From NCBI RefSeq assembly GCF_041431415.1, contig NZ_CP107845.1:7068001-7132000 (forward strand): a stretch of 64,000 bases of DNA, written 5' to 3'. Origin of the DNA: Streptomyces sp. NBC_00513. Lineage in GTDB: Bacteria; Actinomycetota; Actinomycetes; Streptomycetales; Streptomycetaceae. The translations under genes were made by a program, and so were the position numbers. Of the stretch, positions 1 through 64,000 are shown one piece after another. The number at the start of each line of letters is the position of its first letter. Positions within the stretch are counted from its first letter, which is position 1. The notes below the pieces were generated by a model. The model had not been told where the DNA came from, made no database searches, and saw only the letters and a program-made list of their open reading frames with translations.

Positions 1-495
1 GCCTGGAGGTGCCGCTGTCTGAAGAGCGCCCACATGGTCGCGCCCACCCTCGGCTCGGTGCGCTCCGGCCTCACCTCCGGGTGCCGCCGGTGCGGCCGGG
101 CCGCCGCCGACGAGCGACGACTGGCCGCCGGTCGCGAACGAGCCGAGACGGACATGCGCGGCGCGGGGTTCGAGCCCCTGGACCCCTATCCGGGCGCGGG
201 CGCGCGATGGCGCTGCCGCCACCTCGCCTGCGGGCGGGTCGTCCACCCGCGGCTGTTCAGGATACGGGCGGGCGGCGGCTGTCAGGTCTGTGCCGGGCGC
301 GCACCGGTGGATCCGGCGGTCGCCGAAGCGGACATGCTCGCCATCGGCATGCAGCCGCTGGAACCCTTTCCGGGCCGGGTGCGCGACCCGTGGAAGTGCC
401 GGTGCCTGAAGTGCGGCCACATCGGGGCGCCGGCCCTCAACAACGTGCGGGGCGGACAGGGCGGTTGCTTGAACTGCGCGAGGCGCGCCCGGTAG
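1..495 (+). CDS. Zinc-ribbon repeat protein, 5' end missing
   Basis: The reading frame is already open at base 1, so the true start lies upstream; an internal ATG at 34 is not needed. Three tandem units of about 55 residues are visible. Each has an aromatic W followed by C-x-C-x2-C-G-H and a later CxxC pair, with a linker resembling GxxPLxPxPG between units. This is the look of repeated treble-clef or zinc-ribbon modules that bind zinc by four Cys. The first visible unit has Ser-Ala-His where the third has Cys-Gly-His (the second has Cys-Gly-Arg), so it has lost a ligand. Such proteins are common in Streptomyces without known role; nucleic-acid or protein binding is only an inference. The stop is TAG at 493-495. 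Confidence 0.7.
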   Translation, partial: AWRCRCLKSAHMVAPTLGSVRSGLTSGCRRCGRAAADERRLAAGRERAETDMRGAGFEPLDPYPGAGARWRCRHLACGRVVHPRLFRIRAGGGCQVCAGRAPVDPAVAEADMLAIGMQPLEPFPGRVRDPWKCRCLKCGHIGAPALNNVRGGQGGCLNCARRAR

Positions 496-590
496 GTCGG
501 CGTCGGGGGTGGCGCGACGGCCGGGCCGCGCGGGCCCGTTCGCGGCCGGCGTGCGTGCCCTGCTCGCCTCGCGCGGAGCCCATCCGCGGG

Positions 591-1181
591 TCACCTCGCG
601 CGGAGTGCCTCCAGCATCCGCGCCAGCGCCTGCCGCGTGTCGGTGAGATCGGCGGACTCCTCCGACGCGGCCAGCCACAACACCGCCTCGTTCATGGCCC
701 CCGAGAGCAGATGCATGAGCGGCGCGACCGGCTGTGCGGGGATGGTGCCCTCGTGGATGAGGAGGGTGAGCGCCTCGGTCAGGTGGCGGCCCGAAGTGGC
801 CTCGTTCATGGCCCTCCACTCCCTCCAGCCGAGCACGGCCGGCCCGTCGACCAGCATGATGCGCTGGAGCGCGGGATCGGTGGAGGCGCTGATGAACGCC
901 TGGCAGCCGAAGGCCAGTTGATCCCAGGCTTCCTCCTGGGCGTCCGCCGTCGCCGCGATGTGCGCGGCGACCTCCTGCTGTACCTGCTCCAACACGGCCC
1001 GGAACAAGTCGGCCTTGCTCTCGAAGTGGTGGTACAGCGCGCCCTTGGTCACCCCGGCGGCCCGGACGATCTCCGACAGGCCCACGGACGCGTAACCCAA
1101 GGTGGAGAAGAGGCGCCGACTCTCCCGCAGCAAGGTGAGCCGCGTCTGCTCCCGCTGCTGCGCCCGAACCCCGCTCGTCAT
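591..1181 (-). CDS. TetR/AcrR family transcriptional regulator
   Basis: A 196-residue one-domain repressor. The N-terminal helix-turn-helix is typical of TetR: residues about 15-60 carry FSTLGYASVGLSEIV, then AGVTKGALYHHFESKADLF, the most conserved TetR stretch. The C-terminal half (AMNEA, LLIHEGTIP) is the variable ligand and dimer domain. I chose ATG at 1181 because the frame upstream of it (to 1367) is low-complexity and not TetR-like. It diverges from the mycothiol-dependent enzyme gene at 1465, and a 10-bp palindrome lies over the predicted start of transcription of that gene. The usual arrangement would be repression of the divergent gene and of itself; the ligand is unknown. Confidence 0.9.
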   Translation of the reverse strand: MTSGVRAQQREQTRLTLLRESRRLFSTLGYASVGLSEIVRAAGVTKGALYHHFESKADLFRAVLEQVQQEVAAHIAATADAQEEAWDQLAFGCQAFISASTDPALQRIMLVDGPAVLGWREWRAMNEATSGRHLTEALTLLIHEGTIPAQPVAPLMHLLSGAMNEAVLWLAASEESADLTDTRQALARMLEALRAR

Positions 1182-1353
1182 CGCCACGACCCCCGTCTTC
1201 GGCCATTTGAAGCCACGTGCACACGGTACTTCGCCGCCGCGGGCGCGAGCGACCGGTGTGCGCCCGTGACTCTCTCCGCCCGGTGGGTGCGCCAAGGGCC
1301 ACCGGCGTGGCGGCTCGTTGGATCCGCCCCGCCCACCGTGGGGCGGCCGAAAG

Positions 1354-1400
1354 TTGACACTCTCCACAGGTGCGAATTAGGTTCAGCATGCTTCATGAAG
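1354..1400 (+). promoter_or_regulatory. Promoter with overlapping palindromic operator for the gene at 1465
   Basis: TTGACA at 1354-1359 and TAGGTT at 1378-1383 are separated by 18 bp and fit the vegetative (HrdB) consensus TTGACR/TAGRRT. A perfect 10-bp palindrome CTTCATGAAG at 1391-1400 would cover the start of transcription. A wider inverted repeat TTCAT/ATGAA spans 1392-1411. The site lies between the TetR gene and the divergent enzyme gene and is the obvious candidate operator. Confidence 0.55.
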
Positions 1401-1464
1401 TGAACTATGAAGAATCTCAAGCATCTCACGGTCGGGCAGTACCACCCGAGGAAAGGCGCGGGGC

Positions 1465-2226
1465 ATGAACCCAGCCCAGCACACGGCAGCCGTCGCCACG
1501 GAGGCCGCCGCGTTCGTCGCCACCGTCACGGCGGCCGACCTCTCCACCCCGGTGCCGACCTGCCCCGGCTGGACGCTCGGGGACCTCACGCGGCACGTCG
1601 GAAGCGTGCACCGCTGGTTCGCCGAGCTGCTGCGCCGGCGCGTCCAGCAACCGCCGACAAGCCGTGAGGTGGACCTGCGCCTGCCCGAGCACCCCGACGC
1701 CCTGCCGGACTGGCTGGCCGCGAGCGCGGCGGAGGCCGCCGAGGTGTTCGCCGCCACCGACCTGGACGCACCGATGTGGGCCTGGGGAGTCGACCAGCAC
1801 GCCCGGTTCTGGGTCCGGCGCATGCTCTTCGAGACCCTCGTCCACCGGGTCGACGCCGAACTCGCACTCGGCCTCTCCCCGCACGTGGACCACGCCCCGG
1901 CCGTCGACGGCATCGACGAGTTCCTCACCAACCTGCCGTTCGCCGACCCCTTCGCACCCCTGACGGCCCGACTGCGCGCCCCTGACCGGACCCTCCGCTT
2001 CAGCTGCACGGACGGCGACGGCGACTGGCTGGTCCGTCTGCGCCCGGACGGCTTCGCCCTCCTGGCCGACCACGCCGAGCCCCGCGCGGCGGACGCCACG
2101 GTCCGCGGATCCGCCGCCGACCTCCTGCTGCTCCTCTACGGGCGCCTGGACCATCGCGGCGACGCCTTCCAGCTGCTCGGCGACGCCGACCTGACCGCCC
2201 ACTGGTTCGCCCACTCGGCCTTCTAG
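1465..2226 (+). CDS. Maleylpyruvate isomerase/DinB-like mycothiol-dependent enzyme
   Basis: A 253-residue cytosolic protein of the MDMPI/DinB_2 family. The N-terminal half has the four-helix-bundle signature: PTCPGWTLGDLTRHVGSVHRW near residues 32-52, including the conserved metal-binding His, and a later helix with ETLVHRVDAE carrying another His/Asp pair. The C-terminal 100 residues (EFLTNLPF, TVRGSAADLLLLLYGR) match the alpha/beta domain common in actinobacterial members. Members bind a divalent metal and often use mycothiol as cofactor; the substrate here is unknown. The strong promoter and operator upstream and the divergent TetR gene suggest it is induced by a small molecule. Length is normal for the family. 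Confidence 0.85.
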   Translation: MNPAQHTAAVATEAAAFVATVTAADLSTPVPTCPGWTLGDLTRHVGSVHRWFAELLRRRVQQPPTSREVDLRLPEHPDALPDWLAASAAEAAEVFAATDLDAPMWAWGVDQHARFWVRRMLFETLVHRVDAELALGLSPHVDHAPAVDGIDEFLTNLPFADPFAPLTARLRAPDRTLRFSCTDGDGDWLVRLRPDGFALLADHAEPRAADATVRGSAADLLLLLYGRLDHRGDAFQLLGDADLTAHWFAHSAF

Positions 2227-2302
2227 GTCCCTCGCCCCGGGCCGTCACCCGGGCACCATCGCCGCGCTCCCTCGCCGGGGGCTCCCGGCGCGGACGTGCG
2301 GA

Positions 2303-2557
2303 TCATCGTCTGGCCCGGCGGCGGGCGATGATCAGGCCGAGCACCACGCCCACGAGCAGCGTCACCGTGAGGACGGCCCAGAGGGGGATCGTGACCGTGG
2401 GGATCCACATCCTGACGGTGACGGATCCGGTATTGGCCGCGATGAACCAGATCGCGAGGGCCACCAGGAGGACGAAGCCGAGGGTGCGCAACCGCAGGTC
2501 CCGCCCCTTGACGGTCAGCGTGGGCGGACCGTGTGACGTGCCGCTTTTCCGCGTCAT
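2303..2557 (-). CDS. LapA-domain small membrane protein
   Basis: An 84-residue protein with two hydrophobic segments, at about residues 25-42 and 58-78. Between them is the motif AANTGSVTVRMW, typical of the LapA/DUF1049 family (N-x-x-x-V). The positively charged tail RRRARR is typical of an inner-membrane protein. I chose ATG at 2557; the longer frame upstream overlaps the divergent phosphatase gene and has no family similarity. Function is not established in actinobacteria; in other bacteria LapA-like proteins are linked to envelope assembly. Confidence 0.8.
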   Translation of the reverse strand: MTRKSGTSHGPPTLTVKGRDLRLRTLGFVLLVALAIWFIAANTGSVTVRMWIPTVTIPLWAVLTVTLLVGVVLGLIIARRRARR

Positions 2558-2683
2558 GGGTCCAGTATCGGGCCATGTGTCCGGTTGATCGACCGGACGC
2601 CCGCGAGCGCGGGGCGGCGCGAACTTCGCCCGGGCCCTATCGTGGGGATCACCGAGGGTGGCCGGTGCTGAGGCGGGCTGGGC

Positions 2684-3910
2684 ATGACGGATCCGGAGAT
2701 CGACTACGCGGCGGTGTTCCAGACGCTGCCCGGCATGGTGGCGCTGCTGAGCCCCGACCTGGTGTTCCTGGACGCGAACGAGGAGTTCCTGCGTACCTCC
2801 GGTCGCACCCGCGAGCAGGTGGTCGGCGGCTATCTGTTCGACGCGTTCCCCGACAACCCGAACGACGTCGGCGCCAGCGGCGTCCGCAACCTGCACGCCT
2901 CGCTCCGGCGGGTCCTCGCCACCGGTGAGCGCGACACCATGGCCCTGCAACGCTACGACGTGGAGTCCACGGAGCGGCCCGGCGAGTGGCAGGAACGCTA
3001 CTGGAGCCCGGTCAACGCCCCGGTCCTCGACTCCGACGGCCGGGTCGTCCTGATCGTGCACCGGGTGGCGGAGGTCACCGAGCTCATCGTGGCCCGCGGC
3101 GCCCCCGACGGCAGCCGGGCCCGGGTCCTGGAAGCCGAGCTCTACACCCGTGCCCGTGAACTGCAGGAGGTCAACGATCGCCTGCGCCAGGCCCACAACC
3201 GTGAACGCGAGGTCGCCCTCGCCCTCCAGGAGGCGATGCTGCCCGCCCCCGGGGACATCGGCCACCACCGCGCCGCCGTCCGCTACCGGCCCGCCGTCGG
3301 GGCCCTCAACGTCTGCGGCGACTGGTACGACCTCGTGGACCTGCCCGGAGACCGCATCGCGGTGGCCGTCGGTGACGTCGTCGGCCACGGCCTGCACGCC
3401 GCCGGCGTCATGGGCCTGCTCCGCAGTGCCCTCAGCGCCGCCTCCCTCGTCGCCGACGGGCCCGCCCGAGCCCTGGAGGTCCTCGGGCTGTACGCCCGCT
3501 CCGTCCAGGGCGCCGAGAACACCACCGCCGTCGAGACCTACATCGACTGGGACACCCACACCCTCGCCTACAGCAGCGCCGGCCACCTCCCGCCCGCCCT
3601 GCTCCACCTCCGCGGCGGCGTCGAGTTCCTCGACCAGGCCACCGACCCCCCGCTCGGCGCCCGCCCGGAACACGTCGCACGCCCCCAGGCCGCCACCGGC
3701 TTCACCGAGGGCGACACCCTCGTCCTCTACACCGACGGACTCGTCGAGCGTCGCCGGGAGGACATCGACGTCGGCCTCGCCCGCCTCACCCGGGCCCTCA
3801 CCCGCCACCGGGGAAGCGCCCCCGAGGCCCTCGCCGACGCCATCCTCCTCGACCTCCTCCCGCCCGGGGGCTCCACCGACGACACCGCCCTCCTCGTCGT
3901 GCGACTCTGA
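2684..3910 (+). CDS. PAS-domain SpoIIE-type protein phosphatase
   Basis: A 408-residue cytosolic PP2C-like serine phosphatase. Residues about 8-130 form a PAS sensor (FLDANEEFL, SGRTREQVVG). Residues about 145-190 are a helical coiled-coil linker (LYTRARELQEVNDRLRQAHN). The catalytic domain follows with the metal-binding motifs GDWYDL, VGDVVGHG, YTDGLVERR and TDDTALLVV, all with their Asp residues. Such enzymes dephosphorylate STAS anti-sigma antagonists and so release sigma factors under stress. No direct partner is next to it, but MEDS-STAS and anti-sigma genes are elsewhere in the window. The PAS ligand is unknown. Confidence 0.92.
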   Translation: MTDPEIDYAAVFQTLPGMVALLSPDLVFLDANEEFLRTSGRTREQVVGGYLFDAFPDNPNDVGASGVRNLHASLRRVLATGERDTMALQRYDVESTERPGEWQERYWSPVNAPVLDSDGRVVLIVHRVAEVTELIVARGAPDGSRARVLEAELYTRARELQEVNDRLRQAHNREREVALALQEAMLPAPGDIGHHRAAVRYRPAVGALNVCGDWYDLVDLPGDRIAVAVGDVVGHGLHAAGVMGLLRSALSAASLVADGPARALEVLGLYARSVQGAENTTAVETYIDWDTHTLAYSSAGHLPPALLHLRGGVEFLDQATDPPLGARPEHVARPQAATGFTEGDTLVLYTDGLVERRREDIDVGLARLTRALTRHRGSAPEALADAILLDLLPPGGSTDDTALLVVRL

Positions 3911-3989
3911 ACGCGTCGCCGTCGCACGGCGGTGACGAGCCGCCCGGGATCCGCCGCCGCGACGCGGTCGCCGCCGCGCGGCGCGGTTC

Positions 3990-5231
3990 TCACCAGGTGA
4001 CGGGCAGTGACCGCAGACCGCTGAAGAACTCCTTGGAGCGCCATCGCAGTTCCTCCTCCGGTACGGCCGTCCGCAGACCCGGCAGACGCGCCGTCACCCG
4101 CTCCAGGACCGTCTGGAGTTCGAGGCGGGCCAGGTGGGCACCCAGGCAGTAGTGGATCCCGTGGCCGAAGCTGATGTGCGGGGCGCCCGGCCGGTCGAGG
4201 ACGATGCGGTCCGGGGACGGGAAGACCGCGGGGTCGTGATTGGCGGCCGCCTGGGAGACGACGACCGACTCACCGGCACGGACCAGGACACCACCCAGCT
4301 CCACGTCCTCGCCGGCGTAGCGGGGCAGGGTCAGGCCGTTGAGCAGGGGGACGAGACGCAGGAGTTCCTCGACGGCGCGGGGGATCAGGTCGGGCCGCTC
4401 GCGGACGGCCGCCAGTACCTCGGCGCCGCCGACCTCCCCCGGGAGCAACAGGACCGCGAAGAAGTTGGCGATCTGGTTGGTGGTGGTGACGAAGCCGCCG
4501 ATGAGGACCTCGTTCAGCAACCCCGCCAGTTCGTCCGCCGTCAGGACCCCCTCGTCGGCGGCCCGGACCAGGACGCTGATCAGGTCGTCCGCGGGGGTGC
4601 GCCGGCGCGCCTCGATCCAGTCGTCCATGCGGGCGAAGAACTCCTTGGCGTGCCGCTGCACGACATCGGGAGTCACGCTGCCGGAACACACCGTGTCCGC
4701 CCAGGTGCGCACGCCCGGCTGGTCGTCCTCCGGTACCCCCGCGAGTTCGCAGATCAGGGTCATGGGCAGCGGGAAGGCGAGGTCCTCCACGAGGTCGGCG
4801 GGCGGACCGGCCGCCACCATCCGGTCGAGCAGCCCGTCCACGACCCCGCGGACATGGTCGCGGAGCGGCTCGATGCGCCGGGCGGTGAACTCCTTCGCCA
4901 GCAGTGCCCGCAGCCGGGTGTGGCGAGGGGCGTCGAGGGCGATGAGGCCCCCGCCGGCCCGGGGCATGGGGCCGATGCGGGGCTGGTCGCGACGCACGGC
5001 CTCCGCGAGACTGAACCGGGGGTCCGACAGGACGGCGCGCACGTCCTCGTAGCTGGTGGCGAGCCAGGCGTCGTCCCCGTACGGCAGCCGGACCCGGACG
5101 GGTGGCCGGTCGCGCAGCCGCCGGTAGCCGTCGGGCAGGCCGAGCCCTTCGCCGGCCCAGAACGGGTACGCGAGAGGCTCGGGGGAGGTGCCCGGGGCGG
5201 GGCGGAAACGCGGGGGCGGGGGCACGGTCAC
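3990..5231 (-). CDS. Cytochrome P450 (ftdF-like, PTM cluster)
   Basis: A soluble bacterial P450 of about 413 residues. The haem loop FGHGIHYCLGAHLA contains the Cys ligand at about residue 361, and the K-helix ExxR is in VEELLRLVP. In the I-helix the usual acid-Thr pair is changed: LIGGFVTTTNQ has Val where most P450s have Asp or Glu. I prefer GTG at 5231 because AAAGG lies 7 nt upstream; an ATG at 5276 would overlap the previous gene. It is the last gene of the run ftdA-like, PKS-NRPS, two flavoenzymes, P450, which matches frontalamide/ikarugamycin-type clusters, where the P450 oxidises the finished macrolactam. The exact oxidation cannot be read from sequence. Confidence 0.9.
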   Translation of the reverse strand: MTVPPPPRFRPAPGTSPEPLAYPFWAGEGLGLPDGYRRLRDRPPVRVRLPYGDDAWLATSYEDVRAVLSDPRFSLAEAVRRDQPRIGPMPRAGGGLIALDAPRHTRLRALLAKEFTARRIEPLRDHVRGVVDGLLDRMVAAGPPADLVEDLAFPLPMTLICELAGVPEDDQPGVRTWADTVCSGSVTPDVVQRHAKEFFARMDDWIEARRRTPADDLISVLVRAADEGVLTADELAGLLNEVLIGGFVTTTNQIANFFAVLLLPGEVGGAEVLAAVRERPDLIPRAVEELLRLVPLLNGLTLPRYAGEDVELGGVLVRAGESVVVSQAAANHDPAVFPSPDRIVLDRPGAPHISFGHGIHYCLGAHLARLELQTVLERVTARLPGLRTAVPEEELRWRSKEFFSGLRSLPVTW

Positions 5232-5244
5232 GGAGGCGCCTTTC

Positions 5245-6918
5245 TCAGCGGTGCGGGCCGACTGGGATGTCGACATGGGTCGGCAGGGGGGCACTGGTGT
5301 CGACGGAGGCGGTGAAGCCGATGCCGTCGTCCCGGCAGATGAACTGCATGACCTGACGTCCGGCGGCGGCCGCGCGGATCAGACCGCCGGTGGTGGCCCA
5401 CACCCCGGAGAGGTAGAAGTTCTCCAGGCCGGGCAGGACCGGTCCGTTCTTCTTGACGAGTTCCTCCATCGCCTCGCCGCTCTCCACGAAGGGCTGCCAG
5501 CCGAGGAAGGTGCCCTCGAAACTGCCGGTGTAGCGGATCTGGGTCAGGGGGGTACAGGTGTCGCGCACCGCGACGGAGTCCCTCAGCCCCGGATGGAGCT
5601 CGTCGAGGAAGTCGACGACGGCGTCCCTCGTCCGCCGCTTCGCGAGGGCGTAGGCCTTGCCGCGCCGGACCGGGAGGGTGTGGAGCTCCGTTCCCCTGCG
5701 CGCACGGCTGAGCCGCTCCGGTCCTTCGGCCAGCTCGCGCCAGGGCGCGGTGTCGGAGAAGTAGGTGGCGTAGATGACGCTGGTGTCCCGGGGCGACAGC
5801 TCGGGATAGAAACGGCTGCGGAACTGGACGTTGAGGCTGGGGTGCCGGATGCCGGTCAGCCGGGAGGCCGTCGCCTCGTCCAGCAGGTGGGTGGTGGTGG
5901 GGTCGGCGTCGGGGAACGGGCGGCGCAGGCCGAGGAAGACGCTGGTGTAGCCGGGGAAGACCATGCCGGGCCGGTGCAGGGTCTCCCGGTACAGGGTGGC
6001 GTACTCGCCTTCCAGGTAGCGGCCGTCGAGCAGGTCGAGGAGGGTCGTGGGGCCGTCGCAGGCCGAGACGACGATGTCGGCGTAGTGCTCCTGACCGTCG
6101 GAGAGGCGCACGCCGACGGCCCGGTCGTCCTTGACCAGGATCTCCTCGACCATGGCGTTGTAGGTGATCTCGCCGCCGAGGCTCAGGTAGCGCTGCTCGA
6201 TGGAGCGCGCCAGGCCCAGCGAGCCGCCCTCGGGAACCCCGGCCGAGCGGTGGGCCTGTGCGGCCATCTGGAAGTAGAACGGCAGGACGGGGAAGCCCGG
6301 GTGCCTCTCGTAGAGGATGTAGTTGAAGGCGTCCCTCAGCAGCGGGTCCTTGAAGCGGGTCGAGTACTCCGTCATCAGCACGGACATGGACGTGCGGAAG
6401 AGGTTGAAGTAGGGGAGGAACCCGGCGAGCATCCGCCAGCGCTCCCGGCGGCTCATCAGCGCCACCGGTTTGAGGAAGGGGTACGTCGGCAGGCAGGCGA
6501 TGAACTTGCGCAGGCCCGCGCAGAAGGACCGGATGGCGCGGGCGTCGGCCGGGGACAGGGACAGCAGGTGGCTTTCCAGCCGCTCGGGGTCGCAGTAGAA
6601 GTAGACGGTGCGGCCGTCCCTGCCCCGCACGGTGTTGAACACGTCGAAGTGGCGCATCTCCTTTCCCTGGAGCGCTCCGAGTTCGAGCCAGATCTGGTGC
6701 ATCTCGTTGCCCGGGCCGTTGCCGAGCAGCCAGCTGATGCAGGCGTCGAAGGTGAACTCGCCGCGGCCCCATCCGGTGCAGCAGCCCCCCGGAATCTCGT
6801 GCATCTCGAAGATCCGGGTGCGATAGCCGTTCATCCGGCCGTACGCGCCGGTGGAGAGACCACCGAGACCCCCACCGATGATGATCATGCTCTTTCTGCG
6901 TGTCGTGGTCGTGGTCAC
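5245..6918 (-). CDS. Phytoene-desaturase-like FAD oxidoreductase (PTM cyclisation, ftdD-like)
   Basis: A 557-residue flavoenzyme. The FAD-binding Rossmann motif MIIIGGGLGGLSTGAYGRMN is at residues 11-30, followed by the CrtI-type GGCCTGW segment. The C-terminus has the second FAD signature (GLENFYLSGVWATTGGLIRAAAAG) of the CrtI/phytoene-dehydrogenase family. It shares length and landmarks with the preceding gene (6926-8614), so the two are paralogues from duplication. In known PTM pathways two such enzymes form the carbocycles of the polyene macrolactam by reductive cyclisation. The start is 7 bp after the upstream stop, and the P450 GTG is 13 bp after its own stop, so all three are probably translated from one message. 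Confidence 0.88.
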   Translation of the reverse strand: MTTTTTRRKSMIIIGGGLGGLSTGAYGRMNGYRTRIFEMHEIPGGCCTGWGRGEFTFDACISWLLGNGPGNEMHQIWLELGALQGKEMRHFDVFNTVRGRDGRTVYFYCDPERLESHLLSLSPADARAIRSFCAGLRKFIACLPTYPFLKPVALMSRRERWRMLAGFLPYFNLFRTSMSVLMTEYSTRFKDPLLRDAFNYILYERHPGFPVLPFYFQMAAQAHRSAGVPEGGSLGLARSIEQRYLSLGGEITYNAMVEEILVKDDRAVGVRLSDGQEHYADIVVSACDGPTTLLDLLDGRYLEGEYATLYRETLHRPGMVFPGYTSVFLGLRRPFPDADPTTTHLLDEATASRLTGIRHPSLNVQFRSRFYPELSPRDTSVIYATYFSDTAPWRELAEGPERLSRARRGTELHTLPVRRGKAYALAKRRTRDAVVDFLDELHPGLRDSVAVRDTCTPLTQIRYTGSFEGTFLGWQPFVESGEAMEELVKKNGPVLPGLENFYLSGVWATTGGLIRAAAAGRQVMQFICRDDGIGFTASVDTSAPLPTHVDIPVGPHR

Positions 6919-6925
6919 CCGACCG

Positions 6926-8614
6926 TCACCTCACCCTGCGGGATTCGAGTTGGGGCAGCCGGCCGAGCCGGTCCGGATGCCAGGGGACCGTGCCGCCGCT
7001 CTCCCAGGCGCGGAAGTCGATGCCGAGTTCCCTGCACAGGTACTGGGTGACGAACCGGCCGCTCGCGGCGGCCCGGATCAGACTGCCGCCGCCGAACCAC
7101 TGGCCCGCCATGGAGAAGCCGTCCAGGCCGGGCAGGCGCATCCGGTCCTTGTTGATGAGCCCCGTGATCACGTCGTCGGCCGGGGTGAAGGACTTCCAGC
7201 CGAGGATGCTGCCGCCCCGTACGCCGGTGTACCGCTCCGTGGTCGTCGGGGAAGCCACGTCCACGACCTCGATGGCGTCGCCGATCCCCGGGTGGTGCCG
7301 TTCGAGGAAACCGCGCACGAAGTCGGCCACCTCCTGCTTGCGGGCCCAGTACGCCTTGCGGTCGGTGGTCCGCAGCCGCTTCCAGGAGTCGTAGTCGCTG
7401 AAGTAGGTGCAGTGGACGACGGACTTGCCCGGCGGGGCGAATCCGTCCGAGTAGCGCGAGCGCATCTGTACGACGAGGCTCTTCTGGAGGACCCCGGGCA
7501 GCGCCGCGCTGTCCTCGTCGGAGAGCAGGTAGGTGGTGCTGTGTCGGGCGTCCGGGTCCAGTTCGCCGTCGAGCCCGACGAAGACCGACACCACACCCGG
7601 GTAGAGCATGTCCGGGCGGCTCGTCATCTCGGTGAACAGCTTGTCGATCCGCGGGCTCGAATAGCGGCCCCCGAGCAGCCCCTCGATGGTCGTGACGCCG
7701 TCACAGGCCGAGACGACATGGTCGGCGAAGTGCCGCTCCCCGCCCCGCAGTTCCACACCGATCGCCCGATCGTTCTCCACCAGGACGCGCTCCACCCGGG
7801 CGCGGTAGTCGACGCGTCCGCCGAGCGCCGTGTATCGCTCCTCCACCGACCGGGACAGGCCCAGGGAACCGCCCTGCGGGAAACCGGCGTTGAGGTGGAA
7901 GGCGCTGGCCATGTTGAACAAGTACGGCAACAGCGGGAACACTTCGTGATCCTGGAAGAAGATGAACGGGAACGCCCGGCGCAACAGCGGATCCTCGAAC
8001 CGGTCGCAGAACTTCTCCATACGGGTCACGGCGGTGCGCCAGAGCAGTGCGAAGGACGGCAGGACCGTACGCAGCATGGCCAGCCTCTCGCCCGCGGACT
8101 GGAGCGGGGGCGGCGTCAGGAAGGGGTAGAGGTTGATCCGGGTGAAGCGCCGCAGGTCCCGGCAGAACGCACGGATCGGGCGGGCATCGCCCGGGGAGAG
8201 CTCCAGGAGGTGCGCTTCGAGACGGTCGGGGTCGTTGTAGAAGGTGACCGAGCGGCCGCTCTCGTCGGTGACGGTGTTGAACATCTCGAAGTTGGCGATG
8301 GACTTGCCGTCGAGCGCGCCGAGTTCCCGCCAGACCCGGCTGGCGTCGTTGTCGCGTCCCGTGCCGGTGAGCCACTCGATGCAGTAGTCGAAGACGTAGT
8401 CCTTGCGCGACCACGCCGTGCAGCAGCCGCCGGGCAGGACGTGCCGCTCGAAGATCCGGGTCTCGGCTCCGCTCATCTGCGCGTAGCAGCCGGTGGAGAG
8501 GCCGCCGATGCCCGCGCCGATGACGATCACCCGAGGCGCCTCTCCCGGGGCGCGACCGCCTCCCGGGGCCCACGGGCCCCGGGCCTCCCACACGGGCCTG
8601 TCGTCACGCGCCAT
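6926..8614 (-). CDS. Phytoene-desaturase-like FAD oxidoreductase (PTM cyclisation, ftdC-like)
   Basis: A 562-residue CrtI-family flavoenzyme. The FAD motif VIVIGAGIGGLSTGCYAQM starts near residue 29 after a Pro/Gly-rich extension, followed by GGCCTAW. The C-terminal signature is GLDGFSMAGQWFGGGSLIRA. Its ATG at 8612-8614 overlaps the PKS-NRPS stop by 11 bp, so the two genes are translationally coupled. In characterised PTM systems the paired flavoenzymes act one after the other on the polyene tetramate to build the 5/5 ring core. Which of the two closes the first ring cannot be told here. Confidence 0.88.
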   Translation of the reverse strand: MARDDRPVWEARGPWAPGGGRAPGEAPRVIVIGAGIGGLSTGCYAQMSGAETRIFERHVLPGGCCTAWSRKDYVFDYCIEWLTGTGRDNDASRVWRELGALDGKSIANFEMFNTVTDESGRSVTFYNDPDRLEAHLLELSPGDARPIRAFCRDLRRFTRINLYPFLTPPPLQSAGERLAMLRTVLPSFALLWRTAVTRMEKFCDRFEDPLLRRAFPFIFFQDHEVFPLLPYLFNMASAFHLNAGFPQGGSLGLSRSVEERYTALGGRVDYRARVERVLVENDRAIGVELRGGERHFADHVVSACDGVTTIEGLLGGRYSSPRIDKLFTEMTSRPDMLYPGVVSVFVGLDGELDPDARHSTTYLLSDEDSAALPGVLQKSLVVQMRSRYSDGFAPPGKSVVHCTYFSDYDSWKRLRTTDRKAYWARKQEVADFVRGFLERHHPGIGDAIEVVDVASPTTTERYTGVRGGSILGWKSFTPADDVITGLINKDRMRLPGLDGFSMAGQWFGGGSLIRAAASGRFVTQYLCRELGIDFRAWESGGTVPWHPDRLGRLPQLESRRVR

Positions 8615-11600
8615 CGGGTTCCCTCTCGGTGGTGCCGTTCTCCGGGGAAGCGGGCCGCTTCCGGGGGGCGGTCGCGGTGTCGTCGCCGAGCGCGGAGCGC
8701 ACCAGGGCGGCGTTGCGTTCGGCCGGCTTCTCGTCGAGCATCTCCGCGTGCAGGCCCGCGCCGCGGACCAGCCGGCTGAGGGTGGTGGAGGCGGTGTGCC
8801 AGCTGCCGCGCTGTCCGGCCGCGTAGAACGACGCCTTCGCCTCGTCGGAGATCACGGTGACCGTCGCGTCGACCGCCCCGTGGTTCGGGGTGCGTCCGCA
8901 GTACTCCAGGTAGTCCCTGGCCTGTTCGAGGGTGTGCGCGGTGACGGTCTCGGAGTGGGTGTGGCGGCGCAGGTGGTCCCGCAGTTCGCGCTCGAACGCC
9001 TCGGTGTGCTCGGCGGAGATGCCGTACTCCTCCTCGATGCGGTACGAGTCCACGATCACGACGTGCGCGACCTCGCGCCCCCGCTGTTCGAGCCGCTTGG
9101 CGACCTCGAACGCGAGGTTGCCGCCCAGGGAGTAGCCGACGAGGAGACAGGGCCCCTCGGGGTGAAGTGACTCCACGAGATCGGCGTAACGCACGCTCTT
9201 GTCGCCGTCGACGTGGTTGAAGGCGATCAGTTCGTGCGACCGCAGGTGAGTGGCGAGGTGGCGGTAGACGAGGCCGTGACCGCCGGCCGGCGGGAAGCAG
9301 AAGACGAGTGGTCCCTCGCCCGTGTTGAAGGACAGGTGGGAGAGGTTCCCGGAGATCCGGCCGGTGACGATGTCCTCCACCGTGCGGGACATGCCGTGCA
9401 GGGTGGTCACCTTGAACAGCAGACCGACCGGGATCGCGATGCCGAACTCCTTCTGGAGGCGGTGGATCAGCTCGATCAGGGTGATGGAGCTGCCGCCGGA
9501 ATCGAAGAAGTCGCTGCGCAGACCGACGCGTTCGAGACCGATCACCGCCCTCCAGTGGGCCGCCACGCGCTCCTCGTAGAGCGTGACGGGCGGTTCGTGC
9601 TCCTCCTGCGCGGCCCGGACCCGGGGTGCCGGCAGCGCGTCCGGGTCCACCTTGCCGTTCGAGGTGAGGGGAAGGGCGTCCAGCGCCTCCAGATGGGCCG
9701 GGATGAGGTACGTGGGCAGATGCGCGGCGAGGTGGCGGCGCAGCGCGCGCGGGTCGGGATCGGCGCCGGCGGCGCGGACCACATAGGCGCAGAGCGCCGG
9801 CTCGCCGCCGCGATCGGTGCGGACCACGGCGCAGGCCTCGGCGACCTCGGGAAGAGCCGTCAGCAGGGACTCGATCTCCCCCGGCTCGATGCGGTGGCCG
9901 CGCAACTTGATCTGGGCGTCGGCACGGCCGAGCAGGTGGATGCGGCCCCGGGCGTCCCTGCGCGCCAGGTCCCCGGTGCGGTAGAGCCGCTCGGGGACGG
10001 CGTCGGGCCCCCGGTCCAGCGTGACGGTGACGAAGCGGCCGGCGGTCTGCTCCGGATCGCCGACGTAGCCCAGGGCCAGGCCGGCCCCGCCGGCCCACAG
10101 CTCGCCGGTGACCCCGGTCGGTACGGGCTGCCGGCGGGAGTCGAGGACGTGCAGCACGCAGTTGGGCAGCGGGGTGCCGATGGGGACCGTGCTGTTCGGA
10201 TCGAGGTCGTCGGTGGGGCCCTCGAAACAGGCGCTGTCGACGGTGGCCTCGGTCAGGCCGTAGGAGTTGACGACCCGGGTGTCCGGGCCGCAGAGTCCGC
10301 GCAGCCGCTCGTACTCCGCGACCTTCCACGTGTCGGACCCGACGATCATCAGCCGCATGAAGTCCAGCCGGTGACCGCCCTCCTCGCAGTGGGTCATCAG
10401 CGCGCGGACGACGGCGGGGACGAACTCGGCGTGGTCGACCCCCTCCGCGACCATCGACTCGTGCAGCCGCGCCGTGTTGAGGAGCAGCTCGCGATCGGCG
10501 AGGACGAGCCGGCCGCCCGAGCACAGGGCGCGGGTCAGGTCGCCGGTGAAGACGTCGAAGGACACCCCGGCCATCTGCAGGTGGACACCCGGGGCGGTGT
10601 CCAGTTCGTATTCCTCGCGCCAGGCGGCGCAGAGGGCCGAGAGGGCGCCGTGGGACACCTCCACGGCCTTGGGCCGGCCCGTCGATCCGGAGGTGTGGAC
10701 GACGTATGCCGGTGTGTCCGCGCCCACGGGCGCGTCGTCGGCGGGGGAGCCGGCGCCGCGGGCCGGGTCCACCGCGTCCCGCGCCATGACGTCGGTGAGG
10801 AACGAGGCGCCGGGTACGTCCAGCCGCTCGGCGCCCGTCGGGTCGGTGAGGACCAGCCGCGCGGCCGCGTTGCCCGCCATGAAGGCGAGCCGCTCCGCGG
10901 GATGGTCGGGATCGAGGGGCAGGTAGGCGGCCCCGGCGCGCAGTACGGCCAACAGCGCGACGATCAGCTCGGGCGACTTCGGCAGGCACACCGCGACGAC
11001 GCCGCCGCCCGCTCCCCGGGCCCGCAGCCGCGCGGCCAGAACGCCGGAGGCACGTTCCAGCTCCGCGTAGGTCATGTGGCGGGCGACCCCCTCGGGGTCC
11101 GCGGCGGGGACCGTGATCGCCACGGCGTCCGGGGTACGGGCCGCCGCCCGCGCGAACAGACGGTGAACCGGTGGCTCCGGGGCCAGGACGGGACCCCTCG
11201 TGGCCGGGCCGTGCAGGATCTCGCGCCGTTCGAGATCGCCGAGCATGTCGAGTTCCGCCGCGGCACGCCCGCCCGGGGCGCGGGTCAGGGCGTCGAGGAG
11301 ATTGCGGTAGTGGCCGACCAGCCGCCGGGCGGTCTCGGGCCGGAACAGGTCGGTGTTGTACTTCAGGACGCAGTGGAAGCGACGCTCGGACTCGTCCTCG
11401 TACGCCGACAGCGTCAGGTCGAACTGACCCTCCTCCTCGGGTAGTTCGATGTAGTCGAGGTGGTAGCCGTACTGCTGCGAGGACACCTTGTGGGCGAGCA
11501 GGATGAACATCGCCTGGAAGACCGCCGAGCGGCCCGGGTCGTGCTGGAGGCCCAACTTCTCGACCAACAGGACGAACGGGTACTCCTGGTGGTCGATCCC

Positions 11601-14600
11601 CCCGAGCACCGTCCTGCGGACCTGGGCCAGCAGGTCGGCGACGGTCGGGTCACCGCCCAGGTTCGCGTACAGCGGCAGGGGGTTGACGAAGTAGCCGTAC
11701 ACGGACGACAGGTCCTCGTCCGTGCGCCCGGTCACCGGGCTGCCGACGACGACGTCGTCCTGACCGGAATGGCGGTGCAGCAGCAGGTGGTAGGCGCCCA
11801 GCAGCACCATGAAGACGGTCACGTCGTGTTCGCGGGCCAGGGCGTGGACCCGGGCGCTGAGGTCCTCGTCGAGGACGAAGAACTCGGAGGCGCCGTTGTG
11901 GGTCTGCACGGGGGGCCGGGGCGCGTCGGTGTGGAGGGTGAGCGGCGGGACCTCGGCGGGCAGCGCGCCGCGCCAGTAGTCCAGCATCCGGTCGGCGTCG
12001 GGCGACGCCAGGAACCGGTTCTGCCGGTTCAGGAAGTCGACGTACCGGCCGCGGACGGGCGGCAGGTCGACGACAGGGCCCGTACGCAGGCCTTCGTACA
12101 GGGCGAGGAGTTCCTCGATGAAGGTGAAGGTGGAGATCGCGTCGGAGACGATGTGATGGACCGCCTTCATCAGCACCCAGCGGTCCGGACCGCGCCGGAA
12201 CAACCGGAAGCGCATCAGGCGGTCGTGCGCGAGATCGTACGGCCTGCGGTACTCCCCGACGATCAGCTCGCGGATCTCGTCCCAGTCCATGCCCTCGACG
12301 TCGAAGACCTCGGTGTCCGGCTCGACGCAGTCGCGGACGACCTGGATCGGCCGGCCGTCCTCCATGACGAAGTTGGCCCGCAGCACCGGGTGACGGGCCA
12401 CCAGGGTGCGCACGGCGGCGGTCATCAACTCGGGGTCGATCTCGGTGCGGACCTCGACGGCGCCGCCGATGTTGTACGCGAAGCCGTCCGGATGGAGCTG
12501 CTTCAGGAACCACAGGGCCTTCTGGTTCTGGGTCAGGGGGTGGCGGGACGGGTCCTCGTGGACCTCCACGGCCGCCGAGACGTCCGGAACCTCCGCCCTC
12601 GCGGCGAGTTCTCCGGTGGCCTCGTGGAGATGGACCGTCAGCTCGCGCAGCGGGGCTCCGCTGAGGAGCGCCACGACCGGCAGTGCGACCCCGGTCGCCG
12701 CCTGGATCCTTGCCCGCAGCTCCATGGCGAGGAGCGAGTCGATGCCGTGGGCGGTGAGGCCGGCGTCCGGGTCGAGCTGATCGGTGCTCATCCGCAGTAC
12801 GGCCGACGCGCAGCCGAGGAAGCGGTCCGCGACGAGCCGGGCGCGCTCCTCCTCGTCGACGGCGGAACGGAACCGGTCCAGGTAGTCGCCCTGTTCGTCC
12901 CGCGCCCCGCCATCCGCGGCGGACAGGCCGGGGGCCGTGGCCTTGGCGGCCTCGGCGGCGAGGCTCCTGACCAGCGGGGGCGGCGACGGGTACCAGGCGA
13001 GGAACGTCTTCCAGTCGACGACGGTGGCGATCAGGAGCTGGGCGCGGTCCTGGCCGAGGACCCGCTCCAGGACGGCCATGCCCGCGGACGGGGAGAGCGA
13101 GCTCATGCCCCGGACGGTGCGGTAGTGCTCGACCAGGCTCAACTCCTCGATCATGCCGGTCGCCCAGGGCCCCCAGTCCAGGCTGAGCGCGGGCAGCCCC
13201 CGGGACCTGCGGTGATGGGCCAGGGCGTCCAGGAAGGCATTGCCCGCCGCGTAGTTCGACTGACCCGTGGTGGTGAGCAGGGACGCCACGGAGGCGAAGA
13301 GGACGAAGTGGTCGAGCGGCTCGTCGCGCAGATGGTGGTGCAGGAGCCAGGCCCCCGCGACCTTCGGGTCGACGACGCGGTCGTACGCGTCCCGGTCCAC
13401 GGCCCGCACCGGGGTGTCGCGCACATGCCCGGCGAGGTGGAAGACGCCCCGTACCGGGGGAGCGTCCCGGTCCCGGTGGTCGGCCAGCCAACGCGTCCAG
13501 GCGCGCTCGTCGGAGATGTCGAGGGCGGCATGCACCGGGTGGGCGCCGAGCGCCTCCAACTCCTTGACGAAACGGACCGCGGAGTTCGCCGGGGAGCCCG
13601 GGTCGAGGGCGCGCCAAGTGGCGCGGTCGGGGAGTTCCGTGCGGCCGACGAGGATCAGGTGCCGGGCACCCCGGTGGACGAGGTAGCGGCACAGCAGCCT
13701 GCCCAACGCCCCGAACGCACCGGTGACGAGGTACGCGCCGTCCGGGCGCAGCCGGGGCGGGAAGGGGCGCGTGAGGCCCTCGGGGCGGGCGAGGGCGCTG
13801 ACGAGGCGGCGGCCCTCGCGCAGGGCCACCTCGTCCTGCGGCAGGTCCGGGGTGGGCGGGGCGAGGATCTCGCGCAGCAGCGCCTCGGCGTCGGCCGGCG
13901 CTCCCCCGGCCCGCGCCCCGTCGGCTTTCGCGGACCGCGGGACGGACTCGTCCGGGGTGCCCGCCGGGGGGAGCGGCAGGTCGATCAGTTTGCCGCGGTG
14001 GGCGGTCAGCTCCTGGTGGCGCAGCACACGGCCGATGCCCCAGACGGGGGCGCCGAGCGGTTCCACGGGCTCCCCGGGGACGGCCGCCTGGGCACCCCGG
14101 GTGACCAGGTGCAGGGCGGACGGCGCGGCCGACTGCCCCGGGTCGTCCTGAAGGGCCTGGGCCAGGGCGACGACGGAGTAGCCGCCCAGCGTGCTGTGCG
14201 CGTCGAGTCGTCCCCGATCGCTGTCGTCCAGGGCGGGCAGGTCCAGGTTCCACAGGTGGACGAGGGTGTCGAGGGCCGGACCGCGGGCGGCGGTGAGGTC
14301 GGCGAGCAACCTGCGGAGGTCGTCGGCACTGCCCGGGACCACCCGGGAGTCCCGTCCGTCCGGGTCGAAGGCGTAGCCGTCACCCGGACGCACCAGGTGG
14401 CAGTGCGCGCCGCTCGTGACGGCGAGGGCGGCGAGGTGGTCCGCCACCCCGCCGGGCTCGTCCGCGAACAGCAGCCACGTGCCGCGGGCCGGCGGGCTCG
14501 GGTCCGCGTCCGATGCCGTGTCCGCGTCAGGACCGCCGGACACCCGGGGTGCTTCCGTCCAGGTGAGTTCGGCGAGCCATCCGTCGATGGTGGAGACGCC

Positions 14601-17600
14601 CACCGTGGCCGACACCTGTTCCACGTCGGCGGCGCGGAAGCCGCGGACGTGTCCGAGCGGTTCGCCGTTCTCGGTGTAGAGGGCGATGTCTCCGACGAGC
14701 TCGTCCTTCGCCCGCCGTGTGACGGTGGCGTGCGCCCACAGCGGCCGGTCGCCGACCGGGGCCGTGCGTACCGCGTCGATGGTGAGCGGCAGGAGCATCC
14801 CGTCCCCGGGTTCCGCTTCCGCGGAGGGGAGTCCGGCCACGAGCAGGGTCTGGAAGCAGGCGTCGAGCAGGACCGGGTGGACGTGGTGGTCGGCGGCGCC
14901 GTCGACGCACGCGGGTGGTCGGATCAGGGCGAGGGCCTCGCCCGGTGTCCGCCAGACCTCCGCGATGCCCCGGAACGCCGGGCCGTAGTCGTAGCCGAGT
15001 GCGCTCAACGTGTCATAACACGCGGTGGCGTCCAGGCGCAGGTCCGCCCGGGCCCGGACCGACTCCCCGTCCAGCGGGGCGGTGCGAGCGGCCGGGACGC
15101 CGCCACGCACCACGCCGAGCGCGTGAACGGTCGCGGCCTCGCCACCGGTCGCGACGGTGAAGGCGCAGGTCTGCGCGGAGAGCGACAACTGGACGGCGCG
15201 GGGCGCGTCGTCGGGCAGGAAGAGCGCCTTGCGCAGTTCGATGTCCCCCAGCTCGGCGTCCGTGCCACCGGTCAGGGTGCGCAGCGCCTGGTACGCCATT
15301 TCGACGTATCCGGCCGCCGGGAACAACGTCTGCCCCTGGATGCGGTGATCGGCGAGGTAGGGCGTGCTCTCCACGTCGAGCGCCACCTCCCAGGCGGGCT
15401 CCGCGGTGGCCAGCCGCCGCCCCAGCAGCGGATGGTCGACCCGGCCCAGCCTGATCTGCGCCACGGGGGCCGGTTCGGTCCAGTACCGGTCCCGCTTCCA
15501 TGGATAGCGAGGCAGCGGAACCCGCCGCCCGCGCGGGTGGAGGGCCTCCCAGTCGACGGCGCAGCCGAGGGCGTACAAGGCGGCCAGGGAGGTGGTGAAG
15601 CGCAGGGCCTCGCCTTCGGCGCGGCGGATCGACGCCAGGGTGGTGACGCTCTGGTGCGGACCCCCGGTCACGGTCGTGGTCGTGGTCGCGGAAGTGAACG
15701 CGGTCGCCGGGTCGCTCTCGCGGGCGGCGAAGCACTCCTTGACGGAGTGTCCGAGCACCGGGTGGGGCCCGATCTCCAGAAAGGTGCGGTGCCCGTCGTC
15801 GAGCATGGCGTCGACGGCGGAGCGGAAGCGGACGGTGTCACGGACGTTGTTCCACCAGTAACCCGCGTCGAGTTCGGGCCCCTTCGCGCGCCCCTCCCGG
15901 CCGGTGAGGTAGAGGGGCAGCCGCGCGGGACGCGGTTCGATCCCGGCGAGCTCCGACAACAGTTCGGTCCGGATCTCCTCCATCGCGGCGCTGTGGTAAG
16001 GGACTTGTACGTCCAGGAACCTGGCGAACACACCGTCGGAACGGAGCGCTTCCGCGTACTCGGTGAGGGCCGCGCGCTCGCCGGCGAGGGTCAGTGCCCC
16101 GGGGCTGTTCACGGCGGCGACGGACAGACGGTCCCCGAAGGGCGCCGCACGCCGTGACGCCTCGTCCTCGGACAGGCCGACGGCGAGCATGGTGCCCCTG
16201 TTCGCGAGCCGGTGCTGCAGGCGGCTGCGGTGCAGGACGATCCGTACGGCGTCCCGCAGGCTGTAGACCCCGGCCTCGTGGAACGCGGCGACCTCGCCCG
16301 TGCTGTGGCCGACCACCGCGCCGGGGTGTACCCCGTGGGCGTGCCAGAGGGCGGCGAGGCCGACCTGGACGGCGAAGTTGGCGGGCTGGGCAAGCCATGT
16401 CAGCGCCATCCGGGACACGTCCTCGGCGGCGTTCAGTTCGGCGGTCAGCGACCAGCCGGCCTGTGCGACGATCTCCCGATCGACGGCCTCGACGGCCTCC
16501 CGGTAGACGGGCGAGGTCTCGAACAGCTCTCGTCCCATGGCCCACCACTGCGGCCCCATGCCGGTGAAGACCCAGGCCGGTGAGGTCGGTTGTCCCTCAC
16601 GGTGCCGGCCGAGCAGGACACGGGGGTGCTCCTCGCCCCGGACGTACGCCGCCAACGCCTCGTCCAGATCGTGACGTGTCTCGTACACCACGGACAGCCG
16701 GGCGTCGTGATGCTGCCGGTGCCGGGCGAGGGAATGGGCGAGGTCCGTGAGGGAGACGGAGGCATCCGCGGGGACTGCCGAGGGCGTGCCCGGGTCCGCC
16801 AGCTCCTCCCTGACGGCCTCGGCCAGCGCCGGCAGCACGGAGATGTCGTGAGTGCTGAGCGGCAGCACACGGAAGGGGAGTTCGGCGTCCGGACGTTGCT
16901 CGGGCACCGGCGTCGGGGCGTCCTCGGCCACGGGCCGGGGCGCCGGGGGCGCCTCCTCGAGCAGTACGTGGGCGTTGGTGCCACCGAAGCCGAAGGAGTT
17001 GACGCCCGCGCGGGCCGGCCCCTCGTGAGCGGGCCACGGAGTGACCCGGACCGGGATCTCATAGGGCGCGGCGTCCAGGTCGATCGCCGGATTGATGCGT
17101 TCCAGATTGATGTGCGGAGGGATCAGCCGGTGTTCGAGACTGAGGGCGGTCTTGATGAGACCGGCGATGCCGGCGGCCGACTCGGTGTGCCCGATGTTCG
17201 TCTTGACGGAACCGACGTAGCACGCGGCGCCCGGCTCGCGCCCCACGGCGAGGGCTCTCGCCAGCGCGTTCGCCTCGACCGGGTCTCCCACCGGAGTGGA
17301 GGTGCCGTGGGCCTCCACGTACTGGAGGTTGCCCGGGGTGATCCCGGCCCGTGCGCAGACCTGCTCGATCAGTGCGGTCTGGGCGTCGGCGCTGGGGACG
17401 GTGATGCCGTTGGTCCGCCCGTCCTGGTTGACACCGGTCTCCGTGATCACGGCGTGGATCGGGTCGCCGTCGCGGACCGCGTCCGCGAGGAGTTTGAGGA
17501 CCACGATCCCCACGCCCTCGGCCCGGACGTAGCCGTCGGCTCCGGCGTCGAAGGTTCGCGAGCGGCCCTCGGGCGAGAGGAAGCCGCCCTTGGTCTCGGC

Positions 17601-18284
17601 GATGGTGTACTGCGGTGTCAGATGCAGCAGCGTGCCGCCGGCCAGCGCCAGTGAGCTCTCGCCGCGTCGCAGACTCTCACACGCGAGGTGCACGGCCACG
17701 AGCGAGGAACTGCAGGCGGAGTCGATGGACAGGCTCGGGCCGCGGAAGTCGAAGCAGTGCGAGAGCCGGTTCGAGACCATCGTCATCATCGTGCCGGTCG
17801 CCGTATGCGCTTCGAGGGTGTCGAACCGCAGGTCGGAGAACTGCAGGATCTTGTAGTCGAGGGTGAACGCCCCGACGAACACCCCCACGTCCCGCCCGGC
17901 CAGCTCGCCGGGCTTCTGCCCGCCGTCCTCCAGGGCCTCCCAGGCGACCTCCAGGAGCTTGCGTTGCTGGGGGTCCATGGCGTGCGCCTCGCGAGGGCTG
18001 ATGCCGAAGAACGCCGGGTCGAACTCGTCGAAGCCGTCGATGTAGCCGCCGCGTCCGCCCACGAGCCGCCCGGGTTTCGCCTTGTCCCTGCTGCCCAGAC
18101 CGGCCGCGTCGTATCTGTCGGTCGGTGTCGCGGTGATGCAGTCCTTCCCCTCGACCAGATTGCGCCAGAACGACCGGTGGTCGTTCGCTCCACCAGGCAA
18201 ACGGCAGCCGATGCCGACGAGGGCGATCTTCTCGGGGGGCGCTGCGGGAGTGGGCGGCGGGGACGTACGGGCTTGTGCAGACAT
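8604..18284 (-). CDS. ftdB: Iterative hybrid PKS-NRPS for a polycyclic tetramate macrolactam
   Basis: A 3,226-residue one-module megasynthase. Domains in order, with approximate key residues: KS (active Cys in DSACSSSL, ~188; HGTSTPVGDP; NIGHTES), AT (GHSTGE, ~658; VPYHS), DH (HRIQGQTLFP, ~980; DACFQ), KR (GAFGALG, ~1521; SNYAAGNAF, ~1675), ACP (HGIDSLL, ~1848), C (HHIVSDA, ~2045), A (HTSGSTGRPK, ~2535; YGLTEAT; NGKVD), PCP (GGSS, ~2928), TE (GYSLGGN, ~3052). No ER or MT is visible. By-eye A-domain code is D-V-G-E-M-V-S-V-D-K, close to ornithine codes. Known homologues use the single PKS module iteratively for two polyene chains, join both to ornithine, and the TE releases a tetramate. ATG at 18284 has AAGGA 7 nt upstream. 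Neighbours confirm the PTM assignment. Confidence 0.95.
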   Translation of the reverse strand: MSAQARTSPPPTPAAPPEKIALVGIGCRLPGGANDHRSFWRNLVEGKDCITATPTDRYDAAGLGSRDKAKPGRLVGGRGGYIDGFDEFDPAFFGISPREAHAMDPQQRKLLEVAWEALEDGGQKPGELAGRDVGVFVGAFTLDYKILQFSDLRFDTLEAHTATGTMMTMVSNRLSHCFDFRGPSLSIDSACSSSLVAVHLACESLRRGESSLALAGGTLLHLTPQYTIAETKGGFLSPEGRSRTFDAGADGYVRAEGVGIVVLKLLADAVRDGDPIHAVITETGVNQDGRTNGITVPSADAQTALIEQVCARAGITPGNLQYVEAHGTSTPVGDPVEANALARALAVGREPGAACYVGSVKTNIGHTESAAGIAGLIKTALSLEHRLIPPHINLERINPAIDLDAAPYEIPVRVTPWPAHEGPARAGVNSFGFGGTNAHVLLEEAPPAPRPVAEDAPTPVPEQRPDAELPFRVLPLSTHDISVLPALAEAVREELADPGTPSAVPADASVSLTDLAHSLARHRQHHDARLSVVYETRHDLDEALAAYVRGEEHPRVLLGRHREGQPTSPAWVFTGMGPQWWAMGRELFETSPVYREAVEAVDREIVAQAGWSLTAELNAAEDVSRMALTWLAQPANFAVQVGLAALWHAHGVHPGAVVGHSTGEVAAFHEAGVYSLRDAVRIVLHRSRLQHRLANRGTMLAVGLSEDEASRRAAPFGDRLSVAAVNSPGALTLAGERAALTEYAEALRSDGVFARFLDVQVPYHSAAMEEIRTELLSELAGIEPRPARLPLYLTGREGRAKGPELDAGYWWNNVRDTVRFRSAVDAMLDDGHRTFLEIGPHPVLGHSVKECFAARESDPATAFTSATTTTTVTGGPHQSVTTLASIRRAEGEALRFTTSLAALYALGCAVDWEALHPRGRRVPLPRYPWKRDRYWTEPAPVAQIRLGRVDHPLLGRRLATAEPAWEVALDVESTPYLADHRIQGQTLFPAAGYVEMAYQALRTLTGGTDAELGDIELRKALFLPDDAPRAVQLSLSAQTCAFTVATGGEAATVHALGVVRGGVPAARTAPLDGESVRARADLRLDATACYDTLSALGYDYGPAFRGIAEVWRTPGEALALIRPPACVDGAADHHVHPVLLDACFQTLLVAGLPSAEAEPGDGMLLPLTIDAVRTAPVGDRPLWAHATVTRRAKDELVGDIALYTENGEPLGHVRGFRAADVEQVSATVGVSTIDGWLAELTWTEAPRVSGGPDADTASDADPSPPARGTWLLFADEPGGVADHLAALAVTSGAHCHLVRPGDGYAFDPDGRDSRVVPGSADDLRRLLADLTAARGPALDTLVHLWNLDLPALDDSDRGRLDAHSTLGGYSVVALAQALQDDPGQSAAPSALHLVTRGAQAAVPGEPVEPLGAPVWGIGRVLRHQELTAHRGKLIDLPLPPAGTPDESVPRSAKADGARAGGAPADAEALLREILAPPTPDLPQDEVALREGRRLVSALARPEGLTRPFPPRLRPDGAYLVTGAFGALGRLLCRYLVHRGARHLILVGRTELPDRATWRALDPGSPANSAVRFVKELEALGAHPVHAALDISDERAWTRWLADHRDRDAPPVRGVFHLAGHVRDTPVRAVDRDAYDRVVDPKVAGAWLLHHHLRDEPLDHFVLFASVASLLTTTGQSNYAAGNAFLDALAHHRRSRGLPALSLDWGPWATGMIEELSLVEHYRTVRGMSSLSPSAGMAVLERVLGQDRAQLLIATVVDWKTFLAWYPSPPPLVRSLAAEAAKATAPGLSAADGGARDEQGDYLDRFRSAVDEEERARLVADRFLGCASAVLRMSTDQLDPDAGLTAHGIDSLLAMELRARIQAATGVALPVVALLSGAPLRELTVHLHEATGELAARAEVPDVSAAVEVHEDPSRHPLTQNQKALWFLKQLHPDGFAYNIGGAVEVRTEIDPELMTAAVRTLVARHPVLRANFVMEDGRPIQVVRDCVEPDTEVFDVEGMDWDEIRELIVGEYRRPYDLAHDRLMRFRLFRRGPDRWVLMKAVHHIVSDAISTFTFIEELLALYEGLRTGPVVDLPPVRGRYVDFLNRQNRFLASPDADRMLDYWRGALPAEVPPLTLHTDAPRPPVQTHNGASEFFVLDEDLSARVHALAREHDVTVFMVLLGAYHLLLHRHSGQDDVVVGSPVTGRTDEDLSSVYGYFVNPLPLYANLGGDPTVADLLAQVRRTVLGGIDHQEYPFVLLVEKLGLQHDPGRSAVFQAMFILLAHKVSSQQYGYHLDYIELPEEEGQFDLTLSAYEDESERRFHCVLKYNTDLFRPETARRLVGHYRNLLDALTRAPGGRAAAELDMLGDLERREILHGPATRGPVLAPEPPVHRLFARAAARTPDAVAITVPAADPEGVARHMTYAELERASGVLAARLRARGAGGGVVAVCLPKSPELIVALLAVLRAGAAYLPLDPDHPAERLAFMAGNAAARLVLTDPTGAERLDVPGASFLTDVMARDAVDPARGAGSPADDAPVGADTPAYVVHTSGSTGRPKAVEVSHGALSALCAAWREEYELDTAPGVHLQMAGVSFDVFTGDLTRALCSGGRLVLADRELLLNTARLHESMVAEGVDHAEFVPAVVRALMTHCEEGGHRLDFMRLMIVGSDTWKVAEYERLRGLCGPDTRVVNSYGLTEATVDSACFEGPTDDLDPNSTVPIGTPLPNCVLHVLDSRRQPVPTGVTGELWAGGAGLALGYVGDPEQTAGRFVTVTLDRGPDAVPERLYRTGDLARRDARGRIHLLGRADAQIKLRGHRIEPGEIESLLTALPEVAEACAVVRTDRGGEPALCAYVVRAAGADPDPRALRRHLAAHLPTYLIPAHLEALDALPLTSNGKVDPDALPAPRVRAAQEEHEPPVTLYEERVAAHWRAVIGLERVGLRSDFFDSGGSSITLIELIHRLQKEFGIAIPVGLLFKVTTLHGMSRTVEDIVTGRISGNLSHLSFNTGEGPLVFCFPPAGGHGLVYRHLATHLRSHELIAFNHVDGDKSVRYADLVESLHPEGPCLLVGYSLGGNLAFEVAKRLEQRGREVAHVVIVDSYRIEEEYGISAEHTEAFERELRDHLRRHTHSETVTAHTLEQARDYLEYCGRTPNHGAVDATVTVISDEAKASFYAAGQRGSWHTASTTLSRLVRGAGLHAEMLDEKPAERNAALVRSALGDDTATAPRKRPASPENGTTEREPDGA

Positions 18285-18432
18285 GAGCGTTCCTTGAGTC
18301 GTGAAAACGGGCGCACGAAGGGGAGCGGCGCGCGCCGCACGAGCGTGAGCGGGCGGGAAACAGGCGTGAGCGGCTCGGAAGCGGAGGGGAGCGGTGAGGC
18401 GGAGCGGGGGAGACGCGCGGGAGTGGAGCCCC

Positions 18433-19287
18433 TCACCCGGCGGAGCGGCGCCAGGGGTGGGCGAGCGTGGTGAGAATGCGATCGGTGGCCGGGAAGGCGC
18501 GCGGATCGGGCAGTCCGACCGCCGCCGGCTCACGGCCGGGACGCCAGGTGAAGGTGCCGAAGAGCCTGTCCCACACGGACAGGTCGGAGCCGTAGTGACC
18601 GGCCTCGGCCAGATCCGTGCTGTGGTGCAGTCGGTGCTGCTCGGGACCGACGAGGACATGGTTGAAGGGCCCGAGTCGCACCCGGATGTTGGCGTGGACG
18701 AAGTACCCCTGGGCCACGACGAAGAGCCCCACACCGAAGACCGCGCGCTCGGAGAACCCCACCAGCGCGAGCGCCAGTTGGACGAACCCCTGCGAGATGA
18801 CCACGTCGGCCACGTGGTTCACCCCGTTGTTGGCGACGTTGACCTTGCCCGGCACATGGTGCACGCCGTGCAGCCGCCACAACCACGCGTAGGTGTGCCC
18901 GGCCCGGTGCACCGCGTAGCTCGCGAGGGAGCCGAGCAACAGGGCCGGCGGGATCTCGGCCCACAGGGGAAGCAACGGGTGTGAAGTCGCCACCGCGCCG
19001 ACGGCCAGGAGCACCAGATTCTGCCCGAGTGCCCCTCCGATCGCGGTGAGGACGTAGTACACGCCGTAGTACCCCCACTCCCGTCGGTCCGGCCGCCATG
19101 AGGTGTTGAAGGGGATCAGGAACTCCAACACCACGAGAAGGCCGAGTACCGCGAACTGGAAGAGGAAGGTGGCCATGCCCGGCTCCCATCCGCGCCACTC
19201 GGTGAGGGCGAAGACGCCGACGGCGGCGAGCAGCAGCACGGGCTGGGCGGCCACCGCCAATACGTCTCGCGCCGTTGACCGGGGCAT
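18433..19287 (-). CDS. ftdA: Sterol desaturase/fatty-acid hydroxylase family protein (ftdA-like)
   Basis: A 284-residue integral membrane di-iron enzyme. Hydrophobic segments are at about residues 10-28, 38-58, 75-100 and 155-180. The histidine motifs HRAGH, HGVHH and HRLHH (the last at about residue 223) are the metal ligands of the fatty-acid hydroxylase superfamily. It precedes the PKS-NRPS by 148 bp, the normal first position in frontalamide-type clusters, where FtdA-type proteins hydroxylate the ornithine-derived part of the tetramate. It is probably the first gene of the transcript, because the 488-bp upstream region carries a candidate promoter and inverted repeat. Confidence 0.9.
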   Translation of the reverse strand: MPRSTARDVLAVAAQPVLLLAAVGVFALTEWRGWEPGMATFLFQFAVLGLLVVLEFLIPFNTSWRPDRREWGYYGVYYVLTAIGGALGQNLVLLAVGAVATSHPLLPLWAEIPPALLLGSLASYAVHRAGHTYAWLWRLHGVHHVPGKVNVANNGVNHVADVVISQGFVQLALALVGFSERAVFGVGLFVVAQGYFVHANIRVRLGPFNHVLVGPEQHRLHHSTDLAEAGHYGSDLSVWDRLFGTFTWRPGREPAAVGLPDPRAFPATDRILTTLAHPWRRSAG

Positions 19288-19363
19288 GGCACTCCCTCAT
19301 CGAGGTGGTGACGGGATGGGCTGAGAGATCACTCCCGGCGCGACGAAGGCCGAGGAGGCCATC

Positions 19364-19393
19364 GCAGTATGTAGCTTCACGACTACACACTGC
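19364..19393 (-). promoter_or_regulatory. Inverted repeat over candidate promoter of the PTM cluster
   Basis: Two 11-bp arms, GCAGTATGTAG (19364-19374) and CTACACACTGC (19383-19393), match at 10 of 11 positions around an 8-bp spacer. Read on the minus strand, TTGCAG and TACATA sit 16 bp apart within the repeat and could be -35 and -10 elements about 75 bp before the hydroxylase start. A regulator bound here would block or govern the whole cluster. The rest of the 19288-19775 gap shows no gene; a TTGACG at 19503 could serve the plus-strand gene at 19776. Confidence 0.45.
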
Positions 19394-19775
19394 AACCGCT
19401 TCTGCCCCGGCGCGCGGTGTCGCGGGCGCCGGTCCCGTGATCCGCACACCCCCCGGGGCTCGCAACCGGAAATCTCTTCAACCCCGCATATTTCACGCCG
19501 TGTTGACGTAGGTGTCAGATGAATCGATTCGGCATTTCCGGCGTGGTCCCACTGCCCGTCATCCGTCATCCGCCACCACGCTCACGCACCTCGCGCATCA
19601 CGCCGCGCAGCGCCTCGTACGCGCCTCCCGATCGACGCCCGATGCGCCGGCGACGCCCGGGGGGCGCAGCGCGATCCGTCCCGCAGTCGCTCGATTACCG
19701 TTCGTCGCCACGGCCGCCCGGTAATGTGATGTATTCAGGTCGACAGGACGGGTCGGAGGACCGGAAGGGGGCGCA

Positions 19776-20576
19776 GTGCGCGCGGCGCGGACGTTGGCGA
19801 CGCTGGACGAGGTCGAGCTCGGTGACCATGTCTGCCGGCTCATGCAGCCTTCCGCGACCTTGCTCTCGGACGCCCGGGCCTATGTGGCCGACGGAGCCCT
19901 GTACGGCGACAAGGTCCTGGTCATCGGCCCCATCGACGTCCCGCGCACCGCGAAGCCGCTGCCGTCCGCCGCGGTGATCCTCGATTTCCCGAGTACGGCG
20001 GATCCCGAGTCGATCCTGGCCGCGGTCCGTCGGGAAGTCCGTACCGCCACGAGCCAGGGATTCCGCTCGGTACGCGTCCTCACCGAGCGCATGCCCTCCT
20101 CGGCGCCCCACGGAGCCGAGGACCTGCTGGCGCAAGAGATGCGGCTGGACGAGTTCGCCGCGGAGAGTGGCGCCATCGTGGTCTGCGCCTTCAGACCGTC
20201 GCTGTGGGACGCGTCCGCGTTGGAGCGGGTGGCATGCGTGCATCCGCACGAGACGGGCACGCGCGCACAGCGTCCGACTTTCCGGATGTTCAGTACGGGC
20301 GCCGACGGGTGGAGCGTGGACGGAGTGATCGACTCGGACTGCGCGGCAACGTTCAACGCCGCGGTGCGGGCAGCGGTACGGAACACGCCGAAGATCAGAC
20401 TCCGCTTCGACGCGCTCGAAATGATCGACGCCGCCGGGATGCACGCGCTCGTGGACGCCGCCCGCCACCTTCCGGACCGCCGTATCCTTGTGGAAGGCGC
20501 CAACGACACCGTGCGTCTGTGCTGGGAACTCGCGGGCTACGCGGCCCCCGGAGTGCCGGTGGTGATGGCCGCATGA
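19776..20576 (+). CDS. MEDS-STAS protein, putative anti-sigma factor antagonist
   Basis: A 266-residue cytosolic protein starting at GTG. Residues about 1-165 form a MEDS (DcmR-type sensory) domain: LDEVELGDHVCRLMQ at the start, then an incomplete ATP-like fold with LTERMPSSAPHGAEDLLAQE. Residues about 175-266 are a STAS-like domain (KIRLRFDALEMIDAAGMHALVDAARHL, with a Ser/Thr-poor loop at the usual phosphorylation site: IDAAG instead of hDSxG). The final ATGA overlaps the next gene, which carries MEDS plus an ATPase of the anti-sigma type. The pair therefore looks like a partner-switching couple with the same sensor domain on both members. Ligand and target sigma factor are unknown. Confidence 0.8.
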   Translation: MRAARTLATLDEVELGDHVCRLMQPSATLLSDARAYVADGALYGDKVLVIGPIDVPRTAKPLPSAAVILDFPSTADPESILAAVRREVRTATSQGFRSVRVLTERMPSSAPHGAEDLLAQEMRLDEFAAESGAIVVCAFRPSLWDASALERVACVHPHETGTRAQRPTFRMFSTGADGWSVDGVIDSDCAATFNAAVRAAVRNTPKIRLRFDALEMIDAAGMHALVDAARHLPDRRILVEGANDTVRLCWELAGYAAPGVPVVMAA

Positions 20577-21535
20577 GCACGACCTACCCCTCGAAGCCGT
20601 CCGACCACGACGGCGACCCGTTCCACCACGAGCTGTACCCCTATCGCGGAGACGCACAGTTCCTGTCCGGGACGCTGGGCTTCATCCACGAGGCGCTCGA
20701 AGGCGGGGAGGCGGTGGTCGTCGCCGTCCCCTCGGACAAGGCGTCACTCCTGCGCGGTGAGCTCGCCGACGAGCCCGCCGTCACCTTCGTGGACACCACG
20801 ACGGCCGGACCGAATCCCGGCCGGCTCGTCGCCGCCTGGACGGCCTGGATGAGGGAGCGGGGCGAGGGTGACCGGCCGGTGCGAGGCATCGGCGAAACCG
20901 CGTGGCGCCAGGCGCGCAACGCCGCCCACCTCTCGGAGCTGCGCCACCACGAATGGCTCCTGAACCGGGCCTTCGCGCGCAGCTCCACCTGGTCGATGCT
21001 GTGTCCCTACGATGCCGAGGACGAGGACGAGGAAGCCCTGCGGTCCCTGTCCCGCTGCCACCCGCTGATCCGCAGGGACGGGCGGCACGTGCGCAACGAC
21101 GGTTACCTCACCGGCGAGGAATACCCCTTCGAGGTCCTCGCCGACCCGTGCGATCCGTTCCAGGAGCTGAGCTACGCGCACGGTGATCTGGCCGCGATCC
21201 GCTCGAAGGTGTCCCAGTGCGCGTCCGACGCGGGCGTCCCGCAGGACCGGCTGCCGAAACTGGCCGTCGCCGTCACGGAGATCGCGACGAACAGCATCCG
21301 CCACGGCGGGGGCAACGGAACCCTGCGTACCTGGAGCCAGGACTCGACGTTCCTCTGCGAGTTCCGTGACTCCGGCTACATCCCCGACGTGATGGTGGGC
21401 CGCAACCGTCCCGAACCGGAACAGATCGGCGGTCGCGGCCTCTGGCTCGCGCAGCAACTCTGCGACCTCGTCGAGATCCGCTCCACCCGTGACCAGGGCA
21501 CGACGGTGCGCCTCCACATGGACGTACCGCGGTAG
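20573..21535 (+). CDS. MEDS-HATPase protein, putative anti-sigma regulatory kinase
   Basis: A 320-residue protein whose ATG overlaps the previous stop (ATGA). Residues about 15-175 form a MEDS domain (FLSGTLGFIHEALEGGEAVVVAV; RHHEWLLNRAF; LCPYDA). Residues about 200-320 form a GHKL ATPase of the RsbW/anti-sigma type, with N-box EIATNSIRHG and G-box GGRGLWLAQQLCD. This matches the common streptomycete sensor histidine kinase-like class with no phosphotransfer His. It probably phosphorylates or sequesters a STAS partner, most simply the preceding gene product. Confidence 0.85.
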   Translation: MSTTYPSKPSDHDGDPFHHELYPYRGDAQFLSGTLGFIHEALEGGEAVVVAVPSDKASLLRGELADEPAVTFVDTTTAGPNPGRLVAAWTAWMRERGEGDRPVRGIGETAWRQARNAAHLSELRHHEWLLNRAFARSSTWSMLCPYDAEDEDEEALRSLSRCHPLIRRDGRHVRNDGYLTGEEYPFEVLADPCDPFQELSYAHGDLAAIRSKVSQCASDAGVPQDRLPKLAVAVTEIATNSIRHGGGNGTLRTWSQDSTFLCEFRDSGYIPDVMVGRNRPEPEQIGGRGLWLAQQLCDLVEIRSTRDQGTTVRLHMDVPR

Positions 21536-21661
21536 TCGTGCCTTCCGTGCCGGGATCGTGAACCCCGCGGCCCCCGAACGCCGTGAACCGATCGGCCGAA
21601 GAGATGACGTGGATGAGGCCGGCCGGCGCGATGACCACCTCCTGAGGAATGACGGAGCCCC

Positions 21662-21973
21662 GTGTCTCTCATCACCGAGTACAGCACCACGGCCCGACCG
21701 GACCGCAGGATCGTGGAGGTCCACGACTCTGACGCCTACCTCGGCGACGACGAGGCGTGGCAGCGGGCAAGGACCCGGAGCGGACGGGACGCCGCGGCCG
21801 CCTACTACGACACGTGCCTCCAGCGGGCCGTCGAAGAGCAATGGAGCGCGGAACAGATCGGAGCGGCGTGGCGAATGTGTCCCGCGGCCGAGCAGTACAC
21901 CCTCGACCTCTGGTTCGTCAGGGGATCCGAGCCCGAGGACGACGACTGGTCCGAGGGAGACCCTCCCGCGTGA
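21662..21973 (+). CDS. Hypothetical protein, 103 aa
   Basis: A small acidic soluble protein without signal peptide or membrane segment. GTG at 21662 is preceded by GGAG five bases upstream, which supports the start. The sequence has a helical middle (AAAAYYDTCLQRAVEEQWSAEQIGAAWRM) and an acidic tail (EPEDDDWSEGD). I do not recognise the family. It lies 126 bp after the MEDS pair on the same strand and may be cotranscribed with it. Confidence 0.55.
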   Translation: MSLITEYSTTARPDRRIVEVHDSDAYLGDDEAWQRARTRSGRDAAAAYYDTCLQRAVEEQWSAEQIGAAWRMCPAAEQYTLDLWFVRGSEPEDDDWSEGDPPA

Positions 21974-22061
21974 GACCGTGCGTGCGGGAGTCCGCCGGGC
22001 CCTCCACGTGCGGGCCGACCCGGTCATGACGCAGGAGCTCGTCGGGCACGTGCCGCAGCGG

Positions 22062-23723
22062 TCAGCCGATCCCCGGGCCGGAGCCGTTCAACCAGGCCCA
22101 CTCCGACCAAGTGGCGAACCCCGTCTGCCACTTGTGGTAGACGCCGACGTGGCTGGTGGCGAACACCTCCACCCGCCCGTCGGCGTTGTTGCCCGCGCCG
22201 ATCTCGGTGCCGCCGCCACCGAAGGTCTCCCACTCCGAGTACGGTGCGTTCGGGCGGGTCTGCCAGGCGTGACTCGCGGCCTCGGCGTTGATCGCGAACA
22301 CCTCGACCCGACCGTCGGCCGACCGCGAAGTGGTCAACTCGGCGTTGGAGATGCCGCCCATGCCCGCCCAGTCCGACCACGCGGTGGGGCCGGTCTGCCA
22401 GCGGTGGAAGACACCGTTGGCGTTGGAGGCGAAGACCTCGATCCTCCCATCCTGGTTGTGGCTCGTGGCCAGGTCCCGGCCGCCGCCTCCGAAGTTCTCC
22501 CAGGCGGACCAACCGCCGTTGACCCCGGTCTGGAAGAGGTGCTCGAACGTCGAGTCCGAGAGCGCGAACACCTCCAGTCGCCCATCGGGTGCGGTCTCCA
22601 TCGCGAGACGGGAGTTGGCCGGGCCACCGCCGGCGCCCTCCCAGCCGGCCCAACTGCCGCTCGGCGCGGTCTGCCAGCGGTGGAACACGCCGTTCGCATT
22701 GGAGGCGAACACCTCGATACGGCCATCGGCGTTGTTGCCCGCGGCCAGCCGGTACCCTCCGCCGCCGAAGTTCTCCCACGTCGACCACCCCGCGCCGGGA
22801 GCGGTCTGCCACATGTGATCGAAGGTGCTGTCCGACAGCGCGAACACCTCCAGTCGGCCGTCCGCGTTGGACGCCACGGCCAACTGCGCGTTGCGCGGCC
22901 CGCCCTCGAACCGCCACTGCGACCAAGCGCCGTTCACCGCGGTCTGCCACGAGTGGTACACGCCGTCGGCGCCGGCGGCGAAGGCCTCCAACCGACCGTC
23001 CGCGGACCGCCCGGACACCACCCGACCCGAGGAGTACGGGTGCCTGGGGCCGCCACCCGCACCGGACCACAGCGCGTTGGCGATGATCGTCGCGTCGTCC
23101 GCCTCGATCTCGTACAGGCCGCGCAGATCCTCCCTCGGTTGCTGCACGTGCCAGCACACCTCGCCGATCGCCTCGTTGTTCCACGAGCCGCCGGGATACA
23201 GCTGGTCCACCCGATCGAAGAAGGCGTTCGTGGCGTGGGCCGGGTTCAGCCGCTCCTCCCGGGTACCCCACCAGTCCTGCTGCTGGAACAGCCCCAGGCT
23301 GGTGTAGTCCACGGCCTGGGCGTAGTTGTTCATGCTGCTCTCGACGATGATCGTGGCGATGGCGATGGCAGCCGCCCTCTGGTTGAGCCCCCGGTCCTTC
23401 ACCGCCTGCGTCACCATCCGCGCGCAGGACACCTTGTAGGCGTTCATGTAGCCGGCCATCTTCGCGTGCAACTGCGGGTTGAGCTGGTCGGCCATGATGC
23501 CGTCGGCGGCCGACGGGCCGGCCGGATCGCACGGCACGGTCGGAATGGCGAAGCCCCGTGGGCCGGCGAAGTACCGGGAGACCCCGGATCGGTCACCACC
23601 CGGGCCCGGCCCGGGCGCGTGATCGGCGAGGGCGGCCGGGGCGGTCATCCCGATGACCAACGCCCAAACGCCGGCCACGAGGGCCAGTCTGGTGAACATG
23701 CGACGTAAACCATTCATGGCCAC
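22062..23723 (-). CDS. Secreted lysozyme-like protein with seven-repeat PLL beta-propeller; TTA codon
   Basis: About 553 residues. A Sec signal peptide (RLALVAGVWALVIG, then AALA) is followed by a lysozyme-like domain at about residues 75-230, with a catalytic-Glu candidate in ATIIVESSMNN and SLGLFQQ like the GLMQ loop of transglycosylases. Then come seven repeats of about 45 residues, each with xDGRxEVFA and a W-rich strand, as in PLL/tachylectin-type seven-bladed lectin propellers. GTG at 23723 has GGAAGGG six bases upstream; ATG at 23717 is the alternative. The Leu in MNGLRR is TTA, so translation should need the bldA tRNA and be tied to development. Likely a secreted cell-wall hydrolase that binds glycans. 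Confidence 0.8.
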   Translation of the reverse strand: MAMNGLRRMFTRLALVAGVWALVIGMTAPAALADHAPGPGPGGDRSGVSRYFAGPRGFAIPTVPCDPAGPSAADGIMADQLNPQLHAKMAGYMNAYKVSCARMVTQAVKDRGLNQRAAAIAIATIIVESSMNNYAQAVDYTSLGLFQQQDWWGTREERLNPAHATNAFFDRVDQLYPGGSWNNEAIGEVCWHVQQPREDLRGLYEIEADDATIIANALWSGAGGGPRHPYSSGRVVSGRSADGRLEAFAAGADGVYHSWQTAVNGAWSQWRFEGGPRNAQLAVASNADGRLEVFALSDSTFDHMWQTAPGAGWSTWENFGGGGYRLAAGNNADGRIEVFASNANGVFHRWQTAPSGSWAGWEGAGGGPANSRLAMETAPDGRLEVFALSDSTFEHLFQTGVNGGWSAWENFGGGGRDLATSHNQDGRIEVFASNANGVFHRWQTGPTAWSDWAGMGGISNAELTTSRSADGRVEVFAINAEAASHAWQTRPNAPYSEWETFGGGGTEIGAGNNADGRVEVFATSHVGVYHKWQTGFATWSEWAWLNGSGPGIG

Positions 23724-23738
23724 TGTCGGCCCTTCCGT

Positions 23739-23756
23739 CGTGAAGTGCGTGAAGTG
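23739..23756. repeat. Tandem 9-bp repeat in leader of the lysozyme-like gene
   Basis: CGTGAAGTG is repeated exactly twice, 16 bp before the GTG of the minus-strand gene. It would lie in the 5' leader or promoter. It may be a regulator site or chance. Confidence 0.4.
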
Positions 23757-23989
23757 AACGTGCGGGATCCGCGTGATTCCCGGCCCTCGGTCCGCCGTCC
23801 GGTCGAGGAGCGGAGGCACCGTCCGGGGCGTCAGGGACACAGGGTCCACCGGAGACCACCGTGCGTGTCACTCCGGATCGTTCCGGATGTCCTGCCGGGC
23901 GCCCCGCCGCTACGTTGTCGACGACGTCGGCCGGAACTGCCGTCACACCGTTGCCACTTTCCGGACCGGTCCGCGACCAGGAGGACACT

Positions 23990-24979
23990 TTGAGCGCGCA
24001 GCACCCCACCCGCAGGAGCATCCTCAAGACCGCCGGTGGCCTCTCGGCCGCGATGGCGATGGGCGGTGCGGGAGTCCTCGCCGCCGCGTCGACCGCCTCG
24101 GCCGTCGGCGACGGCTTCGGCCTGCGCATCGTCGAGCGCGGCGAGGCCGACGCCCGCATGTGGTACTACCGCTTCCAGACGGGTGCGATCGGTTGGAATC
24201 CCGCCGTCAACGTGCTCCTGCCCGACGACTACCACTGGAGCGGACGCAGGTACCCCGTGCTCTACCTCCTCCACGGAGGCGGCACGGACCAGGACTTCAT
24301 CACCTTCGACCGTGAGGGGATCCGCGACTGGACGGCCGGCAAGCCGATCATCATCGTGATGCCCGACGGCGGCCACGCGGGCTGGTACTCCAACCCCGTG
24401 AACTCCAACGCCGGACCGCGGGACTGGGAGCAGTTCCACATCGCGCAGCTGATCCCCTGGATCGACGCCAACTTCCGTACCTACGCGGAGTTCGACGGCC
24501 GTGCCGTGTCCGGATTCTCGATGGGGGGCTTCGGCGCCCTGAAGTACGCCGCCAAGTACTGGGGCCACTTCGCCTCGGTGAGTGCCCACTCCGGTCCGGC
24601 GAGCCTGCGCCGGGACAACGGCCTCGTGGTCCACTGGGCCAACGCGTCCTCCGCGCTGCTGGACCTGAACGGCGGCACGGTCTACGGGGCACCGCTGTGG
24701 GACGACGCCCGGGTCAACGCGGACAACCCGGTGCAGCGGATCGAGAGCTACCGGGGCAAGCGCGTCTTCCTGGTCGCCGGCACCAGCCCCGATCCGATCA
24801 ACTGGTTCGACACGGCCAACGAGACCCAGGTCCTCGCGGGACAGCGGGAGTTCCGCTCGCTGCTCGGGAACGCGGGGATCCCGCACGAGTGGTACGAGCT
24901 GCCCGGCGGGCACTTCATCCGCCACGACATGATGCGACGTGACATCGACGGCGTCATCGACCGGCTGCGCAAGGCGTGA
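23990..24979 (+). CDS. Tat-exported alpha/beta hydrolase esterase (antigen 85/FrmB-like)
   Basis: A 329-residue secreted serine esterase. I place the start at TTG 23990 because GGAGG lies 6 nt upstream; upstream in-frame codons have no such site. The N-terminus has a twin-arginine signal (TRRSILKTAGG, then AAASTASA). The catalytic domain shows LYLLHGGG (oxyanion loop), nucleophile elbow GFSMGGFGAL near residue 175, and a late His in PGGHFIRHD, giving the Ser-Asp-His triad of the esterase D/mycolyltransferase-like family. It sits between two genes for propeller-bearing hydrolases but lacks the propeller itself. Substrates are probably acylated glycans or lipids; this is inference. Confidence 0.87.
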   Translation: MSAQHPTRRSILKTAGGLSAAMAMGGAGVLAAASTASAVGDGFGLRIVERGEADARMWYYRFQTGAIGWNPAVNVLLPDDYHWSGRRYPVLYLLHGGGTDQDFITFDREGIRDWTAGKPIIIVMPDGGHAGWYSNPVNSNAGPRDWEQFHIAQLIPWIDANFRTYAEFDGRAVSGFSMGGFGALKYAAKYWGHFASVSAHSGPASLRRDNGLVVHWANASSALLDLNGGTVYGAPLWDDARVNADNPVQRIESYRGKRVFLVAGTSPDPINWFDTANETQVLAGQREFRSLLGNAGIPHEWYELPGGHFIRHDMMRRDIDGVIDRLRKA

Positions 24980-25058
24980 CCGGCGGCCCTCCCGCCGCAC
25001 GTCCACCCCACTCACCGCGACCCCACTCACCCCGAGACCACCAAGAGAGGAGCGTCTC

Positions 25059-26570
25059 GTGTTTCCCGGACCTTCCCGACGCGCACTGGGCTGTGTGCTC
25101 GCGGCGACCGCCGCCCTGCTGTCGTCGCCGGTGGCCCCGATGCCGGCCGCCGCCCGGACCACCGCCGTCGCGGCCGCGTGCCCCGCGGCCGGTTTCGTGT
25201 CCCAGCACTTCCACAGCGGCCACAACGGCGTCGACATCGCCAACGACGTCGGGACACCCATCCATGCCGTGGGCGACGGCGAGGTGACCATCTCCGGGTA
25301 CACCGGCGACTACGGTCAGTGGATCCGTGTCCTGCACCCGGACGGGAGGATCTCCGAGTACGGGCACATGTCCCGGCGCGACGTCTCCGTCGGGGACCAC
25401 GTCGTGGCCGGTCAACAGATCGCCCTCATGGGCGCCGAGGGCAACTCCACCGGTCCCCACCTCCACCTGCGGATCTGGGGGGACCAGTCCACCTCGTACG
25501 GCATCGACCCCGAGCCCTATCTCGCGGAGCGGGGCGTCGTGCTGCCCTGCACCCCCGGCAGCGGTCCGCGGCCCAAGCCGATGGTGTATCCGGCGGAGTC
25601 GGGCCGGCTGGTGTCGGCGCGTTCGGCGGACGGACGCCTGGAGGTGTTCGCCGCCGGTGCCGATGGTGTGCACCACGCCTGGCAGCAGGAGGTGAACGGC
25701 AACTGGTCGGACTGGGAACGGCTCGGCGGGCCGGGCAACGCCGAACTGGCCATCGCACCCAACGCCGACGGCCGTCTGGAGATGTTCGCGTTGGGCGGCG
25801 ACACCTTCCAACACCGCTGGCAGCTCTCTCCCTCCGGCGGATGGTCGAACTGGGAGACCTTCGGCGGTGGGGGGCGCGACACCGCGGCCGGGGTGAACGC
25901 CGACGGCCGCATCGAGGTCTTCGCCTCCGGTCCGGTCGGCCTCTTCCACAGGTACCAACTCGCCCCGAACGGATCCTGGTCGGAGTGGGAACCCACCGGC
26001 GGCGGACCCGCCGACAGTCGCGTGGAGATGGAGAAGTCCCCCGACGGCCGACTCGAGGTGTTCGCCCTGGGCCGCGACACGTTCCAACACGCCTACCAGA
26101 GCGCCCCGAACGGCGGCTGGTCCCCGTGGGACACCTTCGGCGGCGGCGGGCACGACCTCACCGTCGATCACAATGCCGACGGGCGGCTGGAGGTCTTCGC
26201 CTCCAACCAGACCGGCGTCTTCCACAAGTACCAGACCAGTGCGACGAGTTGGTCGGGATGGGAAGGGACCGGTGGACCCGCCGACGCTCAACTCGGCAGC
26301 GAACGCACTCCGGACGGGCGGGTCGAGGTCTTCGCCATGAACGGCAGCACGGCCATGCACATCTGGCAGACGGCCGTCAACGCGCCCTACGGAGACTGGG
26401 AAACCTTCGGCACCGGCGGTACCGAGGTCACCGCGGCGACCAACGCCGACGGGCGGATCGAGATCTTCGGCACCAGCCGCGCCGGCACCTACCACAAGTG
26501 GCAGACCGGCTTCTCCACCTGGTCCGAATGGTCCTGGCTCAACAACACCGCCGGTCCCACCCTCGACTGA
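25059..26570 (+). CDS. Secreted LytM/M23 peptidase with seven-repeat PLL beta-propeller
   Basis: 503 residues from GTG 25059. A signal peptide (ALGCVLAATAALLSS, cleaved after AAA) leads to an M23 metallopeptidase at about residues 45-165. The zinc ligands are visible: HSGHNGVDIAND (H-x3-D type) and GPHLHLRIWGD (HxH). M23 enzymes cut peptide bridges of peptidoglycan. Residues about 180-500 are seven repeats with xDGRxEVFA, the same PLL-type propeller as in the genes at 22062 and 26626. It begins 80 bp after the esterase and ends 55 bp before the next gene, so these three are probably one operon. Confidence 0.88.
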   Translation: MFPGPSRRALGCVLAATAALLSSPVAPMPAAARTTAVAAACPAAGFVSQHFHSGHNGVDIANDVGTPIHAVGDGEVTISGYTGDYGQWIRVLHPDGRISEYGHMSRRDVSVGDHVVAGQQIALMGAEGNSTGPHLHLRIWGDQSTSYGIDPEPYLAERGVVLPCTPGSGPRPKPMVYPAESGRLVSARSADGRLEVFAAGADGVHHAWQQEVNGNWSDWERLGGPGNAELAIAPNADGRLEMFALGGDTFQHRWQLSPSGGWSNWETFGGGGRDTAAGVNADGRIEVFASGPVGLFHRYQLAPNGSWSEWEPTGGGPADSRVEMEKSPDGRLEVFALGRDTFQHAYQSAPNGGWSPWDTFGGGGHDLTVDHNADGRLEVFASNQTGVFHKYQTSATSWSGWEGTGGPADAQLGSERTPDGRVEVFAMNGSTAMHIWQTAVNAPYGDWETFGTGGTEVTAATNADGRIEIFGTSRAGTYHKWQTGFSTWSEWSWLNNTAGPTLD

Positions 26571-26625
26571 CCCGCCTTCGCCGGCCCCCACCCGACCGAC
26601 CACGCGGCCCCTGGAGAGACGACCC

Positions 26626-28716
26626 ATGCGTGAGATCAGCAGACGGAACCTGCTGCGGGGTGCCGCCGGGGCGGGCGCGCTCCCGTTCCCGGCCGCCGGC
26701 CGGGCCGTGGCCGGGGCCTCCGACGAGGCCCCACCTCCTCGATGGGTCGGCTCAGGACCCTTCGCGTTCGTCTACGATCCATCCACCTCCGACGGCCCGC
26801 GCTACCTCAACGACCACACGCTGATCAAGGCCGGTGGCCGCTGGCACCTGTTCGGCATCGTCGGGGACAGCGCGCCGCGCGGCGAATCCCCGGACAGCGC
26901 GAGAGAGACCTCCTTCGCCCACGCCTCCGCGCCCAGCGCGGACGGGCCGTGGATCAGCCACCCCGACGCGCTCACCGTCACCCCGTCCTATTTCGGCGAG
27001 GAACACCTCTGGGCTCCCCACGTCGTCGCGGCGGGCGGCAGGTTCTGGATGTTCTACGCCGCGGGGGGCGACAGCGGCGCCGCGATCAACCTCGCGACGT
27101 CGAACGACCTGTTCACCTGGACGCGCGAACCGTCCGGCCCCCTGTTCCGAGGTCTCGCCGCGCGCGACCCGATGGTGCTGCGGGTCGGCGAGGAATGGGT
27201 CATGTACTACACGGAACTGTCGGGCCCGGGCGGCCACCACGTCGTGGCCCACCGCCGATCCGCCGATCTGCTGCACTGGAGCGAGCCGGGCGTCGCGTTC
27301 ACCGACGCGACCACCGACACGACCGTCTCGGTCACCGAGTCGCCGTGCGTCGTCGAACGGGACGGCTGGTACTACCTGTTCATCGGGCCGCGACGCGGCT
27401 ACGAGGGCACGGACGTGCTGGCGTCCCGGGACCCGTTCCACTTCGAGCTCGCCGGATACGCGGGCCACGTGCCCGGTCACGCCGTGGAGGTGATCGCCGA
27501 CGGGGAGAAGTGGTACGCCACCGCGGCGGGCTGGTTCCGGCACGGGCTGCACGTCGCGCCCCTCGACTGGCGGGACACGCCGCCGCCCTGGCCGAGCGCG
27601 GACAACCCGGTGGCCGGCCTCGACGTCGGTGGCCGCCTGACGGTGTTCGCTCTCGACGCCGCCGACCACTCCATCCTGCGGCGCGTCCAGCTCGATCCGG
27701 ACACCGACACCTGGTCGCGGTGGGAACCCTTCGGAGGGCCGGCCGGCGCCGTTCCCACGCTCGGCCGCCACACCGACGGCAGGATCGAGGTGTTCTCCCT
27801 CGCTCCGGAGGGCGCCCACCTGCACCAACGGACACAGCGCCCGGACGGCGGCTGGTACGACTGGGAGGAGTTCGGCGGCCCGGCCGGAGCCGCCCCGGCC
27901 GTCGCCCGCGACGCCCACGGCCGGTTGGAGGTGTTCGCCCTCAGCCCCGGCGGCGCCTCCGTCGCCCGACGGCGGCAGTCGTCACCCGAATCCCCGGCCT
28001 GGGAGCCGTGGGAGCCCGGCTTCGGCGGAGCCGCAGGCGCGCCACCGGTGGTGGCGGCGAACGCCGACGGCCGGTTGGAGGTGTTCGCCCTCTCACCGGG
28101 CGGCTCCGGGATCTTCCACCGATGGCAGGAGACCCCGGGAGGTGCCTGGACCGCCGTGTGGCACCGATTCGGCACCGCGGCCGGCGCCGCACCTCGGGTC
28201 GCGAGGGACGGCAGCGGCCGGCTGACCGTCGCGGCGATCGGACCGTCGAGCGTGGGCACCTTCCGCCGGCAGCAGTCCGTGCCGAACGGCGGTTGGGACG
28301 AGTGGTCGTCGATGTTCGGCTGGAGTGCCGCCGCCCCGGCGCTCACCGCCCACGCCGACGGCCGTCTGGAGGCGTTCTCGCTGACGCCCGGCGGCGCCCG
28401 GCTCAACCACCGCCGGCAGGACTCCCCGGGCGGAAGGTGGGATTACGACGCCGAGTTCGGCGAGCCCGGCATCAGGCTCGCCGGCACGCCCACGGCCGCG
28501 CTCGACTCCACCGGGCGGACGCACGTCTTCGCCGTCACCGCCGAAGGCCGGATGCGCACCCGTGTCCAGGTCGGACCGGGCGGCGGATGGGGGCCGTGGA
28601 CGGCCTTCGGCGACCGTACGGTCGCAGCCGTCGGGTCGAGTGGCCCCGCTCCGCGGGCGCGGAGTGCGGATCTCGCCAAACGAAAGGGGGAATCGGGACC
28701 TTCGACGGCGCCGTGA
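26626..28716 (+). CDS. Tat-exported GH43-like hydrolase with seven-repeat PLL beta-propeller
   Basis: 696 residues. A twin-arginine signal (SRRNLLRGAAGAGALPF) precedes a five-bladed glycosidase-like domain at about residues 45-315. Landmarks of GH43/GH32-type clans are present: NDHTLI (base Asp), ARDPMVL (second Asp) and VTESPCVV (acid Glu). A second propeller of seven repeats (GRLEVFAL and variants) fills about residues 325-670. The last 25 residues, rich in Arg and Ser, are encoded by the first copy of a 94-bp tandem duplication and look like an accidental extension. Substrate is probably a plant or microbial polysaccharide; not determinable here. Confidence 0.82.
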   Translation: MREISRRNLLRGAAGAGALPFPAAGRAVAGASDEAPPPRWVGSGPFAFVYDPSTSDGPRYLNDHTLIKAGGRWHLFGIVGDSAPRGESPDSARETSFAHASAPSADGPWISHPDALTVTPSYFGEEHLWAPHVVAAGGRFWMFYAAGGDSGAAINLATSNDLFTWTREPSGPLFRGLAARDPMVLRVGEEWVMYYTELSGPGGHHVVAHRRSADLLHWSEPGVAFTDATTDTTVSVTESPCVVERDGWYYLFIGPRRGYEGTDVLASRDPFHFELAGYAGHVPGHAVEVIADGEKWYATAAGWFRHGLHVAPLDWRDTPPPWPSADNPVAGLDVGGRLTVFALDAADHSILRRVQLDPDTDTWSRWEPFGGPAGAVPTLGRHTDGRIEVFSLAPEGAHLHQRTQRPDGGWYDWEEFGGPAGAAPAVARDAHGRLEVFALSPGGASVARRRQSSPESPAWEPWEPGFGGAAGAPPVVAANADGRLEVFALSPGGSGIFHRWQETPGGAWTAVWHRFGTAAGAAPRVARDGSGRLTVAAIGPSSVGTFRRQQSVPNGGWDEWSSMFGWSAAAPALTAHADGRLEAFSLTPGGARLNHRRQDSPGGRWDYDAEFGEPGIRLAGTPTAALDSTGRTHVFAVTAEGRMRTRVQVGPGGGWGPWTAFGDRTVAAVGSSGPAPRARSADLAKRKGESGPSTAP

Positions 28717-28836
28717 TCACCCCGAACACGGTGACGTTCCCCCTCCGCGGGCGCGGAGTGCGGATCTCGCCAAACGAAAGGGGGAATCGGGACCTTCGAC
28801 GGCGCCGTGATCACCCCGAACACGGTGACGTTCCCC
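28649..28836. repeat. Perfect tandem duplication of a 94-bp unit
   Basis: Units at 28649-28742 and 28743-28836 appear identical. Each begins with a 16-base hairpin (CTCCGCG, GG, CGCGGAG) and contains GTGATCAC near the end. The first unit encodes the C-terminus and stop of the GH43-like protein, and the second lies in the gap before the FHA gene. The hairpin is without a T run, so a terminator role is uncertain. The rest of 28837-29010 shows no gene. Confidence 0.85.
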
Positions 28837-29010
28837 ACCTCGCCCGGCTCCGGGCAAGGCATCAGCAGCGCTTCCCACGGCAACCGAGGGGGACACCCCA
28901 CCCCTGCGAGGCTCCCGGTCGAAGTGGCCGAAGTACGCCGATGAACTCCCCGGAGAGATGAGTATTGTTCCACTCGACGGGCCGGTACGGGCCGTGGAAC
29001 GGGGGGAACG

Positions 29011-29816
29011 GTGAGCGGCGTGATCGTCCATCTGCCGCAGGGATCCGGTGGCGCCGGCGACGGCGAACCGGACGGCGAAGCGGTGACGTTACGGCTCGGA
29101 CCGGGCGAGGTCGCCCGCTTCGGACGGGGCTCCGCGACGATCCCCGTCGAACTCCGCCTCGCCGACGCGGCGATCTCCCGGCTCGCCGGGGAGATCCGCG
29201 TGACCGACGACCATTGGCAACTGACGAACCACAGCGCCACCCACAGCTACCTGGTCGAGAATCCCGAGGGAGCGGGCGAGTACCTGCGGGTTCCACCGCG
29301 AAGGGTGGGGGCGCCCATCCCGTTCGAGTTCTCGCGCGTGGTGCTGCCGAGCCGCGGCGACGTCCCCGTCTCCTTCCAGGTGTTCGCGCCCGACCACGTC
29401 TACCTGGACCCGGAGGCCATGGGCGCCCCCCGGGACCGGCTCACGGTCACCGCGTACTCCCTCGACGAGACGGCCACGTACTTCCTCGTCCTCGTCGCGC
29501 TCTGCGAACCGCGCCTGCGCGACCAGTCCCGGGTGGCGGTTCCCACCACCCCCCAGATCGTCGAGCGGCTCAAGGGGCACGTGGCCGGCGGCACGCTGAC
29601 CGCGCGGGCGATCAGCTCGCACATCGACTACCTCGCCGAGGAGAAGCTGCGCATCGGCGGTTCCGACCGCCGCGAAGCGGGCAAGGGCGACCGCCGCAAC
29701 GGCAAGCGGGAAGGGATCGTCGGACTCGCGCTGCGGTTCGGGCTCGTACGGGAGGAGCACCTCACGCTGCTGCCGCCCCAGACGGGGGCCGGCGGGCGGG
29801 AGCGGCAGAACGCGCG

Positions 29817-29820
<4 letters not shown>
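29011..29820 (+). CDS. FHA-domain protein coupled to Ser/Thr kinase; TTA codon
   Basis: 269 residues, starting at GTG. The first ~110 residues resemble an FHA phosphothreonine-binding domain (VARFGRG, AAISRLAGEI, WQLTNHSATHSYLVEN), though the SxxH motif is altered to SRLA. Residues about 150-250 form a helical, winged-helix-like C-terminal domain (RVAVPTTPQIVERLKG; SSHIDYLAEEKL). Codon 27 is TTA (in AVTLRLG), which makes translation dependent on the bldA tRNA. Its stop overlaps the kinase start as ATGA. It is probably the reader, substrate or scaffold for that kinase. Confidence 0.82.
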
Positions 29821-31941
<2,121 letters not shown>

Positions 31942-31951
31942 AGGCCCACGT

Positions 31952-31982
31952 CCCGACAGGGCGGCGGGGCCGCCCTGTCGGG
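31952..31982 (+). terminator. Strong hairpin terminator after the Rpf-like gene
   Basis: Perfect 14-bp arms CCCGACAGGGCGGC and GCCGCCCTGTCGGG around a GGG loop, without a long T run, as is usual in Streptomyces. It lies between the Rpf-like gene and the 3' end of the opposite-strand MFS gene. Bases 31983-32194 hold no gene that I can see. Confidence 0.8.
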
Positions 31983-32194
31983 GAGGTGTCAACCGGACAC
32001 GTCGACCGTCGGCCGGGGTTGACCGCCTTGTCCAAGCCCCGTGCCGCCGCACCGCTCCGCCGCCGACTCGGCGCGGATGGGGGCGGGGTCGGGCCATGCC
32101 GGTCGGTACGGATCGCCGCGAGGGCGCAGCCCGGGCCGTCGCCGGTGCGGGGGGTGGTGGGGCCCGGCCGGGTGCGGCGGCGGGGGCCGTTCGG

Positions 32195-33451
32195 TCAGTC
32201 GGCGGCCGTCGACGGTCGCCCGAAATGGCGGGCCGTGGGTGTCAGCGCCGCGGCGGCGGGCGCGAGGAAGCAGGTCGCGGCGCAGACGGCGAGCACCGGT
32301 GTGACCCCGAAGACGTCGATGGCAGGAGCGATCAGGGCCAGGCCGACCGGGGCCAGGCCGTAGGAGACGAGGAAGTCCAGGGAGGAGACGCGGGCCAGCT
32401 TGTCCGGGGCGACCTCGCGCTGGGCGGCCGTGAACCAGGGCACGTTGAACAGCTCGATCCCGATCCCCGCCACCACGTAGGCGGCGATGACCACCAGCGG
32501 GTGCACCGGCAGCATCAGGCTCAGCGGCGCGAAGCCGTAGGCGGCCAGTCCCGCGAACGCCGTCCAGCCGGGGGAGCGGGGCCGTCGGCGGGTGGTGAGC
32601 ACGGCGCCGCCGAGCGCGCCGACCGTGTAGGCGGTCATGGCCGCGGCGAGGACCCACTCGGTGCCGGGGCGGTCGCGGCTGATCAGGGGCAGGGCGACGC
32701 TGGTGGCGGAATAGCCCAGGGCGACGACGGCGGTCAGGGCTCCGAGTCCGGCGAGGAACCAGGGGTGGCGTCGGGCCTCGCGTATGCCGTCGACGAACTC
32801 CGCGCGCAAGGACACGCGCGGTGTCCGCTCGGTGGACGGATCCGGAGCGGCTCCCCGGCCCGGCACGAAGGCGGCGACCAGCCAGAGCAGGCCGATTCCC
32901 GACAGGAGCGTCCGCACGTCGACGAAGGCCGCGACCAGCGCGGTCAGGGCGGGCCCGGCCAGCGTGGAGGTCCGTACCGAGAGGGACACGGCGGCGTTCG
33001 CCCGCTGTCGGCGATCGGCGTCGACGACCTCGGCGGTGAGTGCCTGGAAGGCGGGGCGGCAGGCTCCCTGGCCGGCTCCCGCGAGGGCCGCGGCGACGGT
33101 CATCAGTACGAGTGAGCGGCCGAGGCCGACGCTGAGGAGCGGGGCCGAGACCGCCGCCGCGAGGGCCGACCAGAGCACGACCGCCCGGCGGGAGTGACGG
33201 TCGGCCAGCACCCCTGCGACGGCGACGGCGCCGAGGAACCCCGCGGTGCGCGCGGCGAGGACCAGACCGAGTCCGGCCGCCCCGAGTTCGCGGTGCAGGA
33301 CGGCCAGCCCCAACACGAAGGGCAGCGCCCAGGTGGCGAGTCCGGACGCGGTGGTCCCGGCCCACAGGCGCAGGAAGGCGGGGTCGCGCAGGACGGAACG
33401 CGGGGGTGGCGGGGTGGGCCTGGGTGTCATGGGGGCGGGTGCGGTCGTCAC
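32195..33451 (-). CDS. MFS transporter, candidate exporter of a metal-binding product
   Basis: 418 residues with about twelve hydrophobic segments. It has the drug:proton antiporter look: motif A-like VLADRHSRRAVVLW after the second segment, and ALAGAGQGACRPAFQAL. GTG 33451 has GAGGAG nine bases upstream. It diverges from the ABC transporter and enzyme run at 33625, with one Fur/Zur-like palindrome between the two starts. In several siderophore and metallophore loci (for example staphylopine with CntE) a divergent or linked MFS protein exports the product, and I infer the same here. A general drug pump is the alternative. Confidence 0.85.
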   Translation of the reverse strand: MTTAPAPMTPRPTPPPPRSVLRDPAFLRLWAGTTASGLATWALPFVLGLAVLHRELGAAGLGLVLAARTAGFLGAVAVAGVLADRHSRRAVVLWSALAAAVSAPLLSVGLGRSLVLMTVAAALAGAGQGACRPAFQALTAEVVDADRRQRANAAVSLSVRTSTLAGPALTALVAAFVDVRTLLSGIGLLWLVAAFVPGRGAAPDPSTERTPRVSLRAEFVDGIREARRHPWFLAGLGALTAVVALGYSATSVALPLISRDRPGTEWVLAAAMTAYTVGALGGAVLTTRRRPRSPGWTAFAGLAAYGFAPLSLMLPVHPLVVIAAYVVAGIGIELFNVPWFTAAQREVAPDKLARVSSLDFLVSYGLAPVGLALIAPAIDVFGVTPVLAVCAATCFLAPAAAALTPTARHFGRPSTAAD

Positions 33452-33514
33452 GGTGCGGTGCTCCTCATCGGTCGGCAGGGTCCGGGTCGCGCCCCAGGGG
33501 GCACCCGGAGGTGT

Positions 33515-33535
33515 TAATGAAAACGATAACCATTA
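33515..33535. promoter_or_regulatory. Fur/Zur-family-like operator between MFS and metal-uptake genes
   Basis: A 21-bp AT-rich imperfect palindrome with perfect outer arms TAATG and CATTA. The inner 15-mer TGAAAACGATAACCA matches the actinobacterial Zur box TGAAAATGATTTTCA at 11 of 15 positions. It is 63 bp from the MFS GTG and 89 bp from the lipoprotein ATG, so one site could repress both directions when metal is plentiful. It does not resemble the iron box TTAGGTTAGGCTAACC of DmdR1/IdeR. Confidence 0.6.
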
Positions 33536-33624
33536 CAGTACTCTTCGAACGCGGTGCTCCTGCCCCGTGGGTGACCACGGCAGCGCACGGCGACAGCCAC
33601 GCCCTCTTTCGGATCGGAGACTCC

Positions 33625-34665
33625 ATGCGTCCACGCCACCGCGCCCGGCTCGTGACCGCGGCCACCCTCACCCTCGTTCTCGCCACCGGCGGTTGCTCGA
33701 CCGCCGGCGACGAACCCCCGGCCGGGGGCGGCGCCGCCCGGGCGACCGCCGGGGGAGCGACCGTCACCAGCTGCGGGCGCGAACTCGACTTCGAACAGCC
33801 CCCGAAGCGGGCCGTCGCCCTGGATCAGGCCTCGACGGAGACCCTGCTCGAACTCGGCCTCCAGGACCGGATGGCCGGGACGGCCAACCTGAAGACGAAG
33901 ATCCCCGATCGGTACCGGGACGCGTACGCAGGGATCCCCGTCATCGCTCCCAAGATCGCCACCGGCGAGCAACTCCGCTCCGCCACACCGGATTTCGTCC
34001 TGGCCGGGTCCGCCGACCTCTACACCGGCGACCGTGCGGGAACCCGCGAGGAGTTGGGTGCCCTCGACGTGCCCACCTTCGTCAGTGCCGTGGACTGCCC
34101 GCAGTCGCACGAGGCGGGGAAGAGCCCCTTCGAACTGCTCTTCTCCGACTACGAGCAACTGGGCAGGGTCTTCGGTGTCGAGGAGCGGGCGGGAAAGCTG
34201 GTCGAGGGGCAGCGCGCCGCCGTCGCGAAGGCCGGCGAGAACGCCTCGGCCGCCGCCCGCGACGCGAAGTCGCCCTCCGTCGTCTACCTCTACTCGGTTT
34301 TCAACGGCATGCCGTACGTCGCCGGGAAGGCCGGCCTGCCCGGCGAGATGAGCCGGATCGTCGGAGCGAGGAACGTCTTCGACGACGTGAACGAGGACTG
34401 GCCGGAGGTCTCCTGGGAGGAAGTCGCCAAGCGCGCACCGGACTTCATCGTCATAGGCGACCTGTCCGAACGCGGGCGGCCCGGTGACAGCGCCGCCGAG
34501 AAGCGTGCCGCGATGGCCGCGGACCCCCTGGTGTCGAAGCTTCCGGCGGTACGCGACAACAAGATCATCGTGGTGCCGGGCATCGAACTGGACCCCTCCG
34601 TGCGCTCCGTGCACGCGCTGGGCCTGCTGGCCGAGGGCATGAAGGAGCTCGGGCATGTCCGCTGA
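33625..34665 (+). CDS. ABC transporter substrate-binding lipoprotein (Fec/Btu type)
   Basis: 346 residues from ATG 33625, which has GGAG five bases upstream. The lipobox LATGGCS puts the mature Cys at about residue 23. The body is a TroA/BtuF/FecB-like two-lobed binding protein: ALDQASTETLLELG near the start, PDFVLAGSADLY, APDFIVIGDLS, and a C-terminal LLAEGMKELGH. Such proteins bind metal-chelates or cobalamin outside the membrane. It overlaps the permease gene by 11 bp and heads the six-gene run. Confidence 0.9.
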   Translation: MRPRHRARLVTAATLTLVLATGGCSTAGDEPPAGGGAARATAGGATVTSCGRELDFEQPPKRAVALDQASTETLLELGLQDRMAGTANLKTKIPDRYRDAYAGIPVIAPKIATGEQLRSATPDFVLAGSADLYTGDRAGTREELGALDVPTFVSAVDCPQSHEAGKSPFELLFSDYEQLGRVFGVEERAGKLVEGQRAAVAKAGENASAAARDAKSPSVVYLYSVFNGMPYVAGKAGLPGEMSRIVGARNVFDDVNEDWPEVSWEEVAKRAPDFIVIGDLSERGRPGDSAAEKRAAMAADPLVSKLPAVRDNKIIVVPGIELDPSVRSVHALGLLAEGMKELGHVR

Positions 34666-35811
34666 CCTCGCCGGCCGCCCGGGTCCGTCGGACCTGCTGC
34701 ATCCGACGGCACGCGGGGTGCGGCTCACGGCACCCACCCCCGGGACGCCGCCGCCGGACGGGGGGACGAACACGTCCCGCCCTTCGGCACCGGTGGGCCG
34801 GACCTCCCCGGCCCGGGCGTGGCCGATACTCGCCGCCGTCCTCGTACTGGCCGCCTCCGCGGCGGCCGCCCTGCGCATCGGTACCGCCCCCGTGGGGTGG
34901 GGCGACCTCGCCCGCGTCCTGGGCACGCACCTCGGCCTGGGCAACGAGCCGCTGCCACCACTGACCGACTCGCTCGTCTGGGACCTGCGACTGCCGCGGA
35001 TCCTGATGGCCGCGCTCGTCGGCGCCTCCCTCGCCGTCTGCGGCACCGTCCTCCAGGCCGTCACCCGCAACGCGCTCGCCGACCCGTACCTGATCGGCGT
35101 CTCCTCCGGCGCGTCGACCGGAGCCGTCGCCGTGGTCGTCCTGCCCCTGGCCGGCGCCGGAGCCCTGGGGGTCACCGGAGGCGCCCTCGCCGGGGCGCTC
35201 CTGTCCTTCGCCCTGCTCACGGCGCTGCTGCGTCGAACGGGGCTGGACTCGGTCCGCATCGTCTTGACGGGCGTGGTCGTCGGACAGCTCTTCACCGCTC
35301 TGACCTCGCTGATCCTGATGTCCTCGGCGGACGCCGACACGACGCGCGCCCTCACCCACTGGCTGCTGGGCTCGATGGCCCCCGCCCGCTGGGACGCCGT
35401 CGTGGTCTGCGCGATCGTCACACCGCTGGGGCTGGTCGCCGCGTGGCTGTGCGCCAACGCCCTCGACGCTCTCGCGTTCGGCGCGGACACCGCCGCGTCC
35501 CTGGGGATCGACGTACGACGCACCCGGATGCTGCTGCTCGTGGTGACGGCCGTGCTGACCTCGGTCGCGGTGGCCACCGTCGGCGCCATCGGTTTCGTGG
35601 GGCTGATCGTGCCCCACGGGGCGCGCCTCCTCGTCGGGCCGTCGCACCGGGTGCTGCTCCCCTGCGCGGCGCTCGCGGGCGCGGTGTTCCTGGTGTGGAC
35701 CGACGCTCTGGCCCGGGTCGCCTTCGCGCCCCGGGAGGTGCCGGTGGGCGTGATCACCGCCCTGATCGGCGTACCGCTGTTCCTCGCCGTCCTGCGCAGG
35801 AGGGGTGACCT

Positions 35812-35815
<4 letters not shown>
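34655..35815 (+). CDS. FecCD-family ABC transporter permease
   Basis: 386 residues. After a ~50-residue disordered cytosolic extension come about nine to ten hydrophobic segments. The family motifs are present: RLPRILMAALVGASLAVCGT, LQAVTRNALADPYLIGVSSGA and GAIGFVGLIVPHGARLL, the loop that contacts the ATPase. FecCD permeases import ferric siderophores, haem, zinc chelates or cobalamin. It overlaps the genes on both sides (11 bp and 4 bp), so the transporter is made as a unit. Confidence 0.93.
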
Positions 35816-36621
<806 letters not shown>

Positions 36622-36632
36622 CAAGGAACCCC

Positions 36633-37508
36633 ATGACCACCCCGACGACCACCGCGCCCGCACCGACCGTCCACGCCCTCGTCGAGGCCGTGCTGAAGGG
36701 CGAACACGGCCCGCTGCCCTCCGACCTCGTGGCGACCAGCGTCTTCTGGATCCACCACGGCACCCGGCTGGCCGGCGGCGACACCACCTACCTCAACCAG
36801 TACGTCCTGGTGCGCCTCGGCGGCTCCTTCGGCGCCTGCGCCTTCGAGTCCGGTGAGATCGACCCGTCGGTCTGCCGCGACTCCTCGGGCACCGCGCTCG
36901 ACGCCCTGCTGCGCGAGGGCCCACGCCCGCTGAGGATCGCCGCCCTCGACGCCTACCTCGCCGAGCGGCGCCCGCACCGCGAGGCGGCGGACGCGGGCGG
37001 CGCCGGCGCGGACACCCGACGGGGCGTGAGCGCCGAGCGGGTCGTCCTGCCCGCCGGCACCCCCGAAGTCCGTGCGCGGGCCCGCGACGCGGCCATCGCC
37101 GGGCTGCTCGACATCGAGGAGGGCGCCAAGGTCGGCCTCATCGGCGTGGTCGACCCGCTGGTCGCGGCGATCCGCGAACGCGGCGGCGACCCGCTGCCGT
37201 GCGACCTCAACCTCAAGGCCACCCGATGGGGCGATCCCGTCACCGCCGACATGCACGAGGTACTGGACCGCGCCGACGTCGTCGTCGCCACCGGAATGAC
37301 CCTGGGCAACGGCTCGTTCGACACCATCCTGGACCGCTGCCGCACCCGGGGCGTGCCCCTCGTCGTGTACGCGCAGAGCGGCAGCGCCGTGGCCCGCGCC
37401 TTCCTGGGCTCCGGGGTCACCGCCCTGTCCGCCGAACCCTTCCCCTTCTCCCAGTTCAGCGCCGACCCCACCGCCCTGTACCGCTACCGCGCCGAGGCCG
37501 GGGCATGA
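36633..37508 (+). CDS. DUF364/DUF4213-like Rossmann protein, putative heavy-metal chelation
   Basis: 291 residues from ATG 36633 (AAGGA upstream). The N-terminal ~120 residues resemble the DUF4213 enolase-N-like part (VFWIHHGTRLAGGDTTYLN). The C-terminal half resembles DUF364 with GLIGVVDPLVAAIRERGG, DLN, VVVATGMTLGNGSFDTIL and YAQSGSAVARAFLGSGVTAL. Family members are annotated as putative heavy-metal-chelating proteins and share a fold with nicotianamine-synthase-like enzymes; no reaction is firmly known. Placed between a metal-type importer and two biosynthetic enzymes, it could assemble, trim or strip metal from the chelator. Its stop overlaps the kinase start as ATGA. Confidence 0.75.
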   Translation: MTTPTTTAPAPTVHALVEAVLKGEHGPLPSDLVATSVFWIHHGTRLAGGDTTYLNQYVLVRLGGSFGACAFESGEIDPSVCRDSSGTALDALLREGPRPLRIAALDAYLAERRPHREAADAGGAGADTRRGVSAERVVLPAGTPEVRARARDAAIAGLLDIEEGAKVGLIGVVDPLVAAIRERGGDPLPCDLNLKATRWGDPVTADMHEVLDRADVVVATGMTLGNGSFDTILDRCRTRGVPLVVYAQSGSAVARAFLGSGVTALSAEPFPFSQFSADPTALYRYRAEAGA

Positions 37509-38569
37509 CCCCCGCGGCCCGCCGGAGCACGTCCGGCGCCGGGCGGCGTCCCGACGCCGGCCGTACCGGCACCGGGCACGCCCCCGGCCACCACGGCGAG
37601 ATACTCCAAGGCGTCTTCCTCGACGACACCGGGCGACACCGCGCCGGCCTGGTCACCCTGCCGTTGCCCGGTCCGGGCAGCCGCGCCGAGTTCACCCGCC
37701 TCCCGGGCACGCCGCCGCACCGGCTCACCGTGCTGCCGGCCGACCGCACCAAAGCGGCCCGCGCGGCGGCCCTCGCCGTCGCCGAGTGCGCGCCGGGGCA
37801 CCCGGAGCCCCCGTGCGGCGGCGAGTTGCGGATCACCGGCGACATCCCGGTCGGCCTCGGCATGGGCAGCTCCAGCAGCGATGTCGTCGCCGTGGTGCGG
37901 GCGGTCGCGGACTCCTACGGAACGCGCCTGACACCCGAGACGATCGCCCGGCTGGCCGTCCGGGCGGAGCTGGCCTGCGATCCGTTGATGCTCGACGGCC
38001 GCCCCGTGCTCTTCGCCCAGCGCCAGGGCCGGGTGCTGGAAGTACTCGGCCGCGCCCTGCCACCCGTGGTCGTCGTGGGCTGTTCCCTGGGCGCGGGCGC
38101 ACCCGTGGACACGCTCTCCCTGCCGGCCCGCGCCCACGACGACGGCGACGTGCGCGCCTGTGAACGGCTGCGTGTCCTGCTGCGGCAGGCCGTGGCCACG
38201 GGCGATGTCGCCCTGCTGGGCGAGGTCGCGACCGCCAGCGCCCGGCGCGGGCAGGAGGTCCTGGGCCACCCGGAGTTCGACAGCCTCACCGACGTTGCCG
38301 CGCGCTTCGGGGCCGCGGGCGTTCAGATCGCGCACAGCGGCTCCGTCGCCGGTGTGCTCTTCGACCCGGCCGCCCCCGACCTTCGGCGCCGGATCAGAAG
38401 CTGCGTACGGGCCCTGGAACACCGCGCGATTCCCACCACCCGCGTCTTCTCCACCTTCACCACCATCCCCGCGACCGAGGAGTTCCGCAGTGGACCAGCA
38501 CATCGCCGAGTCGATCGGCCGACCCGACCTGATACGCCTCGACGACCGGCTCGTCTGTCTCCGCTTTGA
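37505..38569 (+). CDS. GHMP-family kinase (PduX/threonine-kinase-like)
   Basis: 354 residues from ATG 37505. The GHMP fold is clear: GHHGEILQG near the start (substrate side), phosphate loop PVGLGMGSSSSDVVAVV at about residues 117-133, and the C-terminal AHSGSVAGVLFDP. It resembles PduX/BluE kinases that phosphorylate the hydroxyl of L-threonine. The next gene is a PLP enzyme of the O-phosphoserine/cysteine-synthase class, so one idea is that this kinase makes the phospho-amino acid consumed by that enzyme. Cobalamin side-chain synthesis is the alternative. It overlaps the next gene by 80 bp. Confidence 0.82.
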   Translation: MTPAARRSTSGAGRRPDAGRTGTGHAPGHHGEILQGVFLDDTGRHRAGLVTLPLPGPGSRAEFTRLPGTPPHRLTVLPADRTKAARAAALAVAECAPGHPEPPCGGELRITGDIPVGLGMGSSSSDVVAVVRAVADSYGTRLTPETIARLAVRAELACDPLMLDGRPVLFAQRQGRVLEVLGRALPPVVVVGCSLGAGAPVDTLSLPARAHDDGDVRACERLRVLLRQAVATGDVALLGEVATASARRGQEVLGHPEFDSLTDVAARFGAAGVQIAHSGSVAGVLFDPAAPDLRRRIRSCVRALEHRAIPTTRVFSTFTTIPATEEFRSGPAHRRVDRPTRPDTPRRPARLSPL

Positions 38570-39515
38570 GACGATGAAGGTCGTCTCGGCGCTCGCCGCG
38601 GTGCGCCACCTGCTCGACACCGGCGCGGTGCGGCGCGGGGACACCCTGGTGGACAGCTCCAGCGGCATCTACGCCCACGCCCTGGCGCTGGCCTGCCACC
38701 GTCACGGGATGCGCTGCCACATCGTCGGTTCCACGACGGTCGACCACACGCTGAGCACCCAGCTCGCCGTGCTCGGGGCGACGCTGGAGCGGATGGAGCC
38801 CTGCGACGACCTCAAACTGGACCAGAAGCGCCGGGTCGAGCGCGTTCACGAGATCCTCGCCGAGCACCCCGAATACCACTGGATGCGGCAGTACCACGAC
38901 GACATCCACTACCTGGGCTACCGCGCCGTGGCCGGCCTGATCCGGGAATCCACCGGCACGGACGAACTCACCGTCGTCGGAGGTGTCGGATCCGGTGCCT
39001 CCACCGGCGCTCTCGCCCGCTACCTGCGCGAGGACGCGCCCGGCGTCGAACTCGTCGGCGTCCAGCCCTTCGGCAGCGTCACCTTCGGCGCCGGTCACGT
39101 GAGCGACCCCGAGATCATCATCGCGGGGATCGGCAGCTCCATCCCCTTCGGGAACGTCGGCCACACGTCCTACGACACGCTCCACTGGGTCTCCTTCGAC
39201 GCCGCCCTCGCCGGCAGCGTCGACCTGCTGCGCAGACACGCGGTGTTCGCCGGGCTGTCCTCCGGGGCGGCCTACCTCGCCGCCCGCTGGGAACGGGCGC
39301 GGTCCCCGCGGCGTACGGTCCTCTTCATCGCGGCCGACACCGGCCACCGCTACGTGGACACGGTGTACGCCCGCCATCGGGAAGCCGTCGCGATCGACTC
39401 CCTGGCCCCCCGGCCGGTCACGACGCAGGGCGACCTCGCCCTCCCCTGGTGCCGGATGGACTGGGAGCGGGCCCCGGCGGACCCGCGGGCGAGCGGCGTC
39501 CTCGGGCGGGGATGA
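38490..39515 (+). CDS. Fold-type-II PLP enzyme (cysteine-synthase-like) with altered substrate loop
   Basis: 341 residues. GTG 38490 has GAGGAG seven bases upstream and lies inside the end of the kinase gene. Landmarks follow CysK/SbnA in order: PLP-Lys candidate in ETMKVVSAL, substrate loop SSGIYA, cofactor-phosphate loop GVGSGASTGALARYL, and C-terminal GLSSGAAYLAA and IAADTGHRYVDTVY. In CysK the substrate loop is TSGNTG; here Asn-Thr-Gly is replaced by Ile-Tyr-Ala, so the substrate must differ. Family members replace the beta group of (phospho)serine or threonine-type amino acids. With the kinase it may form a diamino acid or a new C-N or C-S bond of a small chelator; this is inference. Confidence 0.82.
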   Translation: MDQHIAESIGRPDLIRLDDRLVCLRFETMKVVSALAAVRHLLDTGAVRRGDTLVDSSSGIYAHALALACHRHGMRCHIVGSTTVDHTLSTQLAVLGATLERMEPCDDLKLDQKRRVERVHEILAEHPEYHWMRQYHDDIHYLGYRAVAGLIRESTGTDELTVVGGVGSGASTGALARYLREDAPGVELVGVQPFGSVTFGAGHVSDPEIIIAGIGSSIPFGNVGHTSYDTLHWVSFDAALAGSVDLLRRHAVFAGLSSGAAYLAARWERARSPRRTVLFIAADTGHRYVDTVYARHREAVAIDSLAPRPVTTQGDLALPWCRMDWERAPADPRASGVLGRG

Positions 39516-39668
39516 CCGGGACGCCCGGGGTGACCTGAACGGGTCCAGGGGGAGGGGGCGCCGCGCCGCCGGTGCTTTCGGGCGACAGCGGCGACGTCAC
39601 TACCAGGACATTCCGGACGGACGGCATAGGGTGGCAGCCACTCGCCGGAGACGGAAGAACGGACGTTC

Positions 39669-40211
39669 ATGGCCTACGAACGACGGGAATACGCGAACCC
39701 TCGCACCCTCCCGGCTCCCGCCGGCACCGCCACCCACGACGTCGGCCTGCTGGTCCTGCGGCTCACCGTCGGCCTCACCATGGCCGGTCACGGCACGCAG
39801 AAGCTCTTCGGTTGGTTCGGCGGTCCCGGTCTCACCGCCACCGGCAAGGGCTTCACGATGAGCGGCTATCCCGCCGGCGAGACCATGGCCGTCATCGCGG
39901 GCCTCTCCGAGACCCTGGGCGGCCTCGGCCTCGCCCTCGGGTTGCTCACCCCGCTCGCCGGAGCGGTCCTGATCGGCACGTTCGTCAACATCCTCGCCGT
40001 ACGCGGCGTGAACAGCTTCTTCGCCCCCAGGGGCGTGGAGCTCGAACTGGCCCTGCTGGCCGCGGTCGTCGCCCTCACCCTCACCGGGCCCGGTCGCTTC
40101 TCGGTCGACCGCTTCCTTCCCGTGTTGAGCGAGTCCAGGCCCCGGTACTCCGTCCTCGCTCTCGTGCTGGGGGTCGTCGTGGGCTTCGTCGTCCTCCTCG
40201 TCCGGGACTGA
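39669..40211 (+). CDS. DoxX-family membrane protein
   Basis: 180 residues with four hydrophobic segments (about residues 28-45, 75-97, 99-125 and 155-176). The DoxX signature is LRLTVGLTMAGHGTQKLFGWFGGPG, followed by IAGLSETLGGLGLALGLLTPLAG. In some actinobacteria DoxX proteins take part in membrane redox and oxidative-stress complexes. TAGGGT at 39627-39632 is a possible -10 element. It appears to be monocistronic and separate from the metal locus, 153 bp away. Confidence 0.88.
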   Translation: MAYERREYANPRTLPAPAGTATHDVGLLVLRLTVGLTMAGHGTQKLFGWFGGPGLTATGKGFTMSGYPAGETMAVIAGLSETLGGLGLALGLLTPLAGAVLIGTFVNILAVRGVNSFFAPRGVELELALLAAVVALTLTGPGRFSVDRFLPVLSESRPRYSVLALVLGVVVGFVVLLVRD

Positions 40212-40306
40212 CACCCGACCGGGCCCGGGGCGCGCGGCGCCCGGCCGCGTCGCGTCACACCGGCGTGGGCCGGGCGCCCGGCAGGTCCCCGCGCTCCGAT
40301 CCCATC

Positions 40307-40351
<45 letters not shown>

Positions 40352-40487
40352 GAGCGGGAGCCCCGCCGGGCGCCGGAGCCGGTGCCGCGTGACGTCACGC
40401 CGGGGGGGCGAGGAGAGGATCGGCGTCGTTCCCACCCCGGCGGACACCGGCCCACCCCCCGGACAGAAGGGAACGGACGGGCAGGGG

Positions 40488-40898
40488 ATGTCCTTCGAGG
40501 AGGCACTGCCGGCGGCGCTCGGTGACGAGAGCGGCAGACGCCTGTTGGACCGGGGCCGACCCGTGCCCGTGGCGGATCTCGTCCGCACGGACGTGACCCT
40601 GACCGCCGGTCAGGCGGCGCACGCGGTGCTGCTCGGCGGTTCGCTGACGGTCGACGAGCTGGGTCTCACGCCCCTCCAACACCTCCGCCGGCTCCTCGGG
40701 CGCCGTGCCGACGCTCCGGGCGGGGCCGGAAGCGGCGATGCCTCCGCCGACGTGGCCGCCGCCGCGCGGATCCTCGGCATCGCCATCGAGGTCACCACCC
40801 CGGGGCGACGGACCCGTCGGTACGGATCGGGTTCGGGTGACCTCGTGCGGCTGCTCTTCGACGGCTCGTGGTCCACCGCCACCGCCACCGTCCCGTGA
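40488..40898 (+). CDS. Hypothetical protein, 136 aa
   Basis: A soluble protein beginning MSFEEALPAALG. An in-frame start at 40389 is possible, but the extra 33 residues are low-complexity. Helical stretches such as SLTVDELGLTPLQHLRRLLGRR, a Gly/Ala linker and a beta-rich tail (IAIEVTTPGRRTRRYGSG) suggest two small lobes. I do not recognise the family. No partner is apparent. Confidence 0.5.
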   Translation: MSFEEALPAALGDESGRRLLDRGRPVPVADLVRTDVTLTAGQAAHAVLLGGSLTVDELGLTPLQHLRRLLGRRADAPGGAGSGDASADVAAAARILGIAIEVTTPGRRTRRYGSGSGDLVRLLFDGSWSTATATVP

Positions 40899-41013
40899 AC
40901 GGGTACACGGCCACGCGCCGTTCGACGGCAGGACCTGGCATCCGTATGGCGTCGCATGTCACAGAGCCGTCAAGGAGCCCTCGTGGACGTCTCGCGGCGG
41001 TCACGATGTGCTG

Positions 41014-41670
41014 ATGCGCACTCAACACAGCATCACCCTCGTCGCCGTGGCCGCCGCCGGGGTCCTCGCCCTCACCGCCTGCGACCCGCAGTCCCCGAAC
41101 CCCGCGGGCCAGGATCCGAAACCCGCCGGCTCGGCGCCCGCCGGCTCGGCAGCGCCGCAGTCGTCCGCCGTCCCCTCGGCCAAGAGCGGGAAGGCCACCC
41201 TGCCGAACATGATCGGCAAAGGGTTGCAGAGCGCCCAGGACGAAGCCCAGGCAGCGGGATTCCCCCTCTTGAAGTCCCACGACAGCCTCGGCCGCGACCG
41301 CAACCAGGTGCTCGACCGCGCCTGGAAGGTCTGTACGCAGACCCCTGCCGCGGGCAGTGGCGTCGACACCGCCACCACCGTCGACTTCGGCACCGTCAAG
41401 CTTGAGGAGACCTGCCCCGACGGCGAGGTCCCCGCACCGAAGCCCGCCGGCGACACCATGCCCGACTTCGTCGGTCAGGGCATGAAGGCCGTCCGCGGCG
41501 CGCTGCCCTCGAACGCGAGCATCACCGTCAAGGACGCCACCGCGCAGGGCCGTATGGTCCTTCAGGAATCGAACTGGAAGGTCTGCACACAGACCCCGAA
41601 GGCCGGGGCCGCGCTGTCCGGTACCCCCGTCGCCTTCACGGTGGTGAAGACCGGGGAGGCATGCCCCTGA
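41014..41670 (+). CDS. Lipoprotein with two PASTA-like domains
   Basis: 218 residues. The signal peptide ends in a lipobox LALTACD, so the mature protein is lipid-anchored outside the cell. A Pro/Ala/Ser linker leads to two repeats of about 70 residues: LPNMIGKGLQSAQDEAQAAG with WKVCTQTPAAGSG, and MPDFVGQGMKAVRGAL with WKVCTQTPKAGAAL. These are PASTA-like, with one conserved Cys in each repeat and another at its end. PASTA domains bind peptidoglycan stems or muropeptides. Promoter elements are not obvious. Confidence 0.82.
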   Translation: MRTQHSITLVAVAAAGVLALTACDPQSPNPAGQDPKPAGSAPAGSAAPQSSAVPSAKSGKATLPNMIGKGLQSAQDEAQAAGFPLLKSHDSLGRDRNQVLDRAWKVCTQTPAAGSGVDTATTVDFGTVKLEETCPDGEVPAPKPAGDTMPDFVGQGMKAVRGALPSNASITVKDATAQGRMVLQESNWKVCTQTPKAGAALSGTPVAFTVVKTGEACP

Positions 41671-41869
41671 CGGTTCCCCGTACGGTCGCCATGCCATGCC
41701 ATGCCACGCCATGCCCTGCGGCGCGGACGAGTGGACCCCCTCGGGGGGCCGGTCGGGAAGCCACCGGCACCGGTCGTCCGCGGCGCGGTGTCGAAACCGC
41801 GGCGGGGTCGATCTCCCGCCGGCGCGGCGCGTGGGCCGGTGGCCGTCCCATGGGGGCCTGTGGGGCCCT

Positions 41870-42145
41870 TCAGGTGGTGAGGTGGCTGTTCCCGTCGCCC
41901 CGGCCGTCGACGGTGTCGTCGTTGAACCAGTAGTCGCCTGCCGCCAGGTAGCGGAAGGAGTGGTCGGCCTTCGCGGGCAGGGCGACGGTGACGGCGCGGG
42001 TACCGTCGGGGCGCGGCCGCAGCTCGTGGGTGCCGGGAGTCCAGGCGTTGAAGTCGCCCACGACGCTGACCGGGCCGGGCGGGGTCTCGGCGGGCAGGAC
42101 GAAGGTGACCTCGGTGCGGTCCTTGCGGCGCTTGCGTTCGAGCAC
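41870..42145 (-). CDS. Isoamylase early-set (CBM48-like) small protein
   Basis: 91 residues from GTG 42145, which has GGAG seven bases upstream. The whole protein is one glycogen-binding-type beta-sandwich: EVTFVLPAETPPGPVSVVGDFNAWTPGTH, then ALPAKADHSFRYLAAGDYWFNDD. The W of DFNAWTP and the F/Y strands are the normal sugar-contacting positions. It is a free-standing module of the kind usually fused to branching or debranching enzymes. A glgX gene lies 2 kb away, but there is no operon link. Confidence 0.85.
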   Translation of the reverse strand: MLERKRRKDRTEVTFVLPAETPPGPVSVVGDFNAWTPGTHELRPRPDGTRAVTVALPAKADHSFRYLAAGDYWFNDDTVDGRGDGNSHLTT

Positions 42146-42389
42146 GGCACAACTCCAGACGTGATCGGTATCGGGCCTTGATGAGCGACGCTCGGGACTC
42201 ATGATGGCGCCGCCGGCCCCGGCCCGCAGGTCGGCGCTCCGGAGCGCCGGCGGTGACCTTCCGTCGCGAGCTGATGCGGCCCGTCACGACTCGTGGCAAC
42301 GTGAGGACGGACCGGCCCCGTGTCCGCCCGCTGCCGCGGGCGTACGCCCCGCACGGACCGGCCCCGTCCGGCCGCCCCGCGCGGGGGAG

Positions 42390-43042
42390 CGGTCGGTGAC
42401 ATGCGCTTCGGGCCCGCGTCGGACGCCTGCCGCGGCGACGACGGCTCCGAGGGCGCACAGCACACCGGTCACGAGTGCGGCGGTGTGCACACCGTTCACC
42501 AACGCCTGGCCGGCGCCTCGATCACCGCGGACCTCGGCGGGGAGGGCGTGGGGGCGTCGACGGGTGAAATGCCCATCGCCACCGCGTCCTTGGTTTCGCC
42601 GAGACCCTGGGCCATCGGGGCGGTGACTCCGGCGGCGGCCGGCTCGCCGGTGAGTGCGGAGCCGACTCCACCGCTGATCAGGGAGATCGGTACGGTGGTG
42701 CCGAGCGCGCCGCCGGTCTGTGCCGACGCGCGCCGCGTCAGTGTGGCGGGGGCGCCGAGCGCCGACTCGATGGCGGCGCGGTCCGCCTCCGTGTGGGTGG
42801 TCGACGCCTGGTGGACGTACCCGCCCACCAGGCCGCCCACCCGTGTCGACACGACGCTCGGCCAAGGACGTCAGATGGAGGTGGGCGACACGCTTGCCGA
42901 CAGGGTCCTGCCGGCGTTCCAGACCCTGGCCGGCCCACTGCGAAACCGGCGTGCTCACGTTGTTCGGCCTGACGAGCAGGGCCTCGGCGGCCTCGCGCAC
43001 GGTGAGGCCGTCGCGTTCCCCGGCGAGGCGGAGCGGCGCCAA
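42390..43042 (-). pseudogene. Composite relic: MarR regulator fused to DHA2-type MFS tail, frameshifted
   Basis: Reading the minus strand from 43042, a MarR winged-helix stretch is clear (GLTVREAAEALLVRPNNVSTPVSQ, then RVAHLHLT). The frame then shifts by one base near 42850, and MarR-like sequence continues (YVHQASTTHTEADRAAIESAL). It runs directly into residues like the last third of a DHA2-type MFS protein (ASAQTGGALGTTVPISLISGG) and shifts back to end in ALVNGVHTAALVTGVLCALG. No start with a ribosome site and at least two frameshifts. It appears to be a deletion fusion of neighbouring regulator and exporter genes that is now decaying. The flanks 42146-42389 and 43043-43233 show no other gene. 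Confidence 0.65.
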
Positions 43043-43233
43043 CCGCCCTTCATGGCGGGGGCATCCCCTGACGCCGAGGCCGGTCCGTAGGGGTCGACTC
43101 GCCCGGCGGTGGCCGCCACGCAGAGGTCGGCCGGGTTCACCGCGCGACCCGGGCCGTCGGGCCGACGGGCCTTACGGGCTGTCGGGCTGTCTGGCTGTCT
43201 GGCTGTCGAAAAGGGCGGCCCATCCGGTTGCCC

Positions 43234-43258
43234 GCCTGTGGTGATAAGAAACAGGTAA
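43234..43258 (+). promoter_or_regulatory. Possible SigB-type promoter of the hydrophobic small protein
   Basis: GCCT at 43234-43237 and AGGTAA at 43253-43258 are 15 bp apart, fitting the stress-sigma pattern GNNT-N14-16-GGGTAY with one mismatch. The start codon lies about 58 bp downstream. Confidence 0.35.
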
Positions 43259-43316
43259 ATCCGGGGCGCATGGCTTGGGGGTGTGGGGGCATTCGACCGT
43301 TCGGAGGTTGATAATC

Positions 43317-43478
43317 ATGGTTCCCCTGCTTCTTGTTCTTCTGCTCGCTTTGATTCTTTTCGGTGCCGGTTTCGCGGTGAAGATCCTTTGGTGGGTCGCC
43401 ATCGCGGTGTTGGTGCTGTGGCTCGTCGGGTTCGTGGCCCGTCCGAAGGGTGGGAGTGGCCGCTGGTACCGCTGGTAG
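43317..43478 (+). CDS. Small hydrophobic membrane protein, 53 aa
   Basis: ATG 43317 has GGAGG nine bases upstream. Nearly the whole chain is hydrophobic: two membrane segments (VPLLLVLLLALILFGAGF and ILWWVAIAVLVLWLVGFVA) and a basic Gly/Ser/Arg/Trp tail. It matches the small hydrophobic proteins often found near osmotic-stress genes in Streptomyces. Codons ending in T are more frequent here than around it. Bases 43479-43732 hold no clear gene, only a GGGTCA that could belong to a stress promoter for the next gene. Confidence 0.7.
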   Translation: MVPLLLVLLLALILFGAGFAVKILWWVAIAVLVLWLVGFVARPKGGSGRWYRW

Positions 43479-43732
43479 GCGGGTGTTCCGTCTGTGGTGA
43501 ACGCGTGGTGGGGTCCGTCCTTCCGGGGGCGGGCCCCACCGTCGTGTTGGGGGGCGCTTTGTCGCTCGCGGGTGTGTGGGCTGCTCTTTCGGGTCAATCG
43601 AGAAAAGAGTGTTTCGGGTGTGTGGGTGCGGTGGTCGGGGGCAGGCGGCGTGGTGGCGGAAGGCGCCTTGCCGGTGGTGAATGTGCCGGGAGAAAGCCTC
43701 CGTTGATTTCGAGTGGTGAGGGAGTTCTTCGT

Positions 43733-44086
43733 ATGACTGAGAATGTGTGGGGTTACCGCGAGACGTCCGGTCGTCTGGCCGGTGCGGATCTGACGGGCTA
43801 CAAGGTCGAGGCGACGGACGGCTCCATCGGCAAGGTCGACAAGCATTCCGACGAGGTCGGGTCGGCGTACATCGTGGTGGACACCGGTCCGTGGATCTTC
43901 GGCAAGGAAGTGCTGCTGCCGGCCGGGACGGTCGTTCGGATCGACGCGGACGACGAGAGGATCCATGTCGACCGTACGAAGGAGCAGATCAAGAACGCTC
44001 CGGAGTTCGACAAGGACAAGCACCTCGGCAACGCGGACTACCACCGTCAGGTGGGCGGCTACTACGACGGGCCGCACCGCGTCTGA
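43733..44086 (+). CDS. PRC-barrel domain protein
   Basis: 117 residues, soluble. The PRC barrel covers about residues 20-85 (YKVEATDGSIGKVDKHSDE, SAYIVVDTGPWIFGKEVLLPAGTV) and is followed by an acidic/basic helical tail. PRC-barrel proteins bind other proteins or RNA; small stand-alone ones are abundant under stress in actinobacteria. A close paralogue starts at 63704. A very strong hairpin follows 17 bp after the stop. Confidence 0.87.
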   Translation: MTENVWGYRETSGRLAGADLTGYKVEATDGSIGKVDKHSDEVGSAYIVVDTGPWIFGKEVLLPAGTVVRIDADDERIHVDRTKEQIKNAPEFDKDKHLGNADYHRQVGGYYDGPHRV

Positions 44087-44103
44087 CCGACGCGCGCACA
44101 CCC

Positions 44104-44145
44104 CGGGGCGGGGGCGGCAGCCGGACGGCTGCCGCCCCCGCCCCG
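44104..44145 (+). terminator. Hairpin with perfect 19-bp arms
   Basis: The arms 44104-44122 and 44127-44145 are fully complementary around a GGAC loop. GC-only stems of this kind end transcripts in Streptomyces without a T run. It separates the PRC-barrel gene from glgX. Confidence 0.85.
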
Positions 44146-44239
44146 TCGTGCGTCGCATGGTCACGCGGGTACGACGTCACGCGGCACGATCACCGGCGCC
44201 GACCCGGCAGGACGCCCGTTGCCGTGTTTACCTTCCTGC

Positions 44240-46378
<2,139 letters not shown>

Positions 46379-46495
46379 GCCGCGCGCGGCCCCACCCCCG
46401 CACCACGAGCACGCCCCCGTGAGCTTCGTGCACGACCACGGGGGCATGCGCGGAACGTGATGCCGAAGGCGTCCCGTTGCGAGGGGAGTGGTCCG

Positions 46496-48886
46496 ATGAC
46501 ACGCGAGACGACGATGCCACAGCCCGCCGACCAGGGCCTGGGGGCCTACCGGCGGGCTGCCGACTACGTGGCCGCGGCCCTGATCCACCTCCAGGACAAC
46601 GTCCTGCTCCGAGAGCCGCTGCGCCCCGAGCACCTGAAGCCCCGGCTCCTCGGCCACTGGGGCACCTGCCCCGGCATCACCCTCGTCCACGGCGCACTGA
46701 ACCGGCTGATCAAGCAGCGGGACGCCGACGTCCTGCTCGTGACGGGCCCCGGACACGGCGCACCCGCCGTCCACGCGAACCTGTGGCTGGAGGCGACGCA
46801 CGCCGCCCACGACCCGGCGCTGAGCCGTGACGCCGAGGGACTGCGCGAACTCAGCCGCCGCTACTGCGCGCCCGACGGCTTCCCCAGCCACCTCTCCCCG
46901 GCCGTACCGGGCACCCTCCACGAGGGCGGGGAGCTGGGATACGCCCTGGCGACCGCCTTCGGCGCGGCCCTGGACGCCCCCGGCCGACTGGTCGCCTGCA
47001 TCGTCGGCGACGGCGAGGCCGAGACCGGCCCGACCGCGGGCGCGTGGCACTCGTCCAAGTACCTCGACCCGGCCACCAGCGGCGCCGTGCTGCCGTTCCT
47101 TCACCTCAACGGGTACAAGATCTCCTCTCCCACCCTCTTCGCCACGATGTCCGACAGCGAACTGACCGACCTCTTCCGCGGATACGGCTGGGACCCCCGG
47201 ATCGTCGACGTCACCTCCGATCCCGACGGCGGGGCCCTGGTGGTGGCGGTCGCCGACGCCCACACCACCATCACCGAGATCCAGGGCAGGGCCCGCTCCG
47301 GGGCGTCGCCCGAGCCCCGTCCCCGATGGCCGATGATCGTCCTGCGCAGCCTCAAGGGGCAGGGCGCTCCGGCCGAGGTGGAGGGCGTCCGCATCGAGGG
47401 GACGTTCCACGCCCACCAGGTGCCCCTCCCCGACGCGCACGACGATCCGGAACAACTGCGCGCCCTCGAAGCGTGGCTGCGCTCCTACCGGCCCGAGGAG
47501 CTCTTCGACGCGCGGGGCCGGCCCGTGCCCGAGGTGACCGCGTCCTGCCCCGACGGGGACCGGCGCATCGGCATGCAGGCCGCCGCGGACGGAGGCCGAC
47601 TGCGCCGGCCCCTCGACCTGCCCGCGCTCGCCCCTTACGCCGTCGCCCTGAAGAGCGGCCCGGGCCGCACCCCGGCGAGCGCGAACAAGGTCCTCGCCGA
47701 CTGGCTCACGGAGATCTTCCGCCGCACGTCCGAGCGCCGCGACTTCCGCGTCGTATCACCCGACGAACTCGCCTCGAACAAACTGGACGCGGTCCTGGAA
47801 GCCACCGGCCGCGCCTACGCCTGGCCGGTCGACGAGTACGCCGAACACCTGGCCCGCGACGGCCGCGTCATGGAGACCCTGTCCGAGCACAACTGCCAGG
47901 GCTGGCTCCAGGGCTACCTCCTCACCGGCGGACACGGCCTGTTCCCCACCTACGAGGCCTTTGCCTCCATCGTGGACAGCATGCTCAACCAGTACGCCAA
48001 ATGGCTCAAGACCTCCCACGAGGTGCCCTGGCGTTCCCCGGTCAGCAGCCTCACCTACCTCCTGACCAGCGAGGGATGGCGCCAGGAACACAACGGCTAC
48101 AGCCACCAGGGATTCGGGTTCATCAACAACCTGATCACCCAGAAGAGCGAGGTCACCGGCGTCTACCTGCCCCCCGACGCCAACACCCTCCTGGTCACCA
48201 TGGAGCGCCTCCTCGACGAGACCGGAAAGGTCAACGTCGTGGTGTCGGGCAAGCACGAGGCCGCCCAATGGCTCGCACTGGACGAGGCCCGCGCGCACTG
48301 CGCCGCCGGAGCGTCCACATGGGACTGGGCCTCCCACGGCGGGGGAGACGAACCCGAACTGGTTCTCGCCTGCGCGGGAGGCATCCCCACCGTCGAGACC
48401 CTGGCCGCGCTCACCCTGCTGCGCGACGACCTGCCCGACGCCTCGATCCGGGTCGTCAACATCGTGGACCTGTGCGCCCTGGCCCCCGCCGATCGGCACC
48501 CCAACGGGATGACGGACGACCGTTTCCACGCCCTCTTCGGCGCGGACACCCCGGTCGTGCTCGACTTCCACGGTTACCCCTCGGCCGTGCACCAGCTCCT
48601 CCACGGCCGCCCGCACCCCGACCGCTTCCACGTCCGCGGCTACATGGAGGAGGGAACCACCACCACCCCCTACGACCTCCTCGTCGCCAACGGCACGTCC
48701 CGCCACGACCTGGCCATCACCGCCCTCCACCACCTGGAACGACGCCACCCGCAGGCACCGGCACTGGCCGCCCGCCACGCCGCCGCACGCGACCGGCTCC
48801 GGGCGGAACTGCGCCGCACCGGTGTGGATCCGGCGGAGATCACCGACTGGAAGTGGAGCGGGCCCGAAGACAGGTGTACGAACTGA
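46496..48886 (+). CDS. xfp: Xylulose-5-phosphate/fructose-6-phosphate phosphoketolase
   Basis: 796 residues, a normal size. It has the XFP signature HWGTCPG near residue 62, the thiamine-diphosphate motif GDGEAETGPTAGAWH, and later EHNCQGWLQGYLLTGGHGLFPTYEAF and SYSHQGFGF-like loops (GYSHQGFGFINNL). It splits xylulose-5-P or fructose-6-P with phosphate into acetyl-phosphate and an aldose phosphate. ATG 46496 has GGGGAG eight bases upstream. No acetate kinase or phosphotransacetylase is adjacent. Confidence 0.95.
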   Translation: MTRETTMPQPADQGLGAYRRAADYVAAALIHLQDNVLLREPLRPEHLKPRLLGHWGTCPGITLVHGALNRLIKQRDADVLLVTGPGHGAPAVHANLWLEATHAAHDPALSRDAEGLRELSRRYCAPDGFPSHLSPAVPGTLHEGGELGYALATAFGAALDAPGRLVACIVGDGEAETGPTAGAWHSSKYLDPATSGAVLPFLHLNGYKISSPTLFATMSDSELTDLFRGYGWDPRIVDVTSDPDGGALVVAVADAHTTITEIQGRARSGASPEPRPRWPMIVLRSLKGQGAPAEVEGVRIEGTFHAHQVPLPDAHDDPEQLRALEAWLRSYRPEELFDARGRPVPEVTASCPDGDRRIGMQAAADGGRLRRPLDLPALAPYAVALKSGPGRTPASANKVLADWLTEIFRRTSERRDFRVVSPDELASNKLDAVLEATGRAYAWPVDEYAEHLARDGRVMETLSEHNCQGWLQGYLLTGGHGLFPTYEAFASIVDSMLNQYAKWLKTSHEVPWRSPVSSLTYLLTSEGWRQEHNGYSHQGFGFINNLITQKSEVTGVYLPPDANTLLVTMERLLDETGKVNVVVSGKHEAAQWLALDEARAHCAAGASTWDWASHGGGDEPELVLACAGGIPTVETLAALTLLRDDLPDASIRVVNIVDLCALAPADRHPNGMTDDRFHALFGADTPVVLDFHGYPSAVHQLLHGRPHPDRFHVRGYMEEGTTTTPYDLLVANGTSRHDLAITALHHLERRHPQAPALAARHAAARDRLRAELRRTGVDPAEITDWKWSGPEDRCTN

Positions 48887-48940
48887 GATCGGGGGCACGA
48901 GGGCGGAAGCAAGTCATCCGTCCAGGGGAGGAACGGTTCC

Positions 48941-49864
48941 ATGTCCCACGCCGCCGCAGTTGTCAGCCCTTCTCTCGATGTGCGGGTCGCGCCGTGTGTC
49001 GCGCCGCCTGTGGGGTCGGTGGTGGAGGGGTCGGGTTCGTCGGTGTTGCCGCGGATCGATGACGCGCGTGCGGTGGCGCCTTCGGACGCGCGGGAGTTGT
49101 CGCGTCTGTTCCTGGTGCGGTTGCGGTCGTTGGAGGAGGGGACGCGTGAGTACCAGTACGCGCGGAACACGCTGATCGAGATGAACATCTCGTTGGTGAA
49201 CTTCGCGGCGCGGCGTTTTCGGGGGCGTGCGACCGGTGGTGGTGGGATCGAGTTGGACGACATCGTCCAGGTCGGGACGATCGGTCTGATCAAGGCGATC
49301 GACCGGTTCGATCCGGAGCGTGAGGTGGAGTTCTCGACGTTGGCGCTTCCGTTCATCACGGGGGAGATCAAGCGGTTCTTCCGTGACACGACGTGGGCGG
49401 TGCATGTTCCGCGCCGGTTGCAGGAGCTGCGGACGGAGCTGGCCAAGAGCCAGGAGGCGCTGACGGAGGTGTTCGGTCGGGCGCCGACGGTCAAGGAGCT
49501 GGCCGAGCATCTGGAGTTGTCGCAGGAGCAGGTCGTCGAGGGCATGGTCGCGGCGAACGGTTACACGAGCGGGTCGATCGACGAGTCGACGTCCTCGGGG
49601 AGTCGGCCGTCCGCGCAGCCGCGTTCGCTGGCGGACACGGTCGGTGACGTGGATCCGGCGATGGAGTTGTTCGAGGACTTCCACACGCTGGCCCCGTTGC
49701 TGAAGGACCTGGCGCCCCGGGATCGGCAGATCCTGGCGATGCGGTTCGGGCAGGAGAAGACCCAGGCCGAGATCGGCGCCGAACTCGGCATCTCCCAGAT
49801 GCAGGTCTCCCGCCTCCTGACCCGCACCCTCACCCGCCTGCGCACCGGAATGCTCGCCGGCTGA
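48941..49864 (+). CDS. SigB/SigF-family RNA polymerase sigma factor
   Basis: 307 residues. Regions are in order: a variable N-terminal ~50 residues, sigma-2 (NISLVNFAARRFRGR; GIELDDIVQVGTIGLIKAIDRFDPERE; FSTLALPFITGEIKRFFRDTTW), sigma-3 (VPRRLQELRTELAKSQ), and sigma-4 (LKDLAPRDRQILAMRFGQEKTQAEIGAELGISQMQVSRLLTR in parts). It is a stress or sporulation sigma of the SigB/F/G type, normally held by an anti-sigma ATPase. Genes of that kind are 2.6 kb downstream (51585) but not in the same operon. Codon use changes sharply near 49,720: G- and T-ending codons before, C-ending after. Confidence 0.93.
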   Translation: MSHAAAVVSPSLDVRVAPCVAPPVGSVVEGSGSSVLPRIDDARAVAPSDARELSRLFLVRLRSLEEGTREYQYARNTLIEMNISLVNFAARRFRGRATGGGGIELDDIVQVGTIGLIKAIDRFDPEREVEFSTLALPFITGEIKRFFRDTTWAVHVPRRLQELRTELAKSQEALTEVFGRAPTVKELAEHLELSQEQVVEGMVAANGYTSGSIDESTSSGSRPSAQPRSLADTVGDVDPAMELFEDFHTLAPLLKDLAPRDRQILAMRFGQEKTQAEIGAELGISQMQVSRLLTRTLTRLRTGMLAG

Positions 49865-50125
49865 CGCCGCACACTCGCCCGGCCCACCCACCCCGGCGCC
49901 CCCGCTCCGCCCCGGTGTGCTCCACACCGGGGCCGCCCGGGCATCCGGCCCGCCCGCGCACCACGCGCCCGGCCGCCACGCGGGGAATCGAGCCGGACGG
50001 GATCGATCTTCGTCGCATCCTCCGAAGACCGCGGGCAACACGGATAGGGCGCCCACCCCTGGGCAGTCGCACCCTGTCGTCGACGACACCACAGTCGCGG
50101 CCCCACTCGACCCCGGAGGTATGCG

Positions 50126-50380
50126 GTGACCAGTACGGACGGTGACCCGCACCAGGCCGGAGCGGACCCGTACCCCCGCCGGGTGCGGGTGGACCCCCAG
50201 GGCCCGGTCCTGGTCGAGGGCCCGGTCGAGATCGTCCTGGACGACGGGACGGTCGCCCGGTCCGACCGCTTCATGGTCGCGGTGTGCACCTGCCGCCGCA
50301 GCCGCACCCATCCGTGGTGCGACACGAGCCACCGCCGACGCGAGCGTCCCGCCGCGCCACCCGAGGACAGGACCCCGTGA
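50126..50380 (+). CDS. CDGSH iron-sulfur domain protein
   Basis: 84 residues from GTG 50126 (GGAGGT upstream). The iron-sulfur motif is CTCRRSRTHPWCDTSH: two Cys one residue apart, then C-D-x-S-H, giving the 3-Cys-1-His ligation of mitoNEET-like 2Fe-2S clusters. The N-terminal strands (VRVDPQGPVLVEGPVEI) match the bacterial family. The next gene overlaps by one base (TGATG) and encodes a haem-oxygenase-like fold protein, a pairing that suggests electron transfer between the two. Confidence 0.9.
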   Translation: MTSTDGDPHQAGADPYPRRVRVDPQGPVLVEGPVEIVLDDGTVARSDRFMVAVCTCRRSRTHPWCDTSHRRRERPAAPPEDRTP

Positions 50381-51408
50381 TGCCCCCTCCCGCCCCGAGT
50401 GCGACGGCCACCGCCGCGGGCCCCCGCCTCGTCGAAGGGCGTGGTGAGCTGTCCCGGTCCGTGACGCAGGCCCTGCGATCGGGACAGGCGCCGGCCTACG
50501 CCCCCGGGACCGTGCTGAAGGCCGACCCGTGGGGCGAGGACCTTCAGCTGGCCCTCTACCTCCTGTACGAACTGCACTACCGCGGTTTCGACGACGTCGA
50601 CGACGCCCGCGAATGGGACCCGGACCTGCTGAGACTGCGCGCGGCCATGGAAGCCCGCTTCCTGCACGCCCTGCGCACCGAGCTGTCCGAGGCCCCCCGA
50701 TCCGTGGACGAGGCCTTCGCCCCGCTCCTCCTGGAGCCCGTGGACCTCTCCGACAGCCTCAGCCACCGCCTCGAAACCGACGGCGAGCTCTGGCAACTGC
50801 GCGAGTACGCGGCCCTGCGTTCCCTGTACCACCTGAAGGAGGCGGACCCCCACGTCTGGGTGATCCCCCGGCTCTCCGGTCGGGCCAAGGCCGCCATGGT
50901 CGCCATCGAGTACGACGAGTTCGGCGCCGGCCGCGCCGAGCGGATCCACGCCCGCCTCTTCGCGGACCTGATGAGCGACCTCGCACTGGACCCCGCGTAC
51001 GGCCACTACCTGGACCACGCCCCCGCGCCCGTGCTCGCGACCGTGAACCTGATGTCCTTGTTCGGGCTGCACCGGGCCTCGCGCGGCGCGCTCGTCGGCC
51101 ACTTCGCGTGCGTCGAGGTCACCTCGTCACCCGGATCGAGGCGACTGGCCAAGGCCATGCGCCGCTGCGGGGCCGGCCCGGCGGCCGAGCACTTCTACGC
51201 CGAACACGTCGAGGCCGACGCCGTCCACGAGCAGGTCGTACGCCGTGACGTGATCGGCGGGCTGCTCGCCGACGAACCGGACCTGGAGGCGGACGTCGCG
51301 TTCGGGTGCGCGGCGACCGTCCTGCTGGAGGACCGCCTCGCCGACCACCTGCGCGAGGCGTGGGACGGGGGACGCAGCGCCCTGCGCACCCCCCTGCCCC
51401 GGACATGA
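50380..51408 (+). CDS. Haem-oxygenase-like iron-containing redox protein
   Basis: 342 residues, all helical and cytosolic. It matches the 'iron-containing redox enzyme' family with the haem-oxygenase-like fold. The likely metal ligands are in AAMVAIEYDEFGAGRAERIHARLF (two acids and a His) and later AAEHFYAEHVEADAVHEQVV (Glu and three His). ATG 50380 overlaps the CDGSH stop. Related di-iron oxidases cleave or oxygenate amino or fatty acids; the substrate here is unknown. The CDGSH protein is the natural candidate for electron donor. Confidence 0.85.
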   Translation: MPPPAPSATATAAGPRLVEGRGELSRSVTQALRSGQAPAYAPGTVLKADPWGEDLQLALYLLYELHYRGFDDVDDAREWDPDLLRLRAAMEARFLHALRTELSEAPRSVDEAFAPLLLEPVDLSDSLSHRLETDGELWQLREYAALRSLYHLKEADPHVWVIPRLSGRAKAAMVAIEYDEFGAGRAERIHARLFADLMSDLALDPAYGHYLDHAPAPVLATVNLMSLFGLHRASRGALVGHFACVEVTSSPGSRRLAKAMRRCGAGPAAEHFYAEHVEADAVHEQVVRRDVIGGLLADEPDLEADVAFGCAATVLLEDRLADHLREAWDGGRSALRTPLPRT

Positions 51409-51584
51409 GGCACGTGCGGCGCGGACCAAGGCGCCGGGCCCGCCCGGGAGTACGGCGAATCCCCGGGCGCACGAACGCCTTCCTCGCCCACGCGGCGACC
51501 GTGCGGGACCGCCCCGCGGGCCGCGTGTCCGAGTGCTGTGCGAGTATCACCAGGATCGGTGCGGCCGCGACAGGCGAGGGAGAC

Positions 51585-52022
51585 ATGACACAGGTACCAG
51601 GGGACGGCGGCCCGCCGGCCCGTGAGCAGGTACCGACGGACGTCTCCGCGGGCTCCGGGCCCGCGTTGCCCGCGACGGTGGCCGAGGCCCGGGAGATCGT
51701 CGCGGTCCTCCTGGAGAAGTCCGGTTTCCCGTCGGACGCCCCCGTCGTGACGGACGCGCTGATGGTCACGTCCGAACTGGTCACCAACGCGATACGCCAC
51801 GGCGGAGGCCTGACCGGCTTTCACGCCGACGTCCGCGACGGCGACCTGCGCGTCTCGGTGGCCGACCGCAGCCCCGTTCCTCCGGTCACCCAGACCAGCC
51901 CCCCGGCCGGCCGCCGGATCGGCGGCTACGGCTGGCCCCTCGTCCGTACCCTCGCCGACCGGGTCACCGTGACGCCCCACGAGGCCGGCAAACACATCAC
52001 CGCGACGCTCAGGCTCGGATGA
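51585..52022 (+). CDS. Anti-sigma-factor-type ATP-binding protein (RsbW-like)
   Basis: 145 residues. A single GHKL ATPase domain with N-box SELVTNAIRHGG near residue 70 and G-box GGYGWPLVRTLAD, lacking a phosphotransfer His. This is the streptomycete RsbW-like class that phosphorylates STAS antagonists and binds sigma factors. ATG 51585 follows GGGAG. It converges with the receiver-PP2C gene and their ends overlap by 14 bp, an unusual tight tail-to-tail arrangement of kinase and phosphatase. Confidence 0.85.
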   Translation: MTQVPGDGGPPAREQVPTDVSAGSGPALPATVAEAREIVAVLLEKSGFPSDAPVVTDALMVTSELVTNAIRHGGGLTGFHADVRDGDLRVSVADRSPVPPVTQTSPPAGRRIGGYGWPLVRTLADRVTVTPHEAGKHITATLRLG

Positions 52023-53211
52023 TCCCCGCGCCGTGCCAGTCCAGGCGCAGGACGGCCAGGTCGTCGGTGTGGCGTCCCGCGTTCAGGGCGCGGGTCTCCT
52101 TGACGAGGAGGTCGACGTGGGCGCCGGGATCGGCCGGGGGCAGCTTCCCGATGAGGGCGAGCAGCCCTTCGACCCCGAGGCGCTCGCCGTCCGCCGTGCC
52201 GTTGTGCCCCTCGGTGAGGCCGTCGGTGTAGAGGGTCAGGGCCCCGGCCGCCGGCAGCGGGATCACGGTGGCCGGCCACGAGCCCGAGCGGGGGGCGATA
52301 CCGAGCGCGATGCCGTGTTCCGCGACCGTCTCTCGGGTCCGGCCGGCGACGGTGAGCAGGGGAGCGTCGTGACCGGCCAGGTACACGGTGGCGGTGCCCG
52401 CCGTCTGGTCGAGCGTGAGCAGGGCGCAGGTGGCGAACATCGTCGGCAGGCCGCGTTCGGCGACCAGGATGCGCTCCAGCAGGTGCAGCAGGTCGGGTCC
52501 GCGGTGCCCGCCGAGGATCAGGGACCGCCAGGCGATGCGCAGGCACACGCCGAGGGCCGCCGCGTCGGGTCCGTGTCCGCTGACGTCGCCGACCACGGTG
52601 TGGAGCAGCCCGTCGTCGCCTTCGACGACGTCGAGGAAGTCCCCGCCGAGCAGGGCCTGTTCCCGTCCGGGCAGGTAGCGGGTGGTCACGGTGACGGTGC
52701 TGGTGTCGAGGATCGGCCGGGGCAACAACCCGCGTTCCAGACGGGCGTTCTCCTCCGCCCGCAGCCGGGTGGCCTGGGCCTCGGCGCTCGCGCGTTCCGT
52801 CTCGCTGCGGTAGACGGCGTAGCGCACCGTACGGCCCAGGAGGTCGGCTTCGACCTTGCCCTTCACGAGGTAGTCCTGGGCGCCGGCGGCCATGGCGTCG
52901 GCGCCCGCCCGCTGCTCGGACAGGCCGGTCAACACGATCACCGCGGTGTGCGGGGCCAGTTCACGGACGGTGATGACACCGTCCGTGCCCGAGAGGTCCG
53001 GCAGGTGCAGGTCGAGCAGGACGCAGTCGGCCCGGCGGTCGGCGAGCGCGACACGGGCATCGGCCAGGCTCCGGGCCACCGTCAGCTCGAAGCGCAGCCC
53101 GGTGTCGTGGAGCAACTCCTCCACCAGGAGGGCATCGGCCGCGTCGTCCTCGACGAGCAGGACGCGGTACATCGGCTCGACCGGCCGCGACGCCGACTCG
53201 ACCACGCTCAC
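52009..53211 (-). CDS. Receiver domain-PP2C (SpoIIE/RsbU-like) phosphatase
   Basis: 400 residues. A receiver domain fills about residues 14-135 (VLLVEDDAADA; phospho-Asp in CVLLDLHLP; VLTGLSE; YLVKGK). A short coiled coil (AEAQATRLRAEENARLERGLLP) leads to a PP2C domain with GGDFLDV, VGDVSGHGPDAAAL, YTDGLTEGHNG and TDDLAVLRLD. It starts within the stop of the histidine kinase (ATGA overlap), so the kinase probably phosphorylates the receiver to control phosphatase activity toward a STAS antagonist. Confidence 0.92.
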   Translation of the reverse strand: MSVVESASRPVEPMYRVLLVEDDAADALLVEELLHDTGLRFELTVARSLADARVALADRRADCVLLDLHLPDLSGTDGVITVRELAPHTAVIVLTGLSEQRAGADAMAAGAQDYLVKGKVEADLLGRTVRYAVYRSETERASAEAQATRLRAEENARLERGLLPRPILDTSTVTVTTRYLPGREQALLGGDFLDVVEGDDGLLHTVVGDVSGHGPDAAALGVCLRIAWRSLILGGHRGPDLLHLLERILVAERGLPTMFATCALLTLDQTAGTATVYLAGHDAPLLTVAGRTRETVAEHGIALGIAPRSGSWPATVIPLPAAGALTLYTDGLTEGHNGTADGERLGVEGLLALIGKLPPADPGAHVDLLVKETRALNAGRHTDDLAVLRLDWHGAGIIRA

Positions 53212-54818
53212 GACTCCCGCTCCTCCCCGTCACGGTCCGCCGCCGGCTCCACCGTCTCCTGCTCGGCGTTCTCGGGCGGTGCGGCGGCGAGGGTGAACAC
53301 GACGCGGGTGCCGTCGGTGTACTCGGGGTCGATCCCGATGGTGCCGCCGTGGAACTCGACGATCTTCTTGCACATCGCCAGGCCGATGCCACTGCCGTTG
53401 TAGACGTCCTTGGTGTGCAGCCGCTGGAAGATCACGAACACCTTCGCGGCGTACTCGGGGGCGATGCCGATGCCGTTGTCGGTGACGGCGAACCGCCACA
53501 GCTCACCCTCCCGTTCGGCCGACACGTGGATCTTCGGGGTCTCACCGGGACGGCGGAACTTCACGGCGTTGCCGAGCAGGTTCTGCCAGAGCATTCCCAT
53601 CTGCGTGGGGTCCGCGACCAGGGTCGGCAGTGCGTCGTGGGTGACGACCGCCCCGGATTCCTCGACGCTGACACTGAGTGCGGACAGGGCCCGGTCCATC
53701 ACCGTGTCGAGGTCGACGCTCTGGTGGGTGTGGTGGACGCGGCCGACGCGCGAGAAGTCGAGGAGGTCGTTGATCAGGGTCTGCATGCGGTTCGCGCCGT
53801 CGACCGCGAAGTCGATGTACTGGTCCGCCTTCGCGTCGAGCTGTCCCCCGTAGCGGCGCTGGAGCAACTGGGTGAAGCTGGAGACCTTCCGCAGGGGCTC
53901 CTGGAGGTCGTGCGAGGCCACGTAGGCGAACTGCTCCAGCTCGGCGTTGGACCGCTTGAGATCGGCGGCCTGCGCGTCGAGGCGCAGACGTGCCTCCTCG
54001 GTGAAGGCGAGTTCCCGTACGAGCCGTTGGCGCATGGAGTCGACCTCGGCGCCGAGCCGGCGCAGGTCCGCCGGGCCGGTCGGGGTGATCGGATGCTCGA
54101 AGTCGCCGCCGGTGATGGCGCGGGCGTCCGCCCCGAGCCGCTCCAGCGGTGTGGTGATGCCGCGGCGCAGTCCCTCGAAGACCAGCCCGGCGAGGGCGAC
54201 GATGACCAACGCGATGGCGGAGAAGACCCAGTTCCGCAGGCGCAGGACCGCGAACAGGTCCTCCCGCGCGTTCGCGCGGTCGACCTGGAGCTTCTCCTGC
54301 TGGTCGGCCATCGCCGTCCGCAGGGTGTCGAACGAGGCCTTCGCCTCCACGGCGCGCTCGGTGGCCAGGGGAGGGGGCGTCCCGGGCGGTGAGGCGGCGA
54401 TCGGGCGGGCGATCCGCTCCTGCCAGGCCTCCAGCGCGTCCTCGACGGCCTTCAAGTCCCGCAGACCGGTGGCGTCGTCGCGGAGCAGTTCCGCGAGGCG
54501 CGCGGTGGACGCCTCCTGTTCGGTGAGCCCTCGCTGGTAGGGGACCAGGAACTCCGCGGAGCCGGTGAGCCCGTAGCCGCGGATGCCCGTCTCCTGGTTC
54601 AGCAGCGTCGACTCCAGGCGGATCGAGGTGGTCAGGGCGGGGGACTTCACGTCCACGAGCTCCCCGCTGAGCGAGGCCGTCCGTTCGAGGACCCAGGCCC
54701 CGGTCACCCCGAGCAGGGCCAGGACCACCAGGGACGCGGCCACCCCCACGCGAAGCCACCGCCGGGTCGTCCACGTGGACAGACCCCGCGGACGCGGCAG
54801 CACCTCTTCGCCGGTCAT
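53208..54818 (-). CDS. Membrane sensor histidine kinase with CHASE3-like sensor
   Basis: 536 residues from ATG 54818. A first membrane segment at about 21-43 (VGVAASLVVLALLGVTGAWVL) is followed by a CHASE3-like periplasmic domain (NQETGIRGYGLTGSAEFLVPY), a second segment near 185-205 (VFSAIALVIVALAGLVFEGL), HAMP, a coiled coil, then HisKA with the phospho-His in YVASHDLQEPLRKVSSF and a HATPase (WQNLLGNAVKF, TDNGIGIAPEY, GSGIGLAMCKKIVE). It resembles phytochrome-type kinases in the H box. Coupled to the PP2C response regulator. Confidence 0.93.
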   Translation of the reverse strand: MTGEEVLPRPRGLSTWTTRRWLRVGVAASLVVLALLGVTGAWVLERTASLSGELVDVKSPALTTSIRLESTLLNQETGIRGYGLTGSAEFLVPYQRGLTEQEASTARLAELLRDDATGLRDLKAVEDALEAWQERIARPIAASPPGTPPPLATERAVEAKASFDTLRTAMADQQEKLQVDRANAREDLFAVLRLRNWVFSAIALVIVALAGLVFEGLRRGITTPLERLGADARAITGGDFEHPITPTGPADLRRLGAEVDSMRQRLVRELAFTEEARLRLDAQAADLKRSNAELEQFAYVASHDLQEPLRKVSSFTQLLQRRYGGQLDAKADQYIDFAVDGANRMQTLINDLLDFSRVGRVHHTHQSVDLDTVMDRALSALSVSVEESGAVVTHDALPTLVADPTQMGMLWQNLLGNAVKFRRPGETPKIHVSAEREGELWRFAVTDNGIGIAPEYAAKVFVIFQRLHTKDVYNGSGIGLAMCKKIVEFHGGTIGIDPEYTDGTRVVFTLAAAPPENAEQETVEPAADRDGEERES

Positions 54819-54872
54819 CTCGTATGCCCCTCCGCTGTCGCAACCGCTGCCCGATGTGGCGCGGCCTGCATA

Positions 54873-54929
54873 CTCTAGAGCCGTCACGGACAACCATTGT
54901 TGTCGAGGTCCGGTCGGGGGCCCTAGAGT
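54873..54929. promoter_or_regulatory. Divergent promoter region with inverted repeat
   Basis: The 118-bp gap between the kinase and HTH-receiver genes holds a perfect inverted repeat GACAAC-catt-GTTGTC (54889-54904). On the plus strand, TAGAGT at 54924-54929 fits the -10 consensus with TTGTCG 18 bp upstream; transcription would begin at or just before ATG 54937, so a leaderless message is possible. On the minus strand the palindrome CTCTAGAG (54873-54880) gives another TAGAGT toward the kinase gene. Confidence 0.45.
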
Positions 54930-54936
54930 GCCCGGT

Positions 54937-55719
54937 ATGCCGGGCCAGAACTTCCCACCGCGGACCACGTCCCAGGAGACGGCCGCCGTCGCGGACACGG
55001 CGGTCGCCGAGCTCGCCCGGCGTCTCGCACGCCGGCTCCTGGACGCCCCGACCACACCGCGGGCGGACGAAGCCGACGACCCGACCCGCGCCCTGGCCCT
55101 GCTGAACGTGCTGGACCACGTGCGGCAGGCCGCCGAGAGGCTCCAAGGCGACGTCGCCGCGGGCGCCGCCCGCGCGGGCGCCGGCTACCCGCAGCTCGGC
55201 GACGCCTGCGGAATCACCCGACAGGGTGCCCGACGCCGTTGGCCCGGACTGTTCGACCACTCCCACGACAAACCCACGGAGCATCCGATGATGAGCGCCC
55301 CCTCCCGCCCCTACGACGTCCTGCTCGTCGAGGACGACATGGCCGACGCCATGCTCATCGAGGAGGCCCTCTCCGAGCGCGGGACCCGCAACCTGGTCCA
55401 GGTCACCGACGGGGTCGCCGCGCTGGAGCACCTGCGCAGCCCGGGCAGCGTCCGCCCCGACCTCATCGTCCTCGACCTCAACATGCCCCGCATGAACGGC
55501 CGCGACCTCCTCCAGATCCTGAAGAACGACGAGAACCTCCAGACCATCCCCGTCGTCGTCCTCACCACCTCCTCCGCGCCGGAAGACGTCGCCGGGGCCT
55601 ACGGCAGCCACGCCAACGCCTACGTCACCAAGCCCGTCAACCTCGACGAGTTCGAGAAGGCGGTCCAGAGCATCGACGCCTTCTACCTCGACACCGCCAC
55701 CCGGCTGCCCCGCACCTGA
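54937..55719 (+). CDS. HTH-like N-terminal domain fused to a response-regulator receiver
   Basis: 260 residues. Residues about 1-115 are helical with a possible helix-turn-helix near the end (YPQLGDACGITRQGARRRW), a type normally seen as a separate small protein. Residues 118-255 form a receiver (VLLVEDDMADAMLIEEAL; phospho-Asp in LIVLDLNMP; VVLTTSSAPEDV; YVTKPVNLDEF). There is no stop between the parts. An internal ATG-ATG at 55288-55293 has GGAG five bases upstream, so a 143-residue receiver could also be made alone. It is divergent from the CHASE3 kinase gene and is a likely second partner of it. Confidence 0.7.
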   Translation: MPGQNFPPRTTSQETAAVADTAVAELARRLARRLLDAPTTPRADEADDPTRALALLNVLDHVRQAAERLQGDVAAGAARAGAGYPQLGDACGITRQGARRRWPGLFDHSHDKPTEHPMMSAPSRPYDVLLVEDDMADAMLIEEALSERGTRNLVQVTDGVAALEHLRSPGSVRPDLIVLDLNMPRMNGRDLLQILKNDENLQTIPVVVLTTSSAPEDVAGAYGSHANAYVTKPVNLDEFEKAVQSIDAFYLDTATRLPRT

Positions 55720-55964
55720 GCACCAGGACCGGTTCAGGTCGAACGGTCCGGTGCGGCGTCCGGGGCTCACCCGGGCGGCCGAGTGTGGGCCCCTCCCGGC
55801 CGGGCAGGCGCCGGCCGGGGTGCCCGTGGTCCTTCCCGAGGGGATCGCGGGGCACCCCTGTTCCGCCCCGGCGGGATCCTGCCGAGGCGCTAACCGGAAC
55901 TTCACTTCCCGTCGACTTCGATCAACTAGGGTGCAAATCCAATCCAATTCAGGGGGATGCGCCG

Positions 55965-57017
55965 ATGCTTGCTGCCGTTTACCACGGGAGACGTGATGTC
56001 CGGGTCCAGGAGTGGCCCGACCCGCCGTCACCGGCCCCGCACGAGCTCCAGCTCGAGATCCTGCGGGCGAGCATCTGCGGAACCGATGTCGACGAGTTCA
56101 CCTCGGGACCCCACCTGATCCCCATCGACGCCCCGCATCCCGCGAGCGGCCACGTCGGCCCGCTCGTCCTCGGTCACGAGATGGTCGGACGCGTCGCCGG
56201 AGTCGGGGCGGACGTCACCGGGTTCGCCGTCGGGGACGTGGTGGTGCCCGGCTCCGGGGTGTCCTGCGGGACGTGTCGCTGGTGTCGCGCCGGTCGGACC
56301 AACCTGTGCGCGACCTACTACACGGTGGGCCTCCACGTGGACGGTGGGCTCGCCGAACGGGTGAACGTACCCGCCCGCATCAGCCGATCCATCGGCGACG
56401 CCTCGCCCGACGTCGCGATCATGGCCCAGCCCCTCGCCGTCGCCCTCCACGCGGTGCGCGGCTCCGAGGCCGAGGCGGGGGCGACCGTCGTCGTCATCGG
56501 TCTGGGCGGGATCGGCCTGCCGGCCCTGGCCGCGTTCACGGCGCGGGGCGTCGAGACCATCGCCGTCGACGTCTCGCCGGCCCGCCTGGACGCCGCCAAG
56601 CGCAGCGGCGCGAGCGTGCTCATCGACGCCTCCCGCCAGGATGCCGTCGCCGAGATCAGACGCGCCACCGGCGGCAACGGCGCCGACATCGTCCTGGAGA
56701 CCTCGGGGGTCCCCCAGGGCCTGGCGACCGCGATGAACGCGGTGAGCCGCGGTGGTCACATCCGCCTGGTCGGCCTGCACCGCGACCCGTCGCCCCTGAA
56801 CCTGACCCGGTTGGTGCTCGACGAGATCCGGATCTCGACCTCGAAGGTGCACATCTGCGATCAGGACCTTCCCGAGGCGATGGCCCTGTTGAAGGAGCAC
56901 CCCCACATCGCGTCCACCTCGATCGACGCGGTCATCCCCCTCGCCGACGTGGTGCCGGACGGACTGGAACGGATGGCATCGGGCCGGGCCACCGGCAAGG
57001 TCGTCGTCACGTTCTGA
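55965..57017 (+). CDS. Zinc-dependent medium-chain alcohol dehydrogenase (butanediol dehydrogenase-like)
   Basis: 350 residues. Catalytic zinc ligands are in ASICGTDVDEF and GHEMVGRV; structural zinc uses the Cys cluster CGTCRWCRAGRTNLC. The NAD motif is VVVIGLGGIGLPALA, followed by the acidic end of beta-2 (AVDVS), favouring NAD over NADP. The pattern is closest to (R,R)-butanediol and sorbitol dehydrogenases. ATG 55965 has AGGGGG upstream, and TAGGGT at 55927-55932 is a possible -10. It converges with glpK. It is not in the PTM cluster and is an unlikely replacement for the missing enzyme there. Confidence 0.9.
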   Translation: MLAAVYHGRRDVRVQEWPDPPSPAPHELQLEILRASICGTDVDEFTSGPHLIPIDAPHPASGHVGPLVLGHEMVGRVAGVGADVTGFAVGDVVVPGSGVSCGTCRWCRAGRTNLCATYYTVGLHVDGGLAERVNVPARISRSIGDASPDVAIMAQPLAVALHAVRGSEAEAGATVVVIGLGGIGLPALAAFTARGVETIAVDVSPARLDAAKRSGASVLIDASRQDAVAEIRRATGGNGADIVLETSGVPQGLATAMNAVSRGGHIRLVGLHRDPSPLNLTRLVLDEIRISTSKVHICDQDLPEAMALLKEHPHIASTSIDAVIPLADVVPDGLERMASGRATGKVVVTF

Positions 57018-57038
57018 GCCGCCGCCCGCGGGACACGG

Positions 57039-57076
57039 CGCCGGGCGGTACCGGCATCCCGCCACCGGTACCGCCC
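57039..57076. terminator. Bidirectional hairpin between dehydrogenase and glpK
   Basis: Perfect 14-bp arms CCGGGCGGTACCGG (57039-57052) and CCGGTACCGCCCGG (57063-57076) around a 10-base loop, placed between convergent genes, where it can end both transcripts. Confidence 0.85.
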
Positions 57077-57089
57077 GGGCCGAACCGCC

Positions 57090-58607
57090 CTACTCGACCT
57101 TGGCCCAGTCGAGGGTGCGCTCCACCGCCTTCTTCCAGCCCTCGTACCCCTCCGCGCGCTGCTCCTCGGACCACTGGGGTTCCCAGCGCTTGGATTCCTG
57201 CCAGTGGGTGCGCAGTTCGTCCTGGTCGCGCCAGAAGCCGGTGGCCAGGCCCGCGGCGTAGGCGGCGCCCAGGGCGGTCGTTTCGGCGACCACCGGCCGG
57301 CTGACCGGTACGCCCAGGACATCGGCCTGGATCTGCATGCACAGGTCGTTGGCGGTCACGCCGCCGTCGACCTTCAGCACGTCGAGGTGGACGCCCGAGT
57401 CCTGCTCCATGGCCTCGACCACGTCGCGGCTCTGGTAGCAGATGGCTTCCAGCGCGGCCCGGGCCAGGTGTCCGCTGTCGTGGTAGCGGGCGAGGCCGAC
57501 GATGGCTCCGCGCGCGTCGGAACGCCAGTACGGGGCGAACAGGCCCGAGAACGCCGGTACGAAGTAGATCCCGCCGCTGTCGTCGACGGTGCGGGCCAGG
57601 CGTTCGCTCTCGGCCGCGTCGCCGATGATCTTCAGCTGGTCGCGCAGCCACTGGATCGCGGAGCCGGTGACCGCGATGGATCCCTCCAGCGCGTACACGG
57701 CGGGCTCGTCGCCGAACTGGTAGGCCACCGTGGTGAGCAGCCCGTGCGAGGACCGGACCAGCTCCGTGCCGGTGTTCAGGACGAGGAAGTTGCCGGTCCC
57801 GTAGGTGTTCTTGGCCTCGCCGGGCGCGTAGCAGACCTGTCCGACGGTGGCCGCCTGTTGGTCGCCGAGGACGCCCGTGATGGGGATGGCGGCGCGCAAC
57901 GGCCGGGAGGTGCGGGTCTGGCCGTAGGCCTGTGCGTGGGAGGACGGGTTGATGCTGGGCAGCATCGCCCTGGGGATGTCGAAGAACCCGAGGAGCTCGT
58001 CGTCCCAGTCGAGGGTCTCCAGGTCCATCAGCATGGTGCGGCTGGCGTTGGTCACGTCGGTGGCGTGGATGCCGCCGTCGGGGCCGCCGGTGAGGTTCCA
58101 CAACACCCAGCAGTCGGTGTTGCCGAAGAGGGCGTTGCCCTGTTGGGCCGCCTCGCGGACCCCGTCGACGTTCTCCAGGATCCACTGGATCTTGCCGCCC
58201 GAGAAGTAGGTGGCCGGCGGCAGGCCGGCCTTGCGGCGGATCACGTCCCCCTTGCCCGAACGCTCCAGCGCCGCCGCTATGGAGTCCGTACGGGTGTCCT
58301 GCCACACGATGGCGTTGTAGTAGGGGCGGCCGGTGCGGGGATCCCACACGACGGTGGTCTCCCGCTGGTTGGTGACGCCGATGGCCGCCAGGTCGGAAGC
58401 CGAGAGGTTCCCGTGCCGCAGGGCGTTCTGCATCACCGAGTTGGTGCGCTCCCAGATCTCGACCGGGTCGTGTTCGACCCACCCCGAGCGCGGGAGGATC
58501 TGCGAGTGTTCCAGCTGGTGCTTCGCCACCTCGTTGCCCGCGTGGTCGAAGATCATGAAACGGGTGCTGGTGGTCCCCTGGTCCACCGCGCCGACGAAGT
58601 CAGCCAT
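57090..58607 (-). CDS. glpK: Glycerol kinase
   Basis: 505 residues from ATG 58607. FGGY-family kinase with the N-terminal phosphate loop [17 protein letters not shown], the glycerol-binding region ([15 protein letters not shown]), and the C-terminal ATP region [19 protein letters not shown]. It converts glycerol and ATP to glycerol-3-phosphate in the cytosol. It lies 112 bp after glpF in the same direction, so the two form the uptake unit. No glycerol-3-phosphate dehydrogenase is in the window. Confidence 0.97.
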
Positions 58608-58719
58608 GGGGGTGCCGCCTCTCTTGGGGCCTTGGTGCCCTGGGGTCCGTACCGTGGAGTGGTCGGTCATCGGCCCGCCCGGGCCGTCGGTCCTTCAGCC
58701 GCCCGGGCGGGGCGGTCGA

Positions 58720-59568
58720 TCAGTTCTCGTCCGGGGCCGGGATCCGTCCCGGGGGTTCCGGTTCGGCGGTCGGCAGGAACCGACCGATGAAGACCTTGTA
58801 CAGACCCGCTCCCAGCACACCGCCGATGAACGGACCGATGATGGGGACCCAGAAGTAGAAGTTCCCGTACTGATCTCGCCATGCTCCGCCGTAGCCGGTG
58901 AGGAAGCTGGCCAGTCGGGGGCCGAAGTCACGTGCCGGGTTGATCGCGTATCCGGCGTTGGTGCCCCAGGCCATGCCGATGGCCACCACGATCAGGCCGA
59001 CGATGAACGGCGCCAGGTTGGCGCCCGGGGGAGTGTTGAGCAGGTCGGTGACCGCGAAGATCAGCAGGAGCAGGATCGCGGTGCCGATGATCTGGTCGCG
59101 CAGCGCGCCCCACTCGGTGACCGGCAGGTTCGTGTTGCCGTTGGCCGGCAGCGTGGAGAAGACGCCCTGCGTCTTGATGGTGTGGCCGGGGTCGGCCTTC
59201 CCGAGCGCCTCGGTGTAGTTCCACCGGACGATCAGGGCCGCCACGAACGCGCCGGCCGTCTGGGCCAGCGCGTAGGGGGCCACCTTGCTCCAGGGGAACC
59301 CTTTGAACGTCGCCAGTGCGACGGTCACCGCCGGATTGAGGTGAGCACCGCTCAGCCTCGCGGCGACGTAGACGCCCAGCGTGACGCCGAGGCCCCAGGC
59401 CCAGGCGATGCTGTCGTGGTTGCCCAGGCCGCCCGCCGGGTCCGTGAGGGCGCCGCCGGCGACCACCTGGGCCACCACGCCGCAACCGAAGAGGATGAGG
59501 ATCAGGGTGCCGGCGAATTCGGCGGACAGTTCGCCGACCAGGCCTGATCTCTTGAGCCGCTCAGCCAT
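58720..59568 (-). CDS. glpF: Glycerol facilitator (MIP/aquaporin family)
   Basis: 282 residues with six membrane spans. Both NPA boxes are present: SGAHLNPAVTVAL and GYAINPARDFGPR. The Asp after the second NPAR is the mark of glycerol-conducting aquaglyceroporins as opposed to water channels. It lets glycerol into the cell for GlpK. The divergent gap to dhaK has an inverted repeat that could be the operator for a GylR-like regulator, though no regulator gene is adjacent. Confidence 0.96.
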   Translation of the reverse strand: MAERLKRSGLVGELSAEFAGTLILILFGCGVVAQVVAGGALTDPAGGLGNHDSIAWAWGLGVTLGVYVAARLSGAHLNPAVTVALATFKGFPWSKVAPYALAQTAGAFVAALIVRWNYTEALGKADPGHTIKTQGVFSTLPANGNTNLPVTEWGALRDQIIGTAILLLLIFAVTDLLNTPPGANLAPFIVGLIVVAIGMAWGTNAGYAINPARDFGPRLASFLTGYGGAWRDQYGNFYFWVPIIGPFIGGVLGAGLYKVFIGRFLPTAEPEPPGRIPAPDEN

Positions 59569-59635
59569 GGGTGCCCCTTCCCGTCGGCCGGGGTCCGGCC
59601 GTCGACTGCCCCGAGCCTCAATGAATCACTGTAAT

Positions 59636-59653
59636 CCCGGACATATCTCCGGG
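59636..59653. promoter_or_regulatory. Inverted repeat in glpF-dhaK divergent region
   Basis: CCCGGA (59636-59641) and TCCGGG (59648-59653) are perfect arms around a 6-bp AT-rich core, about 68 bp from glpF and 213 bp from dhaK. The rest of 59569-59865 shows no gene. An operator for glycerol genes is likely but unproven. Confidence 0.4.
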
Positions 59654-59865
59654 CCAGTGGCGGAGATCCGCCCCGGATCCGAAGGCTCTCCCCGGTCCCG
59701 CGGACACCCCCGGGATCAGCGGGCCGCTGCGGATCCCGGGGCCTTCGCGGCACACTTGACGTACGGCTCGCGACCGCGGTCGCGGCCGTCCGCACCCCGC
59801 GCCTGCGAGCCGCGGAGCGCACCGGCACGAGACTCGCCCGCCAGGTCCGACCCCGGAGGTACCCG

Positions 59866-60870
59866 ATGAACATGCTCATCAACAGCGCGGAGACCGTGGT
59901 CGCCGACGCCCTGCGGGGGATGGCCGCCGCCCACCCGGATCTCGACGTGGACGTGGAGGGCCGGGTGGTCGTACGGCGGGGCGTCCGTGAGGGCGGTCGG
60001 GTCGGCCTGGTCTCCGGAGGCGGCTCCGGACACGAACCCCTGCACGCCGGCTTCGTCGGGTACGGGATGCTGTCCGCCGCGTGTCCCGGAGAGGTGTTCA
60101 CCTCGCCGGTACCCGACCAGATGCTGCGGGCGGCCAAGGCCGTGGACTCCGGGCAGGGCGTGCTGTTCGTCGTCAAGAACTACACCGGCGACGTGTTGAA
60201 CTTCGACATGGCGGCCGAGCTGGCCGAGGAGGACGGCATCCGCGTCGAGCGGGTCCTGGTCAACGACGACGTCGCCGTCACCGACAGCCTGTACACCGCC
60301 GGGCGACGCGGTACGGGAGCCACTCTCTTCGTCGAGAAGATCGCGGGCGCCGCCGCCGAGGCGGGGGCGCCGCTGGAACAGGTCGCGGCGCTCGCCCGAC
60401 GCGTGAACGACGCCTCTCGGAGCTTCGGGGTGGCGCTCAGCGCCTGCTCGACCCCCGCGAAGGGCAGCCCGACCTTCGACCTCCCCGACGGGGAGCTGGA
60501 GTTGGGTGTCGGCATCCACGGCGAGCCGGGCCGGGAGCGTCGCGCGATGATGCCCTCCCGGGACATCGCCGAGTTCGCGGTGGGCGCCGTCCTGGAAGAC
60601 CTGGCGGCGGTGGGGCCGACCGACGGGCCGGTGCTGGCCCTGGTGAACGGCATGGGCGCGACACCCTTGTTGGAGCTGTACGGCTTCCACGCCGAGGTGG
60701 CGAGGGTGCTGGCGGACCGGGGCGTTCCGGTCGCGCGGGCACTCGTGGGGAACTACGTCACCTCGCTGGACATGGCGGGGTGCTCGGTGACGCTGTGCCG
60801 GGCCGACGATGAACTGCTGCGGCTGTGGGACGCGCCCGTGGAGACGGCGGCACTGCGCTGGGGTCGATGA
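59866..60870 (+). CDS. dhaK: Dihydroxyacetone kinase subunit DhaK, without adjacent DhaL/DhaM
   Basis: 334 residues, the usual DhaK length. It has SGGGSGHEPLHAGFVG near residue 45, and the His that binds dihydroxyacetone covalently in GVGIHGEPG (residue 218). DhaK alone only binds substrate; phosphorylation needs DhaL with ADP/ATP and, in PTS-type systems, DhaM. Neither follows within the window, since the next genes are small and unrelated. A DhaL may be elsewhere or the gene may be a leftover. Confidence 0.92.
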   Translation: MNMLINSAETVVADALRGMAAAHPDLDVDVEGRVVVRRGVREGGRVGLVSGGGSGHEPLHAGFVGYGMLSAACPGEVFTSPVPDQMLRAAKAVDSGQGVLFVVKNYTGDVLNFDMAAELAEEDGIRVERVLVNDDVAVTDSLYTAGRRGTGATLFVEKIAGAAAEAGAPLEQVAALARRVNDASRSFGVALSACSTPAKGSPTFDLPDGELELGVGIHGEPGRERRAMMPSRDIAEFAVGAVLEDLAAVGPTDGPVLALVNGMGATPLLELYGFHAEVARVLADRGVPVARALVGNYVTSLDMAGCSVTLCRADDELLRLWDAPVETAALRWGR

Positions 60871-61111
60871 CCGGGACCGATCCGTCCGCCCGGTGGGCGA
60901 GGCCCGCGGCGCAGGCCACCGCGGGCCCCCGCCGCGATCCGAAGCGGCCGGACGGGGGCTGATCGAGGGACGAGACGGGCGGCTCGGGTGCCCGGGGCCG
61001 CGACGAGGCCGACGCGGCCGCGTGGGGCATCGGGACACGATTGGGCGCAAGCGATCGGCTCTCCATCCGTTTCGCCGCGCGCGGGTGGCCGAGACGTGGA
61101 ACCGTCTCCAC

Positions 61112-61348
61112 ATGACCGAAAGCTCGATTCCTTACATCTCAGCGGCCCGGGTCACCGTCCGGGGGGTACAGCCCGGCACTCCGCCCTTCCGCATCGTGGA
61201 AGTGGACGGGGAATTCATCGGCAGGGCGACATCGATGACGGACGTGCTCCTGATCGCCGCGGAGGCGGGCGTTCCCATCCACGACCTCGACGACCTGGAA
61301 GCGGTCCACTGGGTGGGCGGCGGCAAGTTCACCTGGAGACCGCACTAG
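61112..61348 (+). CDS. Hypothetical protein, 78 aa
   Basis: A small soluble protein starting MTESSIPYISAARVTV. It is beta-rich and then helical (MTDVLLIAAEAGVPIHDLDDLEAVHWVGG), ending with FTWRPH. I do not recognise a family. The 241-bp gap before it carries no clear gene. It is 50 bp before the YCII-like gene and may be cotranscribed with it. Confidence 0.5.
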   Translation: MTESSIPYISAARVTVRGVQPGTPPFRIVEVDGEFIGRATSMTDVLLIAAEAGVPIHDLDDLEAVHWVGGGKFTWRPH

Positions 61349-61398
61349 GACGTGTCCCGGAGGCGGCCGACGGAGACGGATGGCCAAGGGAGCCATGG

Positions 61399-61737
61399 AT
61401 GACGCGGTACCTGATCTCGTTCGACGACGGCGCGATGAGCTTCCCCGAGGAGGAGTTGCCCCAGGTGGCCGAGGCCTCGCACGCGGTCGTGCGGGAGGCT
61501 CGGGAAGCCGCCGTGTGGGTCTTCGGCGGGGGACTGGAAAGGCAGCGGGCGAGCGTCGTGGCCACCGACGGGACCGTCACCGACGGCCCGTACCCGGAGA
61601 CGAAGGCGGTCCTCGGCGGGTTCTCGATCATCGATGTGCCCTCCCGGGAGGACGCGCTGGAGTGGGCCGCCAAGATCGCCGCCGCGTGCCGCTGTGCGCA
61701 AGAGGTCCGGGAGATCATGCCCGACCCGACCGGCTGA
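61399..61737 (+). CDS. YCII/DGPF-domain protein
   Basis: 112 residues. The fold is that of the YCII-related family: MTRYLISFDDG at the start, VFGGGLERQRASVVATDGTVTDGPYPETKAVLGG carrying the DGPF-like DGPY, and FSIIDVPSREDALEWAAKIAAAC. YCII proteins are small dimeric ferredoxin-like proteins; DGPF members often accompany ECF sigma factors, but none is adjacent here. The start at 61399 overlaps another ATG at 61395 in a different frame. Confidence 0.85.
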   Translation: MTRYLISFDDGAMSFPEEELPQVAEASHAVVREAREAAVWVFGGGLERQRASVVATDGTVTDGPYPETKAVLGGFSIIDVPSREDALEWAAKIAAACRCAQEVREIMPDPTG

Positions 61738-61739
61738 CC

Positions 61740-61794
61740 GGAGACGACCCGCCCGGATACGACCCGCCCGGAGACGACCCGCCCGGATACGACC
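61740..61794. repeat. 15-bp tandem repeat, about 3.7 copies
   Basis: GGAGACGACCCGCCC and GGATACGACCCGCCC alternate from just after the YCII-like gene, the last copy being partial. The final copy runs into a perfect hairpin at 61788-61812. Confidence 0.8.
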
Positions 61795-61812
61795 GTCGCG
61801 AGGACGGTCGTA
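61788..61812. terminator. Bidirectional hairpin after YCII-like and radical SAM genes
   Basis: Perfect 10-bp arms TACGACCGTC (61788-61797) and GACGGTCGTA (61803-61812) with loop GCGAG, located between two convergent genes. Confidence 0.8.
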
Positions 61813-61845
61813 CCGTGCCGCGTCTTCGCCTTCCGTGCCGCCCCG

Positions 61846-63192
61846 TCAGGACGTCTCCTCCTCCAGGCCTTCCAGGCTGTCCATGAACGAGCTGACGGAG
61901 AACACCGCACGGCCGGGGCCGGCCGGGCCGTAGCCGGGCGGGGACTTCAGGCCGAACTCCTCCAGGGTCGCCCGGTACGCCTCCAGCAGGCGGATGTGGT
62001 ACTCCAGCGGCGCCCCGAGGGGGTTGGCCTTGCCCAGCGGTGTCGTCGGCTCCGGGCACCAGGTGGTGAAGCGCGGCACCACACCGTTCGACATGAAGAA
62101 CCGCAGGCCCTCGGTGGTCGATTCGATCGCCTCGTCGACCTTCGTGAAACCGAACGGCTCGGCCATCTCGATGCCCGCCACGAAGTTGGGGATCACGTTG
62201 CGCGGGCCGAACACCTCGGTGGAGTCCAGGATCCTGCGGTGCCACTCGTCGCGGCCCACGTAGCGTTCCTTGCCCGGGCAGTGGAGCTGGAACAGCCGGC
62301 GGTCCCACACCTCGAAGTTCGGGTGGTAGATCCGGATGCCGTGGTCGTGGAAACGCTGGACGTCCGCGCGGGGCAACGCCTGGGCGACCACCTTGCCGAT
62401 CCAGCGGCCGGGGAAGCGCTCCTCGATGGCCTTGGCGTAGTGGCCGTAGAAATCGGCCTCGTCCCGGCCGGCGACCTGCGAGGTGATCGAGCCTCCGGTG
62501 AGCGTGTAGGCCCGGGAGGTGCCCGCGGTGTCGTACCGGTCGATGATCTCCAGGGCCTCCAGGACCTCTTCGACCGGCTTCACGCCGGTGTAGGGCCGGC
62601 CCGCCGCCTTGTGCTGCCGCCAGTTGTGGTTGATGTCGCAGAACTGGCACTCCTCCTTGGCCCCGAAGTACTGGCAGACCCGGAAGACCGTCAGGTAGAC
62701 GAGGTAGCCCCACTGGATGGTCGGCGCGACCTCCATCACGGACTTGCCGTTCGACAGCTTGTGCCGGTAGTACTCCGGCATCGGCGGCAGGCCGACGTCC
62801 GCGATCCGCGCCCCGTCCAGGTAGAGGCCGAGCGCGCCGTCCTCGCCGCCGCGCACGACGTACGGGGAGTCCGGATTGACCCGTACCGACACGACGGTGC
62901 GGCGCAGGTCGTACGGACCACCGGTGAGCACGATCTCCTCGGGAGGTCGGTTCAGCGCGGCGGCGCCGAGCTCCGGCAACGTGCGGTGGTCGAAGGAGAA
63001 GATGAAGTAGGACTTCGGCTTGACGTCACCCGAGGATCCGTCGGTGGTGCCGCTGAGCGCGGACTCGTCGAAGGCCATGCCACCCCGCAGGAGGTCCTCC
63101 TTGAACACGGCCTCCCGCGGTACCTGTGGGAAGCGGCCCATGAGGTCCTCGACGAGCGCGGTCCGGCCGGCGCTCTCCGCGTGTTGCTTCAC
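61846..63192 (-). CDS. Radical SAM protein with C-x8-C-x2-C cluster motif
   Basis: 448 residues. The iron-sulfur motif is CQYFGAKEECQFC at Cys173, Cys182 and Cys185, giving C-x8-C-x2-C and not the classical C-x3-C-x2-C. The surroundings (WGYLVYLTVFRVC; CDINHNW) and later TLTGGSITSQ, like the GGEP strand of radical SAM enzymes, support the assignment; IPNFVAGIEMA fits a late barrel strand. An extra N-terminal domain of ~150 residues precedes the barrel. No precursor peptide or SPASM cysteines are apparent (other Cys at HCPG and WCPE). Function unknown; it is probably transcribed alone. Confidence 0.82.
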   Translation of the reverse strand: MKQHAESAGRTALVEDLMGRFPQVPREAVFKEDLLRGGMAFDESALSGTTDGSSGDVKPKSYFIFSFDHRTLPELGAAALNRPPEEIVLTGGPYDLRRTVVSVRVNPDSPYVVRGGEDGALGLYLDGARIADVGLPPMPEYYRHKLSNGKSVMEVAPTIQWGYLVYLTVFRVCQYFGAKEECQFCDINHNWRQHKAAGRPYTGVKPVEEVLEALEIIDRYDTAGTSRAYTLTGGSITSQVAGRDEADFYGHYAKAIEERFPGRWIGKVVAQALPRADVQRFHDHGIRIYHPNFEVWDRRLFQLHCPGKERYVGRDEWHRRILDSTEVFGPRNVIPNFVAGIEMAEPFGFTKVDEAIESTTEGLRFFMSNGVVPRFTTWCPEPTTPLGKANPLGAPLEYHIRLLEAYRATLEEFGLKSPPGYGPAGPGRAVFSVSSFMDSLEGLEEETS

Positions 63193-63703
63193 TTCTGACT
63201 CCTTGGGCCGTTGTGACGTGCGATGGCCGGTTCGACTGCCTACTGCTCGACTCGACTGCTCGACTGCGGGTCGCGCGTCGCCGATCCGAACCGGGACTGA
63301 ACACGTTCAATTGCTCCTGTCACACTACCCCGCGCGCCCGCGACACTCACGCGCACCCCGTCCTCGGGAGCCTCGTGGCGGTCGCGGAATCCGAACGCTG
63401 CCAGGCACCCGTCCGCGGACGCAAGCGACTTGCCGCCCGGCGGGAGGCCACTTCCGGCCCCGCCGAACGGAGCCCCGCCTCGATCGTTCGAAGGGTTTCG
63501 GCCGGCCTGCGGCGACGACCGCATTCCCGGGTGTGGGTGGGGGAGGGCGGGGCAGGCGATGTCAGGGCCGGACGCATCGGCCGCATCGCACGACGAACGG
63601 CGCGCACGGCGAACGGCGCGCGACGAACGCGCACGACGAACAGAAGGGACGGACGCGGGGAAGACCCTCGGCGTCCTCCGCTCACCGGAGGAGTTGTTTT
63701 CGC
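63193..63703. other. 511-bp non-coding region between radical SAM and PRC-barrel genes
   Basis: No convincing gene. It holds several CGACTGC copies around 63233-63266, a 12-bp palindrome TGAACACGTTCA (63298-63309) 106 bp before the radical SAM start that may be an operator, and a 12-bp direct repeat CGAACGGCGCGC at 63594-63605 and 63610-63621. The region is unusually repetitive near 63,585-63,645. Confidence 0.6.
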
Positions 63704-64000
63704 GTGACTGAGCATGTGTGGAGCTTCAAGGCGACCTCGGGCCACCGGGCCGGCACCGACCTGGCCGGCTACAAGGTCGAGGCGACCGACGGCGGCATCG
63801 GCAAGGTGGACAAGCACTCCGACGAGGTCGGTGACGCCTACCTGCTCGTGGACACCGGAGTCTGGATCTTCGGCAAGGAAGTCCTCCTGCCCGCGAGCAC
63901 CGTCACCCGGATCGACCCGGACGACAAGAAGATCTTCGTCGATCGCACCAGGGAACAGGTCAAGAACGCTCCCGAGTTCCACCGCGACAAGCACCTGGGC
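63704..64000 (+). CDS. PRC-barrel domain protein, 3' end beyond window
   Basis: GTG 63704 with GGAGGAG upstream begins a protein closely similar to the one at 43733: shared YKVEATDGxIGKVDKHSDEV, then DTGxWIFGKEVLLP and a helical tail. At least 99 residues are visible, with no stop before the window edge. The two are paralogues, with changed residues mainly in the first 20 positions and in the tail. Same probable role as a small stress-linked scaffold; function unknown. Confidence 0.87.
   Translation, partial: MTEHVWSFKATSGHRAGTDLAGYKVEATDGGIGKVDKHSDEVGDAYLLVDTGVWIFGKEVLLPASTVTRIDPDDKKIFVDRTREQVKNAPEFHRDKHLG

Follow-up and report, generated by a model that had tools for sequence, protein, structure and literature searches.

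A candidate Zur-repressed zincophore locus in Streptomyces sp. NBC_00513 that includes a DUF364 protein, a GHMP-family kinase and an SbnA-like PLP enzyme

What might a Streptomyces make with a small-molecule kinase, an SbnA-like PLP enzyme and a DUF364 protein whose genes are accompanied by those for an exporter and a chelate-type importer? The question is raised by a locus of seven open genes in Streptomyces sp. NBC_00513, whose coordinates (32195-39515) proved correct in the window, the 64,000-nucleotide stretch of DNA that was analysed. A single control region is shared by the MFS gene, which is divergent, and six rightward genes arranged head to tail, and the features are as follows.

32195-33451, minus strand: gene for the MFS exporter, pointing away from the operon (PF07690, MFS_1, 111.8 bits)
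33515-33535, no strand: Zur-type box, a 21-bp palindrome with 2 mismatches to the published motif
33534-33539, plus strand: TACAGT, a -10-like hexamer where the box ends and a putative promoter element
33625-34665, plus strand: ABC substrate-binding lipoprotein (Peripla_BP_2, PF01497, 103.8 bits)
34655-35815, plus strand: ABC permease (FecCD, PF01032, 296 bits), with a possible inner start at 34793
35812-36621, plus strand: ABC ATPase (PF00005, ABC_tran, 118.5 bits)
36633-37508, plus strand: DUF364 protein, presumed biosynthetic enzyme (PF04016, 46.0 bits, cut-off 23)
37505-38569, plus strand: GHMP-family small-molecule kinase (PF00288, 56.0 bits, cut-off 22.3; PF08544, 23.4 bits, cut-off 21)
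38490-39515, plus strand: SbnA-like PLP (fold-type II) beta-replacement enzyme (PF00291, PALP, 110.8 bits)

All seven proteins exceed the Pfam cut-off. The sequence-only reading had described a divergent MFS gene and a six-gene operon arranged around one Fur/Zur-like palindrome, and the genes, their Pfam families and the palindrome were all confirmed. Its description of the six genes as tightly overlapping holds for four of the five junctions (overlaps of 11, 4, 4 and 80 bp), but the ATPase and DUF364 genes are separated by an 11-bp gap. Among the seven proteins, Pfam found no NRPS domain and no nicotianamine-synthase-like or opine-dehydrogenase domain, and no Rfam family reached its gathering score within positions 25000-46000.

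The palindrome at 33515-33535 is TAATGAAAACGATAACCATTA. Passages of PMC5472717 describe the Streptomyces Zur motif as a 15-bp 7-1-7 palindrome and give an actinobacterial 21-bp Zur motif, built from znuA genes, as taaTGaNAANNNTTNtCANta. When the 8.6 Mb genome was scanned with the 21-bp motif, allowing up to 3 mismatches, the palindrome was the best match and the only site with 2 mismatches; the same motif read backwards, used as a control, gave 7 strand-hits at up to 3 mismatches. All box counts reported here were made with that one published motif. Upstream of a ZnuA-family gene of the same genome (Pfam ZnuA, 267.3 bits) there are two adjacent Zur-type sites, one of which is a 3-mismatch match, and two Zur boxes are reported for znuA of S. 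coelicolor in the passages of PMC5472717. In each of the 20 close-relative loci, a match to the motif with 3 mismatches or fewer sits in the space that separates the MFS gene from the operon running rightward. In 20 of the 21 regions aligned, the box is followed by the hexamer TA[CTG][AG]GT, so that Zur could cover a promoter, the role that we predict for the hexamer. The palindrome fits a Zur-type box, as had been proposed, and would be bound by Zur.

The close relatives came from 391 genomes drawn from the same order, in which the PLP enzyme (E ≤1e-40, all subtypes) was matched in 132; the loci of 20 closer relatives were taken with their flanks. The sequence-only reading had named a lack of conserved gene order in advance as grounds for rejecting it. 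With genes called in the relatives by a simple script, and several neighbour functions assigned by reading the sequence, the identical seven-gene order was found in 15 of the 20, which supports that reading: the module is conserved, and it includes its own exporter and an importer of the chelate type. The kinase is missing from one further locus. The other four keep the MFS, DUF364, kinase and PLP genes, but their ABC importer is a different one and a methyltransferase-like gene is present in addition. The MFS gene is present in all 20. The seven-gene unit behaves as a module, and the genes flanking it differ from one relative to another.

To relate DUF364 to the Zur motif, 151 loci were pooled and three without a PLP match were left out. 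The remaining 148 (123 with DUF364 and 25 without) were reduced to 140 PLP loci (115 with and 25 without) by the removal of eight duplicates. The motif, at up to 3 mismatches, was found in 94 of the 115 loci with DUF364 and in 0 of the 25 without it, counts that do not represent independent events because the loci are related. The reversed motif was found in 1/115 and 1/25, respectively. The 21 DUF364 loci without a motif at up to 3 mismatches include short contig pieces and loci that have a 4-mismatch site. In a tree of the PLP enzymes, those linked to DUF364 fall into more than one lineage; the DUF364 label requires three changes, at least two of which are forced by well-supported branches, within the limits set by long branches. 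Loci of a distant PLP lineage contain genes for ATP-grasp, DUF364, PLP, dipeptide epimerase, MFS and methyltransferase proteins and an SBP_bac_5 importer, and their Zur-type sites have 1 to 4 mismatches. A DUF364-PLP pair of this distant lineage is also found in the NBC_00513 genome itself, near C1 1,293,200-1,295,200, preceded by a 4-mismatch site.

The DUF364 protein has the enolase-N-like and Rossmann-like folds of solved members of the family. Structures are available for DUF364, and in the passages of PMC2954201, the structure paper, its reaction is left unassigned and condensation or hydrolysis in the making of metal chelators such as siderophores is proposed. The top NCBIfam model for the PLP enzyme is SbnA (TIGR03945), at 138.5 bits against a cut-off of 349.95, which is not reached. 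Lys30 and the glycine-rich loop are conserved, the SGN loop is without its Asn, and the closest named proteins are mostly from Streptomyces. The kinase carries the GHMP loop PVGLGMGSSSSD. Pairs of kinase and PLP genes also occur in other clusters, among them NRPS clusters with Lyase_1/ASL_C2 (argininosuccinate-lyase-like) and ATP-grasp genes, and on plasmids (19 of 40 PLP-gene records among the matches listed). This recurrence favours the earlier suggestion that the kinase feeds a PLP-catalysed beta-substitution, but the kinase had no match in the fetched stretch of 27 of the 123 loci with DUF364 and PLP, and it is not indispensable to the gene set.

The genes, their folds, the Zur-type box, the conservation of the unit and the link between DUF364 and the Zur motif, all read at the level of sequence, lead us to consider it likely that the locus encodes a Zur-repressed zincophore pathway, independent of NRPS and NIS enzymes, whose product is exported and re-imported. 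The feature that points to zinc as the metal is the Zur-type box. Under zinc limitation, Zur would leave 33515-33535 and the operon would be expressed, probably together with the divergent MFS gene. The GHMP kinase would then phosphorylate an L-hydroxy-amino acid, for which serine is the most likely candidate and threonine a possible one. The SbnA-like enzyme would eliminate the phosphate and put an amine nucleophile in its place; the probable nucleophile is aspartate or a different amino acid. The resulting N-(2-amino-2-carboxyalkyl)-amino acid would belong with the aminopolycarboxylates of the EDDS/aspergillomarasmine type. Because the unit is without an argininosuccinate-lyase-like gene, this adduct would not be cut back to a diamino acid, and in the predicted order of steps the DUF364 protein would modify or condense it to yield the final chelator. 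The MFS protein would export the chelator and the ABC system would bring the metal complex back in; MFS export with Fec/Btu-type ABC re-import, the presumed directions of transport, is the usual logic of a metallophore locus.

A scan for DUF364 found 258 relatives, of which 80 loci were kept. They come from Streptomyces, Kitasatospora, Amycolatopsis, Prauserella, Pseudonocardia, Thermocrispum, Umezawaea, Actinophytocola, Actinopolymorpha, Actinorugispora and others. Most retain the core; the type of importer varies, as does its position, and the kinase was detected by tblastn in 71 of the 80. Complete units were also seen on plasmids in Streptomyces melanogenes and Tsukamurella tyrosinosolvens, and a plasmid of Streptomyces sp. 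SGAir0924 also bears the unit. In a family draw centred on an Amycolatopsis genome, the PLP enzyme was matched in 131 of 297 genomes (E ≤1e-30, including weak matches of 31-37% identity). In phylum-wide draws, DUF364 (E ≤1e-15) and the PLP enzyme (E ≤1e-40) were each matched in 6 of 396 genomes, and the gene set is therefore patchy. A broader proposal, on which we are evenly divided, is that DUF364 represents an uncharacterised class of metallophore enzyme that, with an SbnA-like PLP enzyme, needs two to three steps to turn amino acids into a zinc chelator. Zur-controlled DUF364 and PLP cores, combined with importers that can be exchanged and with enzymes for tailoring (methyltransferase, ATP-grasp, dipeptide epimerase), would then constitute an undescribed actinobacterial zincophore family.

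The alternative that survives best is that the locus is, or nearly copies, the EDDS-type (aes) aminopolycarboxylate pathway that has already been described, so that its product would be EDDS or a close analogue and not new in kind. Passages of PMC4993170, PMC9252823 and PMC6103462 describe EDDS as a strictly Zur-controlled zincophore made by neither a typical NRPS nor an NIS route, some Amycolatopsis carry DUF364 units, and the PLP gene is common in the draw of 297 genomes around an Amycolatopsis genome, weak matches included. However, decarboxylation and a second C4 unit are expected by reasoning for EDDS and the unit contains no such enzyme, and among the matches listed Amycolatopsis japonica was not represented in the 120 proteins. 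We consider this explanation unlikely. Much less probable still is that the product is a weapon of zinc starvation, an exported antimetabolite or metalloenzyme inhibitor directed against competitors, with the ABC system serving another purpose. Related kinase-PLP pairs do occur in what look like peptide-antibiotic clusters, of the NRPS and ATP-grasp (L-amino acid ligase) kinds, but a Peripla_BP_2/FecCD importer accompanies most loci, even if exchanged for another type in some, which fits re-uptake.

Salvage of a cobalamin or F420 precursor by the kinase and importer is the least probable explanation. The NCBIfam models that score highest for the importer belong to F420-0 and corrinoid ABC families, and the kinase N-terminus, GHHGEILQG, may resemble those of cobalamin threonine kinases; the 18 NCBIfam families that gave matches do not include the cobalamin L-threonine kinase family (PduX/BluE). 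Every one of the importer models falls below its cut-off, however, no riboswitch reached the gathering score within 25000-46000, the presence of a Zur-type box and of an exporter of its own is at odds with salvage, and relatives exchange the importer yet keep DUF364 and PLP.

If the zincophore pathway is real, DUF364 gains a function, and a short route of two or three enzymes leads to a zinc chelator with no need of an NRPS. Given that the PLP gene was matched in 132/391 genomes of the order and in 131/297 of the second family, weak matches included, a common trait of zinc competition in soil may be without a name. Biodegradable EDTA-like chelators also have practical uses.

Among known systems, the opine metallophores staphylopine and pseudopaline are similar in being small zinc chelators with zinc control, export and re-import, but their nicotianamine-synthase-like and opine-dehydrogenase domains are absent from these seven proteins. 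Coelibactin is likewise a Streptomyces chelator under Zur control in the passages of PMC5472717 and PMC6103462, but it is an NRPS-made zincophore and this unit is without an NRPS. Diamino-acid modules in NRPS clusters have an adjacent kinase (43-45% identity) and PLP enzyme (36-37%), as here, with Lyase_1/ASL_C2 and ATP-grasp genes, neither of which is in the window, whereas this locus has DUF364, an importer and a Zur-type box. The staphyloferrin B module (SbnA/SbnB) is alike in that SbnA, which uses O-phosphoserine, is the best NCBIfam model for the PLP enzyme (138.5 bits), but the score lies below the cut-off of 349.95 and the locus has a kinase and DUF364 in place of an SbnB-like protein.

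The nearest known kind, going by its published descriptions, is EDDS. The claim that the chemistry would be new is unproven: EDDS is already described as a Zur-regulated zincophore made outside the typical NRPS and NIS routes in passages of PMC4993170. A difference is that this seven-gene unit is without a decarboxylase-type gene. The EDDS/EDHA (aes) products are, in the passages of PMC4993170 and PMC10702961, small NRPS- and NIS-independent actinobacterial chelators, as is predicted here, and the Zur control described for EDDS has its counterpart in the Zur-type box of this locus.

The genes for the GHMP-family kinase and the SbnA-like PLP enzyme of the main locus share 80 bp, out of frame, at 38490–38569. 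The overlap is likewise 80 bp in the copy on the S. melanogenes plasmid, and is 43 bp in Streptomyces sp. SGAir0924. This arrangement suggests that the kinase and PLP enzyme are translationally coupled. Among the plasmid matches listed, together with locus L198, the adjoining kinase and PLP genes were found on plasmids of Mesorhizobium, Aminobacter, Azospirillum, Agrobacterium and Paraburkholderia phymatum, and the pair thus extends to the Proteobacteria.

The genome containing the window also carries a second DUF364-PLP pair (L172:8187–10240, C1 at approximately 1,293,200–1,295,200). Its two proteins share roughly 42% and 43% identity with their closest reference proteins in this gene set. 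A putative Zur-type site, with four mismatches to the published 21 bp actinobacterial motif, lies upstream.

A further type of DUF364- and PLP-containing cluster, different from the main locus, was seen in Streptomyces and Rhodococcus (L173–L175, L196 and L197). Here the DUF364 and PLP genes are accompanied by genes for an ATP-grasp protein of the L-amino acid ligase type, a dipeptide epimerase, an MFS protein, a methyltransferase and a peptide/nickel-type ABC importer, along with predicted Zur-type sites.

PLP relatives with about 48–52% identity (L044, L046 and L047) have, as judged from sequence, several ATP-grasp genes as neighbours, together with a P450-like gene and one for an adenylation-type protein. 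Related clusters that lack DUF364 (L037–L040, L166 and L190) include PLP, ATP-grasp, MFS and methyltransferase genes and, in some but not all, the kinase. The Zur motif is absent from these clusters, several have an ABC importer or ferric-reductase-like gene nearby, and they are possibly iron-type relatives.
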